From: Chrysoporthe austroafricana
Lineage: Eukaryota > Ascomycota > Sordariomycetes > Diaporthales > Cryphonectriaceae
Assembly: GCA_001051155.2 (NCBI GenBank)
Contig: JYIP02000012.1
Location: forward strand, 1-64,000
Direction: 5' to 3'
Length of the DNA stretch: 64,000 bases
Program-made: the position numbers and the translations under genes
Shown: positions 1 through 64,000 of the stretch, in pieces
How positions within the stretch are numbered: the stretch's first letter is position 1
Layout of the letters: the number at the start of each line of letters is the position of its first letter
Notes under the pieces: model-generated
The model's input: the letters and a program-made list of their open reading frames with translations, nothing else
Database searches by the model: none
What the model was told of the DNA's origin: nothing

Positions 1-302
1 TATTTATTATTTATTATTTATTATTTATTATTTATTATTTATTCTTTATTATTTATTATTTATTATTTATTATTTATTATTTATTATTTATTATTTATTC
101 TTTATTATTTATTATTTATTATTTATTATTTATTATTTATTACTTATTATTTATTATTTATTCTTTATTCTTTATTCTTTATTTTGCTTATTATTTATTT
201 TATTTACTTTTTACTTTATTTATTATTTCTTTTACTTATTATTTATTATTTATTCCTTATTTTATTTATTATTTATTTTATTTGCTATTTGCTTTATTTA
301 TT
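1..302. repeat. TTATTTA-type low-complexity tract
   Basis: The window opens with about 300 bases of nearly perfect 7-8 bp repeats of the TATTTATT type, becoming irregular after about 180. It is not a TTAGGG telomere. It abuts the first copy of the 548-bp repeat at 303. Confidence 0.9.
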
Positions 303-850
303 TATATTATAATATATAATTAAAAATGAAAAACGAATAAATAGATTTGATTAGCTATATTCGAAATAAATATTTATAATATACAGAAAAAAGAATTTGA
401 AAGAATAGCAAATTTTAGCTTTTTCTCTTACTTATCTTACTAATTTATTTTCTAATTAGAAATGCGAGCAAGTTAAAAATAATATAGAAAGTTCTTTAAT
501 CTATTAATTACTTAATTAGAATTCCGAATTAGGACTAGTATAAAACCCGTTTCGTTTTAATTGGTTATTTCAAAAAATAAGGCTTGCCTTATTAATTTTC
601 TGAATAAAAATTTAAGGTTTGCAATTGCGATCCTCTTAAATATTATACAGTTCTTATATTTAGATATATTATAAATTATATTGAATAGATAAGAGATCGA
701 ATTGAAATAATATAAATACTTTGAAAAACGGGTTAAATATAATTTGTATAATTTTAAAACGATTTTTTATTCCCGGTTTTTATTAACGCTAAATTTTTAT
801 TCATACAAAAAAATTATCTTTTACTTTAAGGATATTTTTATTTAAAGATA
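303..850 (+). repeat. R1 terminal repeat, copy A
   Basis: First of five full copies of a 548-bp repeat. It begins TATATTATAATATATAAT and ends in TTTAAAGATA. Landmarks shared by all copies are an AAACCCGTTTCGTTTT block, an AAACGGGTT block and a CCCGGTTTTTA block. This is the only copy not preceded by the R2 internal sequence, which fits a left terminal repeat. Confidence 0.8.
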
Positions 851-2240
851 AAGTTAAAGTTAATTATTTATATAGAATTCTGAATTCCGATTAATATAAA
901 CTTTTTTTCGTTTTAATTGGTTATTTTAAAAAGCAAGGCTTGCCTTATTAATTTCTAAATGAAAATTTAAAGATTAATATTAATATAGCTTTTATTATAA
1001 CTTTAAAAATAATTATAAAATAGCTATTATTCTTTACGATTTTTCTAATCGTATATACGAATTCGTATTTGCTATACGAATATTTTATTAAGTTTAGAAT
1101 AATTAAAGAGAAATATTTTATAATTAATATAATAGCGTTTAAATAATTATATAAATAGCGCGAAATTATAAAAATATAATAGATTAATAATAACGATAAT
1201 TTAATTAATATTTTTATTAAAGCAATATTAAATAGAATATTAAAATATCTTATTAATAATAACTAGCTTATAATTTGTATAAAAAGATTCGTAAATAAGC
1301 TATAAAAAGGAAAAGAAAAAGCATTATAAGAAAAGAAAAAAACTGCTAATATAAAATAGCTAATATAGAATAGCTAAAGCTATTCATTCTAATATATAAG
1401 AATAGGCTAAAATATAGCTCGTATATTAAAGCAAAAGCTATTTCTATGCTTTAGCTATTATTTATAGCTTTCTTTCCTTCTTTCCTTTTAAAGAGATATA
1501 ATAATAAATAATAAATCAAATTTAGTTATTATATACGTAATTAAGCTTAGCTAATAAAAACCGAAAAAAAAAAATATAATTTTTATTCTTTATTACTCTT
1601 TATTTCGTATTATAAAATATCCTTTTCTCAGCCCAAAAATTTAGCTAAAGCTAATCTTTCCGCTATATATTAGCTATTATATCCTTTTTTGCTTTAATAT
1701 TAATTTGCGATTCGAGAATTACTATTTTATTAAATTCGAATTCCGAAAAAAGCATACTTAGCAGCTTAAAACCAAATTAATAAAAAAGCCGATTAATTTT
1801 TATTCGTATAAAAGCGAATTTATATTAATACTTATAAATGCTTTAACCTTATAAATAATTAAGTATATTCTATATATTTTAAATATATATTAGCTAGCTT
1901 CAATATGCTAAATATAATTAGCATAAGCGCTATTTTAAATTTGAAAAATAGAATAGCATTTAAAAAAGGGAATTATTATATAAATAGTATTTCTATTGCT
2001 AAACTAGCATATATAGCTTATAACCCTTTACAAATAGCAATTGTACGGATTTCGGTTTCGAAAGCTAAAAAAAGCAATAATTAAAGCTAGTATTTATCAG
2101 GCATTAATATTATACTTTAAAAAGGCAAGATATTTGCCGAAAAGCCGAAAACCAGAAAGCTTAACGAAAATAGAATTCGGCTAAATCTTTTGGAATTATA
2201 TTGTATATAATATCTAGAAGCTCTTTTCCTGCGCAAGCAA
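851..2240. repeat. Internal segment shared with the deletion derivative
   Basis: This segment is repeated at 12,683-14,085 with the same order of landmarks: a TACGATTTTTCTAATCGTATA-like inverted motif, a GAAAAGAAAAAGCATTATAAG block, and CTTTCTTTCC followed by ATTAAGCTTAGCTAATAAAAACC. A third, much less mutated relative of its 1,340-1,560 part lies at 43,300-43,520. No protein was recognised. Confidence 0.75.
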
Positions 2241-2559
2241 AAGCTGGCTGAAAGCATTTCCGATTGCCTTTATTAATTTTTCTTCTATATTCAGGATCCA
2301 AACGCTATATAGCTTTCCGGCAAAGCCTTATAGCATATAAAACTGGAAGAGATTATGCAATTCTTTATGCTTATCGCAATATTAAGCATAGCCAGGCTGA
2401 AATATTGCTTTAAAAAGAGTAATCCGATTCTATATAAGCGGAAGGGCAATAGGGCGGGGCGAGATAAAGATAGGCTTGCTAGCGCTGGCTATTATAAGCG
2501 ATAAATGCCGGGGCTTTCGAAAAGAAATTTTGAAAAGCAAATAGCAAGCAATCGGTTTG

Positions 2560-3535
2560 CAAGCGAAATAAGCATTTCTAGGCTTTAATTAAAGCTATTA
2601 CATAATGCTAGTAGCTGGGCAAGAGCCAGGAAGCAAATGCTTAGAAATTTGTTAGCGTAATAGTAAAATATAATAACGGACTTTCCCGCATATCGCGGGA
2701 AGCTCTAGCAAAGGATTTCTGAGGAAAGAAATAGCTTACTGGCAAGATAAGCATTTCTAAGCTCTGATTAGGGCCATTACGTAATATTAGTAGCTAGGCA
2801 AGAGCCAAAAAGCAAATACTTAGAAACTTATTAGCGTAATAACAAAATATAATAATAAACTCTTTCGCATATTGCAAAAGGCTTTAGCAAAAGGATTTTA
2901 AGGAAAGAAATAATTTATTAGCAAGATAAGCATTTTTAAGCTTTAATTAGAGCCGTTACGTAATGCTAGCAATTGAGCAAAAGCCAAAGAGCAAATGCTT
3001 AAAAACTTATTAATATAATAACGGGACTTAATAACGAATTCTTTAACAAAATTTTGGGAATTTTAGCAAAGGATTTTGGCAAGAAAGTTTTGGGAAAAGA
3101 AATGGCTTACCGGCAAGAAAAGCATTTCTGGGCTCTGATTAAAGCCGTTACGTAATGCTAATAGCTAAGCGAAAGCCAAAAAATAAGTATTTGGAAACTT
3201 GTTAGCGAAATAGCAGGATATAATAACGGACCGTATCGCGTATTGCAAAAGATTTTAGCAAAAGGGTTTTAGGAAAAGAAATAGCTTACCGGCAAAATAA
3301 GCATTTCTGGGTTTTAATTAAGGCTATTGTATAATACTAGCAATTAAGCAAGGGCTAAGGAATAAGTGCCTGGAAACTTATTAGCGAAATAATAAGATAT
3401 AATAACGAACTTTCTGACAAACTATTAAAGATTTTAGCGGAAGGATTTTAAGAAAGCAAATAATTTACTAATAACGTAAGCATTTCTAAGCTTTAATTAA
3501 AGCTATTACGTAATACTAGCAGCTAAGCAGAATAT
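2560..3535. repeat. Tandem array, about 180-bp unit, about six copies
   Basis: The anchor AAGCATTTCT recurs near 2,570, 2,750, 2,929, 3,120, 3,300 and 3,479, a period of 179-191 and mostly 180. Each unit also carries a GTTACGTAATGCTA-like and a GGAAAGAAATAG-like block. Around 3,495-3,575 the unit grades into a second subfamily. The array is absent from the deletion derivative at 12,225-17,750. Confidence 0.85.
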
Positions 3536-4530
3536 AAAAAGGTAATGACAAAAACTTTAAGGGCAAGTTAGCGAGATAGGATAAGGGATTTAAGTTTTGA
3601 AAAGAAAGGGGAAATAAGGATTTTGGGAAAGCATGCAGTTAGTAAGCGGCATACTATAAAAAAAAAATAGCCCTGGCTTCTAATTAGTTTAGCTTTACAA
3701 TTCTGGCAGCTGAGCAAAATATAAGAAAGTAATAGCAAAAACCTTAAGGGCAAGTTAGCAAGATAGGACGAGGGATTTAAGTTTTGAAAAGGGAAAGGAA
3801 GCGGGGATTTTAGGAAGGCATACGGTTAGTAAGCGGCATACCGTAAAAAAAAAACAGCCTTGGTTTCTAATTAGCCCAGCTTTGCAATTCTAGCAGCTAA
3901 GCAAAATATAAGAAAGTAATAGCAAAAACCCTAAAAGCAAGTTAATAAGACAGGATAAGGGATTTAGGTTTTGAAAGGGAAGGGGAGGCGGGGATTTTAA
4001 GAAAGCACGCGATTAGTAAGCGGCATATTATAAAAAAAAAACAGCTTTAGCTTCTAATTAGCCCAGCTCTGCAATTCTAGCAGCTAAGCAAAATGTAAAA
4101 AGGTAATAGCAAAAACTTTAAGGGTAAGTTAGCGGGATAGGATAAGGGATTTAAGTTTTGAAAAGGGGGGGGAAGCGGGGATTTTAGGAAAGCATGCAAT
4201 TAGTAAACAGCATATTATAAAAAAAAAACAGCCTTAATTTCTAATTAGCCTAGCTTTGCAATTCTAGTAGCTAAGCAGAATATAAGAAAGTAATAGCAAA
4301 AACCTTAAAGGCAAATTAGCAAAATAGGATAAGGGATTTAAGTTTTGAAAAAGGAAAAAAGCGGGGATTTTGGGAAAATATACGGTTAATAAGCGATATA
4401 TTATAAAAAAAAAATAGCCTTAGCTTCTAATTAGCCTAGCTCTGCAATTTTAGTAGCTAAGCAGAATATAAAAAGGTAATAGTAAAAACCTTAAAGGCAA
4501 ATTGGTAAGATAAGACGAAAAAGCTCGTTA
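3536..4530. repeat. Tandem array, about 186-bp unit, about six copies
   Basis: The anchor AAGTAATAGCAAAAAC recurs near 3,535, 3,720, 3,909, 4,096, 4,281 and 4,467, a period of 185-189. Each unit carries TTTAAGTTTTGAAAAG, a purine run with AGCGGGGATTTT, and an A8-A9 run. The TCTAATTAGCCCAGCT...GCAGCTAAGCA part aligns with the GCTCTGATTAGGGCC...AGCTAGGCAAG part of the preceding array, so both arrays derive from one ancestral unit. Confidence 0.85.
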
Positions 4531-7500
4531 GCAAATTAGCAAAAAGTAAAAAGGAAATATCTTAATAGGTTTGCAAAACTTAAAAAAAAAGCTTTTTGCA
4601 AACGGGCAAGAAATAGAAATAAAAGGCCTAAACGCTTAATAGCAAATAAATTATTATAAATTAACTTATTATATACGAATAACTAATTCGTTCCGATTCG
4701 AATTTGCAAGCAATTCTTGCCGCTAATAACTTGCTTATACTTATAAATTATTCGACTTTACGGTTCGAAATTGCAATATACTGCTTAAATGCAATAGTAT
4801 AAATATTTATTATTGCTAGCTTTTTAAATCTTTTCTTAACTTTCTCTGAAAACTAAAACCAATCCGGCTTGCAATATACGTTTTACCGATTGCTAGCCTT
4901 ATTTCTGCCCGTATTCTTTCTTTATACCTAGCTGCTGCTTTAATAAAGGATTCTAAACTTAATTCGCTTATTTTTCTTTTCTCTTCCCGTATTGCAGCTA
5001 TTAGCAATCGAAACCCAAAATATCGGATAGCAAAGGAAAGAAGCCTGCTAACCTTACGGATATCTTAATACCGTTTTTCGAAAAAGCCCGAATAAAGCTG
5101 CTTGGCAACTTAGAAATTCCTCGCTTTGCTCGTTTCAGTACAGCCTTTCTTTAACGTACTAACTCTTTCCAAATAGCAGCAAACGAGATTTACGAAACGT
5201 TAAACGAAATAAAATAATAGCGCTTTATAATACTAATTAAAGAAATCCGATTAGTTTCCCAAATGCTTAGCTTAATAAAGTATATAGCTTTGTTTCGATA
5301 GTATCCTTATATAGCCTTTAATTTAAGCCAGATTATTATAAATTCGGTTAGTAATAATTATTTTCCGATTAATCCAAAAATATTAGCAAATCGCTTAAAT
5401 TATTTCGATTTGGAATTATTTAACTTTTTGCTAATTAATACAATTGCTATATTCCGCTACTTTTTTTCCGATATTATTTTTCACTTATAGCTATATAATA
5501 ACCCAGATTAGCCTTTCAATTAAATTACGCTTAATAGGATTTATTAAATTTATATTATATTTGCGCTTTACGATATCGAAACTTTTATTTTATAGCGCAA
5601 ATAGATTACGGATATAGCTTTAATAAGCTTGATCCGATAGCAGCTTATAGATTTGATTTGCTAGATCTGAATGCCGAACTGGGTTTTCAATTTTGAAAGC
5701 CGTTTTATTTTACGTTTTCGAAACAAATATAGGCTTAAAATGCGCTAAGCAATTTTCTCTTATATTCGCTTGCATTATTAATTTATAGCTATATACGATT
5801 ATTATTGCTATATTATTCAAGTATTCGATTTCTTATTAGCTAATAAGAATAAGTTCCGGCAGATTATTATAAAGCTTATCGAATAGCATTTGATAGCAAT
5901 AAGTAAGTTATTAGCTAATAAAGCTTTGAATTATTGCTATATACTTACCTTTCCTTAGGAAAACGGATAGAATTGCGGCTTGCATATAGCAAATAACTTG
6001 CAATTTTTTTTCCGAAAATCCGAAAAGCAATATAGCAAGGAATTTACGGACTAATAGCAATCTGCCTTATATACGGGTACGAATAGCAAGCTGCTATTTT
6101 AATGCTATATCGAAAAAGCGTTTCTAATCGCTATTCGCTTTAAGCTCGGCATGCCCGGAAAGATTTTGCGAGCGAACGAATTCTTTACGAAAATTCTGAA
6201 TAACTAATAACGCAATAGCAAAAAGAACTTAGCTAATATATAGTTTTCGGATCGAGCGAAAAATGCTTAAATCGACCCAATAAGCATATAGCTAATAAAT
6301 CTAGGAATTATAAAATTCAGTTTATAAATAGCCGATCGGATTTGCAGCCCGTTCCCGCTTATATTAGCTTAGCTTGCTATAGCAGAATAGCGAATCTTTT
6401 TGCTAACTTTAATATTTGAAGCCGGAAGCTTTCGTTCGCAATCGCTAAAAGCGATAATAAGTATCGAAAAATACTCTAGCTTTGGGAAAAGTACGATATA
6501 AATCGAGATTTCGAAAAAGGGCTATACGGCTATTTTGCTTTCGGGTCTTCCCCCTTTTACGCTTACCGCTAAAGCCTTTGCCAAGCTTAAAATATCTGAT
6601 TAGCCTTTGCCCGTTTACAGCACACCGCTTGCGAGCTCGGTACGCATTTTTCCGCAAAATTCCGTACGGGATTCGTTACGAAAGTTTCCGATAAATTTCG
6701 AAACTATACTTAATATCGATATTCTAATTGCCGGGCTTAATTTATCGAAATAGCCCAAAAGGCTGCTATAAGCCTTAAATAGCAGGAATATCGCTTAGCA
6801 AGCGATAACAAAATCGATATTCTAAATAAGTTTCAGCAATATATTGCTATCGAAATCGATAAATACGGGTAGCGATATATCGATAGCAAGCAAGGTTTCG
6901 ACCGAAATTTAAGGGTTAATACCGAAATAAGCTTTTTGCTTGCTATTTCCTATATTAGCTTTAAACCTGTTTCGCTAGCCAATATCGATATAAGAGCTCG
7001 ATTTCGAAAAATAGCAAGCAGTATTGAATAGGCTAGCAGGAAGAATAAGCGATACTTTATAACGAAAATAGAAGGCTGAAGTACGGGAATAAAAGGCGGA
7101 TATATAGGAAGGCAAAAGGCTTACCTGAATATTAAGAAACCGGCTATAAAGCCGGAAAGAAAATATTAAAGCAATAATAAATATAGCAAGCTTAATAGAT
7201 TGGGAAGCCGAAAGTTAGCAAGTAAGCTCGCGCTGCATTTTTGCTATTTATTTTAAGCTCAATAGTTTTTTATAGAAATTCGTTACGCTATATTTCTAAT
7301 TAAGCTTTTCTGGACTTGGCTTGCTATAGAAATCGATTTATTTCTTCTTTCCGATTTTTTTTTTTTTTTAGCGCCTTGCCCTTAGCTTAATAGCTTATCC
7401 TGCTCGAAAAACGATAAAACGAATGCTAAAATCTCGTAAGTATAAAGCGCTTAGAAGCTTGTAAAAATAAATCCGATTAAGCCGGAATATTAGCATATCC

Positions 7501-10166
7501 CGTTAGCTTTGCAATAATACAATTTCTAATCCGATAATATAATCGCTTACGATTCGCAAAATGCTTGCGGAATCCCGTATTAGAAATATTCCGAATATAG
7601 CGCTAAGCTTTTTTTTGCAAAAAGGATTTCTTGCAATTCTTTTTGCTTCCTTTCGATTTCGTACTAAGCCGGATCTTGCTAAAATAAGCAATCTGCTTTC
7701 GTATATAAAGCGGCTATACTTTTTCGCCCTTTGCCTTTATAAAAAATATAAGCCCCGGCTTATATTTCGAATTGCCGGATAAAGGCATTAGCCATTTAAG
7801 CTTTTTCCTAAGTATCTCTAGCTATTTCTTTTTGCGTTTAATCAGTTTTCCGTTATATTTAATTAAAAAGCTTCTAGCTAATATTTTGATTTATTTCGTA
7901 CTTACCCTATTGCAAAATTCTTGCTTTGCATAAATTGCAAGCTGCTTTGCCGTCCGTACATTACGTCCGGGTTATATGCTTATCGAAAACTTAATCGAAA
8001 ACGATATAGCAGCATTCTTTTTCTTGCAAAAACTGGCTAATTTCGCTATTAGCATTCTTAATAGCCCGGCTATCCTAGAAAAGAAAAGCAATATTATTAT
8101 TCCTATTCTAGCTTATTTATTCGTTTTCCTAAGCATAATCTCGTAATTGCTTTAGCAATTCAGTATAAATAACCGTATAAATCGTAAGAATATCGAAACC
8201 TATTCCTAATATATTAATAGCTATAATAATACGCTTATTTTCTATTTATTTCTAAATAATAATAAGCTTGCTAAACATATTAGCTATTTTGCTATAATAT
8301 ATTTTGCAGCCTAAAGCGGCTCCAAGCTTTTCGATATGCTAAATAGTTTTGCTATAAATAATCGCTTTGCTTTTATCCTAATGCGCTAAAATTAACGCAA
8401 TTGCTTTGCGAATAAAAGCTTTAATTTAATCGGATACAATTTTATATACTCGATAGCTAATATTCTTTCGAATTATAGCTATCCGGAAAATAATAAGGCG
8501 AGAAATCTATATTGTACGGAAAAACGAAAGTTCGTTTCGAAAAGGCAATATAGCTATCAAAAAAATACGCTATATATTATAAGTTATAATAATCGCTCCA
8601 AGCTCTTATATTTTAAGCCGAAAGCTATTTTTAATATCGAAAGAAATATAGCATTCGTTTATAATTACCCGATCCAATTACTTGCAAATTCGGAACTGGT
8701 TAATAAAAATACGAAATTGCTATATAATAATAAATTCAAGCATAATAAAAATAATAATTGCAATATAATTAATTGCAAACCCGGCTTAAATATGCATATC
8801 GATTTAATATGCCTGGCATTTTCGAATTAAATTGCCTTATAATGCAATAATCGGAAGAATAATAATCGAAACGCTTTAAAGCAAATAATAAGCTAGAAGC
8901 AAGAAAGAAAAAGCTTTTTCGCTATTAATTCTAGTAATTTGCAAGATAAGCATTTCGTTTTGTATAATCGCTCTAAATACAGCTTCTTAACCGTTTCGGA
9001 AATGCGCTTATTCTTTTATTATCTGCTGTAATTGGCCGGGAAGGTCGGTTTCGTAAAGCTGCCGGAAATGCTGCAGCCGGCTTTATTCGAATTCTCTTTC
9101 GAAAATCTCTCTTTTCCGCTTGGAAAGAACTTAATAGCTATAAGAGCTTCGGAAGCCGAAAAAGCAATACTATTAAATGCTAGCTATTCGAAATTGGTCT
9201 TTTCGGAAAGCGAATTCGAACTATCTTTACTATAGCTCTTTTCCGTATATTATATAAGCTATTGCAATACTATGCCCGGCTTATAAGTCTAAGATATAAT
9301 CCGCCTTTTCGTTATTAGTCAAATCGTTTTTGCTATTTTCCTATTATTCCTGCTTATAGCTGCTATAGCCTTTTTTTCAATACTAGCAAGCAATAATAAT
9401 CGCTATATGCTGCTAAGCGCTAATAGTAATCTTGGAACTTAATAGCTATAGCGTATATTGCTAGAAAAGGCGCTATATTTAATCCGAAAGCTATAATTAC
9501 GTATTTCGAACCGCTTATTCCGAATCCGGCCTTTTTTCCTATTATGCCGATATTAAAACAGATTCGGCCCAGAAAAACGGATTTCGCGCTTAGCCAGCGC
9601 TTAAAAGCCTTTCGATTTGCTATTAGAAAGGAAAAGCAAGCCAGAAATACTAAATAACAAAAGCCCCGATTTCGCATAGCAAATAACGGTAAATAATCTT
9701 AAGCTATATTGCTATTCAATACCCTTTATAATATAAAATTATAAAATAAATAAGCTTGCTATAAATAAAAAGATTACGGATATTTCCGTATGCCAAGTTT
9801 TTTAATCGGAAGATTAAGATCTTAAAAGTTTGTATTAGCTGCCTTCCGGTAAAATATATCAAGATTAGGATTTGCTCGCGAAATTTCTTTGCCCGGTAGC
9901 GGAATTAGTAGAAAGTACGAATCCGAATTTATTGCAAGCCTTGCTCGAACCAATAGGTATATAATTCCGTATAAGCGAGAATACAATATAATAGCTATTC
10001 TTAGCGATTAAGAAGCTATTAATTTCGATAATCGGTAAAAAACGAATAGCCGATTTGGTTTTTATAATAATTATTTTCGATCGAAAGTTAGTCAATAGGT
10101 AATAGAATATTCAAATCCGGAATTTCGAGCATTTCGGCAAAGTTCTGCTATGCCAAGCTTAATAGG
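4531..10166. other. Degenerate interior of the giant element; no gene recognised
   Basis: AT-rich sequence with short open stretches on both strands (for example 6,445-6,694, 9,032-9,235 and 9,420-9,677). Complementary open frames of similar length and the abundance of TAA/TAG where CAA/CAG would be read suggest former coding sequence destroyed by RIP. I looked for RT, integrase, transposase and helicase motifs and recognised none. Confidence 0.6.
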
Positions 10167-11676
10167 CTATAAGCTATATCGGAAATCTGAATAAACAAAA
10201 TTTGTATGCTATAATAGAAAATCCGATTTCTTTGCTATTCGATTTTGCTTTGCGCTACAAATATATACCGGATCTTTAAACTATATAAATATGCTTTGTA
10301 AATCCAATCGAATAGTATTAGTTTAATTTCAAAATCAATAATTATTATATACCGATAAATTTTGGCTTAAACGATTTCGAAAAGCTTATAGCATTATTCC
10401 TTTACTTATTATTCGGAAATTGCTATGCCAGTTTCGGCTTATTCTATTATAATCTCATTTTCGCATTCGAAATAATTTTGCGAAATAATAAACATTCAAG
10501 CTATTTTAATTATAGCAAAATAAGTATTAGTATAATCGAATAGCATTGCTTAGCTATTATCGTTTCGGATGCTAAGAATGGCTAGAGCGCTTAAGAAAGC
10601 GCTATAATATTCAGTATTTTGAAACGGATAATCGAGAAGCTAAATCGTAAAATCCAAATAAGCCCGATTATATTACGATAGAATATTTGTATATAAGCGT
10701 ATCGAAATGCTTTCAGCTTAATATAAAAGCTATTAATATAAACGGCTTTATATAATTATTAATCGATATTTTAGCTGCTAATTAAATAGGATAGCCTGAA
10801 TTTGCATAATATAATTAATAATCTGGCATTAGATATCCAAATACCGTTCTTACGAGCTAAGCTCGAACCGGCTATCGAACGGCCGCTTGGATTTTGTATA
10901 CTTATCCTTCCGATTAATTTCGAAAAAGACAGAATAGCCAATAATAATAGCGATCGCTATATTCCGTACTTGCTAAGCGTTCCGTTAAAAGCTATCCTAT
11001 ATAGCTTATAAAACCGGCTTATCTTCCCGGATCGGCATAACGAAATCCTTAATTCTGATTAGGTCGAAACTTTATAAATAGGCAGCTTAGCTTACTTTGC
11101 AAAGCTATAAATTGGGCTTTAGCTATTCGTCCCTTTCTTGGATTTGCCTATTTATCTGATCGGTAAACGTTTATTATATTCGGCGAAAAGATGCGATAAT
11201 TTGCTATTTCGGAAATTCTTTATTGCTATGCCCGTTTTCTATAATATTGCTCTGCTATTCTATTTCGAATTATTTGCTAGCTTGCCGGCTCGGAAAGAGC
11301 TGTTAATAGCATATTTGCGTTTGCTAAAAGATTAGAAAAATAGCTTTATAAGCAAATAGATAGCCATTTATACAGGAATTAACCTATCCGTATAAAATGC
11401 GATAATAATTTCGCATTTTATTATATTGCTGGTTAATAAAATAGCATTTTTAGCAAGTAAGGCCGTTTATCTAGATATTATTAAGAAACGGGATAGAATT
11501 GCTTAATAGATTTGGAAATCGGAAATCTTGCAAATCTTATTGCATACGATAAATACCAGGCAAATTTTGAATAATGCAAGCAATAGATTATCGCTATTTT
11601 TTTTAGCATTCGATAGCATAAAATAGCTAAATATGCTAAAATTTTATTTATTAGAATGCCGAAATAGCATTCTTTA
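10167..11676. repeat. R2 internal repeat, copy 1
   Basis: This segment, starting at a CTATAAGCTATATCGGAAATCTG motif, is repeated at 15,691-17,202 (full length), 18,345-18,627 (3' end) and 30,216-30,746 (3' part). It always runs straight into an R1 copy, so R2 plus R1 is the right end of the giant element. The plus strand keeps two modest open stretches (10,802-11,011 and 11,138-11,335) whose products I do not recognise. Confidence 0.8.
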
Positions 11677-12224
11677 TATATTATAATATATAATTGAAAA
11701 TAAAAAATGAATAAATAGATTTGATTAGCTATATTCGAAATAAATATTTACGATATACGGAAAAAAAGGTTTAAAAGGATAGCAAGTTTTAGCTTTTTTT
11801 CCTATTTATCTTATTAATCTATTTTCTAATTAGAAATGCAAGCGGGTTAGGGGTAATATAAAAAGTTCTTTAATCTATTAGTTATTTGATTAGAGTTCCA
11901 AATTAGGATTAGTATAAAACCCGTTTCGTTTTGATTGGTTATTTCAAAAAATAGGGCTTGCCCTATCAATTTTCTGAATAAAAACTTAAGGTTTGCAATT
12001 GCGATCCTTTTAAACGTTATACAATTCTTATATTTAGATATATTATAGATTATATTGGATAAATAAGAAATCGAATTAAATTAATGCAAATATTTTAAAA
12101 AACGGGTTAAGTATAATTTGTACAATTTTAAACCGATCCTTTATTCCCGGTTTTTATTAGCGCTAAATTTTTGCCTATACAAAAAAACTGTCCTTTACCT
12201 TAAGGACATTTTTACTTAAAAATA
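11677..12224 (+). repeat. R1 terminal repeat, copy B
   Basis: Right-hand 548-bp copy, directly preceded by R2. Compared with copy A it keeps more C and G in several shared blocks (for example GGGCTTGCCCTATCAA versus AAGGCTTGCCTTATTAA), so it is less RIP-mutated there. Confidence 0.8.
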
Positions 12225-12682
12225 GAATTTGAAAGAATAATAAGTTTTAGCTTTTTCTTTTATTTATTTTACTAATCTATTTTCTAATTAGAAATGCAAG
12301 CAAGTTAGAAGTAATATAGAAAATTCTTTAATTTATTAATTATTTAATTAGAATTCCGAATTAGGATTAATATAAAACCCGTTTCGTTTTGATTAATTAT
12401 TTCAAAAAATAAAGCTTGCCCTATTAATTTTCTAAATAAAAATTTAGGGTTTGCAATTACGATCCTTTTAAACGTTATACAGTTCTTATATTTAAATATA
12501 TTATAGATTATATTAAATAAATAAGAGATCGAATTGAAGCAATATAAATATTTTAAAAAACGGGTTAAATATAATTTGTATAATTTTAAAACGATCTTTT
12601 ATTCCCGGTTTTTACTAGCATTAAATTTTTACTTATACAAAAAAATTATCTTTTACTTTAAAAATATTTTCATTTAAGGATA
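12225..12682 (+). repeat. R1 partial copy (5'-truncated)
   Basis: Begins at GAATTTGAAAGAATAATAAG, equivalent to base 392 of copy A, and runs to the R1 end. It follows copy B without spacer, giving a head-to-tail pair. Confidence 0.75.
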
Positions 12683-14152
12683 GAATTAAAGTTAATTATT
12701 TATATAGAATTTTGAATTCCGATTAATATAAACCCCTTTTCGTTTTAATTAATTATTTCAAAAAGCGAGGCTTGCCTTATTAATTTCTAAATGAAAATTT
12801 AAGGATTAATATTAGTATAGCTTTTATTATAATTTTAAAAATAATTACAAAATAGCTATCGTTCTTTACGATTTTTCTAATTGTATATACGGATTCGTAT
12901 TTATTATACGAATGCTTTATTAAGTTTAAAACGATTAAAGAGAAATATTTTATAATTAATATAATAGCATTTAAATAATCGTACGAATAGCGCGAGATTA
13001 TAAAAATATAATAAATTAATAATAATAATAATTTAATTAATACCTTTATTAAAGCAATATTAAATATAATATTAAAACGCTTTAATAATAATAATTAGCT
13101 TATAATTTATATAAAAAGATTTGTAAATAAGCTATAAAAGGGAAAAGAAAAAGCATTATAAGAAAAAAAAAAAACTGCTAATATAGAATAGCTAATATAA
13201 AATAGTTAAAGCTATTTATTCTAATATATAAAGATAGGCTAAAATATAGCTTATATGCTAAAACAAAAGCTATTTTTATATTTTAGCTATTGCTTATAGC
13301 TTTTTTTCTTTCTTTCCTTTTAGAGAAATATAATAATAAATAATAAATTAAACTTAATTATTATATACGTAATTAAGCTTAGCTAATAAAAACCGAAAAA
13401 AAAAAAATACAATTTTCATTCTCTATTATTCTTTATTTCGTATTATGAAATATCCTTTTCCTAGCCCAAAAATTTAGCTAAAGCTAACTTTTCCGCTATA
13501 TATTAGCTATTATATCTTTCTTTGCTTTAATATCAATTCGCAATTCGAAAATTACTATCTTATTAAATTCGAATTCCGAAAAAAGTATATTTAGCAGCTT
13601 AAAGCTAAACTAATAGAAAAGCCGATTAGTTTTTATTCGTATAAAAGCGAACTTATATTAATACTTATAAGTATTTTAATTTTATAAATAATTAAATACA
13701 TTTTATATATTTTAAATATATATTAGCTAGTTTTAATATACTAAATGCAATTAATATAAGCGCTATTTTAAATTTGAAGAATAAAATAGCATTCAAAAAA
13801 GGGAATTATTATATAAGCAGTATTTCTATTACTGAATTGGCATATATAGCTTGCAGCCTTTTGCAAATAGCAATCGTACGGATTTCGGTTTCGAAAGCTA
13901 AAAAAAGCAATAATTAAAGCCGGCATTTATCAGGCATTAATATTATGCCTTAAAAGGGCAAAATATTTGCCGAAAAGCTAAAAGCTAAAAAGCTCGATAA
14001 AGATAGAGTTCGGCTAAATCTTTTGGAATTGTATTGCATATAATATCCAGAAGCTCTTTTCTTGCATAAGCAAAAGCTAGCCGAACGGATTCGCAACTCG
14101 TTCTCGCTTATACTAGCTTAGCTTGCTATAGCAGAATAGCGAATCCTTTTGC

Positions 14153-14470
14153 CGATCTATTATAAACGCTGCAATAATCTTAAAACAAACTATAAGATTA
14201 ATAAGTTTATACTAATAAAGACGGTATTAAATATAATTTCGAATACCAGGAATATACTTAATGAATATTCATAATATTTATAAGCCAGTATAGCTATTAT
14301 TGGGATTTTATGCAAGGTTTACAGGATATTTAAATTTATAATTAAAAAGCTATAATAATCTATTTAGTAAATATCTTATTCTTATATATCCAGCTTTTCA
14401 ATTATAGCTTACTGGCTTATTAAATAATCCAGTAATCTATACTTACTGGATTATTAAGCGAATTAATAAT
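14153..14470 (+). repeat. R3 repeat, copy 1
   Basis: Shares TATAAACGCTGCA, AAAAGCTATAATAATCTATTTA and a TTACTGGCTTATTAAATAATCC block with 17,925-18,150 and 19,243-19,580, and in reverse orientation with 29,950-30,215. The right end is rich in self-complementary TTATTAAATAATCC-type sequence. No coding content was recognised. Confidence 0.6.
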
Positions 14471-15690
14471 CCTTATCTTATTTTAGTTTTAATTCTGGAT
14501 TATAAAATCTTTAGGAATATTTCTTAATAGGATTATTATGCAAGTCGGTTTGCCGGTTCTTCTTATCTTTCAATACGTTAGCGGGTTATTCTTATATTAA
14601 GTTATAATATTATCCCTTTCCTATCAATTATCGTTTCTGATAATTTTCTATAAAGTTCTTTATTCTTACTGTTTTGTAATCTCTCTTTCTTAATCGGGAT
14701 ATCGGGCAGAGTGCAGAAAGCTCGTTTTGCTCGTTCGGCCAAAATATAATGCTATAATTCTCTTTTGGAAGCAGTCTTGTAATATGCCGTATAAATGCTT
14801 TCTTGCTCGTTTTGCAAAAGCCGGAATATTTCTATTTGTTAAGTTTCGGAAAAAGATTCCTCTCGCTATTCGGAATATATACGGCTTAACCGTTCCCGGT
14901 ATAATATCCTGGGAATTACCCTTAATAAGCTTCGTAAAATTGCCTATTAATACTAGAAACTGAAAGAAGAGCTAAAAGCTATAAAGGAAAAGGTATTTCG
15001 CTTGCATTAATAGAAACGTATATAATACGAGAAGATAATACGGGCCGTTTATTGGGATATTAATAATATCGAAAAGTTAGAGCGGTTAGAGGCAGAGGAG
15101 GCGAAAGAGGAGCGTTGCAAGGCCGAGGTCGAATACCGTATTCTGGAAGCTTTAGTTCTCGAAAGTCCTTTTCCCGAAAGTTTCGATTCGGAAGCCATTC
15201 TGCAATAGCTTGATTTCGATACTAACTAAGCCGGTATTAACCCGATTATAGAATTTGAAACTGTCCTAAGTTTTTCTAATTCTTTCTTTAGCTAACGGGT
15301 TGGTTGCTTTTTCTAATAATTCCCGAATGCTTGCTATACATTCCCTAGATTGCTAATTAATTCCCAGCTATTTTCGCTCGAATAATATCTTTTCTATTTA
15401 ATTAGATATTCCTTATATTAAGTTAATTTTCAGTAATAGAAGATTCGTTCGATTTCGTATTCTAGTTTATTAGTTTTGATTTGTATAGATTTGTTTATTT
15501 TGGCTGCATTGAATATTGGTTTGAGGAACGAAATGTGGAATATCGGGTGGATTTTCATTTTATAAAATAATGCGAGTTCGAAATTAATATCCGAAATCTT
15601 CCTTAAGATTTTGAATAAGCTAAGTTTCTTATAGTCTAGCGAATAAGAGAGTTTTATTGTTTTGATATATTCTTTTTATCGAACAAAGTA
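14471..15690. other. Non-homologous insert in the deletion derivative
   Basis: This stretch has no counterpart in the 303-12,224 element. Apart from the coiled-coil fragment described separately I see no gene. An open stretch at 14,727-14,963 is in a different frame from the coiled-coil reading and is unrecognised. Confidence 0.5.
14850..15210 (+). pseudogene. Fragment of a charged coiled-coil protein in a less mutated patch
   Basis: One plus-strand frame reads KLKEELKAIKEKVFRLH, then after stops IEKLERLEAEEAKEER and YRILEALVLESPFPES. It is strongly charged with heptad-like spacing, hence probably a coiled coil. The stops in this frame (TAA, TAG) sit where CAA or CAG would be natural, as after RIP. 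The stretch around 15,080-15,150 is clearly richer in G and C than its surroundings. The family is not recognised; a C-terminal part of a transposase or gag protein is possible. Confidence 0.4.
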
Positions 15691-17202
15691 AGCTATAAGC
15701 TATATCGGAAATCTGAATAAACGAAACTTATATGCTATAATAAAGAATCCGATTTCCTTGCTATTCGATTTTGCTTTGCATTATAAATATATACCGGATC
15801 TTTAAATTATATAAACGTATTTTATAAATTCAATCGAGCGGCATTAACTTAATTTTAAAGCTAATAATTATTATATACCAATAGACTTTAGCTTAAATAA
15901 TTTCGAAAAGCTTATAGTATTGCTCTTTTGCTTATTATTCGGAAATTATTATATTAGCTTCGGCTTATTCTATTATAATCTCGTTTTTGCATTCAAAATA
16001 ACTTTGCGAAATAACGAGCATTTAAGCTATTTTAATTATAGCAAAATAAGTATTAATATAATCGAATAGCATTGCTTAGCCGCTATCGTTTCGGATATTA
16101 AGAACGGTTAAAGCGCTTAAAAGAGCGCTATAATATTCAGTATCCTGAAACGGATAATCGAAAAATTAAATCGTAAAATCCAAATAAGCCCGATTATATT
16201 GCAATAAAATATTTATATACGAATATACCGAAATACTTTTAGCTTAATATAAAAGCTATTAATATAAATAGCTTTATATAATTATTAATCGATACTTTAA
16301 TTACTAATTAGATAGAATAGCTTAGATTCGTATAATATAATTAATAATTTAATATTAGATATTCAAATACCGCTTTTATAAGCTAAGCTTAAGCCGGCTA
16401 TCGAATGGCCGCTTGAGTTTTATATGCTTATTTTTCCGGTTAATTTCGAAAAGGATAAAATAGCTAATAATAATAGCAATCGCTATATTTTATACTTGCT
16501 AAGCGTTCCGCTAAAAGCTATTTTATATAGCTTGCAAAACCGGCTTATTTTCTCGGATTAGCATAATAAAATCTTTAATTTTAATTAAGTCGAAACTTTA
16601 TAAATAAGCAGCTTAGCTTATTTTGCAAAGCTATAAATTAAGCTTTAGCTAATTATTCTTTTTTTGAATTTGCTTATTTATTTGATTAATAAATATTTAT
16701 TATATTCGGCAAAAAAAATATAATAATTTATTATTTCGGAAATTCCTTGCTATTATACCCGTTTTTTACAATACTGCTTTGCTATTATATTTCGAATTAT
16801 TTGCTAGCTTGCCGGTTCGGAAAGAGCCGTTAATAGCATATTTGCATTCGTTAAAGAATTAAGAGAATAGCTTTATAAGCAAACGAATAGCCATTTATAT
16901 AAAGATTAACCCATTTATATAAAATGCAATAATAATCTCGCATTTTATTATATTATTAGCTAATAAAATAGCATTCTTAATAAACAAAGCTATTTATTTA
17001 AATATTATCGAAAAACGGGATAGAATTGCTTAATAAATCTGGAAATTAAAAATCTTGCAAGTTTTATTGCGTACGATAAATATTAAGCAAGCTTTAAATA
17101 ATGCAAACAATAAATTATTGCTATTTTTTTAGCATTTAATAGCATAAAATAGCTAAATACGCTAAAATTTCGTTTGCTAGAATGCCGAAATAGCATTTTT
17201 TA
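15691..17202. repeat. R2 internal repeat, copy 2
   Basis: Full-length partner of 10,167-11,676, more AT-rich. Many C/G positions of copy 1 are T/A here, for example in the segment matching 10,802-11,011. It leads directly into R1 copy C. Confidence 0.8.
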
Positions 17203-17750
17203 TATATTATAATATATAATTAAAAATAAAAAATAAATAAATAGATTTAATTAGCTATATTCGAAATAAATATTTACGATATACGGAAAGAAAAGTTTGA
17301 AAGAATAATAAATTTTAGCTTTTTTTCCTATTTATTTTATTAATCTATTTTCTGATTAAAAATGCGAGCGGGTTAAAAGTAATATAGAAAGTTCTTTAAT
17401 CTGTTAGTTATTTGATTAAAGTTCCGAATTAAAATTAATATAAAACCCGTTTCGTTTTGATTGGTTATTTCAAAAAGTAAAGCTTGCTTTATTAATTTTC
17501 TGGGTAAAAACTTAAAGTTTGTAATTGCAATCCTTTTAAACGTTATATAATTCTTATATTTAGATATATTATAAACTATATTGAATAAGTAAGAAATTAA
17601 ATTGAAGCGATGCAAATATTTTGAAAAACGGGTTAAATATAATTTGTATAATTTTAAAATAATCTTTTACCTTCAGTTTTTACTAGCGCTAAATTTTTGT
17701 TTATATAAAAAAACTGTCTTTTACTTTAAAGATACTTTTATTTAAGGATA
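17203..17750 (+). repeat. R1 terminal repeat, copy C
   Basis: 548-bp R1 copy following R2 copy 2; ends TTTAAGGATA at 17,750. It forms the right end of the deletion derivative. Confidence 0.8.
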
Positions 17751-17924
17751 AGCTATATTCTATTCTTAAAATTGCTTATTAATAAGAATAATTAAAGTTT
17801 TTTCTTAAAGAGCCGGGTTATTAAAAGAAAATAGGATTTAAAGCGCTATTATATTTCCGTTATTGCTTAAAAGGTATATATCGAACTATTCTTAAATAAA
17901 AGTTATAAAAATATTATAAATATT

Positions 17925-18150
17925 ATAACGAATTTTAAAATATATTATAGAGTTAAAGAATTTATATTAATAAAAGCGATATTAAATATAAGCTTTAAAT
18001 AATAAAAATGCTTAATAAAAGGTTATAATATTTATAAGTCTTAAGCGGCTATTATTTAAATAATGCTTAAAGTCCAAATAATATTTAAATTTATAATTAA
18101 AAAGCTATAGCAATTTATTTAATAAATATTCCGTTTTTATACATTAAGTT
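17925..18150 (+). repeat. R3 repeat, copy 2 (partial)
   Basis: Contains the R3 landmarks GTTAAAGAATTTATATTAATAAAAGCG, GGCTATTATTTAAATAATG and AAAAGCTATAGCAATTTATTTAATAAATAT. It lacks the right-hand TTACTGGCTTATTAAATAATCC part. Confidence 0.55.
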
Positions 18151-18344
18151 CTTTAATTAAAATAGCTTAAATTGTTAAGCGAGCTTAGCAATCCATAAAT
18201 CGCTAGGCTTGCTTAGCAAGTTTAGCGTTCCGACCTTAACCCTTGCTTATATAAGCATAAGTTAGTTTTGCAATTAAGTCTGAAAATTTTAATATTAAAT
18301 AAGCCTTTTTCGAATAGCTTTCGTGCTATACCCTAATTTATATA

Positions 18345-18627
18345 TTAATTTATAATAATAATCTCGTATTTTATTATATTACTAGCTAATAAAATAGCAT
18401 TTTTGGCAAATAAAGTTATTTGTTTAAATATTATTGAAAAACGGAATAGAATTGCTTAACGGATTAAAAATCGGAAATCTTATAAATTTTATTATATATA
18501 ATAAATGCTAAATAAGCTTTAAATAACGCAAGCAATAAATTATCGCTATTCTTTTTGCATTTAATAGTATAAAATAGCTAAATATATTAGAATTTTGTTT
18601 ATTAAAATACCGAAATAGCATTTTTTA
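18345..18627. repeat. R2 repeat, 3' fragment
   Basis: Matches only the last about 280 bases of R2 (from AATAATCTCGTATTTTATTATA onward) and runs into R1 copy D. R2-tail plus R1 is thus a truncated right end of another giant-element copy. Confidence 0.7.
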
Positions 18628-19175
18628 TATATTATAATATATAATTGAAAATAAAAAAAGAATAAATAAATTTGATTAGCTATATTCAAAATAAAAATTT
18701 ACGATATATAGAAAGAAAGGTTTAAAAAGATAGTAAGTTTTAGCTTTTTCTTTTATTTATTTTATTAATTTATTTTCTAATTAGAAATACAAGCGGGTTA
18801 AGAATAATATAGAAAGTTTTTTAATCTATTAATTATTTAAATTAAATTTCGAATTAAGATTAATATAAAACCCGTTTCGTTTTAATTAATTATTTTAAAA
18901 AATAAAGCTTGCTTTATTAATCTTCTAAGTAAAAACTTAAGGTTTGCAATTACGATATTCTTAAATATTACTTAGTTTTTATATTTAGATATATTATAAA
19001 CTATATTAAATAAATAAGAAATCGAATTAAAGCGATGCAAATACTTTAAAAAACGGGTTAAATATAGTTTATATAATTTTAAAACGATCCTTTACCCCCG
19101 GTTTTTACTAGCGTTATATTTTTGTTTATATAAAAAAACTATCTTTTACTTTAAAAATACTTTTACTTCAAAATA
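18628..19175 (+). repeat. R1 terminal repeat, copy D
   Basis: 548-bp R1 copy behind an R2 tail; ends CTTCAAAATA. It keeps the AAAACCCGTTTCGTTTT and CCCCCGGTTTTTACTAGCG blocks. Confidence 0.8.
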
Positions 19176-19242
19176 AAATAATAACCGATAAAAGGGAAAT
19201 AATATTATAAATTAATATGCGAATTAAAATATAATATTAAAG

Positions 19243-19580
19243 CTATTCTATTATAAACGCTGCAGCAAATCCTAAGATATACTGTAAAGTTAAAAGGTTT
19301 ATGCTAATAAAAGCGGTGCTAAATACGGGCTTTGAATACCGAAACACTTTAATAAGGTTTTTAACGCAAGGTTTATAAGCTTAAAGCGGCTATTATTTGA
19401 ATAATATATAGGGTTCAAGTGGTATTTAAATTTACGACTGAAAAGCTATAATAATTTATTTAATAAATATCCGTTTTTATATATCTAGCTTTTCAGATAG
19501 GATTACTTACTTACTAAATAATCCGATAAGCCTGGCTTATTGGCTTATTTAATAATCTAGTAAGCCGTATTTTATTTAAC
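19243..19580 (+). repeat. R3 repeat, copy 3
   Basis: The best preserved R3 copy. It has TATAAACGCTGCAGCAAATCC, GGTTTATGCTAATAAAAGCGG and, at the right end, a hairpin-prone series of TTATTTAATAATC/GGCTTATT blocks. It lies just left of the chromovirus insertion. Confidence 0.6.
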
Positions 19581-19817
19581 CTTATCCTTTAATTACGTAA
19601 GCATTTATAGGTTTTTAATGGGTTGGGAATATAATGCTTTAATATTTTCTTGCATTGCTTGCTTTAATTCTCATATTAGTTTATAATATATCCGAAAAAA
19701 CTTATTTAATATTAAAATCTTCAAGCTTTATAAAAGAATTCAATAATGTTTATATAAATAAAGGTTAAAATATAAATTAATAAAATTGCTATTAGTTTTA
19801 TAAATTTTATTAAAACC

Positions 19818-19822
19818 AATAT
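19818..19822. repeat. Target-site duplication AATAT, left
   Basis: AATAT directly precedes the left LTR; the same five bases follow the right LTR at 29,937-29,941. Five bases is the usual duplication for Ty3/Gypsy integrases. Confidence 0.8.
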
Positions 19823-20029
19823 TAATGGCAAAACCTATAGATGAAATGAATTCGTAATAAATTCGCCTAGTAAATTTATAGTAAATCCCTTAATAAATAC
19901 GCAATGAATTTATTAAGTAAATGCTATACCTTTACCGGGAAGCCTATATAATGCCCTAATAGGCTTTAACGTAATTTACTTTCTTGGAAAAATTATGCTT
20001 TATAATATATTTCAGTACGTTTACTATCA
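19823..20029 (+). repeat. 5' LTR (207 bp)
   Basis: Starts TAATGGCAAAACC and ends GTTTACTATCA. The right copy starts TGATAGCAAAACC and ends TTTACTATTA. Together they imply original ends TG...CA, each copy having lost a different end base to C/T or G/A exchange. Downstream, from 20,030, ATTAATAGCTACGC could be a mutated tRNA primer-binding site. Confidence 0.9.
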
Positions 20030-20230
20030 ATTAATAGCTACGCTTTGTACGCTTTTGCTACATAATCGGGTTTCGATTATCGGCTTTATAAAATAACAGC
20101 TCTTATAAGAATATCGGTCCTATAAGATAATAGTTTCTATAAAGGTATTAGCTTTATAGAATATCGGCTCTTATAAGAATATCGGTCTTATAAAATATCG
20201 GCTTTTATAAAAGTAGCATTCCTATAGGAA
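20030..20230 (+). repeat. Short repeats in the retroelement leader
   Basis: Between the 5' LTR and gag, a TTATAAGAATATCGG-like motif recurs about seven times with about 20-bp spacing, alternating CTATAAGATAATAG and TTATAAAATATCGG variants. It belongs to the untranslated leader. Confidence 0.6.
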
Positions 20231-21499
20231 ATATTATAATTATTTATCGACAATTTATTGCCAATTTATTATAGCAATTACTGGCAATAATATTTTACTA
20301 TTGCGGCCTATCGATTATATCGAGATCAAGTATCCTGCCCAGGTATACAAGTTTATATAAGCTTTGAACGATTCTGAAAAGAAGGATTAAGTTATATTGG
20401 ATATCAAAATCTTTCTCGAAATCGCGTACGCTTTTGTCGACTGGAAACTTTTGGCCAATCGATACGAAAAAGCGAAACAAAACCCTAGAAAAGCTAATAT
20501 ACCTTTGCAAAAGGCAAAAGCATAAGTAGTTAAGCAAGGACAGCTTTTATTGCTTAAGCGTTAGATTTAAGAAAGAGGAAAATCGAATTTCCATAAGAAT
20601 TTATCCTAATAAATAGGAAAGAATAATACGTTTTGGGAAGATTTTTCCAAATATTGCAAATTTCGACAGCTTGCCGAAGCGATAACGGAAGAAGAGCGAT
20701 AATAAATGCTTATAGAAATGAATAAAAGCGAAAATACCTTTCGACTTAATAATCCGGAAAATCCGTTAGAAGAATTAGCTTAACGATAATTTATCGAAAA
20801 TCGAAAGTATTATATACTTGAATATACTAATATTGATAGCGGAATCAAATATATTTATCTATTATAATATTCGATTAAAGATTCAGATTCCAGATTTATT
20901 AATAAATCCGGGAATTTTTCAATTATAATAAGAAAAATAAATAAAAGCAAGGGAAAATAACCAGTTCCAGAAAGTAAGCGCATTTTTTTTCCCTTAACGG
21001 GAATCCAGAATCGGAATGCTTTTAGATAAAGTTCTATTGCAGTTACTTTAGCTAATCTTATAAACTTTATAGCAGAAAGCATACTAACGCTCTAATCGGG
21101 TTTATTAAACTATCCGTAACTTTTCGGGAAAGAAGATTATAAGGAAGAAAGACTAGATAAAAAAGGATCGGACAATTTTACTATTATCTTTCAGAAATAC
21201 CCGACTCTTTCTTCCCTAATTATTAGCCTATTGGACCAGTTTTTGCAGCAATTCGAAATAAAAGCAATCTATCAAAACGGCTTTATTTCGGAAAAAGCGG
21301 TACGTATTGGGTTTAAGAAAATGTTCCGATTGCAATAAGCTTTCAATATGCAAGCGTTTCAATCGGAACTTATTAAGGAACCTTTTTCCGTTTCGGCCGC
21401 GAAATATTACGCTAATAACGGATATCGCTTTACTAGACCGGCATTTCCTAATGCTAGGGAATGCATCCGGCAAATATTTATATTAAGGGCAAGAGATTA

Positions 21500-22450
21500 A
21501 TTAGATCAAAGATTATTTTCGGGCCCCAAGCTAAATATTGAAATTAACTTTAATTTCTAAGAAGAACTAATTAGTAAGCTAAATAGATTACCGGATTTAT
21601 CGGATCCTAGCAATAATAAAAGCAATAGTTTTCGAAATTTATTATTCAGCTATAAGCGACTTAAAAATCCCCGAGCATATCGACTTAATTTAGTTAAATC
21701 TATAGCATTGCCCGTTAGCATTAATAGGGAATTTAAGGATACGGTTATAGAGCGATTCCGATTTTATAAGAATTGGAACGATTACATTAATTTAATAATT
21801 GTATCTATTATAAATAATAAAATTACTATCTGGAAAAACTTTCAAGCCTTTATAAACCGGTATGAGATATATATAGCTAGAAATGCAAAACGCGCTAAAT
21901 ATCTTAGCTTCTATTTACTCGCTTGCTTAGCTAAAATAATATATACTTAATTTTATTTTATATTATTTTCCTAAAAGCGTAAGGACTTTATTTTGTATAA
22001 ATATAATTAGAGCTAATAGAAGAAATAATTAAAAAGAGATTTCTTTATATTGCAAAAAACTGCAAAAGATTTGCTAAATGCTCAATAATATTCCAAGAAA
22101 GATATACGAAATAACTGCAATATTCTGGAATTTATCCATTACGTCTATCGATTTATTAAGCTAGCCGAATACCCAAATTCGTACTTAGCTAGAAATATCT
22201 GGAATCGGATCGATAAAGAATTAATAGCTAGATATTTCGATAGACCTAATCGAAATAAAAATACGAAAGATTTCAAAAAACGTTTCAAAGCGAAATAAAA
22301 AATATAGCATATCCTCGAATCAAACCGCGTAATAAGACTATCTCGTAAACCCGCATAACCGGTACGGAAAGTTATATAGTCGGCTGCTAATTTTCCCAAT
22401 ATTAATATTCATTTCTTAATTAATATATTCCCAGAATACTTTAGAAAATT
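21500..22450 (+). pseudogene. gag-like region of the chromovirus
   Basis: A plus-strand stretch with long hydrophilic readings such as EFKDTVIERFRFYKNW and AKRAKYLSFYL (around 21,730-21,930) sits where gag is expected, upstream of the protease. I cannot see an intact CCHC zinc knuckle. The assignment rests on position and composition. Confidence 0.4.
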
Positions 22451-23149
22451 CAGGCCTTAAAGACCTGAATATTTATTTCGCTTAATAAGGATATTTAATT
22501 AGCTAAATCTATCCAAAAGTATTGGATATATCCCGGAATACGAATTCCGAAAGCTCTTATCAGAATAATAGCGAAAGCTAATAAATACTCGGAATTAATT
22601 ACGGAAACAGATAGCTAAATAATAAAATATTTCTAGTACGGCTAGGAAAATATTAACTAATATTATAGATAATAATAGAAGTTTAATTTCAAAAAACCGA
22701 AATTTCTAATCGCGCTTTTACTATCGATTCGTACGAAAAAATGCTAGAAGATATTTTATCCAGTTAACCTTAGCAAATTTCAATATCGATAACGGAAAAT
22801 TGCAATATAATCTAGATAAAGAGGATAAGCTGGCTTGAGAAGGCTATTTTCCTATAAATAACGATCTGTTTATAGCGAATAGCAATAAATACGATAAAGA
22901 AACCGAAAATAGCGAAAACTTATAAAAGCAAGAGAATAAGTTGGAAAAATAAGCTAATAAGGAAAACGTAATAATCGAAAACGATATCTGGATTTTTCGA
23001 GCCGAAAAAGCAAAACTATTAATAAACGAAAGTATATTCCATATTAAATACCCTATATAATTATCCAATTAGCTATAGAATTTTCCCAAAATCGATATAT
23101 AAAAAAGAGAAATCTTAGAATATAATATTCCTATACTTATAGTTAAGCC

Positions 23150-23480
23150 TTATTAAGGCAGCAACTATACGTATGCAAGAGCCGCAGCCAGAGCATACCC
23201 GAATAGGCCGGATATAAAGGTTTATATCGATATAGGCGCCAGTTATTATACTATTGCCGAGGAATTGCTAATACAGTTCTTTAAAGCGAAAATAAACTGG
23301 AATATAAAAGCTAAACTTAGAAGCGTAAGCCAATTGCTAGCAAAAAGCTAGGCTGAATTCGACTTATATTTCTAGAGCAATAAGTACGGCTACTTATTTA
23401 TATTTCGTACCCGAATAAAAGCTTGAATATTAAATCGATTAGAAGCAAGTATTCTATTAGAATAGGAATACAATATTCTT
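23150..23480 (+). pseudogene. Retroviral-type aspartic protease, RIP-mutated
   Basis: The plus strand reads KVYIDIGASYYTIAEELL with the Asp codon at 23,229. The family motif is D-T/S-G-A; the Thr is Ile here, as an ACA-to-ATA change gives. The frame continues through several TAG/TGA codons that look like former CAG/TGG/CGA. The next domain (RT) is in a different frame, so a small indel or frameshift lies between them. Confidence 0.75.
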
Positions 23481-24199
23481 TACGAACTGGATATTCTGAA
23501 TTCAGAATCGTTTATACGATTTGGTTATTTTAATAATGCTATAGCGAAAATGGAAATATTTGCTCGAATGCTAATACAATCCTAGCAAACGAAAGCCGCA
23601 ACCATTATAATAATACTGCCCAGATTTTATAGGCTAATTCCTATTAATATTAAGCGAATCCCAAAAACGTAACCTTTTTATTCAAGCCGAAATAGAAAGA
23701 ATAAATAAATTGCTTAATAGGCTATTAGATTAAGGAAATCCTAATAACGAATTAAGCAGCAACCCCTTTAAGGATCCAGAAAAACCAATTTCTAAAAACA
23801 ATCGAATTATTCCAGATAGATTATATAACCTTGCTAGCGAATTACGATAACTATTAATATATCGCGCAATAATACCTCTTTTAATAAACTTAGGACGGGT
23901 TATAGCTTTCAGGAAAGCTGAATTCAGACCAATTATCATTTATTAAGCATATTTTCTAACAAACTGCGGAAATTACTGGAAAATAGCTGGAAGAGTACCG
24001 ACTTCTAAATATAGAAACCCCCGAAATGAAAAATCATTTCGAAAATAGTAATAAACTGGAAATCCGGAAAGATAAAGCTATTAAAGAATCAGAAATTGAT
24101 TTCGGTATATACGTTTGCAAGCATTTACCGGAATTTCTCTATAAAATTATAAAATTAATACGGGCATATATTAGAATTTTCAAAAATATAAATCCCGTT

Positions 24200-24960
24200 A
24201 ATATGCCAATCGACCAATAAATAAAAATCGACTTAATCGAAAAATAGCAAAACCAGAAAATAGGATAAAAGCTATATTATTCAAATAAGGAAAATTAAGA
24301 AGTAATTAATGAAATTTTGGATAAATTATACTAGCAAAATCGAACTAAATAGATTACAAATATAATGCTATTCGGTTTACCAATCTTTATAGTTTGGAAG
24401 AATATAAATAGCTAGAAAAAAAGATATATAGTAATCGATTTACGCGCTTTGAATAAGATTTCAATTCCCAATACTTACCCCTTATTATTATAGCAAGAAA
24501 TTATCAAATAGCTAAAAAGAAAAACATATATTATAATAGTAAATGCATAGCAATTTTTCTATTAATTCCTAATATATCCAGACTATAAAGACCGATTTAC
24601 TATTATTAATTATTATAATTAAAAAAGAATAAAAGTTCTATTTATAGAATTTCGAAATTTATTATCTTATATCTAGCATTTTATAAATCAATTCCTATAA
24701 CTATATTACAAATTTGCTTCCGCTTTTATAAATAATATCGTTATTTATTCAATTATAGAATAAGATTACTTGCGATACTTACAAACTATCTTTTCGCTAT
24801 TTTTACGCAAAAATATTTTATTAGCTAGACCCAAATCGTTTCTTGAATATCTTTCAATCCAGATCTTAAGATTTAAAGTAAACAGATTCGGAATTTCCAA
24901 TACGGAATACCGGATATAAGCCATTCGCAATCTGGAATTCCCTAAAATACTCTAGCAACT
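24200..24960 (+). pseudogene. Reverse transcriptase domain, RIP-mutated
   Basis: One plus-strand frame shows RYIVIDLRALNKISIPNTYP at about 24,425-24,480, FFY*FLIYPDYKDRFTII (24,550-24,610), EFRNLLSYI*HFINQFL (24,648-24,705) and AFINNIVIYS (24,720-24,750). These are the ordered fingers and palm blocks of Ty3/Gypsy RT. The YVDD-type catalytic box reads INNI: both catalytic Asp codons (24,731-24,736) are AAT AAT, the product of GAT GAT after two G-to-A changes. FRNLLSYI*HF likewise derives from a FRNSPAYVQRF-like block. Confidence 0.9.
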
Positions 24961-25129
24961 GGAAAGGTTTATTGGATTTATAGGATACTTACGCTATTTA
25001 ATTCTTAAATATAATTATAAAGTTAATCTATTTCAGAAAAGGAAAATTAGGATATTAAATAAAGCTTACTAATCGAACTATTTACTTTCAAGTATAGGAT
25101 AGCGAAATTATATTACGCAAGCTATTTTC

Positions 25130-25560
25130 GACTCAATATTAGACGAAATTAATAGTTTTTATGATTTCAAAATAGCTTTGGAAGCTAAGAATGCTTTATT
25201 TTACTATATTTCAGACAAATTTCTTTTTATCTAGCTAGATATATTTAAGGAAATAAGGTTTTCAAATATTATTTTCCAATTAGCAAACGATTATATATAG
25301 AACGGAATATTGCTAATAGCAAATATAGCCGTATAACCAATCCTTTATTTAAGCAAAACGATTAATAAGGCAAAACGAAAGTACTAGCCTATAGAGTTAG
25401 AAATAGCTTATCTAATATAGCTAATACGAAAATTGCGGATAATAATAGGATTAAACCGAGCTAAGCTAATTTATATCCTTACCGATTATATAGCGATAAT
25501 TAATATTATTTATTCGTTATTTATAAATATAATAAATAAGACTAAGGCAAATATATAGCT
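25130..25560 (+). pseudogene. RNase H domain, RIP-mutated
   Basis: In the same frame as RT, PILYLSKTINKAKRKY (about 25,335-25,385) matches the conserved ...SR.LS.AE..Y block, followed by ELEIAYLI*LIRKLR. TDYIAIINI (about 25,488-25,514) corresponds to the TDHSAI.NI block with its Asp. The domain separates RT from integrase as in Ty3/Gypsy pol. Confidence 0.8.
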
Positions 25561-25979
25561 AATTCTTGCTTCGGAATACTTAAGCCAATTCGATTTAAAA
25601 GCATATTATATACTAGGAAAATCGAACGTTTTCGCAAATGCTATATTAAGATTACCGTTTATTTAAAAACTTATCGATAATAAGAGCGTTCTAAATAAGA
25701 TATAAGAAAACGAACTTATCCAAGTTCTCAATAAAATATCCATAAATAGCGAAATGAAAAGGCGTATTAAGAAAGAATACGAAAAATACCCTTTATAATC
25801 CAAAACAATCGAATAATTAAAAGACCCAAATAAAATTGCCCGATTACCTTTTATATTAGATTATAATAGCTTATTATTTCTTAAGAATTATTATAGGAAA
25901 TAATAATTATATATCCCGAATAAAATAGCATTGGATTTTATTAAAGAAGCTTATGATAGAAAATACTATTTCAGTATAA

Positions 25980-26700
25980 ACTGCATATAACACGATTTAA
26001 CGGATCGATTCGTTATCAGATATTGCTATGCCAAAATACGCAATTACATATCGATATATCGAGCTTGTAATAAGAACAAAAACGACTTATAGCAACCTTT
26101 AAAGAAAATATAGCCCATATTGTTTTTACTAATCCCATTCTATACTATTACTATGGACTTTATTATAGGATTACCGATAATACTATTTACAAATATTATA
26201 TAAGCTCTGGCTAAAATGCTATTCTTGGATATATTTCTTATAATTACGGATAAATATTCCAAAATTACGATTATTATACTAAGCAATACAGTATATATTG
26301 CAGCAAACTAAGCAACCCTTATCTTACGGATACTTTATATTATTAGCTAGAGAATATCCAAAAGGATTATCTTAAACAAAAACTCGAAATTCCTATCGGA
26401 ATTCTAGAAATATTTGTAAGAAGCTATCGGAACGAAACTTGCTTATTCTATTGCTTCGTATCCGCAAACGGACAGGCAATCTGAAATAAAAAACCGAATA
26501 ATTGAAATAGCAATTCGGCATTTCATAACCGCCTACCCTAATGCAAAATAAACTGAGATAATACCGGCATTATAGTTTAACTTGAATAATATATATAATT
26601 AAGTTATAAAATATTCAGTTAGCCAAATGCTATTCGGATTCAACTTATTATCGGGCTAGTAAATAAGGAATACAGTATTTCTAACAAAAGAAATCTTCTA
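25980..26700 (+). pseudogene. Integrase (DDE) domain, RIP-mutated
   Basis: Same frame as RT. A damaged zinc-binding region precedes FYTITMDFIIGLPI (about 26,137-26,178), whose Asp is the first of the DDE triad. Then come TDKYSKITIII and RIILNKNSKFLSEFW, where the second catalytic Asp is Asn (GAC to AAC). SYPQTDRQSEIKNRIIE follows, carrying the third acidic residue region, then SQMLFGFN. All are standard Ty3/Gypsy integrase blocks. Confidence 0.88.
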
Positions 26701-27039
26701 AGAAAAAGCTTAACTTTTTATTGCCGAAACGCAAATAATAGCCAAATTGCAATATAATAAGCATTATTGCCAGATAGTTTTCGAATTAAATAATTGGATA
26801 TATATTCGCTTGGGCTACGGGTATTTATTGCTAAATAACCCATTTCTGAAATTTTTATAATAAAGGATAAGACTTTTCTAAATTATTCGAAAAATAAGGA
26901 ACTTAGCATATAAATTAAAATTGGCTCCCCATATAAATATCTATTTAGTAATCTCAATAATATAATTAACGCTTGCAAACCTTCCTAAAACGGACCTTTA
27001 TAGATATAACCCTATATACCAAAACTTAATAAATATGCT

Positions 27040-27430
27040 AAAAGATCCGGATATCGAGAAATACTTGGAAGACTACCGATATTACGAGCTGGAAAGGATA
27101 ATTAGCCGCTATAAGCGAAAGTATAAATATAATTCGCGCAAAATTAAATACCTGGTAAAATAGATAAATTACCCTAGCCATTACAATATATAGATATTCT
27201 ATAATGCCCTGAACGCGGACGAAATAATATATAATTTCGAACAGAAATGCAAAACTATAGCCGAATTGCAGGAAAGAATAAAGCGAAAGCGGCTATTAGC
27301 AAAGAAAGTCCTTGAACCGGGAGATATTGTTATAATTGCCTTACGAAAACGAAGCAAGCCAAAGCGCAACTTACAAATAGAAAATGCATTAAAACAAGCT
27401 AGTCCATTTGTTCCAAGAAATCGAAAGAAC
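27040..27430 (+). pseudogene. C-terminal chromodomain of the integrase
   Basis: Still in the pol frame: YYELERIISRYKRKYKYN, then KIKYLVK*INYPSHYNI*IF and NADEIIYNF (27,080-27,260). This is the chromodomain signature, with YLVKW..YP..NTWE written as YLVK*..YP..NI*I because two TGG codons became TAG. In chromoviruses this module directs integration to methylated-histone chromatin. A basic tail (RKRSKPKR) follows before the frame closes near 27,430. Confidence 0.85.
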
Positions 27431-27559
27431 CCGTAACGTAATAAGCGCGCGTTAGAATAAAGATAATTGCTAAATAGGGCAAATGAATTTCTAGCGAATG
27501 CAAAAGGCTATTATTTCGTAAACTGCTAGTAAATTCACTTTATTTTCCTTTTCCTACTA

Positions 27560-29729
27560 GCGCGCTTATAACTATTATCCCTATTTACTTATTACAGCTA
27601 GCTGTATCGCCTTATTATTACTACCTTTCATTATATTTTTGAATATTATTTTTGGGCATTAAGCTAGCATTATTATTAATTTCGCTTTACTTTGCCAAAC
27701 TTCTGTAAATTCGCAAAGACCGTACTAATAAGGCTATTAATACTATTAAAACCAAAACGCATTACGCGATTATCAAGTCGTATCCTTCCGTAAATGCTTT
27801 GCTATAAAACCAAAACTAATAAAAAACGGGAAGTATTGCCTAAATTCACTTTGAATTCACTTATTATTCATAATCCTATCTTTATTCTATATACCCCATT
27901 AATAGCTTGTCGCATCCTATTTTTTACTATAATATCGAGAGATAATCGCTTACGAAATGGGCATAACCGTTATATTAAAGATAAAGCTAGATAAATAATA
28001 CCAAGCAATTGCAACAACTTTACTAAAGAAAAAATAAACGCTATACGCTACGCAGCCAATATAGCAGAAGTCGTTATAATCTATAAATATAATTATAATA
28101 TAGCCCTTGCTACTTGGAAGAAAATAGCCAAGAATATTAAGCTAATTTTAGCCAAGCTTAAAGCTTTCGAGCTTATTATACCGATCGCTAATCTAAACCT
28201 ATTTGCTATAATAGAACGAAACTTTATAATGCTAGCCAAACGCTATTGAATTATAGACAATACTATCGACCTAACCGAAAACGATTTACCGAATATAGCT
28301 AATTTATTAGCTATATTAAGCAAAGCTTCCCGAGCTAATATCAATAATACTCTGCCCTTGCAAGCTACGCCTCGCGCTATTCCCGCTTTATCTATCAAAC
28401 ATAATCCCAAATCCAAAGCTATTAAGGCCGAAATCGCAATATATTACTATACGCTAGCCCTCTATATATTCAAGGAATATATATGCTATAATTTCACTTA
28501 AAGAAGCAATTTTGGCATTAACCGTTTTTACGTTATTAACGGTTTCGCTATTTATAATAATATTAAGTTCGGCATTATCGGAATCTACGATAATTATATC
28601 CAGTATTTCTTCCTTTTTACTATAAGAGAATATATATACGAATTCGTTATTTAGTTCCGCAACCTTAATCCTATTATCTTATCCAACCGATCGGGCTTAT
28701 ATTTTATTATAAATTAAATCTTCCGTTTCGAATACAATTTCAAGGCTATTAAGATCGTTTTTACCAAAAATAATATGGATTATAATTTTAATGCTACTTT
28801 TCAGAAATAAGCTAACGAAAATAAGGATTACTTTAGCATTGCCCGGTCCTTATAATGCCAAAATCGCATAATAAGCTTCAAGTCTTATATCTAAGCGCAT
28901 AGGCTAGTTAAGACCTTGCAGCTTGATATTTATAACCATACCGACTTTTGCAACTATATCGGAAAAGAAAAACTATTTGCTATATTCTTTCGCAACTTAT
29001 TAAACTTTAAAGCTATTGCTAAAACCTGGGAAATTACCCCTAATTAATAAATATAGCTATTATTTATCGATATAATATTATTAGCAGCATATAATACTGC
29101 TTTCTTCTAATAATTTATAGATTTAGCTACTTATATTGAAAATTAGCTATAATATCGCTATATAACGACTATATACGGCTATCGGCTTTGCATGCCAATA
29201 TATCCTATCGTAATTTCATTTTACATTTACTATTATTATACTTACTTAATACTCTATTATCTGAAAGCCATACTTTCTACTAATATCCATAAGCAATTTT
29301 AATTTTTAGTTATATCTATACCAAATATTTCGGCAATAAATACAACTAAGCATTACCGAAATATACTTGAATATCGGCTAGCCTTATTATATATAAGTAT
29401 TATACATATCCATTTACCCTAAGCATAAACCGATTATAGTAAAGGATCAATTCTAAGCCCCTAGCATAAATAGGTTTTCTTTTAATCCCCGGCATAAGCA
29501 TATTTATTATTCAAATCCCTGGCATAAGCACGTTTACTTATTAGGACTCTAGCACGAATCGGCTTTATAAAACGATTATTATTTCCTATATAATTTCTTT
29601 TGTCTAATAGTACTGTCGTGCTTTTCTTTGCTATATAACCCAGAGTCCTATTATATCATACTACCGCTACCCAAGACGTCTCTGACAGTTAGCTTCCTTT
29701 ATGGATAAAGGTCATAAAGGGCTGGCAAT
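27560..29729 (+). pseudogene. Extra about 2.2-kb region downstream of pol
   Basis: Between the chromodomain and the right LTR lies about 2.2 kb that most chromoviruses lack. It keeps a fairly long plus-strand reading (about 28,020-28,500) containing KINAIRYAANIAEVVI, ALATWKKIAKNIKLILAK and TLPLQATPRAIPALS, with few stops and more C than the pol part. I recognise no family. Near 29,440-29,590 a CCC(T/G)GGCATAAGCA-like motif repeats about four times before the LTR. Confidence 0.45.
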
Positions 29730-29936
29730 TGATAGCAAAACCCATAAACGAAATGAATTCGTAATGGATTCGCCTAATAAATCTATAATAAATCCCCTAA
29801 TGAATACGCAGTGAATTTACCAAGTGAATGCCATACCCTTACCGGGAGGCCTATATAATGCCCTGATAAGCTTTAGCGTAATTCACTTTCTTGGAAGAAT
29901 TATGCTTTATAATATATTTCAGTACGTTTACTATTA
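29730..29936 (+). repeat. 3' LTR (207 bp)
   Basis: Same length as the 5' LTR and aligned throughout without gaps. It keeps more C/G (for example CCCTTACCGGGAGGCC versus CCTTTACCGGGAAGCC). A purine-rich AAAGGTCATAAAGGG stretch just upstream is the candidate polypurine tract. Confidence 0.9.
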
Positions 29937-29949
29937 AATATATTTGCTA

Positions 29950-30215
29950 TCGGTTTTATTAGTTTAAAACTAAATAAATTGAATATATAAAAATAAAATA
30001 TCTATTAAATAAATTATTATAACTTTCCAGTTATAAATTTAAGTATTATTTCCTTTATAAAGTAATAGCTTTATAATTTATAAATATTTGCATTTAAAAA
30101 ACTTTTTAATCGTTTCGTTATTATTAAAAATTATATTTAGCACTGTATTTGGTAATATAAACCCTTTAATATTGCAAGTATTTTAAAATATTATAGCAGA
30201 GTTTATAATACTTTA
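29950..30215 (-). repeat. R3 repeat, copy 4 (reverse)
   Basis: The reverse complement shows GTGCTAAATATAATTTTTAATAA, a TATAATAATTTATTTAATAGATA block and other R3 landmarks in the same order as 19,243-19,580. It lies 14 bases right of the chromovirus, opposite in orientation to the R3 copy on the left side. Confidence 0.5.
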
Positions 30216-30746
30216 ATTGCTTATTTATTTAATCGGTAAATATTTATTATATTCGGCAGAAAAATATAATAATTTGCTATTTCAAAAATTCTTTGCTGCT
30301 ATGCTTATCTTTCGTAATACTGCTCTGCTATTTTATTTCGAATTATTTGCTAGCTTGCTAATTCGGAAATAGCTATTAATAATATATTTATATTTATTAA
30401 AAGATTAAAAAAATAGCTTTATAAGCAAACGGATAGCTATTTATATAAGGATTAATTTATTCGTACAAAATGCAATAGTAATTTCGTATTTTATTATATT
30501 GCTAATTAATAAAATAGCATTTTTAGCAAATAAAGTTATTTATTTAAATATTATTAAGAAATAAAATAAAATTGCTTAATAAATCTGAAAATCGGAAATT
30601 TTATAAGTTTTATTATATACAATAAATATTAAATAAGCTTTAAATAATACGAGCGATAAATTATTACTATTTATTTAGTATTTAATAATATAAAATAATT
30701 AAATATATTAAAATTTTATTTGCTAAAATGCTAAAATAGCATTCTT
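30216..30746. repeat. R2 repeat, 3' part, copy 4
   Basis: Matches the last about 530 bases of R2 (from the GGTAAATATTTATTATATTCGGC block, equivalent to 11,160) and leads into R1 copy E. Confidence 0.75.
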
Positions 30747-31291
30747 TATATAATATATAATTGAAAATAAAAAATAAATAAATAAATTTAATTAGCTATA
30801 TTTGAAATAAATATTTATAATATATAAAAAGAAAAATTTAAAAAAATAACAAATTTTAACTTTTTCTCTTATTTATTTTATTAATTTATCTTTCAATTAA
30901 AAATACGAATAAGTTAAAAATAATATAGAAAATTCTTTAATCTATTAATTATTTAATTAAAATTCCGAATTAAAATTAATATAAAACCTATTTCGTTTTA
31001 ATTAATTATTTCAAAAAATAAAGCTTGCTCTATTAATTTTCTAAATAAAAACTTAAGGTTTGCAATTGCAATACTTTTAAACGTTATTTAATTCTTATAT
31101 TTAAATATATTATAGACTATATTGGATAAATAAGAGATCGAATTGAAGCAATACAAATACCTTGAAAAACGGGTTAAGTATAGTTTATACAATTTCAAAA
31201 CGATCCTTTACCCCCGGTTTTTACTAGCGCTAAATTTTTGCCCATATAATAAAACTATCCTCTACCTTGAAAATACTTCTACTTAAAGATA
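30747..31291 (+). repeat. R1 terminal repeat, copy E
   Basis: The last R1 copy. Its end, ACTTAAAGATA at 31,291, is the exact right border of the AT-rich block; GC-balanced HET sequence follows with no spacer. Confidence 0.8.
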
Positions 31292-33118
31292 AGTAGCGAA
31301 TTGCGCCGTACGCGTATTAATGCTTTCCACTAGCGCCGATATATAGCGGTTTCCTATACCTAAGTTGCTTCTGAGTATAAAAACGAAGCAGCTAAGTATT
31401 ATAACGTCGAGGAATGGGACAACTACTATACCAGACCTTCGGAAGTCCGAGACTGCATCTTGGATTACGCCTTCCACTATATAAATTACATTCGCATTAA
31501 GCTCTCCTCGATCGACCGAATTTGCATTTATCAAGATATATGCAAACCTGCTTCTTGCACCCGCTACCCTTAATGCATCCAGAACCGAAAAGCTATCCAG
31601 ACTATAGACTTTGTCTATTATTGTAGCAAGCACCTTATCGCATTGCTAGGCCGTTTACTGCGGGACGAAGCTAAGCTGCATATTCTAGAATAAGTTCTCT
31701 CAGAGAGACTTATCCAAGACGGATCCGAACCTCGGCTCTCGGCGAAAATTATATTTGACGAGGCGAGAGAAGCGCTGCGGATGTTCCATAAAGTCACGCA
31801 GGACAAATAGTAGGGCCGCGCCTGGACTTTTCAGGAGAATTACTGTAGTACAATGCGGATGCAGCTATTGATCCGATACTATCTTTTACTAGAGGCTGTA
31901 AAGTTGCGTACCCAGGTATTTGGCGAGATACCTGGCAAGCAATATATACAATCCGTTGCCTTTTCAATACAAGCGATACGTCTATGCGTAATATTCCGCC
32001 GCGCAAATGGCCTAATACTGCCGGAAGATGAAAGCTTAATCCAGGAAATGCTGCAAGCGGCTGAGAGGTATGCGCTTATGCTAAGCGATTCGAATATTGT
32101 TCTTCTCCATGAGAAGTAACCCGGCCAGCTCGAGCGCATCGACATCGGCATGCTAGACGGCCTTGTCTACGGGTTTCACAAAGACGAAAAAGACACTGAA
32201 AGGATCGATAGCTCTTATGTCTGGGAGATTTCCACACTCCCGGGTAGTGGGGTATAGCTTCAGAATCACCTTACGGCGGATTACCAGACCAAATTAATCC
32301 CGGGTGAGCTATATATATATATATATCACTTGCTCCGGCCCAGGGGTGAGATCAATTTATGGGACTGGGGGGCGACGCAAGAGTATGCGGGTACTGAATT
32401 GAAATCTCGTGCGCTATGTAGTAATAAGAGTCTACTGGCTCTTATCCTTCTTCCAGCAGCCGGGATCACTTTCAAGGCTGTTGAAGCAGACGAGCCATTT
32501 CCTGAGCGTTTAAAATATATTAGAGGCGGGGGTTCTCATGTTACTTACGATATTATTGCTAATGTAATAGAGCAAAATTGGAGATATGCGCAGGAGCGTT
32601 TCCGGGTAGCTATGAACCGCGTATCACCGAAGCCTATAACACCACAACAGAGAGTGCAAGTAGTACCTACCGCTATATATACATACGTCCGTTAAGCCGA
32701 TTCAGACATAGATACTAATTGTCAAAGCGCGGCCGCACCAGTATTAGATATCGAGATCATACAAGCAGCACCCCGCAAAGGCTTCGAGGCCGAGATAACA
32801 GTGAAGGTCACCTACCGAGTCGCGAGTAGGGCCGATCCACTGGTGCCGCTGTCACTTCTACGGCTAGCAGGAGAGAAGATGGGTAGAGCAAGAAGACGAT
32901 CGCCTACGCTTTTACGCTAGATGTTCTCCGATGAAAGTTTCCATGTGAAAGTAGGCGAGCACGAGAGGTTTGTAAGCTTTCGGCCCGGCGAGTCGTGGGA
33001 GAATAAAACTTACTACTGGAATGTCTTTCCGGATGATTTGAAGCACGGAGATCGGTTCAAAGTTGTCTTCAAGGGAACTACTATCGACTGGTGGGACTGG
33101 GTGGAGAAGCAAGGCTAG
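31292..33118 (+). pseudogene. HET-domain pseudogene, 5'-truncated, stop-riddled
   Basis: HET proteins trigger the cell-death reaction after fusion of incompatible hyphae. One frame runs from the first base after R1 copy E to 33,118 without frameshift. It holds YIAVSYT*VASEY (the Y.ALSYTWG block), SSIDRICIYQ (LWID.ICI.Q) and K**GRAWTFQENY (RWW.R.WTFQE), the three hallmark HET motifs. The C-terminal part reads FEAEITVKVTYRVASRADP and ends in WWDWVEKQG. About ten in-frame stops (near 31,331, 31,361, 31,571, 31,691, 31,808, 31,811, 32,117, 32,255, 32,693 and 32,918) fit CAA, CAG, CGA or TGG hit by C-to-T/G-to-A change. Sequence upstream of the HET core is replaced by the repeat, so the 5' end is missing. 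Non-functional. Confidence 0.88.
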
Positions 33119-33499
33119 TAAGCAGCTCTATGCACTATCTCTGCAACCTCGTCCATATAACCTCGGTGCGAGTAGCCTCTTCCATTTGCGAGGCTACACT
33201 GACACTCCTTCCTCGCCTTGTGCCAAGACAATGGTCACTTTGCCTGATGCGTTTGCTGGAAGTGTGCAACAGCCCCCTGATAACGATGGCCGGTCGAAGA
33301 TTGTGGTTCCCGCAACAATATTGGGGAGTTCACCTGGGAGCCAGAGCGCGCTATATAAGTTTCAAGCATCAGTAATAAGCTCTTCGCAAGAAGACTTGTA
33401 GCGCTAGTCGCAACGCGCTGGTGTTTATATCCTTCTGGGCTGAGGCGTATTTGACAATGTTTCCTTTTTGTAGCATGACTTAGAAGGAAGACCTATCAG
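33119..33499. other. Intergenic, no gene seen
   Basis: GC-balanced sequence between the HET pseudogene and a small minus-strand ORF. Overlapping short open frames exist in two plus frames but resemble nothing known. Confidence 0.5.
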
Positions 33500-33754
33500 T
33501 TAAGTTGCACGGTTCTGTTCTTTACCGGTTTGACATGGATCGATACAGATTTGTTCAGGGTTCCTCTTGCGGCTCTCTAAAATCCGTACCAGATTGCAGT
33601 AGTAGGAGCTCTTTTTATCTTCATTAATCCAAGACAAGGGCTTTGTTTTGATAATTTCATCGTCCTTATCGACGAGAATATTTTCCATTTGCTCTAAATC
33701 GCAACTCGAGAAGCGACTATTTCCAATGGAAGAGTGATCGTGGGTAAAAGACAT
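33500..33754 (-). CDS. Possible small hypothetical protein, about 84 aa
   Basis: An ATG at 33,754 in good context follows a pyrimidine- and CA-rich stretch typical of a fungal leader. The product is hydrophilic (MSFTHDHSSIGNSRFS..., middle DKDDEIIKTKPLSWINEDK), with no signal peptide or membrane segment. The frame is open a further 37 codons upstream. No family recognised; it may be a fragment or chance frame. Confidence 0.3.
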   Translation of the reverse strand: MSFTHDHSSIGNSRFSSCDLEQMENILVDKDDEIIKTKPLSWINEDKKSSYYCNLVRILESRKRNPEQICIDPCQTGKEQNRAT

Positions 33755-34290
33755 AGTGTTAGTGTGAGGTAAGGAAAATATAGAGAGAGCGCAGCGAGAA
33801 ATAAGCCGGAGAAAGCTGGAGAGAACGGGACAAAGTGAGAAAGCGCAGGACCTGATGGTCAACAAGAGATCAGCTTGAAGGAAAGTCTAATAGACCTCCT
33901 GTATTCGCATTAGGGCCTGCTCACCCTTATAAGCAGGTTTTTCCCTTCTAGCATCAGCCGCATCATGTCTGGTTCAAAAAAGTACGGAGAGATACTCGTT
34001 GTTGTGAATTACATTCACCGTTTACCGTTTGCTGCTCCCCGTTTCCCACCTATACTTTTTATGATTTCAGGTACTTTTTCTCGACAATATTAGAAAGTTG
34101 CACAATGAAAATGATTATCGGTAAAAGAACTCTTTATTAAATAGACAATAATAAATATAAATATATCGGACTCAAAGGTTAAGTATATAATCATTACAAT
34201 TGGATCCGGATTGATGTATTTCTGTCTCTATTGAATCGGCCTGTTCTTGTAGCCTGTCCGTCCTCAAGTCATAACCACCCTTTTCACTTA
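33755..34290. other. Intergenic, no gene seen
   Basis: Contains the presumptive leader of the small ORF and the 3' flank of the four-domain gene. A short AT-rich stretch lies at about 34,120-34,200. Nothing else recognised. Confidence 0.5.
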
Positions 34291-34307
34291 CTAAACACTA
34301 CTAAAAA

Positions 34308-37300
34308 CTAAAAGACTCTGAATATTAACCCTTCCAAACCCCTGCCGTCGCAACAGCTCCCTACCCGGTGGACCGGAAACTCCGCCACAACCATAACATT
34401 TACCTGCTCCAAGCCCACCCCCGCCTCACCCAACAACCTTAGCACCGCACAAAGCGTCTTCCCTGTAGCAAGCACATCATCCACCACTACCACTGACCCA
34501 CCCTTACGAATCACACCCAACTCCATCTCCATCCTCTTCCCGCCCTCACCTCCACCAACTACACCTGAGATATGCGACGTCTCCTTGGCCACTTTAATCG
34601 TTGGCGGCGGCAACTTGCCTGCCTCACGGATCAGCGCCAGGGGTACATCCACTCGCGCCGCCAGTGTAGAGGCATAGACAAAACCGCCAGCCTCGATACA
34701 CGCTATTGTGGAGATTTGAGCCCAGTCGCCGGTGAAGTGGGTTTGCAGGAGGGATGAACAGAGGTCTAGCCCGCCTGGTTGCTGGGCGACGTTGAGGATA
34801 TGGCGGAATTCGATACCATGCCGGGGGAAGTCAGGGATTGGGCGGGCCATGGCAGCTAAGTGTTGGAGGGATGGTTGAAGGAGGGGAAGGAGACGGGATG
34901 CCGCAAAGATTTTGGCGGAAGACTGTCCGCGAGTATTGTTGAGGAAAGTGAGGCTGGGGTGATGGTCCAAGGCACTGCTGCTGTCCTTGTCGTCCTTGCC
35001 GTAGCCCCCCCGGCGGACTAGTCGCGTCTCTTGGCTTGCTTCGATGCGAACTTCGAGAAGTCTACTATCTGGCACCAAATGCGACAAAGCCGCAACAGGC
35101 GCCTCATCTCTCATGCCCGTAATGAGCAGCACATCCACATCTGCGGCGCCATAAACGACATTCAGAAAATGTTCCACTGGCAGTCTAGGCCGTTCCTGTA
35201 TCTGATGCTTGAAGAAAGTCGTTAGTGCCGGTCGGTGTTGTTCTTTGTAGGCTCGGTCCCATAATAGACGGTTCAAGTCGGCGCCAGTATCTGCCGCGTA
35301 TTCGCGCTTAGTCTCTTCGCTAATGCTGACTGTACGTGCTGTGAGGCTTTCGTTAGCGAAAACAGATACCCAAACGTCGGCGCAATAGTCCTTGCCGGCG
35401 CCGCTTTCGCCTGTGATAAGGGTGATAAGCTTCGGTTCCATCGGCGCTCTCGGGAGTGGGCAGGCGTAAGCCAGCACATTGCGAGGGTCCAGGCTGTGTT
35501 TGAGACGGACCAGGCGGGCGAGATTCGGTCCAAACGCCTTGGCCGCCAGCGCGACGTCTCGGGGATCTGGCCCGAGGTCAGCGCTGTAGGCCCCGTTGCT
35601 CAAGGGCAATAACTTCCCGGCGACCTTGTAGACCCAGCTTACGGCAGCTGCAGCGGCTTCGCTTCCATCTTGATTGCGAGGCCAGACACCAGTTATTACG
35701 CAGGCAAAGTCCCAGTCTCGATAGCTGAAGGCGGTGGAATTTGCTGCCACGTCGTTGACCGCTCCGCCGCCTTGTAGCAGATGGAGATAGCAGAGTGGAG
35801 TGGGACGCATCTCAATAGCCTCCACCAAGATGTCTACGATGATGGCTTCTCCGATATTTTTCAGAAACAAGCATCGCTTGAAGGAGGACGTCTTTTGGCC
35901 GCCATGCCCGCCGTGCATTCCGGATATATATACCTCGGTCTCGAATATACCGACGCCGTCCATAGCCTTGAAGCTAGATTGAGGTCCTAAAATTGTAGAT
36001 ATCGGTGTGGGCGTTGGTATTTCCAAATTGGTTCCAGTTGCGGATGATTCAAACATGGTTATGCCAAGATGTAGCCGGTTGTTGTCCCAGTAGAGGTACG
36101 CATCTGCAGAACAGTTCCGGGGTAGATCTCTGGCGACAGATCTGTCAAACTCGCCGAGCTTGAGCCGCGCCTCGGGCCTGTCGCTCAATGGGACAACCCA
36201 GTTCCGAACCGAATATGTTGGAGCCGCATAAGTCTTGAAGGTAACACTGACCACGATGCCAAAATTTGTCCCGGCGCCCTTTATGGCCCATAACAGACTG
36301 TTGTCATTCAGGCGCACGGCACCAGCCGGCCGATATTGGCTTGGCACACGGCCAACGCTGAGAACCTCTCCAGAATCGACGCTGACCACTACGGCACCAA
36401 CAATAGCATCGCACGCAAGTCCGTACAACCTAGCCAGATGCCCGATACCGCCTTGTAACCACAGCCCCGCGCCAACGCTTGGGCGAGCCCCCAGGGGCAC
36501 CGTGAGACCCACTGCCATAGTTTTGCGGACGATATCCCCCGTCTTGCAGCCGGCCTCGGCGACGACTAGGGAACCAGAATTGAAACCCTCCACAGCCGTG
36601 AGAATATGCACTTGATCAAAGGCACCCATGTCAACCGCGACGACATTAGGCCAGAGACAATGGTCGCTATGACCTCCGCCGACAACAGTCAGCCCGACAC
36701 CGTGCCTCAGTGCCCATTGGACGCACTCTTGGACTTGTCGGACCTCTTTTGGCTTCACAATCGCGGTAGGACGGTAGAGGCGAGCCTGACTATTCTTAAC
36801 CATCTTATCACCATTCACCAATTGTGCCTCCACTGTTAGCTGTGGCAACGCGGTCGCATGTCGGGTGAAGGCCGCCATGACGTGGGGCACGCTGAATAGG
36901 AGATGGTCTCGATGGGCTGCCTCAGAACGGCCCAAGGCACGGCACACGTTGCGCCACTCGGCTCGAATAGCCTCGTCCTGCGTATCAAAACCCGCGATAA
37001 AACGGGTAAGGCAGTCCCGTGTCTCGTCGTCATTTGCCACGGAAACGACACCAGTAGGGAAAAAAGCCGTTCGATGGCACACTAAACCGTCGAGGTGCAG
37101 ATCGTCTCTATGGAAAACCACCACCAATCCGTCTCTCGGTTGCTCAACAAGCATTGCTAGCGCCCGTTGGATGAATCTGTATTTGGGATTCATGCCGTAC
37201 ATACTGTGGCAGAAAAGGATGACATCGTATTTCTCCTTGTCATCACTCGTACCGCATGCTGTGTTGCTGTCGAGAGCGAATGGAAATCCACGGATGTCGG

Positions 37301-37688
37301 GCGGGCGATTCATACAAGGCAGAGGGGACTCAGTTTGCGAAGCAGAGCAAAGCCATTTCCCCAAGCTTGAAGCATACAAGCCATTCGGCTCAAAAGCGGC
37401 GTATCTCGTTATCTTGCGTCTCTGCTCACTGGGTAAATACCCAAGTACGCTCTTTGGGCCGGGTCCGATCTCTAGCACCGAGATGTGGATGCTCGAGGTG
37501 AAGAGAGGGCTTAGCACCTGGGATAGTTGTGGGATGATGAAGTCTTGGTAGGACATCCAGCCTGGACCCTGCACCAAGGTATCGAAACCAGCGCTGTATT
37601 GTGTATCGGACAATGGCTGCTTGGGCAATGACGCCATTGCCCCGGCTTTCTGCCTAAGGGCCAGCTTGAGAGAGTTGAGAGTTGTCAT
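34308..37688 (-). CDS. Four-domain protein: methyltransferase, FAD oxidase, P-loop kinase and APRT-like
   Basis: A single 1,126-codon frame without introns; ATG at 37,688. Residues about 40-290 look like a class I methyltransferase: SVLEIGPGPKS at 70-80 is the SAM-binding loop, AAFEPNGLYASS the acidic loop. Residues about 302-750 are a PCMH/berberine-bridge FAD oxidase: GGGHS at 337-341 with the flavin-linking His 340, LWLQGGIGHLARLYGLACD at 409-427, LLWAIKGAGTNFGIV, and the BBE tail RLKHSLDPRNVLAY. Residues about 753-900 match the metazoan-type phosphomevalonate kinase fold: P-loop GESGAGKD at 760-767, RLLWDRAYKEQHR and LLITGMRDEAP. Residues about 945-1,108 are adenine-phosphoribosyltransferase-like: DFPRHGIEFR, GKLPPP and PRPP loop VVVVDDVLATGKT at 1,066-1,078. 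Each module is known alone; this order is not one I recognise. It could build and modify a purine nucleotide, but substrates are unknown. The last 18 residues look frame-shifted (see findings). Confidence 0.9.
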   Translation of the reverse strand: MTTLNSLKLALRQKAGAMASLPKQPLSDTQYSAGFDTLVQGPGWMSYQDFIIPQLSQVLSPLFTSSIHISVLEIGPGPKSVLGYLPSEQRRKITRYAAFEPNGLYASSLGKWLCSASQTESPLPCMNRPPDIRGFPFALDSNTACGTSDDKEKYDVILFCHSMYGMNPKYRFIQRALAMLVEQPRDGLVVVFHRDDLHLDGLVCHRTAFFPTGVVSVANDDETRDCLTRFIAGFDTQDEAIRAEWRNVCRALGRSEAAHRDHLLFSVPHVMAAFTRHATALPQLTVEAQLVNGDKMVKNSQARLYRPTAIVKPKEVRQVQECVQWALRHGVGLTVVGGGHSDHCLWPNVVAVDMGAFDQVHILTAVEGFNSGSLVVAEAGCKTGDIVRKTMAVGLTVPLGARPSVGAGLWLQGGIGHLARLYGLACDAIVGAVVVSVDSGEVLSVGRVPSQYRPAGAVRLNDNSLLWAIKGAGTNFGIVVSVTFKTYAAPTYSVRNWVVPLSDRPEARLKLGEFDRSVARDLPRNCSADAYLYWDNNRLHLGITMFESSATGTNLEIPTPTPISTILGPQSSFKAMDGVGIFETEVYISGMHGGHGGQKTSSFKRCLFLKNIGEAIIVDILVEAIEMRPTPLCYLHLLQGGGAVNDVAANSTAFSYRDWDFACVITGVWPRNQDGSEAAAAAVSWVYKVAGKLLPLSNGAYSADLGPDPRDVALAAKAFGPNLARLVRLKHSLDPRNVLAYACPLPRAPMEPKLITLITGESGAGKDYCADVWVSVFANESLTARTVSISEETKREYAADTGADLNRLLWDRAYKEQHRPALTTFFKHQIQERPRLPVEHFLNVVYGAADVDVLLITGMRDEAPVAALSHLVPDSRLLEVRIEASQETRLVRRGGYGKDDKDSSSALDHHPSLTFLNNTRGQSSAKIFAASRLLPLLQPSLQHLAAMARPIPDFPRHGIEFRHILNVAQQPGGLDLCSSLLQTHFTGDWAQISTIACIEAGGFVYASTLAARVDVPLALIREAGKLPPPTIKVAKETSHISGVVGGGEGGKRMEMELGVIRKGGSVVVVDDVLATGKTLCAVLRLLGEAGVGLEQVNVMVVAEFPVHRVGSCCDGRGLEGLIFRVF

Positions 37689-40311
37689 GTTAGCTGGATT
37701 GCAGCCTATAGGTTCATCTGTTGATAGACTAAAAGAAGTAAGAATTCAATTCAAGGGCTGCCAAGAGAAGATTACCAGTGCTAATGCATCAGAGCATTAC
37801 TATTTAGACTATACCTGATCGGTCGCATAACTATGGATGTAATCCGTCAGAGTCGTTCAACAGTGGACTCTAATTCTGTTGTGTGCTGCGTCGGGACATG
37901 TCACATAAGCCATTGCTGGTTATTCTGTGGGTCATAGGCGAGCTGCATCGCGAGCCGGAGTTTGTAACCGACACGCGTGAAACAACCGTCACTTCCCGAA
38001 AGCTCACCACAGCAACAAGATGCGCAATCTTTCGCTGGCTGGCTCTGAATATGGGCGTCGTGTATGCTCTCACGGTTACACTTAATTTCTTCGTTGGAGC
38101 CGTCTCCCGAACAGCGTAACGAGTTCGCCACTAGGCTCCTGATCTCGCGGCCTTGGCGCTTGATGTCGAACTGAATATAAGAGACTTGCTGCTAGTCGAG
38201 GCGGCCAGGGCGTCGAGATAATCATAGACGCGCCACAGTCGCAAGTCAAAACACGAGGGGGAACTTGTGCTTTGCACCTATGGTGTGCTACGTGGTGGTC
38301 TAACCCGTGCTGCCAATAAACGTTTTGCAAGGGCGCCTCCACCTAGGCGAAATGCCTGATCCAATGGACTAAACCGAAGTTGTAATCACATAAGCTTTAC
38401 TACTGCGGCTTGCGACAGGCCGCTTCCTATCGCATCTAACAAAACCTTGTCTATCAAGGAATCCATTTAATGCTAGTTGAACGGAGGAGTGTTATGCAAT
38501 GCCTTAAAGAAAAAGTATTAAGAGAGGTGTTGATTGGGCAAAGGACAATCGAGATCGAGGCTAGTAGATGATTCACGAGAGATGCAAGGGATTTACGGTG
38601 GCTTACTCGAGATGTACTGTCTTTGTCATCTAGATATAATTATCAGTAGCACACATCGGCGGCGACGGCATCATACATTCCCGTTCGCTACGTTATGTAG
38701 TTAAATGATTTTTACCGAGAAGCAAATTTCGAATTGTAAAGAATATGCAAAACGAGACCGCGCAACATACACACAACATGTTCTAGCGTCAACATTTCCT
38801 GTCTGTGATGCAGAAGAGGGCATATTAACGGTCGCAAAATATATTCAAATTGATGATCTCCCGATAACCGCAGGTATTCTGATGCTTCTCCTGCCTAGCT
38901 ATCTGGCCCACCGTTAGTCTCCCTTTGATGAAGCAATAGACACCAATCCAAAGATAGCTTATGCCAGCTTCGAGAAACCATGAGTCTGTGGGTAAATTCG
39001 TTGAGTGACACCCTGTTTGTATTCCATCCCTTGTCATACCGCTCAAACTGTATTCCAAGCTAGTAATGCCCTTCATGGACATCATTGCTTCTTTAATTGA
39101 TCGTCCAAATCAACTTCAAGTCCCAGGACAATTTAAATCGAGCCTTTGTTTGCCGCGTGATGTATATTTCAACGCACAGGCCTTCGCGTCCTCTGGATGG
39201 TGTATAATTAGTTCTTTCACTATTATAAGACTTTTGCCCCCGTCCGCTCTCCGCTACAGCAGGCCAAATCGTTTCGAGGAGCATATATTTACTTCAGCGG
39301 TTCTGAAACTCACAGTTATCTGAGACGTCTTCGTCCGACCCCGTTGCTTCAGACATTCAGTCACTAATAGATTCGGATATTATATTTTAGTATACTCTAG
39401 ATACCTATCTATTTAGCGCGACATGATTAAGATCATTATCCAGACATTAACGCACGCTGAAGTAGGTCCAGTAGCACGCTTCTAAGTGGCGACAAATTTA
39501 GCTCTTTTCCGACATTCCCTTCCCTAACGTTTTAAATACAACACTAGGGACCTATTAAGTCACTTGGGTCGCATTTCCTCTATATGCCTTATAACAGACG
39601 CGCGGGAAAAAACATAGCAACCAGCACCCTAACCCTAGCTATTCTATGCTCCTATAGAACTACGAGTGAGCTTCATACAGCCATTCTCGTTCTCTTTTAT
39701 ATTAGACAAATAGAATTCTCTGTACTCATTCAATTCTTCCCTTCCCGATAAGATGCCTGTTTTTCCTCAAAATGGTTTGAATGGCTCTTGGCTCATTGTA
39801 AAGATTGGCTGCTATCGTTAGAGCATTCTACGAAAGTCAAGCCGCTAAGCCTATTTTAAACTGCCCTTTCTTGTGTTGCATCGCATTGATATATGTCTTT
39901 CGCTAAGGAAAGTAGCAGTCCAAGGCTGGCGGCGTAGTATGGGAGATCATTCACTTCCAGCTGAAGCGTATAATAGCCTGAGTCCGCTAGATAGTCATGA
40001 AATTTAGATGACAGTCAAATCAAAACGGTCTTATGAATTGCTATTTTGGATACTCAGGTGGTGCCAAACTGTGTTACTTGCACCTAGCCAATCGCATACT
40101 ATATTTATTCTAATGCAAATATAAAGCTTTCTTTTCTAAGTTTTACATAGTAACGGCAAGGTTTATTGCAAAATATGTTTCGAAAAAAGCTCGATTTCTT
40201 TTGGAAAAGCAAGATTGAATTACTTTATGGACGAATTTTTGCACTATTCCTATTAAAAGCGCGAATCTCGGCAATTCTTAAGAAGCCAAAGCCTCGTTTA
40301 CTGGTTCATAC
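37689..40311. other. Long intergenic region, no gene recognised
   Basis: About 2.6 kb between the divergent start of the four-domain gene and the 3' end of the peptidase gene. Short open frames occur on both strands (for example 38,705-38,917) but none shows a motif, signal peptide or sensible splicing. It is moderately AT-rich without the extreme skew of the left block. Confidence 0.5.
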
Positions 40312-42234
40312 TCAATGCGCCGATTTCGCGGTAGGTAGATCTGCAAAACCAATGGTATAGCTCCAGCCCATTTCAATAAAGATATCTGCCCAGGTCGCGT
40401 TAGTATACGGCTTAACATCAAGTTTACAAACGGTCCCATTCTCCGGCATCGTCAGGTTCGACCAGTATGCCACAGTATGCTCGATGGTGCATCTTGATGG
40501 CGCAGCAAGGGAGGTATGCTATTATTCAAGGCAGCTATAGTTAGCTGATGAAACTATGAAGAGGTAATTAGCAGGCAACAACTTACACCGTAACCATGTA
40601 TCTCCAGAACAACACTCCCATTCAAACCCGAACTCACGTTGCGTGCGGAGGCAAGCGGCGTCACGGGGTCCCAGGTATTGCCCAGGATGAGCACTGGGTT
40701 CGCAGTATCCACGTCAAACCCGCCATCATACCGCTCCTTTGGTTCGATCAGCCACTGCGCGCAGGGCATGTTAATAAAATCGCTGCCGTCGCCGAAGATT
40801 GCGCTGATGCTGTAGAGCCTTTCAATTACTTGTTGGAACTCGGCTAGGGTAGCGGCGCGTGGCCGCCGGTCGGAGCAGTGGATGGCGACGAGGGCCACCC
40901 GCCCAGCTAGGATGGGCGCTAGGGCGGCCTCGGTGTCGGAGACGGCGCCCGCCGCAGAAGCGCTCAATGCGGTGAGCTCAGTAGTGCTAGCAGCGAGGAA
41001 GGTCGTAAGGACTGCGGCCAGGCCAGCCCAGGTTTGTGGTGCGTAGAGAGCCGCCCAGATCTGGCTCTTGGCATTCCAGTAGTCGTACACGATGTCACCA
41101 TACGGCAGCGGGTTGGCCTTGAGGTATTCGAGGAGGTCCCAGGTGGCCTGCTCCATCTGGTCGGCTGTCATGTTGAGCGAGTTGAGGGAGCAGTTCTTGC
41201 TGGCAGCAACGCAGGTCTGGAAGATTTGGGAGAAACTCTCGTCTGAGCCAGTCCACTCCTGGAAGTCGCTAGAATCATTTAGGAGCATCAGTATTAATAT
41301 TTTAACCATGAACGAAGAGAGAGAGAACCTACGCAAGTGCCATAATACTCCCAGGGATTCTGGACGCCATCCAAGATCATCTTGTCAATTTTGTCTGGAA
41401 ACATAGCAGCCACAGTGGCACCGAGTGTCGTACCATACGAAAGGCCTATTCGCGCTTTAGTATCACATACACAGACTTTGTATCACGGTTATTAGTTTTA
41501 CCCCAATAACGCAACATGCCGTCATCATCCAGAGCTTCTGCTATACTGATGAGATCCCGCGCCGTGAAGGCGGTGCTCACCAGGCTTCCATTAACTTGTG
41601 CATTCTGGTAGCAGAGGCTGGCGTCTACCCCAGCCCGTGCCCAGAGAAACGCTGCAGAATTGTCTGAGGAATTGCTGGTCTGACTCCAATCGGAGATGAA
41701 GCGGATGTCTTCGACTTCGTTCGAGAAGCAGTTGAGGCTGAGGGTGCTCACAGATCCACTAATGCAAGTCAACATTGATGCCGTGACTCGCAATCTTGAT
41801 AAGGCCAACCACAAACCGCACGTCGAAGGAGACCAAGTCATATTCGCCTCCGGTCATTCTTGATATCAACGTCAGCCTGCTTCGTGCAAAGTAATTTCCA
41901 CGAGAGAAACCTACGGAAGTATGTCTGCAACGGCTGTCGCAAAGTTCGACCTTGCCGGCTCGCCCGGGCCACCAAAGTTGAACAGAATGCTACCTTTTCT
42001 GGGCTGCGTGAGAGCCGGCGTTCTGATAAGCTGCAATTGGAGCTGCTCAAAGCTGTTGGGTGCTGTGTAGTCGAGGGGGACCATGAGGGTGCCGCATTCC
42101 AGATTTGTCACATAAGTATTATTGAACTCTGCCGGGTCGCAGGGCGTCCATTGAATGCTCTTGGACCTACAAGTGAGGGCGTCGGCGGCGCCGAGCAGCG
42201 CAAGAGCTGCACACACGGGTCTGAGCACGTCCAT
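40312..42234 (-). CDS. Secreted serine peptidase, tripeptidyl-aminopeptidase (TAP) family, six exons
   Basis: Exons 42,234-41,915, 41,858-41,817, 41,758-41,502, 41,445-41,333, 41,258-40,587 and 40,518-40,312; five GT-AG introns of 56-74 bp. The joined frame is 536 codons with stop TGA at 40,312. Residues 1-19 (MDVLRPVCAALALLGAADA) are a signal peptide, so the ATG at 42,234 is chosen over one 26 codons upstream. The alpha/beta-hydrolase core shows ILFNFGGPG (oxyanion loop), EYDLVSFDVRG, the nucleophile elbow GLSYG with Ser209, and DKMILDGV. The TAP-like C-terminal domain has NTWDPVTP with Asp441 and HGYGHTSLA with His469, so the triad is complete. Several N-x-S/T sites fit a secreted glycoprotein. 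Likely cleaves short peptides from N-termini outside the cell. No break seen. Confidence 0.88.
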
Positions 42235-43299
42235 TTGAGTAATGATATATACGAGGTCCGACTTGGTGAAGGTTTTTATTGATTTCTTAAGTTGATGCTT
42301 GTGTAGGTCCACCTGTGCGGTGGAGGCTTGCTAATTTATATACGCCTTCATTTGATCGACTATGAGCTAGGGAAGCCTCGCCTCGTATTACTTGGAGCGT
42401 TACCCAAATAGGAAATAGGAAGTACTATAGTACTATACGTCTGTAGTACTTCCCTATAAAGTGGGGCCCAAAAATAGCGGCAAGGCAGACATGCAAGGCT
42501 CAGCTGATAGCTTGAAATTGAGCACTTTCGACAGATTCAGAAATGATTATTGTAGATCCGTAGGATGAATTGCGCCAATGAGCCTAAAGCAAGGAATTAC
42601 CCACTCGCTCACGCTTTTCTACGGAAAAAATGGGCATTATACGTCATTAACCACTGTCAGATTATTAACAAACAGTCCTACTGAGTAATCCGCTAATTCA
42701 GTTGCCAGCTGGGCACCTTTTGCTTGTTCAATTGTGAGCCGGGCAAATGAGCGGATTAATAATCAACGGAGCGAAACACGGTCTCGGAGAGGCTTATTGA
42801 AGCTTAACTGTCCAAAATAGATATCGATAGTGTTGTCGATAGTGATGGGGATAGTGTTGGCTGTAAGGCTGATAGATTGGAATAGACAATTCTTTTGTAA
42901 ATAAATCAATTTTCAGAAGCTCGCGCAACATCCCAGGAAAGGACCCCCTAGACCCCGCTTTACCTACAGTGCTTACATATTACCCATTACCTATTACGCC
43001 AAGATTTCCTAAGTAGGTAATCGCGATAGCACGCGTTCCTTCTCAACTACCCTCTTCAACCACCACGTGGGATTTCATTAAAGGAGGGCGACCCTGTAGA
43101 TACTTCCGCACGTAGGACTCGACCAATCCCTCTCTCGCATTCCAAAACTAACCGGTCCTTCCGCAGGAGTTATTTGCAGGGAACAGAGTTTAGAACGCTC
43201 CGCTCCATTGAATAAGAGCTATAAGGGAAGTAATAGAGTGGGAAATACTCTCTTGAAGCGCAAGCGTAGCTAAATTATCAATTGAAACCATTATTAAAC
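42235..43299. other. Intergenic, promoter side of the peptidase gene; no gene seen
   Basis: About 1 kb. It holds an imperfect palindrome around AAGTACTATAGTACTATACG (42,420-42,445) and a GTGTTGTCGATAGTGATGGGGATAGTGTTGG-type short repeat at 42,830-42,870. No coding feature recognised. Confidence 0.5.
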
Positions 43300-43520
43300 A
43301 TACCGCCTGTGGGATAGCCAGTATGGGACAGCCAGAGCTGTTTACTCTGGCATATGGGCACGGGCTAGGATATGGCCCGTGCGCCAGGGCCAAAGCCATT
43401 TCTACGCTCTGGCTATTGCCCACGGCTTTCTTTCCCTCCTTCCTTCTAGACAGAGACAATAACAGACTGCAAATCGAAACCGATTCACTACGTACGTAGT
43501 TAAGCCCAGCCAACACCGCC
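43300..43520 (+). repeat. Little-mutated fragment of the giant element
   Basis: Aligns with 1,340-1,560 (and 13,180-13,400) through the whole stretch. For example GCCAAAGCCATTTCTACGCT here is GCAAAAGCTATTTCTATGCT there, and CTACGTACGTAGTTAAGCCC corresponds to TTATATACGTAATTAAGCTT. Almost all differences are C here/T there or G here/A there. It is therefore a short copy that escaped most RIP and approximates the ancestral sequence. A 108-codon minus-strand frame covering it is probably incidental. Confidence 0.82.
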
Positions 43521-43842
43521 TTTCTTTATTAATTCTATTTCCTACGATATTTTATGTATACAGACGGAGTTGTTTTCTTCGTTAGTCAGTAATGCCGTTC
43601 ATTTAACTTACAGAAACACGTGTCGATAAGCGCTTGTCATTCTTAGCACTACAGGGAACTTCTAATCGTAATAATGCAGTTTGCTTCCGTTCGGAGGCCT
43701 GCTTGCATGGTTCCGACTTAAATGCCTGCCGTTACTTAGTTTATGTTTTGAACTCCAAGTGATCTCGTGATTGACTTGAGCACTTGAATAAAATCTTTCT
43801 TTGCAACAATCTTTAAGACCTTCAATCGACATTATGGATGAG

Positions 43843-44213
43843 TCACTTCCAGAATCACAAAAACGGGCACCGTTTCTGAAATCAAGCGGGGTTTTAAAAT
43901 ACCACCTTTCGACCTAGCGGAGATTACGGATTCGGAACACATGTCGAAGTCGGCCGGGCAGGAGCATATGCTAGCGTTAAGTCAGGAGATCTCTGTTGCC
44001 GATGTAGAAATTCAGGTTCATAAACTCAACAAATGGGAAAAAGAATTCAGTGGAGTCCATAGAGACTATATTCAGTCTCAGCTACCTAGGAAAGCGCAAT
44101 GTCTATCTATATATACGAAAATGTATATTCTCAAATATCAGGCAGCAATAATATTCAATGCTCGCCAAGACATAGAGGCATTAAAGCAGATGCCATTATC
44201 AAACATCTCCTAG
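43843..44213 (+). CDS. Possible hypothetical protein or fragment
   Basis: The frame is open from about 43,843 to the stop at 44,211; the first ATG is 43,941 (90 codons). The product is hydrophilic and probably helical (SQEISVADVEIQVHKLNKW, AIIFNARQDIEALKQM). Readable sequence upstream of the ATG (GFKIPPFDLAEITDSEH) suggests a missing 5' exon or a truncated gene. Family not recognised. Confidence 0.3.
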
Positions 44214-45801
44214 TTTCACTCTTGATTAGGACAAATAGTGAAATGAAGTCGTTGAAATCTCGCTAACAAGAGAGGGAAGGGAACCAGATGAGAGCACCAA
44301 CCTCATGTGTAAAAGTCCTTACCCCATCGTATTATTCCCATAATGGAACTGACGAATGGAATCGAATTGGCAACCATTGGAGGCTCCTTGCTGTCATGAA
44401 TGAATTGCAGAAAACTCTAAAGGAAGACGTAGGTTGCTACGATGCCGCCTAGCGCTATCATGATCGCTGAGCTGAACGAACCGAGTGCCATTTTGATACC
44501 AGCATAACAGAAGCTACATTGCGAGATGAAGTAAATTAGGTTGCGGTAGTAGATCATTAGCTAGGCTGCCTCTCCTATCTACGGGCTTATACTGAACCGA
44601 GACTTCTAATGAATTAAGTACAGGGCATGTAGCGCATGAGGGGTATAAAAAGTCGGGAAGGGAATAAAAACAGTTCATAGGGGGTACAGAGTCCAATGCG
44701 GAAAAAACATGCAACAGTTGTTTGTTCGGTAAGAACATAAATAAGTTAAATACGGATAAATACACTCTATATATACAGAACAATTAGAAAACATATAAAT
44801 CCGTCGGAAATATTTTATTTATATAAATAAATTAAATGGATATTAACCATATATTTATAGAATGAAAAATAATTATCGAATATGAATTTCTAATAGAGAA
44901 ATACGTATACTATAACTATATCAAACGTAGATATATTGAATATATACCGAATACATCCTGTGGATACAGTATTAGCAATAATAAGTATGCGTAGCATGTG
45001 TTTAATATATATTAAGATAAGAAAAAAACGAAATATAAATATCATATGCTTAATATATGCGTTCTCTCGCTGAGTAGCCAAATATGCTATCATACTTACC
45101 TTTCTGTACCTCCTGCGAGCTATTTCTACCCTTCCGACTTTTTGTAACCCCTATGAGCTTTTTTATGTCACCCACGAGCTAGAACGCCGCCCTAGTCTTG
45201 GCTTTTAGCGTACGACGTCAATATCACTTCTAGTTTCGCTGGAGTTGCATTTGAAAAGAGTCCACATCTGGTTTGATATTCGGGGGCGAAGCTAGTATGA
45301 AGAGAGCGGAGTCTGGGCACACATCGGAGATTCGAAGGCTCGAATGTACGACGAAAGCTTGAAAGACGTCAATACTTTGAGGAGGCATACATCATGTGAA
45401 TATGAGCCGATATGCTGAGAGACGTGGAGGGTTTGAAAGGGCTCAAATATACAACGAAGCCTAAAGTGTACGGCGAAGAATCGAATAGGCCGTGGGGACA
45501 AGGCTTCACAAAGGGAGAACGATCTGTCAGCGTACAAGATACTAGAGCGGGCCAGAGCAAGCCAAAAGTCTTATTATGCATACAAGAGATATAACAGCGC
45601 TTTGGGCTTCAATATCGACGTTCTAGGCTCGCCGCATTGCCCTATCCCTCCAAAACACGCCAGTCTGCCTTTGCCACCAAAATGTGACAATGAGCCCTTT
45701 TGTGCCAACCAACCGATCTACATGCCACTTCTCATAGGCCGGGTTGTTAGCGATCCGAGAACCGTTCGAGGGCCACTGTCAATAATGTATAGTCTAAAGA
45801 C
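44214..45801. other. Intergenic with a small AT-rich island
   Basis: 44,750-45,110 is markedly AT-rich, like a miniature of the left block, but matches none of R1-R3 by eye. At 45,336-45,362 and 45,430-45,458 a GGCTCGAATGTACGACGAA / GGCTCAAATATACAACGAA pair forms a diverged direct repeat differing by C/T and G/A. No gene recognised. Confidence 0.5.
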
Positions 45802-47270
45802 CTAATCCGACTCTCTCCATAGCCACTTCTCAAAGTCGGGAACATCAAGGTGCACAGGCTTCTCGGTCATGACGCTCGACCAATCGTTGGAATAAGAGCC
45901 AAAGATCAAGTGTTTGGTCGGATCCTCCATGTACGCTTTGGCCTTCTGAGCTGCCGGGCTGTCTTCGCCCTCACACTCGACCCGTGCCCTGTACTCTCGC
46001 CCTGCGAATACACTTGCTCGAGCCTGGTCCCCGTGAGCAGCACCGATCTGGAAAGCGACGTAGTAAAGCCTCGTCATAAGCGAAGTTGCCGCGTATCCGT
46101 ACTCCCTCTGGAGGGCATGATGCAGGTTGTAGCAAACCCCGAGACTATATAGCGGGTCGCTCCTGATGGGCTCTAGATCACAGAGTATGTTATCCATGCG
46201 TTCAATATCGAGGCGCCGAATGTCACTCAAGATTAATTCATTCGCCGGGCCAGTGCAAAGGTCACAGTGGCATTGGAACCCAAACGACTCGTTCAGCTTC
46301 GCCCAGCGACGGTCCGAGGGCTGGGCGATATCGTAGCAGACTAGGATCTCCTCCCCGACCAAAATATTCTTGAGTGCATGAATCGTCTCATGCTGAGCGT
46401 CTCCGTTCCAGTTGTTATGGGCATTCGGGATGCAGCTGTGATTGAGCCGGGCTATGTCGAAATAGATGCCGCCGGTAGTGGAGTCCGAACCGCAACAGAA
46501 TGCATTGGTATTCATAATTCCAGCTAAATCGTGCTGCCCCGGCTGCCCCGGAAAGACGTTGTCAAGAGAGAGGAATTGGCGGTGTTCGTCCCTGGATCGC
46601 GCCTGGGCCTTCCCGGCGATCGCCTCGTGAAGCTGTTGATTTGGTATGCTCTCGAGGGTAAAGGGCTTCTCGCTGATGATTCGTGTACCCTTTGGGATGT
46701 GAACTTTGGCCACCAGTCCCTTGCCACGGCCCGGGATCTCCATTACTTCGTACAGTCTTGTTGCCGTGGGGCCAGGCGTATTGCTCCGGGCCGTGTTGGA
46801 ACGGTCGACCTGTACAGACTCTGGCTCAAGGGTACTCTGCAAAAGCGATTAGGTGACAAGACTGGAGGCCGAGCGGGGGCCATTCTTACCCGATCGTAGG
46901 ACTTGATCGAGGTATGGACGCTGGCCCAGTCATAGAAGCCGTGCTGGTCGGCATCATCCTGCCAGGCCCGGACGCGAGCGCCGAACGAAGCCTCCGCCAG
47001 CGCTGTCACCTGCTGAATATAGGCCTTAAGCGCAACTCTTGTTGTAATGCCTCCAGAGATGTTTGAACTAAATCGTAGGAACTTGCGTCCTTCGATAGGC
47101 AGTGAAAGCTGGTCGCCCAACTTGAACGTCACAACACGTACACCGAACTCGACACTCTCGTTACTGTCAAAGACCAGCCTTACCGCATCGATAAATTGCG
47201 CCCACCTGAGGCTATCTTCAGTTCCCCGTGATACTCGAGGAACCAGATCGAACCCAGCATTGATAGTCAT
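45802..47270 (-). CDS. SET-domain protein (fungal SET5/SMYD-like), two exons
   Basis: Exon 1 47,270-46,890, a 53-bp intron (GTAAGA...GCAG), exon 2 46,836-45,802; 471 residues in frame. The SET domain lies at about 158-325: GRGKG at 163-167, GTRIISEKPF, RLNHSCIPNAHNNW from 257 (the cofactor-binding NHS motif), GEEILVCYD at 288-296, and a post-SET zinc cluster FGFQCHCDLC at 314-321. It should methylate a lysine, probably on histone or another protein. The C-terminal about 145 residues are helical, as in fungal SET-only proteins. Exon 1 gives a 127-residue N-terminal region with no motif I recognise. All catalytic landmarks are present. Confidence 0.82.
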
Positions 47271-48534
47271 AGTGGCGAGGTCAGATAATCAGTGCTTCGA
47301 AAAATAGGTGAATATTCTGAAGGAAGCTATTGTGTGACAAGAGTGGGAAGCACAGCAGCTCTTCGTATTTCAGATGCGGGGAAACGCGGGACATATATGC
47401 CTGAGCCCAGCGGTTTTCATGTTGTGTCACGCCAACCACCGTCGGGGTCCTCCGGTGACAATTTCTATCCAACAGTGGCCTGCTGCGATTCCTCGCACGT
47501 TGGCATGTCTCGTAGCTGCTTATATAATGAAGCCGAAACAGCTTTTTGCGCCCCAGCTAGAGCATGGGAATAAACAAACTGTATTTCCGGGCAACCGTGC
47601 TGTAAAGGCACGTTCGCCCGCAATCGCTATACGTCGCTGAGGGAACAGTCTATTCAATTATACACGGACTTGCCTGTATTTCAAATTGCCAAAATACCAA
47701 TTAGAACTACATGCCACCAACAGCAGCTAATTAAGACTGTATAAGGGGACGACAGCACTCGAGACTCTTCTTTCGCCCACCGACGCGCTCTAGTCATATG
47801 AAAACAACTACCGTGGTAAGTGAGGGACCAATTAAACCGGTCGACGAGACATCGACCGCATTTATGCGGCATTGGGTTTGATTCAGTCAAGCCCGTTGGG
47901 AGAGCCTGGTCATGCCACTGCAGAGCTCTTTGCAGGAGAACTCGACGCATAGGGAAGATGCCACAGATGCAACTGTCGTAGTAAGTTAGGATTGCGGAAT
48001 CAAGAAGGGTGATGCTGATAAAGGAGATGTAATAATGAAACAATTTGCGCAAATTTCCACAGCCACAAAGGGCGGCGGCAGTCTCGCCGAGCGTAAGCGC
48101 AATAACTGCAAGGGCAACCGGACAATTTCTAAAATGGTTTCCACCCTGGGACTGTAGGAGGAAAGGATAATTAGCTCAATAAGCCTTGCACATCTTAGCC
48201 GAGGGCCTAAGTACATTCAGCTGTAGAGTTGCTGTAATAAGTCGTATTTATGGGATCATATATGCGTAAGCCATACTACTAAGCTCAATCGTAAAGTGAA
48301 AGGTCCTAACGAAGTCGACTATTCTGATCCATTCAATATTATAAGTTACGAAGAAGGACGGTTATTACCAGTGTCTAATTGCTAAATAGCCAAGCAATTG
48401 TTAGAAATTCAAATGCACGGACCACTAACAAATCTCAAAATAACCTTGACGCGTTGAAATGGGTCTATGTCGCTATAATTAGCCGACTCTTTCATAATTG
48501 AACCAGGGTGCCAGGCTGATCGATAATGCTATCT
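47271..48534. other. Intergenic, no gene seen
   Basis: Upstream region of the SET gene. Short frames on both strands lack motifs, splice logic or signal peptides. Confidence 0.5.
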
Positions 48535-48584
48535 TTGAAGAAGAAGAAGAAGAAGAAGAAGAAAAAGAAAAAGAAGAAAAAGAG
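48535..48584. repeat. GAA microsatellite
   Basis: GAAGAAGAAGAAGAAGAAGAA followed by interrupted GAAAAAGAAAAAGAAG units; a simple purine tract. Confidence 0.95.
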
Positions 48585-48689
48585 CAGATCGCTCGAGGCT
48601 GTGGCGGTGAAAGGTTTAATTAAATAAGGCCGTTTCAGAGCAAGTCGCGTAAAAACCGGGTTTTCGTGTGAGCCGATGAGTCAGCAGCC

Positions 48690-49052
48690 ATGCCCAAGGC
48701 TCAAAAAGCTCTGACTAGCCATCGCCGGCGCCGGCCCCCTCGCCTCGCCGCACTCCATAGCACGGCGACGCCCCTGTCTGCATCCATCCTACTCTGCCCC
48801 GCGTTTACACCTCTCTCTCAGCCCGACGAGGCTTTGCCTGCTGTCGTCGAGCCAGGACGTCCAGCACTCCATGGCACCACCACCGGAGTAACATCACGGG
48901 CCGATAGGCTGTGGCTCGCCCCCAATCACCAGGCTACAGGGACGGACTACACCGGCCCTGAGCATTGGGAGCAGTGGCCTCGCCCCAGTGCTATGCACGC
49001 CGATGCTGTTTCTGCTGCAGCGATTTGGATCGGAACCCAGGAAGCGCTGTGA
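48690..49052 (+). CDS. Doubtful ORF, 120 codons, Pro/Ala/Arg-rich
   Basis: Begins MPKAQKALTSHRRRRPPRLA; low complexity with no domain, signal peptide or neighbour that supports it. It is GC-richer than the flanks and ends right at two hairpins. It may be part of a non-autonomous mobile sequence rather than a gene. Confidence 0.2.
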   Translation: MPKAQKALTSHRRRRPPRLAALHSTATPLSASILLCPAFTPLSQPDEALPAVVEPGRPALHGTTTGVTSRADRLWLAPNHQATGTDYTGPEHWEQWPRPSAMHADAVSAAAIWIGTQEAL

Positions 49053-49122
49053 GTCCGCTACCGAGGCGGACTAGATAATGAGCATAATAGACTACTGGCG
49101 GGCGGCCAGTAGTATTATCTAG
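49052..49122. repeat. Two adjacent hairpins
   Basis: First: AGTCCGC (49,052-49,058) pairs with GCGGACT (49,066-49,072) around a 7-base loop. Second: CTAGATAAT (49,071-49,079) pairs with ATTATCTAG (49,114-49,122), enclosing a further ACTACTGGC/GCCAGTAGT stem. All these arms are perfect inverted repeats. Confidence 0.85.
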
Positions 49123-49393
49123 CGCAGAAAGTCTTTCAGGCCACCTTTGCTCACATTTACTGCTCTTGTGTGATTATGTAACACCCGATGAATGGTAGAA
49201 TTGGGCCGCATTGCGATCATTACCGCTACCCGACGCTACTCGCATATAATACAACGGCAATGATCCCATTGTCTAACTTGGCTCTATTCCCTTTAAGCTA
49301 CCATATTAATACATCTCTACGAGCTTATCTTACGGGCCTTGTTATTTCTACAATAGAGCACCCTTCAGATTTACACTAATCACCCCTAAAGAT

Positions 49394-50695
49394 ATGGCCG
49401 AGCAGCAAAATGACGAGCTGTGCAAGACTTGTCAGGGCATCTTTGGATCCTTTGATGGCTGCTTCAATCTGCGAGCAGACATTCAGATACACCTGAGCTA
49501 TGATCAACTAAAAGCCAGCGAATTAAAGGGTTGCCCGCTATGTAAAACCCTGTGCGACAATACGCCATTGGCAGCAGCCAAATCAAAATGGTGTCTATCG
49601 GTTACACTCGGAGAGTCAGGTACTCCAAGATGTAATTGTGATCCTCTGGCAGGAACATGGGGCAATGAGAATAGCAAGTCCAAAACACAAATAGAAAACT
49701 GGTTTCCTTCGGAGTGCCACTCGAAGGCCGGAAGCGAACACAACGGAAACAAAGCTCTTGATTCGGGGGGTTGAGGATGATTCGAAGAGCCACAGCGAAA
49801 ATCACTCTCACTCTGGTCCTCAAAAGCATCCCTTTGACGGTTACAAAATCCGGACACTCTTGGCCAAACTGAAAGTTGATGGGGAAGAAAAGAAAGTAAA
49901 ATTCCTAGTAACAGCACCGGATAAGGGTAGGATCTCTTCATTCTCTTGCTCCTAACTTCTGGCCGTTTTCCAGATATTTGTTCTGATGATTTCAAACTAC
50001 CTAGAGAACCCGGCAGCAAGTTTCGTGGAAGTCACACCAATACTCACTAACTTTAGCGACGTGCAAGTCCATAAGCACGCAAAGACGTAGCTGGAGCGTT
50101 GCCAGCATCAGTGCGAAAAGTGTCCAACCTACCAGGCATGCAAGAACTCGAAAGAAGCCTGCCGCTGGGGTAAACGCTGCATTGCAAGCGTTGCAAAGAG
50201 CGTGACGCATGTAAATGCACCTCGGAATGCCGGCTGGTCCATTCAAAATGTCGGAAAGATCTTCCGACTCTACCAAAAAGAATTGTATCTCTCGATAATG
50301 ATAAAATCTGGCTACATGAACCTGACAAAAACGCCCAACGTTCTGAATACATTGCCCTGAGTTATTGTTGGGGCAAAACGGAGCAAAGGTACCAGACCAC
50401 AAGTGGGAATCTGTGCTGTGGGGAAAAGAGCATTCCAATAAACTTGCTGGAGCTGTCGCTACAAGATGCCGTGAAATGCGTGAGAGAATTGGCCTCTGAT
50501 ACCTCTGGATTGGTGCTCTCTGTATCAAACAGGATGACAGCGAAGACAAGAAGGCCACCATCAGGGAGATGAAGGACATCTTCGAGAATGCTACGATTAC
50601 TATCATTGTGGAGCAGGCGGGTGCGGTATCCGACGGTTTCCGAAAGTATCTCCCAGTCCCTCCGACATACCAATTGCCATTCTACTATACAAATC
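49394..50695 (+). pseudogene. HET-domain pseudogene, 5' part
   Basis: ATG at 49,394 opens a Cys-rich start typical of HET proteins (ELCKTCQGIFGSF, LKGCPLCKTL). After frame changes it continues with CRLVHSKCRKDLPTLPKRIV, then SEYIALSYCWGKTEQRYQ (from 50,345; the HET core), INLLELSLQDAVKCVREL, and in another frame [18 protein letters not shown] (about 50,499) and [21 protein letters not shown] one-base loss within GAGAGAATTGGCCTCTGA separates the last two blocks, and the TGA beside it is where CGA is expected. The frame ends in a transposon relic near 50,695. Non-functional. Confidence 0.85.
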
Positions 50696-51468
50696 GATCG
50701 TAGGTACCCGTAGCTGAAATGCATTCAAGGAATAACGTCCAGGACCTCGACCCAGGGTCTTTTTTCTGAATAGTACGTGAAAAAGAGCTTTCGAGAACTA
50801 ATCCATTCTCTCTTTGGCCTTCTATTATCCTAGCTTCGTCCATATTCTATTTGTTAGCCGGCTTGATAGCCTGGATAGAAAGAAGGTCGAATAGACGGAA
50901 CCAAGACCGTATTACCTCTGTTATCGCTCTGTTGATTCGATCCGAAGCTATCTTTCGAACCTTCCGTGCCTGAATTTCCGGATTTCTTTTTAAAAAAGCT
51001 TCAGTCCATCTCTTTCCTAGAGGTCGAGAGTCTCTTTGAATAAGGAAGATCTTCTGGGCAAAAAGCTTAAGCGTCGAATGGCTTGGAAGGAACCCTAGGC
51101 TTTCTTGAACTCGAATCCATTCAACTAGTTTTTTTCTTGACTAGCTGAAAGTCTTCGCTGAGCTTCAGCCCCTTGTCGATAATCTTGTACGCCTGATAAA
51201 TGGCATCGAATAGTAGTATTCGGAATACCGTACTCGATAGAGGCCTTACGGATAGATAGGCCTGCCTTGACGGATTCGATAGCCTATTGAATGTCGAATT
51301 CAGTATATGGCTTCATTATATATAGTTTAATATATGTACAAGTTCTGAAGCTATTAGGAAAAGAATTGATTGAGAAAAATAAAAATATATAAAGGGGGTT
51401 GAATTGGCGGTGTGGCTGACCAGGGTGCGCCGAAAAGGGGGGTGCGCCGAAAGGGGGTGCTTTAACTT
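50692..51468 (-). mobile_element. pogo/Fot1-like DNA transposon relic inserted in the HET gene
   Basis: The minus strand from 51,316 encodes MKPYTEFDIQ*AIESVKAGL and YGIPNTTIRCHLSG (psq-type helix-turn-helix), then RRLSASQE. After a slip in an A7 run it continues LVEWIRVQESLGFLPSHS, GKRWTEAFLKRNPEIQARK (Tc5-type DNA-binding domain) and NMDEARIIEG (start of the DDE_1 domain with its first Asp). It stops after FLECISATG near 50,692, so most of the catalytic domain and the other end are gone. On the right, 51,420-51,468 holds two GGTGCGCCGAAA units and GCACCCC-type sequence next to a TA, the probable terminal inverted repeat. Confidence 0.8.
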
Positions 51469-52200
51469 ATGCGCCCCATCATGCCAGCCTCCAAGAGCTT
51501 CCTCTCGACGTTTGGGAATCCAACACCACTATGATATATCACGAAACATCACAGAAGAGAGCGTCACGGTGGATGAACCTTGTGTGTGAGTACATACGCC
51601 GCAAGCTCACGGAACCCCCAGACCACGCAAGAGCTATAGCCGGGATTGGTCAGAAACTGGCAGAGGTATCCAGAGATACATACTTGGGGCGCTGCGGTAT
51701 TTTCAGAACCTTAGCGCTGAGCGCAAATCTGCTTTCCTGGTCGCTAAAGACACCACAAAAATGGCGAATGCCAGGCTTCTCATCTTAGTCGTGGCTGTCG
51801 ATCGAGCATGACAATACAATGCTCCCTCACCCGGTGGATCCCACCGATGGACAGTTTCATGTTGAGATTTATTCGGAGGAGGGCGGCATTCTAAAGGTTC
51901 GAGGCGCATTTCTGCAAATGAAGAGTGTCAGAAGCCTGAAAATTCACGGCGATGTGAATCAGATAGATGGGATACCTGTTCTCAGGACTACTGGCTCATT
52001 TGCTTTGATTACTCTTGCCACACGGAATATTCAGGACTTGTGGTTAATGAGAAAGGCGGAAACCAGTGCAATCACGAGGACGATTCCAAATGGGAACGAG
52101 TCGGGTGGTTCAGGGCAGAAGCCAAGGACGATGAGGAGTCAAATCCTACTATACTTTCAGGTCAGCAGCATAGCTCTGAAGCCGTATCCGATTCAGATAT
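51469..52200 (+). pseudogene. HET-domain pseudogene, 3' part
   Basis: Downstream of the transposon relic the plus strand resumes HET-like C-terminal sequence: SRWMNLVCEYIRRKLTEPPD and HARAIAGIGQKLAEVSRDTY (the .EDYS.R.LT.P.DR..AI.GIA..L block), FRTLALSANLL, and in other frames SEEGGILKVRGAF and KWERVGWFRAEAKDDEE. Several frameshifts and a stop at 51,786 break it. The middle of the gene (roughly 150 codons by comparison with other HET proteins) is missing at the insertion. Confidence 0.7.
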
Positions 52201-53117
52201 TCTGCAGAAATCGTCAGTTCTATGCCTTCATCAGATGAAGATCAAGCTGAATTGATAAAATCAGGTAAGAGATACCGGTCAAGGACGACAAAACAACCCC
52301 GAACTGTTCGGCCTAAGAGCCCCAATTGTATACGAGATTCTTCTTGCATAATGTTACAAGGGCAGGAATCTGGGCTTGGAAGGGGTCTTCATTCAACGAT
52401 AACTGTTAAGGTGGTCTAAGGAGTGCTGAAGAACCAGCTCCATCCTTGATCCGACGGACTCGTTCCCGCCATACTTATAGACCTTGGTTCTCGACGTCTG
52501 CCTCAGGCATCTATTGCTCAGCCCCCTTTTCCATGCAGTTGGGTGTCCTTCTTCCTGCAGTTGGGCTTGACCGGTCAGGCCCAGCGGCGCGTAGCTCGCA
52601 ATGCCTCAATATCCTTTCTTGGGGCACCCTTAGGTGTCCGTGTAACACATAACGTTTTATTTCGACATATTACATAGCTATTACTTGAAATTTTCTAGGT
52701 TACCTAAAGACCTATTCTCTCCCAAAGTTTTTTTTTTTTCTTCTTCTTTTTTATTTTGGAGGTATTGGTCAGTTTTGAGATCTGAAGCACGGGTTGGTCG
52801 AATTCCATGTGTAGAAGGACCAATAGCCACCCCCCCCTTTTTTTTTTCTCTTTTTTAAATGACATCCTACGTAATAGTGGAGGATAGTGACTGAAATGGA
52901 AGACATGCTATTCTGATTGACTGTTTAGTTGTTAAGCAGTGGGTAGTTCTTTCAGTATATGTCCCACCCTGCCCAAGCACTGCCAACTTCACTACTGTTT
53001 TGGGTTCACCGTGCTTTGCATGCGAGCTGTAGTTGGATTTCGGAGCCTTGGTTCGAAGCGCTAATTTAAGTGTCAGCCGGGCCGGTCTCCCCGCAGAGCT
53101 TAGCCTCGCGAAGTCTT
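52201..53117. other. Intergenic with homopolymer tracts
   Basis: Contains T11/CTTCTTC tracts at 52,729-52,757 and C7T10 at 52,831-52,857. No gene recognised. Confidence 0.5.
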
Positions 53118-53296
53118 GCTGACGTGTGAAGAGTTTCCCGTTTAAGCTCGCCGGAGGCGCAGGGTAGTATACGTGTACTTGCCATAAGGAAATGTTCTCA
53201 TAAAGGATGTCAGATTCAGCTGCGAGAGGTTTCGCTGACGTATGATAGCTGCCCATTCAAGCTCGCCGGAAGGGCAAGGGGCTATATGTGTACTCG
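53118..53296. repeat. Direct repeat upstream of the SDR gene
   Basis: GCTGACGTGTGA...AAGCTCGCCGGAGG...GTACTT (53,118-53,180) recurs as GCTGACGTATGA...AAGCTCGCCGGAAGG...GTACTC (53,234-53,295), a 116-base offset. Both halves are followed by a TATAAAGGA-like motif. They could be promoter elements or a local duplication. Confidence 0.7.
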
Positions 53297-53467
53297 GATT
53301 TGAATTGCCGCGAGCAAACTTTTCTATAAAGGAAGACATATCTGGCGACGGATCACTTTTGAATTAGCTTTTTGGTTTTGTACGTGTATGTGTACGTGTG
53401 CCTGGAAACCAGAATCAATATATCAGCTTAATATATTGTGAGAAGAAGTTTGTTCTGCTACCGGTTA

Positions 53468-54480
53468 ATGAAGATGAATCCAGTCAATACTAAGTCATAT
53501 CAGCTTCCAGCTGATGCTACCTGGTTCAGTATGGATCCCCCATTGCTTCTGTTAACGAGGCTAATGTCGGAGTCGCAGTTACCGGGTGCTCTAGTGGCAT
53601 CGGTCGTGCCATCGCAGAGCTCGTGGCCAGCAAGCCCGGCCAACGTCTCATCGCTACGGCCCGAAACCTTTCAAGCCTGTCATACCTTGCAAACGACGAT
53701 GCCATTCTCAAACTGACTCTGGATGTCGCGTCACCCGCATCAGTTGAGAAGGCTTTCAAGGCGGCGGCGGACTACTTTGGGGACAAGTTTCATATCGACG
53801 TTCTCGTCAACAATGCCGGGTACGAGCTGGCAGGCGACACAGAGGCAGCTACTGAGGAGGAAATGCACAACCAGCTCGAAACGAATTTCTTCGGCACCGT
53901 ACGCGTGGCCACAAACGCCACGAGAGTGATGAGGCAGTCCAAGGACCATCGCGGCGGTATCATTTACAACATCTCCTCGCTCGCCGGCGTGGCCGCCTTC
54001 CCCGGCCAGGCCTTCTACCACGCAAGCAAATTTGCTGTGGAGGGCTGGTCAGAGTCTTTCGCGCGAGAGTTGAACCCAGACTGGAACAGTGAGTTTACTG
54101 TTGTTTCTTCACCTGTAATCCTGGGTTGACTTCTTGTTCTCTTCGTGGCAGTCAATATCTGCGTTGTCGAGCCAGGCGGTGTGAAGACAAACTTTGAGCA
54201 CGGCAGCAAGAAGTATACCAAGGTTCACGAGGCCTACGATGGGGCCGACATGCCCGCGCGTCAGCTAGCTGCCTGGGTGAAAAAGGCCGCCGCGGCCGGT
54301 GGCGGCGTCCCGCCTTCCGCCGTGGCTGAAGTGCTGTGCCTCGTGGCCAACCGAAACGACAAAGTTCCACTCTGGTTGCCTTTAACTAGCGGGGCCGCCC
54401 ATCTGATAAGGATGAAGTCGCAGGCACGCCTTGATAACTTAGAGGCGGTGAAGGAGCTGACTCCCATTGACAAGAAATAA
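53468..54480 (+). CDS. Short-chain dehydrogenase/reductase (classical SDR)
   Basis: Main frame from 53,530: the Rossmann motif TGCSSGIG, VLVNNAGYELAG, IIYNISSLAGVAAFPGQAFY with the catalytic Ser, and YHASK (catalytic Tyr and Lys) in FYHASKFAVEGWSESFAREL. A 63-bp intron (54,089-54,151, GTGAGT...GCAG) is followed by NICVVEPGGVKTNFE and the C-terminus to TAA at 54,480. All catalytic residues are present, so an NAD(P)-dependent alcohol/ketone oxidoreductase of the 17-beta-HSD-like type. The start is unclear: either ATG 53,468 with a 47-bp intron 53,483-53,529 (weak donor GTCAAT), or ATG 53,531 with one base missing from a C run at 53,538. The first is used here. Confidence 0.8.
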
Positions 54481-55504
54481 GCCGAGTAACGAGTGAATAG
54501 TTCATTCCAGTTGTTTATAGATACCTAAGTAAGCAGTCTCTAATGCGCATTGCGTTTATTTATATCAAATGAATACCTGCAATGTGCAATAGCGCATATT
54601 TCATGTTATATTGACCGTTTTCGGCACTTAAACAACCGACGTGTTCCCCAGGAAAGCTAATTACGGTCTGAGTGCTATTTACGAGTAAGGATGTAACATC
54701 CTACATAATAATTTGTCGGAAATGGTGAAGGGAAGGCGAGTGCAAACTAGCCTACTTCGCTCTACTTTAGTCTGCATGGCCCTTCTTTTGGGAAGGACGA
54801 GCCCAACCAGCCCAAAGGACGGAAACGAAGATTTGAATTTTACGTATACGACTACTACAACGTAGATGTTGTTTTAATTATAATTCAACGACTCCATTGT
54901 GCATCTCCCTATCGTATTCTTCTTCCCGCTATCACTGGAACAGCGTACTGAATGGTTCAGAAATTTGACAGCGCTCACACTCTTTGGATCAAATTTGATG
55001 ATGGCTCGATTCGGGGTATCGTGCATTTGAAATACAATTGGATTGGGACCATACGAGCCTTCTCTCAAGGTGTCTAGACAGTTTGAGCAACAACATCTAC
55101 TGCAGCAAAATATCGAGCCGATTTACTTACGCGAAAGGATCCTCTTCGGGTTTCAGACGTAGGTTGTGTGTTGCTGATAGCGACACACGAGCGAAGAGGT
55201 CGAACAAGCAGTCAACGAAACTCGATATGCGCTTACCTTACGCAAGGGACGGAATAATGGTATTTCTTAGAGTTTTAAACATATACGCTAATATAATGCC
55301 GACAAATATACAGCCGACTTAAAGTATTTTAAATTATTTAAATACTTATTTAGGTGTTTAAGCAAACGCGTAAAGTTGTGAAGTACCTAATTTGATTAGT
55401 GAAACTCTAGGCAAGAAGCTACGTCAATACCGTGTTCTATTAAACCCCGGAGCCTTTCTCAATAAATTCTGCCATGTCCGGTTGTATTCAGCAACCTAAT
55501 GCTC
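54481..55504. other. Intergenic, no gene recognised
   Basis: About 1 kb. A minus-strand frame at 54,874-55,068 reads GSYGPNPIVFQMHDTPNR and KFDPKSVSAVKFLN, protein-like but unrecognised; it may be a gene fragment. Confidence 0.4.
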
Positions 55505-56354
55505 CTAGAATTCCATCAGACCATCCCAATCTATGCAACTGTGCACCACACCCCAACTCAATCCATCTTCCCAATACTTCCTTGGACTTCCTGGTGGCGG
55601 GTCACTCTCTAGTGTCATGAAATCGCCACACGTGATGCTCAGCCGAAGGTACTCGAAGCAGTGTTCCAGGTGATCGATCCAATCTCTGTCGATGGGTATG
55701 TCGGTAAGGGGATGCGTATCTTCGCATCGTAGACTAGAGAGTTGGACCTCATGCAGATCGTATACACGCAATACAACTCATGCAGGTTGTTCAGCACATA
55801 GAAGCTATTGATATTTTTGACATCCTCGGCTGCTGATGCAGGAGCGCCGTTAAAGATGAAGAATGGCGGATGAATACTGGGATCTTGGAGACCGTACTCT
55901 AAGGGGGTTCGTGTGTAAATTGAGTCTGAAGCTGGATTGAGGATTCATTTGTCAGTTTCCAAAGTTGAAAACTACGGAAATATTAAGGTTTCTACTTACC
56001 TCTGGTAAGACTTGCCCAGTTCGCAGCTGCTTGCTCATGTGGCCCCATGTATTCGCGATAGGGTATGAAAGGGACGTCCTTTCGGTTCGTAAATATCGAC
56101 GCAGGGAGTGGGGTGTTCGACTGTATGCCGAAGCCCTCGAGACTGGGCACACGTTCGACCACAATTCTGCTACAAAGATAGCTAAATAGAAGGCCGACTC
56201 CTAATGCCGAGACCACAGTGAAGAGGAAAGCTGTTGGGAATCTTCTGAAACTAGTGCTGGATAGAAGTATCGCATCGACTGGAGAATCATGTTCTTCTGA
56301 TGCTCGCAATGGCACTGGGTCATAACTAGCCTTGTTCACGCTGGCTGTCTCCAT
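55505..56354 (-). pseudogene. UstYa/DUF3328-family gene with one frameshift
   Basis: Exon 1 56,354-56,000 encodes a cytoplasmic N-terminus, a membrane helix (AFLFTVVSALGVGLLFSYL) and a linker. An intron (55,926-55,999, GTAAGT...TTCAG) leads to exon 2: EYGLQDPSIHPPFFIFNG, then FYVLNNLHELYCVYT (the Y.L..LHQLHC motif; second His is Tyr). In the next frame come IDHLEHCFEYLRLSITCGDF (the H..HC..YLR..I.C motif) and WGVVHSCIDWDGLMEF. The shift lies between about 55,709 and 55,735. UstYa proteins are membrane-anchored oxidases that cyclise or oxidise fungal ribosomal peptides and other metabolites. The frame break and altered motif suggest loss of function, though an unusual intron is not excluded. 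Confidence 0.72.
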
Positions 56355-57582
56355 TACGGTGCGACTATATTCACAGATGCTGTGATAGGAGCCTTGAAAA
56401 TGGAATTAGAAAGATACGCGGGAACCTCTTTGACAATCACACACAAAGCAACGACGGCTTGCAGTTGGAATCACCGGAAATTCACTTCATGTAATTACGT
56501 GCTCAAGTCTTTGCGGACTTTGAACAGACTCTTTGAGGCTTGCAGTAGTCAATCAACACTGACCATTACGATATCTCGGAGCTCTTGGCTCAGCTGATGT
56601 CGATTTTGATGGTTCGCGGCCACTCCACACCGCTTGCGGCCCTACCCATATGTCACAGCACAGCAAATGGAAGTGTGATTCTGGTTGCCAATCAGCTGGC
56701 CAAGGTTTGTAGCCTTACATGCACGCTGCCCACATGCAGTTAAGCTAAGTATACAGTGCTATCACTTGGACTACAATAAGCTTCTCCTCTCCTTGCGGGT
56801 CCTCATCCGCGTCGCACACGATGCATTTGCTATAGCCTTCAAAAACGAGAAAGCTGGTTACGAATAAGCTTCTCTGATTTGAATAAGGTTTTCTGGGTAT
56901 GAACAACAAGGTTCTCTGGGTGCGAACAAGGTTCTCTGAGTACTAATAACGTTCTTCAAGGATAATTCACCGCTTGGAGGCCGCGAGTGTTGCCCAAAGC
57001 GGCACATTCCCGTCAAAGCCAAGTAGTTGCCCCCGATTAGTTGTAGGCTTCACATTGCCCTGGAAACTCATATCAGATTTTAATTCTGAAGGATAAATCT
57101 TTCTCCTATTTGTCCGTGGGGTATACTACTTGGGCATCTACAACCGGAGAACAGGCTAGTTGGCAAGCCTCAGTCATTTGCGAGATGCGGCTAGACTTCT
57201 CGTTCTCGACTGCTTTCAATATCGACTTGTCGTAGTAACGTAGTACTGTGTAATTACATCACCACCCTGGTTCTTTGAGCAACAGACTGAGCTGGGATTG
57301 CTGCATTCGATGGCCACGGAGTGTGATTGGCATTCATAGTGGATGATCTTGATGAAACCAAAGCAGAATAAGTTTGAAAATTGTAGGTCCCTTGGTATCG
57401 TAGTGCTCGGTGGCCTTTTGAGGTCTTCGCGGCTTACCCAAGCTGCTATTATCTACTATTTTCACAATCCGCTTCAACCGTCTTATTGCTCAAGCTTCAT
57501 CTCAGTGGTAAGACAATAACGGCTCCTCTAACAATCGAGTCGCTGTGCATTAACTACATTAAGATTATTCTCAATAATCAGA
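56355..57582. other. Intergenic between divergent UstYa-type genes
   Basis: 1.2 kb with no recognised gene. A minisatellite lies at 56,864-56,955. Confidence 0.5.
56864..56955. repeat. Minisatellite, about 22-bp unit, four imperfect copies
   Basis: Units of the form AAGGTTCTCTGGGTGCGAAC recur between 56,864 and 56,955 (AAGCTTCTCTGATTTGAAT, AAGGTTTTCTGGGTATGAAC, then AAGGTTCTCTGGGTGCGAAC and AAGGTTCTCTGAGTACTAAT). Confidence 0.8.
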
Positions 57583-58130
57583 ATGGCCCAGACAGACACG
57601 AAATATCCACCCATCTCCTCAGCGGACATTGAAGGAGACCAGCCTGTCGCAGAGCTCCCGAGGGTTCGAAGGCGCCACGCGAAGAGCTAGCAGACAGTGC
57701 TCATCTACATCCTATCTTTGGGCTGGCTAGCAACTGCAACGGGGTGGTATCGTTCTACGCTATCCGGAGAAGGGCCGCTCCACGTTTACAGAAACTCTCT
57801 CGTCCCAAAGGATGTCTTTAAACCGGTCAAAAAACATTTCCTACTGGACGAAAGATATGTTGGCGGAACACCGGAGGCCGACGTTTTGTGGGACAAGCTC
57901 GCTGCTGGTGAGTTGATCGCACCATAATCAAAAGCTAAGCTATGAATGAACTCTAAACAAGACGCAAACTTGAGATCTAGGCCATGATGCTGTCTGGATT
58001 GAAAATCCTGCTCAGTGGGGTCTAGGTGAGGGCATTGTGGCGCCCTATGATCACCCTAACACTCCGAACCCCAAGCCTCAGGAGTTCTACGTTATCTCGC
58101 TTCTTCATCAGTTGCACTGCTTGGTTTGTG
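57583..58130 (+). pseudogene. UstYa/DUF3328-family gene, N-terminal half
   Basis: ATG at 57,583 starts MAQTDTKYPPISSADIEGD; codon 37 is TAG just before the membrane helix (VLIYILSLGWLATATGWY). The frame continues to WDKLAAG, where GTGAGT at 57,908 opens an intron ending in ATCTAG (about 57,980). It resumes with HDAVWIENPAQWGLG, a proline-rich piece and FYVISLLHQLHCL, a perfect UstYa first motif. After HCL nothing matches the second motif (H..HC..YLRQ) on this strand; a matching C-terminal half lies on the opposite strand at 58,676-59,072. Broken by the stop and the loss of its C-terminal half. Confidence 0.75.
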
Positions 58131-58675
58131 ATGTTCCACAAAGATCCAGTATCCAATTTGCTCAGCTACTACTGCAATTATGTACTATTTAATGAGTCAT
58201 TCTGCCTAATTACATATGTACAGAGGGAAAACACTAGCATGCGGAAAAGAGGATCGGGGTCCATGATGTATATAACTAGTATACCCACTTAGTAGTATAA
58301 CTGGACAAGTATGTGTAAAGCCTGGAATGGACCAGAATTTGGAAGTATACGGTCTATAGGGTTCCAAAAAAGAGTCATTTCAGTGGTATTTCAAGATACG
58401 TTTGGTGTCGCGCGAATACCATGCTGGCTATTGTGTATATGAATCCTCTTTCAATTGCATCCAACTTAAGGACGGAACCAGAAGATCGTTGCAGCGGTGG
58501 AATCGGTAACAGAAAGATACGTCACTAAGCCAGCAGAAACTCATAAGGCGAACCGGGAGAAAGCCTAGCCCTGGAAAATGCGCGTGTTTTCCGTTTCGTG
58601 TATTGATGCGAAAGTGGAGTGGGCAGCATCAATACTGAGTATCCTGAATTGAGACTATAAGATACAGAACTACTA
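58131..58675. other. Stretch between the two UstYa halves, no gene seen
   Basis: Follows the LHQLHCL motif at about 58,110. Stops occur in all plus frames and I see no second UstYa motif or other gene. Confidence 0.5.
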
Positions 58676-59072
58676 TCAACTGTTATGTAGGATCCTAGCA
58701 ACTGTATGGAGTTTGGACGTTTTTCGCTCAGTCTTTGGTAAGAATGCACTTTTGAGTTGGCACTGACTCTCATTCTGCCATGGCAAATTATACTTGACCT
58801 CCTGATTGATTTGGAATTGCCACAGGAGGTCAATGTCGATGCAATCATGCTCGACGCTCCACCCAGTTACTGAGGTTGCGTGCCCTTTGCTGACGTTGAT
58901 TGGGCTGTTTCCTTTGATAATGAGATCACTACCACAAGAAATACCTTGACGCAGATATTCGAAGCAATGCTTAAGATGGGCTTTCCACATAAAAGCCTGC
59001 GGGTCCGCTGAAGTGTCAACACGTTGCTTTTCCTTGATAGTGCTGGAACCTGATCGTGTTCTATTGAACCTC
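58676..59072 (-). pseudogene. UstYa/DUF3328-family gene, C-terminal half
   Basis: The minus strand reads STIKEKQRVDTSADPQAFMW then AHLKHCFEYLRQGISCGSDL, the second UstYa motif in perfect form, and VTGWSVEHDCIDIDLLWQF, the family's H.C.D/NF ending. There is no LHQLHC block, membrane helix or start on this strand upstream, where GNAT sequence begins instead. It is either a fragment or the displaced C-terminus of the gene starting at 57,583. Confidence 0.7.
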
Positions 59073-59099
59073 CATTAGCCGAGATATCCGTACGAACGC

Positions 59100-59396
59100 T
59101 GCGTCGGGAGGGGGGTGGATCCTCCCATTAGTGGCACCCTCGTCGGCACCGTCTGCCCGAACTGCTATACAGCGCCTGATCTTGGATTCGCTATACTCCC
59201 CGAGTATATGAGACGGGGCCTTGCGACGGAGGCGGCCCAGGCACTTATGAATTACGTCGAGCGTGAGAATGGTGTGAAGGACGTCCTCGGCCTATTTGAC
59301 CCTAGAAATGAGGCTTCCAGGGGCGTCTTCCGCAGGCTAGGTTTCGAGGATCGCGGCCCAAGGGTCTTGAAGATTTTTGCACGTGCGGATGCCTAA
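59100..59396 (+). pseudogene. GNAT N-acetyltransferase, C-terminal half
   Basis: Plus strand: ISGTLVGTVCPNC, then PDLGFAILPEYMRRGLATEA, the acetyl-CoA-binding motif A (R-R-G-L-A), followed by ALMNYVERENGVKDVLGLFD and NEASRGVFRRLGFEDRGP, motif B with the usual N..S..V..RLGF. Stop TAA at 59,394. It lacks an N-terminal half on this strand; one lies immediately beyond on the minus strand. GNAT enzymes of this type acetylate amines on proteins or small molecules. Confidence 0.75.
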
Positions 59397-59636
59397 GGAT
59401 TCGCAACCGCTGGGCGCCGCGATTGCCGTTGCGAGCATGCTCTGCTTGAAATGCCCTGCCAGTTGCTTGCGCGCGGCTTCACGAGTTGTGACAGATGTCG
59501 GCTTCCCGCCAATGGACGCGATGAACTCTGGCGTGTTCCAGAGCTTGACGAGGAAATCACAGTGAGCGTAATTATCGAGTAGTAAATACGAAAGGTAAAG
59601 CCTTTCCGACTTGATGAAAAAAATAGGGTCCGACAT
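59397..59636 (-). pseudogene. GNAT N-acetyltransferase, N-terminal half
   Basis: ATG at 59,636: MSDPIFFIKSERLYLSYLLL is the ..I.TERL.L..L start of RimJ/L-like GNATs, then LVKLWNTPEFIASIGGKPTS and TTREAARKQLAGHF. After a one-base frame slip it reads QAEHARNG. Homology ends near 59,400, exactly where the C-terminal half begins in the opposite orientation. Each half is about right for half of an about 180-190-residue enzyme. Confidence 0.65.
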
Positions 59637-59695
59637 AATTGATTTGTGTAATGAGGCAGGTCGAGTTGCTACAATGTAATTATTGCGTGTTCAGC

Positions 59696-59862
59696 CTTTT
59701 TTGGGGGGGGCGGTTTCTGAAAACCCCCCCCCCCCTAAAATTCTCTTTGAGTGGGCCTGACTTTTCTCACTGATGCAGCTTCGTAGTTGTCTACTTCTGT
59801 CGCTGATCACTTATTCATGATTAGTGATATGTACTATTATAAGACGTCCCCCCCCAAAAAAG
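59696..59862. repeat. 167-bp segment with 15-bp perfect inverted ends
   Basis: CTTTTTTGGGGGGGG (59,696-59,710) is the exact reverse complement of CCCCCCCCAAAAAAG (59,848-59,862). Just inside the left arm is a C12 run (59,724-59,735), and a GAA-rich tract follows the right arm. It could be a MITE-like insertion or homopolymer coincidence. Confidence 0.6.
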
Positions 59863-59984
59863 AAGAAGAAGAAGAAGAGAAGAAGAAAGAAATAAGTAGC
59901 AGATCCCGCTAAAATTAGTTAGGGCTATCATTCTCATACAAAAGAATTTCCTCGCTTCTTGCTGGCCGACATGCTCCAATTTGC

Positions 59985-60871
59985 TCACTTATTATCCCCC
60001 ATGCCGCCACCGAAGGAGTTTCGATGACCTGGTGTATGTGTAACCACGCCGCCCTTGTACCCAGAGCCATTGATCTTGTCTGATCGATGATCGTACGCCC
60101 GGCTGAAAATTTTCTCAAAACTGCGATAGTGATGTATCGCACCCATTCCGTTGATTCCAACTGCAGTCAGCGGCTCAAATGTCGAGTCTCCATTACACAT
60201 GATAGCCTGTCGAATAAAGTCCAAGCAATGGTCACGGTGCGCAGTGATTTCCCATGCCTACATGCCCTCAACTAAATCTGTAAATCCAGCCAATATGCGA
60301 AACGTAGAAAGTTAAGGCAACGCAGTTGGTGGAACATGGACACACCATATACCTTGTGCGTGGTCGGGTTGTGAGGACTTGGCAAAGATGCCGGGAGATG
60401 AGCGGTATACTCGTTCGGCAACTCGACGATACCATCGCCAGGAAGTGAGAGACGCATCCACATCTCGTTAGTCTTATTTGATAGCGGTCCGCCGTAGAAT
60501 TTGTGTAGCTAGAACGTGACTAGCGAATCGTAAACCACTAATGATGCAGTTTCAGCCATCGTCTCAACAGTCTTGTAGTTAAGACGTTCGGTCTATTAGT
60601 ACTTACAGTCTGGTTCGAAGTGGTCAAAGTTTTGCACAGGATCGCAGCTGAAGCTCTGCAGAAGAGTATGTGCATGCGCCCAAATTGTCGCTGCAGAGAT
60701 CAAGAGTATGATGTTGAAGCACAGCATTACATAGCCGCGGTTGATCCACGACGTCCGCTTCTTGATTGAAGCCGCAGAGACGGCGGAGGAAGGTCCATCT
60801 TTCTCGAGAAGATAATGATTAGCCTCATCCTTGGTCAAAGAACTTTGGGAAGAAAGATTTTCTCGATTCAT
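59985..60871 (-). pseudogene. UstYa/DUF3328-family gene, decayed but near full length
   Basis: ATG 60,871; exon 1 has a Ser-rich N-terminus and one membrane helix (VMLCFNIILLISAATIWAHA) and ends at the donor GTAAGT after EPD. Downstream: HKFYGGPLSNKTNEMWMRLS, VYGVSMFHQLRCLNFLRFAY (the LHQLHC motif with Arg for His), then in another frame AHRDHCLDFIRQAIMCNGDS (second motif, intact), GINGMGAIHHYRSF (expected H.C; Cys is Tyr) and VVTHTPG. Two in-frame TAGs (before LHKFYGG and before AWEITAHRD) and one frameshift near 60,270 break it; the TAGs and Cys-to-Tyr fit G-to-A or C-to-T change. It was a membrane-anchored metabolite or peptide oxidase. Confidence 0.72.
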
Positions 60872-61465
60872 GACCGACCTCTATAACGAAGTAGATCAGA
60901 AGGAGAACTGGCTGGGATAAAGAGCACAGTGATTAGCAGCTGAGATGATAGACATCAACCACTGCAAACACCCCATTGATAAGTTATCCAGCAAGGAGTT
61001 TCGTAATCGATCATTCCTTGAGACATGCTTCTTATCGTTGTCCATCGAACTCTCTTCGTCATATCTCTTAGCAGTCAGTACGCCCTACATTGATTTCGGC
61101 TCGCAATATCCTAAAAGTCCGTTTAATATCACTTAATTTGCGGCCGACTGACTCAATCAAGAGTAGCGCTTCACCGCCAGAGCCACACGACGCAGCACCC
61201 TCGAATCCGTAATGTTGTACCCTTACCACGGCCACCTGAGCATAGACCATGATTGAGGGTCATGGTGTCTATGCATCACCGTGCTATCTTTTGCAGTAAC
61301 ACAGTATGCGGATTTCTGAGAGCTGATCCCGCGAGGAAGGGGATTTCCAACATAGGAACTTGGAGGACTTTGCCACAAGCGTCTAGGATTATGTGGCTTT
61401 GAACGAGTAATCGGGACAAGATTCGGCGTATTGGGCTCTGAGCTGATCGTGCTCGCTCAAAGAAC
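60872..61465. other. Intergenic, no gene recognised
   Basis: Upstream of the decayed UstYa gene. A minus-strand reading with several stops (SLSEHDQLRAQYAESCPDY) continues an ORF to the right but is unrecognised. Confidence 0.4.
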
Positions 61466-61669
61466 CTAGCTAAAGGAACTGACCAGCCGGAACACTTGGA
61501 AGAAGGGCCGTTGTTGAATTCTTGAATTCATCGGTCCCGGTACTTGATGAATTGGACAAATTTTTGCTTCCCCATTTAACAGGACCGGAACGACGACAGA
61601 GACAATGAAGAGAGGCCCTAAAGATCTGAGATTGCTGGAAGACTTATGAGCTTGAGTTTTGGTGGCCAT
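61466..61669 (-). CDS. Possible membrane-anchored hypothetical protein, fragment
   Basis: ATG 61,669: MATKTQAHKSSSNLRSLGP, then a hydrophobic stretch (LFIVSVVVPVLL) that could be a signal anchor. After the helix a neighbouring frame is more protein-like (NSSSTGTDEFKNSTTALLPS), so the gene may be frame-shifted. The basic/Ser N-terminus plus one helix resembles the start of UstYa proteins, but no UstYa motif follows. I did not find Lys-Arg-spaced repeats, so nothing marks it as a ribosomal-peptide precursor. Confidence 0.25.
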   Translation of the reverse strand: MATKTQAHKSSSNLRSLGPLFIVSVVVPVLLNGEAKICPIHQVPGPMNSRIQQRPFFQVFRLVSSFS

Positions 61670-61876
61670 ATTTCCATGGATCGTGTATGGATCGTGTGGA
61701 TTCAGGAATAAGGTAGTTTCAAGATTAAGCAAGACAGAGACAGTTATCAGAGAGGATTTGGTCTTGTTCAAGAGTAGAAGAAACCTTATCTTTCGTCTAT
61801 GACTATTGGAAGAGACAGACCAGGCGATTTGGTGGTGCAATTTCGCTCGGCGACAACGAAAATATTTTTGTGCCAT

Positions 61877-63180
61877 TCGTCAGCATAATCAGAGGACCGA
61901 GGGGACACTCGACAGATTCTAACGCCTCTCAGCGTGCGGAAAGCAAATTCTGTATGTTCAACGATCACAATACGCCTCTCCCTAGCGAGTAGAAGCTTTG
62001 CAATTAGAAGTCTACCCAGAGGAAATGGTGAGATGCACGCGTGGTGGCAGACACTATTTGTGCTCGTCGCCACTGTCCACTGTAGCAGTCGGGCACGCAC
62101 TGTTGGTAACTTTTATTTTGCGTTTGACAGGCCTTAGCAATACCTGTACGGAGTCGTTATAGCCCTCTTTAGTGAAAAGCCAGCGATTCCGACAAAGAGC
62201 TCTGCGAACTTCAGGAGTAGCCTTAAAGAGACTGCAGCAATAAGTCTGCTAGGTTTGCTTAAAATCTAGCGTTCTCGTCAAATTGATAATAATGCGTGAT
62301 CGCAACCAAGATTCATCCAAAAGTTTCGTGTAGAAATTGAACTTAGGTCGAACATGCCAACGAGGGCCACCCGTCTGGAACTTTGCAAAGGTAGCTCAGG
62401 GTTATTGTTCTCAACCTTCCACCAGAGTCTCTTCAAGCTCCGTCATCTGCTGGTCTGTCTTCCTAATTTCAATTCCGCCGACCCACGGGATTACGTCTGG
62501 ACAAATCTAGAAATAAGGGTTAGTCCATTTCTTAGACAAGGCTTTGTGGCCGATTGTGAAGTTTACAAAATCTAAACCAAATGTTGACGGACCCCGTTCC
62601 TATATAATTAACTCACGGCACTGAGCGGGCGATCATCTGTCGGGATTGCGGAACCTGTATCAGCGATTGATGACTTGCGAGGCAGCAATACACTAATGTC
62701 TATAACATTATTTGTGCAGTAATTACGAATCAAGTCTGTTTCGCGACTGTCAACACTTTCAGCGTACCAGCCTGGATAAAAGTATATTGCAATGACTAAT
62801 TATTGATCTTTCGGTGAACGATGTGCGTAATTACCTATACCGCTACCGGTATCGGAAGGAGAACCCTCTCGAATCCAACTTCTTACTTTTTCGACCGGAG
62901 TGGCCCTTTCATCAGCCTTTATACGGCTTGCTTATCTAGGCTTGCAGCTGTTCATTTGGCAGTTAATATTTCGCCCAATCAAGCGACTTCTCGAGGCGCT
63001 TTTGCCTGTGGATCTAGTATTCTTCTTGGTCCTGAGAACTATATCCGTATATCGTAGAAAGCAAGCTCAAGATGATATTTTTCTGATGGTTTATGCTTAT
63101 ATTTTCAATTTTGCCCGCCTATTTGTCGCTGGAATGGGACTGATTCACATGCCTTTTGTAGACTACAGTAGATTGTAGAA
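61877..63180. other. Region with weak coding traces only
   Basis: A minus-strand reading at about 62,120-62,480 (FNFYTKLLDESWLRSRIIIN, AALCRN-like block) and a hydrophobic plus-strand reading at 62,900-63,178 (LGLQLFIWQLIFRPIKRLLE) look protein-like but I cannot assign them. Possibly decayed genes. Confidence 0.3.
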
Positions 63181-63559
63181 TAGGGATACCAATGACTTGG
63201 CCCGTAATGACAGTGTAGCAGCTTGCGTTCTCAAGATGCTTAGCCAAATTCTTGCAAATGGAGACAACAAGCGCGAGATGGCCTTGAATTAAGACGGAGG
63301 TAAGTACTATTTTATTCCTCAGCTTTCAATTCTAGTAACTCTGCTAGAAGGTGAACCGCTAGGCGCATAGAACCCGCCAGTATCACTATGCCGAGCGCTA
63401 CTTCCTATAAAGCGTTGATCCACATAACATTTTTAAGTAGGTCTGGGTAAAACCAAGCAACCTGGCCGCCTGCAGTTCTTCAAGGCCTGGAACTGGTAGG
63501 TCCTTTTCATTTCCTTGTCTTCGTGGTTTTCTGTGTCCAAAAATGCCACGGTGCTAATC

Positions 63560-63705
63560 AGGGTAATGATTACAGCTAACGCCCCAGCAGGGAACCCGAT
63601 CGAAACTAATGCCATTTTGAATGCCTTTTCCGGTAAGGATCTTGTCGCCAAGGCTGGGGAGCCGTTGTACGTTGGCCGTATTGAAGGCATCTTTAGCACT
63701 TCAGC
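63560..63705 (+). pseudogene. Polyketide-synthase ketosynthase scrap
   Basis: The plus strand reads PAGNPIETNAILNAFSGKD then AGEPLYVGRIEGIFSTS. Fungal iterative PKS ketosynthases carry ...GT..GDPIE..AI...F and ...PLYVGS.K.N.GH in this order and spacing. The upstream catalytic-His box and the downstream GH are not present, so only about 45 codons remain. A reading upstream (QILANGDNKREMALN, about 63,243-63,290) might belong to the same gene but is not diagnostic. Confidence 0.5.
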
Positions 63706-64000
63706 ACTCCGTTATCCCCCTAACATACTGCTATACACCTTCATCGACCAGGTCGCAGGTTTTACGAAAAGTTATAAAGTTTTCGAAGCTCCAAAGTATA
63801 GCAATACAGGAAAGACAGATTATCCTTCGGGAATCCGTTTGTGTCCGTAGCGTGTTTGTGGCCTAAGTAGAACCCCAGTCACCTGCTATCGCACGTGTAA
63901 TTATAACAAGGATCGAGTGTAGCACAATTTTATTTTATTTTTTAAAAAAAAAAAATCCAAAAAAAATCCATGGACTATTGCAGAAACACCGCAGGAATCT
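63706..64000. other. Right edge, no gene seen
   Basis: Ends with T/A homopolymer runs at 63,929-63,967. The open frame through 63,850 downstream of the ketosynthase scrap has no recognisable motif. Confidence 0.5.

Follow-up and report, generated by a model that had tools for sequence, protein, structure and literature searches.

A conserved family of intronless four-module proteins in the Pezizomycotina, probably passed between fungal classes and predicted to hold a pathway in one chain

A single open reading frame of Chrysoporthe austroafricana encodes a methyltransferase-like module, an FAD oxidase, a PMVK-like kinase and an adenine phosphoribosyltransferase (APRT)-like domain in one chain, and belongs to a conserved and apparently uncharacterised family of intronless four-module proteins of the Pezizomycotina. 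The reading we prefer, with a rough probability of 0.55, is that the family carries a cytosolic pathway in one chain and that its gene, standing alone, has probably spread from one fungal class to another by horizontal transfer. New here is that the gene tree contradicts the fungal classes and that identity between classes can exceed the values found for RPB2 among orders within a class. The frame lies in a window of 64,000 nucleotides (positions 1 to 64,000 of contig JYIP02000012.1), with the following features.

34308..37688, minus strand: four-module protein, a single open reading frame of 1,126 codons (frame translation)
36789..37688, minus strand: N-terminal methyltransferase-like module, residues 1–300 (weak Methyltransf_23 match, SAM-loop motif)
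36354..36770, minus strand: FAD-binding (PCMH/VAO) domain, residues 307–445 (PF01565, 5.5e-15)
36666..36680, minus strand: GGGHS, residues 337–341, with the predicted flavin-attaching His340 (aligned with SGGH of 6-HDNO)
36483..36485, minus strand: Arg402 (121 of 121 sequences)
35466..35543, minus strand: BBE C-terminal segment, residues 716–741 (PF08031, 21.2 bits against a cut-off of 20.6)
35073..35417, minus strand: P-loop kinase of animal PMVK type, residues 758–872 (PF04275, 2.3e-23)
34383..34793, minus strand: APRT-like phosphoribosyltransferase domain, residues 966–1102 (PF00156, 4.7e-20)
34680..34694, minus strand: altered pyrophosphate loop EAGGF, residues 999–1003 (DSRGF or DARGF in APRTs)
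34455..34493, minus strand: PRPP loop VVVVDDVLATGKT, residues 1066–1078 (motif alignment)
34303..34365, minus strand: family C-terminal tail in another frame (three-frame translation; tblastn)

Read on the plus strand, positions 34308–37688 contain many stops; the minus-strand frame is the sole one of more than 350 residues in the window with ATG, GTG and TTG as starts. The initial annotation gave its extent exactly and omitted the strand, and every motif that it quoted is present (IGPGP near residue 75, GGGHS at 337–341, GESGAGKD at 760–767 and the PRPP loop at 1066–1078). Its description of the gene as intronless is supported by the family start, MATLDSLK, which aligns to the window ATG, and by relatives whose genes nearly fill their contigs, such as P0109, a protein of 1,156 residues on a contig of 3,823 bases with 352 bases to spare. 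Four modules in one chain are likewise upheld, with three of them placed by profiles above their Pfam cut-offs (FAD_binding_4 and BBE, P-mevalo_kinase, Pribosyltran) and the methyltransferase match weak in this copy.

The search for relatives scored 7,989 candidates that share most words with the query and are 0.55–1.75 times its length, limits that may have hidden fragmentary sequences from closer relatives. It found 1,117 relatives, of which the 120 listed are full-length proteins of 1,110–1,404 residues from across the Pezizomycotina, 66–72% identical to the window protein over 94–100% of its length (BLASTP); all 120 carry PF04275, PF00156 and PF01565. That the chain is peculiar to this locus is not supported, since it is one of a family of at least 120 listed members, and its FAD, kinase and phosphoribosyltransferase domains recur together in other fungi. 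In bacterial and archaeal genomes 134 pattern matches returned no multi-module protein, and the sole relative there is an APRT-like stretch in a Spirochaetaceae MAG (33% identity over residues 944–1105). On viral contigs 53 stretches fit the pattern, none of them a relative. Literature searches aimed at this family and its domain layout yielded no paper about it among the results listed. Relatives, for example from Glonium, Hyaloscypha, Lachnellula and Aspergillus cristatus, are labelled 'phosphoribosyl transferase domain protein', 'adenine phosphoribosyltransferase' or 'FAD-binding PCMH-type domain-containing protein'; the window copy differs from them in being diverged, in having its C-terminal end out of frame and in having no closer relative listed. 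The nearest listed relative is 72% identical by BLASTP (74% over aligned columns), although close relatives of the host, which is Diaporthales-like, are present in the same database (12 RPB2 clusters at 86–91%). Recent arrival of the window copy, which the initial annotation offered beside selection, is at most plausible. In one relative, P0107, an additional GTP cyclohydrolase I precedes the usual chain, possibly through a merged model.

Of the columns constant in at least 99% of the 120 relatives, 10 of 260 are changed in the window copy, compared with 120 of 190 variable columns, a difference of about 16-fold that reflects past constraint. Even so, no other of the 121 sequences shows so large a share of its constant columns changed as the window copy, whose changed-column ratio of 0.061 ranks eighth of 121 (median 0.020); constraint on it thus looks weaker than usual, and we count the high share of changed columns against our preferred reading. 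The initial annotation's claim of selection is supported for the past; its statement that every motif is kept holds for the motifs quoted and needs correcting for the last ~19 codons, which are out of frame with the relatives. The family tail lies in another frame, where residues 1143–1163 of P0001 match L001:1555–1493 by tblastn with 95% identity over 21 residues, and such conservation implies either a recent shift or a mistake in the assembly. It is possible, at less than even odds, that the copy stands at the start of decay, with a displaced C-terminal frame next to AT-rich, RIP-like DNA. The shifted tail, the record share of changed constant columns, a long branch of 0.37–0.38 in the tree of 42 sequences described below and positive RIP indices in the AT-rich part measured (24–32 kb) all fit such a course, whereas 1,126 codons without a stop, the 16-fold difference between column classes and the conservation of the displaced tail speak against it.

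The tree of 42 comprises the window copy and all 41 of the 120 listed relatives with organism names. In it Hyaloscypha variabilis, two Geoglossomycetes, Orbilia, Venustampulla and Icmadophila, from four classes, form one clade with support of 100/100. The classes of Trichoglossum, Venustampulla, Sarcosagium, Monosporascus, Orbilia, both Hyaloscypha species and Icmadophila were looked up, and those of the remaining tree sequences are our own assumption. AU tests reject a single clade of the 8 Leotiomycetes (p 9.6e-5) and one of the 11 Lecanoromycetes (p 9.1e-5); among 23 chosen sequences they reject the 6 Leotiomycetes as one clade (p 1.4e-92) and a grouping of both Hyaloscypha species (p 6.6e-4), the last being a test picked after the first tree was seen. 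The 23 were hand-picked among sequences that lie on long contigs and bear no MAG label; 18 of the 41 relatives and the window copy were left out, among them Xylographa bjoerkii and Puttea exsequens (lichens that are not MAGs, on contigs above 100 kb), the second species of Gaeumannomyces, Monosporascus and Lachnellula, and one Aspergillus.

Identity between classes reaches 90% for Trichoglossum and Venustampulla, 88% for Trichoglossum and Lasallia and 84% for Trichoglossum and Orbilia, Trichoglossum being a MAG; contamination is possible for several named sequences because of such origin. With MAGs set aside, the values are 87% for Glonium and Lasallia, 85% for Monosporascus and Lasallia, 85% for Venustampulla and Lasallia and 83% for Venustampulla and Orbilia. 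RPB2 is 67–82% identical between orders within the Sordariomycetes (75% over full length for Trichoderma and Sordaria), a comparison that is indirect as a clock because its control sequences are, from their names, all Sordariomycetes, and in which we presume the orders of all but Discula and Cytospora. Even the Asp/Asn/Lys-rich linker aligns across classes, with a mean identity of 64% (range 47–87, 61 pairs) among 12 hand-picked sequences. Two observations count against our preferred reading: many cross-class pairs are only 72–78% identical, a level that could arise by vertical descent, and on the tree of 42 the class labels are more clustered than shuffled ones, with 13 changes against a least possible 7 and a shuffled mean of 26.1.

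This clustering, together with the grouping of the two Geoglossomycetes in one clade, would suit vertical descent under unusually strong constraint, with old duplications and losses behind the conflict in the tree. More than one copy can exist, since the genome of the window holds an intact copy and a methyltransferase relic. We consider this account unlikely in view of cross-class identities (up to 90%, or 87% without MAGs) above those of RPB2 between orders of one class, a linker that can be aligned between classes, and the position of Orbilia inside the mixed clade; horizontal spread between fungal classes is the likeliest reading of the sequence comparisons. DUF3435, the Starship captain, has 23 matches in the genome and none on the window's contig, so a Starship there is not supported; direct and inverted repeats over 30500–40500 show nothing element-like, and neither Rfam nor tRNA scanning of the window gave a match.

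The methyltransferase-like module is weakly placed. Its SAM-loop motif LEIGPGP (residues 72–78) is nearly constant across 121 sequences, but Methyltransf_23 scores 13.5 bits in the window copy (E 0.06), below the Pfam cut-off of 27, and we count this sub-threshold match against our preferred reading. Of 13 members scanned, 10 match the profile at E ≤ 1, the best at 3.4e-5, and 5 of 6 pieces cut to this module match it too (best 1.1e-5); scores shown in the other scans, 18.1–19 bits, are likewise below 27. PF13489 is a precomputed domain in one of the 120 listed relatives (P0120). No solved relative of the module was found by sequence, a profile search against solved structures giving chance matches only. 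A predicted model of the module alone has low confidence (pLDDT 44.7), and its 50 PDB matches shown by Foldseek are mostly SAM methyltransferases, none at E ≤ 0.001, which is only suggestive of that fold. A cobalt-precorrin-5B methyltransferase match (NCBIfam) in 5 of 6 pieces, best 0.0012, was taken as chance; in the first member it spans 37 residues at 16.4 bits against a 399-bit cut-off.

The FAD domain is placed by FAD_binding_4 at 55.7 bits (cut-off 26.4, E 5.5e-15), and its nearest solved chain is 6-hydroxy-D-nicotine oxidase (6-HDNO). The BBE segment is seen at E ≤ 1 in 13 of 13 members, and at E ≤ 0.01 in one of three others. With both profiles above cut-off and the flavin His present (His340, a His in 120 of 121 sequences), the module resembles 6-HDNO, EncM and ChitO in its FAD domain, GGGH flavin His and BBE C-terminal segment, and differs from 6-HDNO and the BBE-like oxidases in sitting inside a four-module chain. 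A second, Cys-linked flavin bond is typical of BBE-like oxidases but not universal, according to PMC11375781, and the family has no such Cys. Its invariant Arg402 takes the place of a Cys in chitooligosaccharide oxidase, 3rj8 and PpBBE-like 1 and of a His in 6-HDNO, from which we predict a flavin oxidase with one covalent link. The full-length predicted model (pLDDT 51.5) is of too low a quality to judge how the domains pack; the PDB entries shown to match it are FAD oxidases of BBE type, the best at 1.9e-10.

A parallel for methylation followed by oxidation is found in the ergot-alkaloid route, in which 4-dimethylallyl-L-abrine is made by N-methylation. This compound is the substrate of BBE-like EasE, which is bicovalent (PMC11375781) and whose ER-targeting signal is crucial in yeast (PMC4249865). 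EasE may be likened to the FAD module as a BBE-like enzyme, and the parallel is one of working only, with no homology claimed for the methyltransferases; moreover, the ergot steps belong to separate proteins and EasE is bicovalent, whereas the present family has one chain and a single predicted link.

The kinase module scores 82.8 bits with P-mevalo_kinase (cut-off 33.8, E 2.3e-23) and aligns with the PMVK chains 7xnd and 3ch4. It has a P-loop, GESGAGKD (residues 760–767), and K766, D767, K794, K815, R819 and R860 are each present in 121 of 121 sequences. It shares with animal PMVK the P-loop kinase domain and the K/Y/K/R/R positions of 3ch4 and 7xnd, but where PMVK has the P-loop KRKSGKD the family reads ESxAGKD, with x being Gly in 16 of 121 sequences and mostly Cys in the others, and Asp replaces the second Arg of PMVK's RR pair. 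The animal PMVK equivalog TIGR01223 gives 29.8 bits against a cut-off of 188.15. A separate GHMP-type ERG8 is present on another contig as three matched pieces, each below the whole-protein cut-off, so the mevalonate step would not need this kinase, and we reject a mevalonate role as unlikely. The view that it is not the fungal GHMP enzyme gains support from that gene and from the finding that PF04275 matches nothing else in the genome.

The APRT-like domain matches the NCBIfam adenine phosphoribosyltransferase at 1.4e-26, the best among the 25 of 34 matches shown, with 93 bits against an equivalog cut-off of 125, and solved APRTs at 1e-16. The likeness extends over about 150 residues and includes the PRPP loop, constant or nearly so across 121 sequences, and a DFPxxGIxF segment, which in APRTs presumably lies near the adenine site. 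The pyrophosphate site, in contrast, is altered family-wide: G1001 replaces the pyrophosphate-loop Arg in all 121 sequences, and 115 of the 121 have Glu instead of the Lys of the RK pair. The Arg and the Lys are kept in the best-matching solved APRTs and in a separate APRT-like gene of the same genome, L004, whose loop reads DARGF. This constant yet altered site poses a specific chemical question, and we count the replacements against our preferred reading.

That reading envisages a chain, most likely cytosolic, whose N-terminal half would methylate and oxidise a small nitrogenous or purine-like substrate. In the C-terminal half the kinase would phosphorylate a phosphate group and the APRT-like domain would bind PRPP or a nucleotide, acting as a modified transferase or else serving as a handle that holds the substrate. 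Its gene would have moved between classes and survived by itself. What the sequences show directly is the single frame, the placement of the domains, the motifs kept across the family, past constraint on this copy and the disagreement of the tree with the classes; catalysis, the substrate, the sequence of steps and horizontal movement are inferred from these. Fungal pathways usually travel as multi-gene clusters. More tentatively, at less than even odds, the family could be a 'one-gene cluster', a self-contained pathway in one intronless 3.4-kb gene spreading across classes of filamentous fungi, in which a phosphorylated, methylated and oxidised purine-like metabolite is made or consumed. If so, a single four-module gene that many fungal classes conserve, that has no assigned function in the literature searched and whose tree contradicts the species would offer a compact, testable case of a mobile pathway, and would point to a metabolite not yet known in many lichens and moulds.

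Two other roles for the APRT-like domain appear improbable, and equally so. It might join an adenine-like base to PRPP, with the kinase making the diphosphate and the N-terminal half methylating and oxidising it to a modified nucleotide. APRT is indeed the best-matching phosphoribosyltransferase family, the DFPxxGIxF segment and PRPP loop are kept, and a phosphate kinase acting on the product of an NMP-forming enzyme would be chemically coherent; the loss of the Arg and Lys, a match below the NCBIfam cut-offs shown and the separate gene L004 argue the other way. Alternatively, the domain might regulate the other three activities as a sensor of PRPP or nucleotide, in the manner of bacterial PurR. 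Conservation of the PRPP loop beside a replaced pyrophosphate site and a weak match to the purR_Bsub model (3.3e-4) are consistent with this, but the DFPxxGIxF segment is retained and the APRT match is far better than that to PurR. Finally, a fusion of neighbouring genes through gene calling or assembly, of which P0107 might be an instance, is rejected as exceedingly improbable, since the window frame is uninterrupted DNA rather than a modelled gene, and the 120 listed relatives, drawn from several sources, have the same chain.

The single frame of 1,126 codons described in the initial annotation is confirmed; it is stop-free, lies on the minus strand at 34308-37688, is the only frame of more than 350 aa within the window, and has a codon-position G+C of 0.61/0.46/0.60. 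Of the four modules ascribed to it, Pfam searches place the FAD/BBE, kinase and phosphoribosyltransferase modules above cut-off, whereas the methyltransferase is matched weakly in the window copy.

Pfam matches in the window protein (residues)
57-181: Methyltransf_23, weak match
307-445: FAD_binding_4, above cut-off
716-741: BBE, above cut-off
758-872: P-mevalo_kinase, above cut-off
966-1102: Pribosyltran, above cut-off

Across 13 family members (Pfam, E ≤ 1) the last four domains are each found in 13/13 and a methyltransferase in 10/13, at best 3.4e-5.

A search of 5.8 billion proteins, in which 7,989 candidates were scored (short fragments lying outside this set), gave 1,117 relatives at E ≤ 0.001. 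The 120 of these that were listed are 1,110-1,404 aa long and align with 94-100% of the window copy at 66-72% identity. The architecture recurs elsewhere, with the FAD, kinase and phosphoribosyltransferase domains (PF01565, PF04275 and PF00156) together in 120/120 listed relatives. The 41 organism-named relatives belong to Lecanoromycetes, Sordariomycetes, Leotiomycetes, Dothideomycetes, Eurotiomycetes, Geoglossomycetes and Orbiliomycetes, plus one genus of uncertain class. The first reading stands in part: this is a widespread, apparently uncharacterised four-module family, with specific doubt attaching to its APRT activity. The gene appears to be intronless or nearly so, because one relative, P0109 (1,156 aa), almost fills its contig (3,823 bases, 352 spare). 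A single database protein, P0107 from Rutstroemia sp., carries a complete GTP cyclohydrolase I domain (residues 79-254) N-terminal to the four modules, which may reflect a genuine five-part fusion or a gene next door merged into the model.

There is good evidence that the gene tree conflicts with fungal classes. In a maximum-likelihood tree (42 sequences, 1,163 columns) the two Geoglossomycetes form one clade and the classes are otherwise mixed, requiring 5 changes for Lecanoromycetes, 5 for Leotiomycetes, 4 for Dothideomycetes, 3 for Sordariomycetes and 2 for Eurotiomycetes. One 100/100 clade unites Leotiomycetes, Geoglossomycetes, Orbiliomycetes and one lecanoromycete. AU tests reject monophyly of the Leotiomycetes and of the Lecanoromycetes; with a chosen set of sequences (n=23) they reject it for Hyaloscypha and again for Leotiomycetes. 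Horizontal movement between classes is the likeliest explanation, although class labels are clustered beyond chance (13 changes versus 26.1) and many cross-class pairs are just 72-78% identical. Cross-class identity reaches 84-90% with Trichoglossum, a metagenome-assembled genome (MAG) and as such possibly contaminated, but still 83-87% without MAGs, compared with 67-82% for RPB2 between orders of one class (first 830 residues; 75% for one full-length pair).

Cross-class identities of the four-module protein, non-MAG
Glonium/Lasallia: 87%
Monosporascus/Lasallia: 85%
Venustampulla/Lasallia: 85%
Venustampulla/Orbilia: 83%

Even the Asp/Asn/Lys-rich linker aligns across classes (mean 64%, range 47-87), which also favours horizontal movement. 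Paralogy may instead have produced the conflict.

An RPB2 exon of the host shares 90% identity with Discula destructiva, compared with 81% for Cytospora and 80% for Diaporthe; all three genera belong to Diaporthales. Close relatives are represented in the protein database, since it holds twelve RPB2 clusters at 86-91% identity to the host, yet the best listed four-module relative reaches 72% by BLASTP (74% over aligned columns). This indicates indirectly that the gene is absent from, or strongly diverged in, these relatives, an absence reading that assumes each of their genomes to be complete in the database and concerns candidates without short fragments.

The window copy sits on a long branch of the 42-sequence tree and is evenly 68-74% identical to all 120 listed relatives. 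It is altered at 10/260 constant and 120/190 variable columns; the former share is the highest of 121 sequences, and the constant/variable ratio (0.061; median 0.020) ranks 8th of 121. Two of the ten altered constant columns, 1109 and 1110, fall in a shifted tail. A different frame at 34303-34365 still encodes the family's C-terminal tail, with 95% identity to the relative P0001 over 21 residues, and because this peptide is so well preserved the frameshift is either recent or an assembly error. Elsewhere in the assembly, contig C20 carries a methyltransferase-only relic of the family at 3099846-3100079 (L002:1504-1767; 60-65% identity over up to 90 aa), adjoining a Tc1/Tc3-like transposase fragment (below the Pfam cut-off), with a weak, sub-cut-off DUF3435 match ∼5.5 kb away at C20:3105568.

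Conservation over the 121 sequences points to a single covalent flavin link in the FAD module, since His340 is His in 120/121 and Arg402, invariant in 121/121, occupies the position of Cys in chitooligosaccharide oxidase and His in 6-hydroxy-D-nicotine oxidase. The kinase residues K766, D767, K794, K815, R819 and R860 are constant, and their counterparts in the solved PMVK 3ch4 (K, D, K, K, R and R, in that order) serve in phosphate binding. A role for this kinase in the mevalonate pathway is unlikely; a profile search of the host genome matched a separate GHMP-type ERG8, in three pieces, on contig C12, and found no second PF04275 match besides the four-module gene. The APRT-like domain retains its PRPP loop (D1070 in 120/121; D1071, G1076 and T1078 in 121/121) and is likely to bind PRPP or a nucleotide. 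Its pyrophosphate-loop Arg, however, is Gly in 121/121 and its RK-pair Lys is Glu in 115/121, so that phosphoribosyl transfer is, judged by sequence, in doubt; a separate APRT-like host gene (L004) keeps both residues, with DARGF and RKKGKLP.

4-Dimethylallyl-L-abrine arises by N-methylation. In the chemistry that we infer, the methyltransferase and BBE-type oxidase would form a coherent pair, because the BBE-like EasE of ergot-alkaloid synthesis oxidises an N-methylated substrate; by analogy, methylation and BBE-like oxidation would be common to both. A passage in PMC11375781 describes EasE oxidising 4-dimethylallyl-L-abrine. A flavin bound by a single His would fit a cytosolic enzyme. SAM, ATP and PRPP are cytosolic. 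EasE depends crucially on its ER signal in yeast (PMC4249865), whereas the four-module protein would be cytosolic. Its C-terminal half would take a phosphorylated substrate and add phosphate.

The ORF has a negative composite RIP index; in the AT-rich block, where indices were measured from 24 kb on, 24-32 kb is RIP-positive at the customary thresholds. The window begins contig C4, and its first 31000 bases are highly AT-rich (17-36% G+C), before a sharp step to 44-56% near 31-33 kb. Tandem arrays whose periods are 179-458 bases occupy 2.6-4.5 and 11.8-12.7 kb. Between the AT-rich block and the gene, 31400-33401 has normal G+C and may be a decayed gene; no ORF of at least 200 aa was found there, and two shorter ones (121 and 112 aa) have no Pfam match.

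Other genes or fragments in the window
40557-41384, minus: TAP-like hydrolase gene or fragment
45805-46848, minus: SET domain protein gene or fragment
50174-50569, plus: HET-domain fragment
53515-54126, plus: short-chain dehydrogenase gene or fragment

Across the assembly DUF3435, the domain of Starship captains, has 23 matches, 21 above cut-off; 16/23 contain in-frame stops that could reflect either introns or damage.
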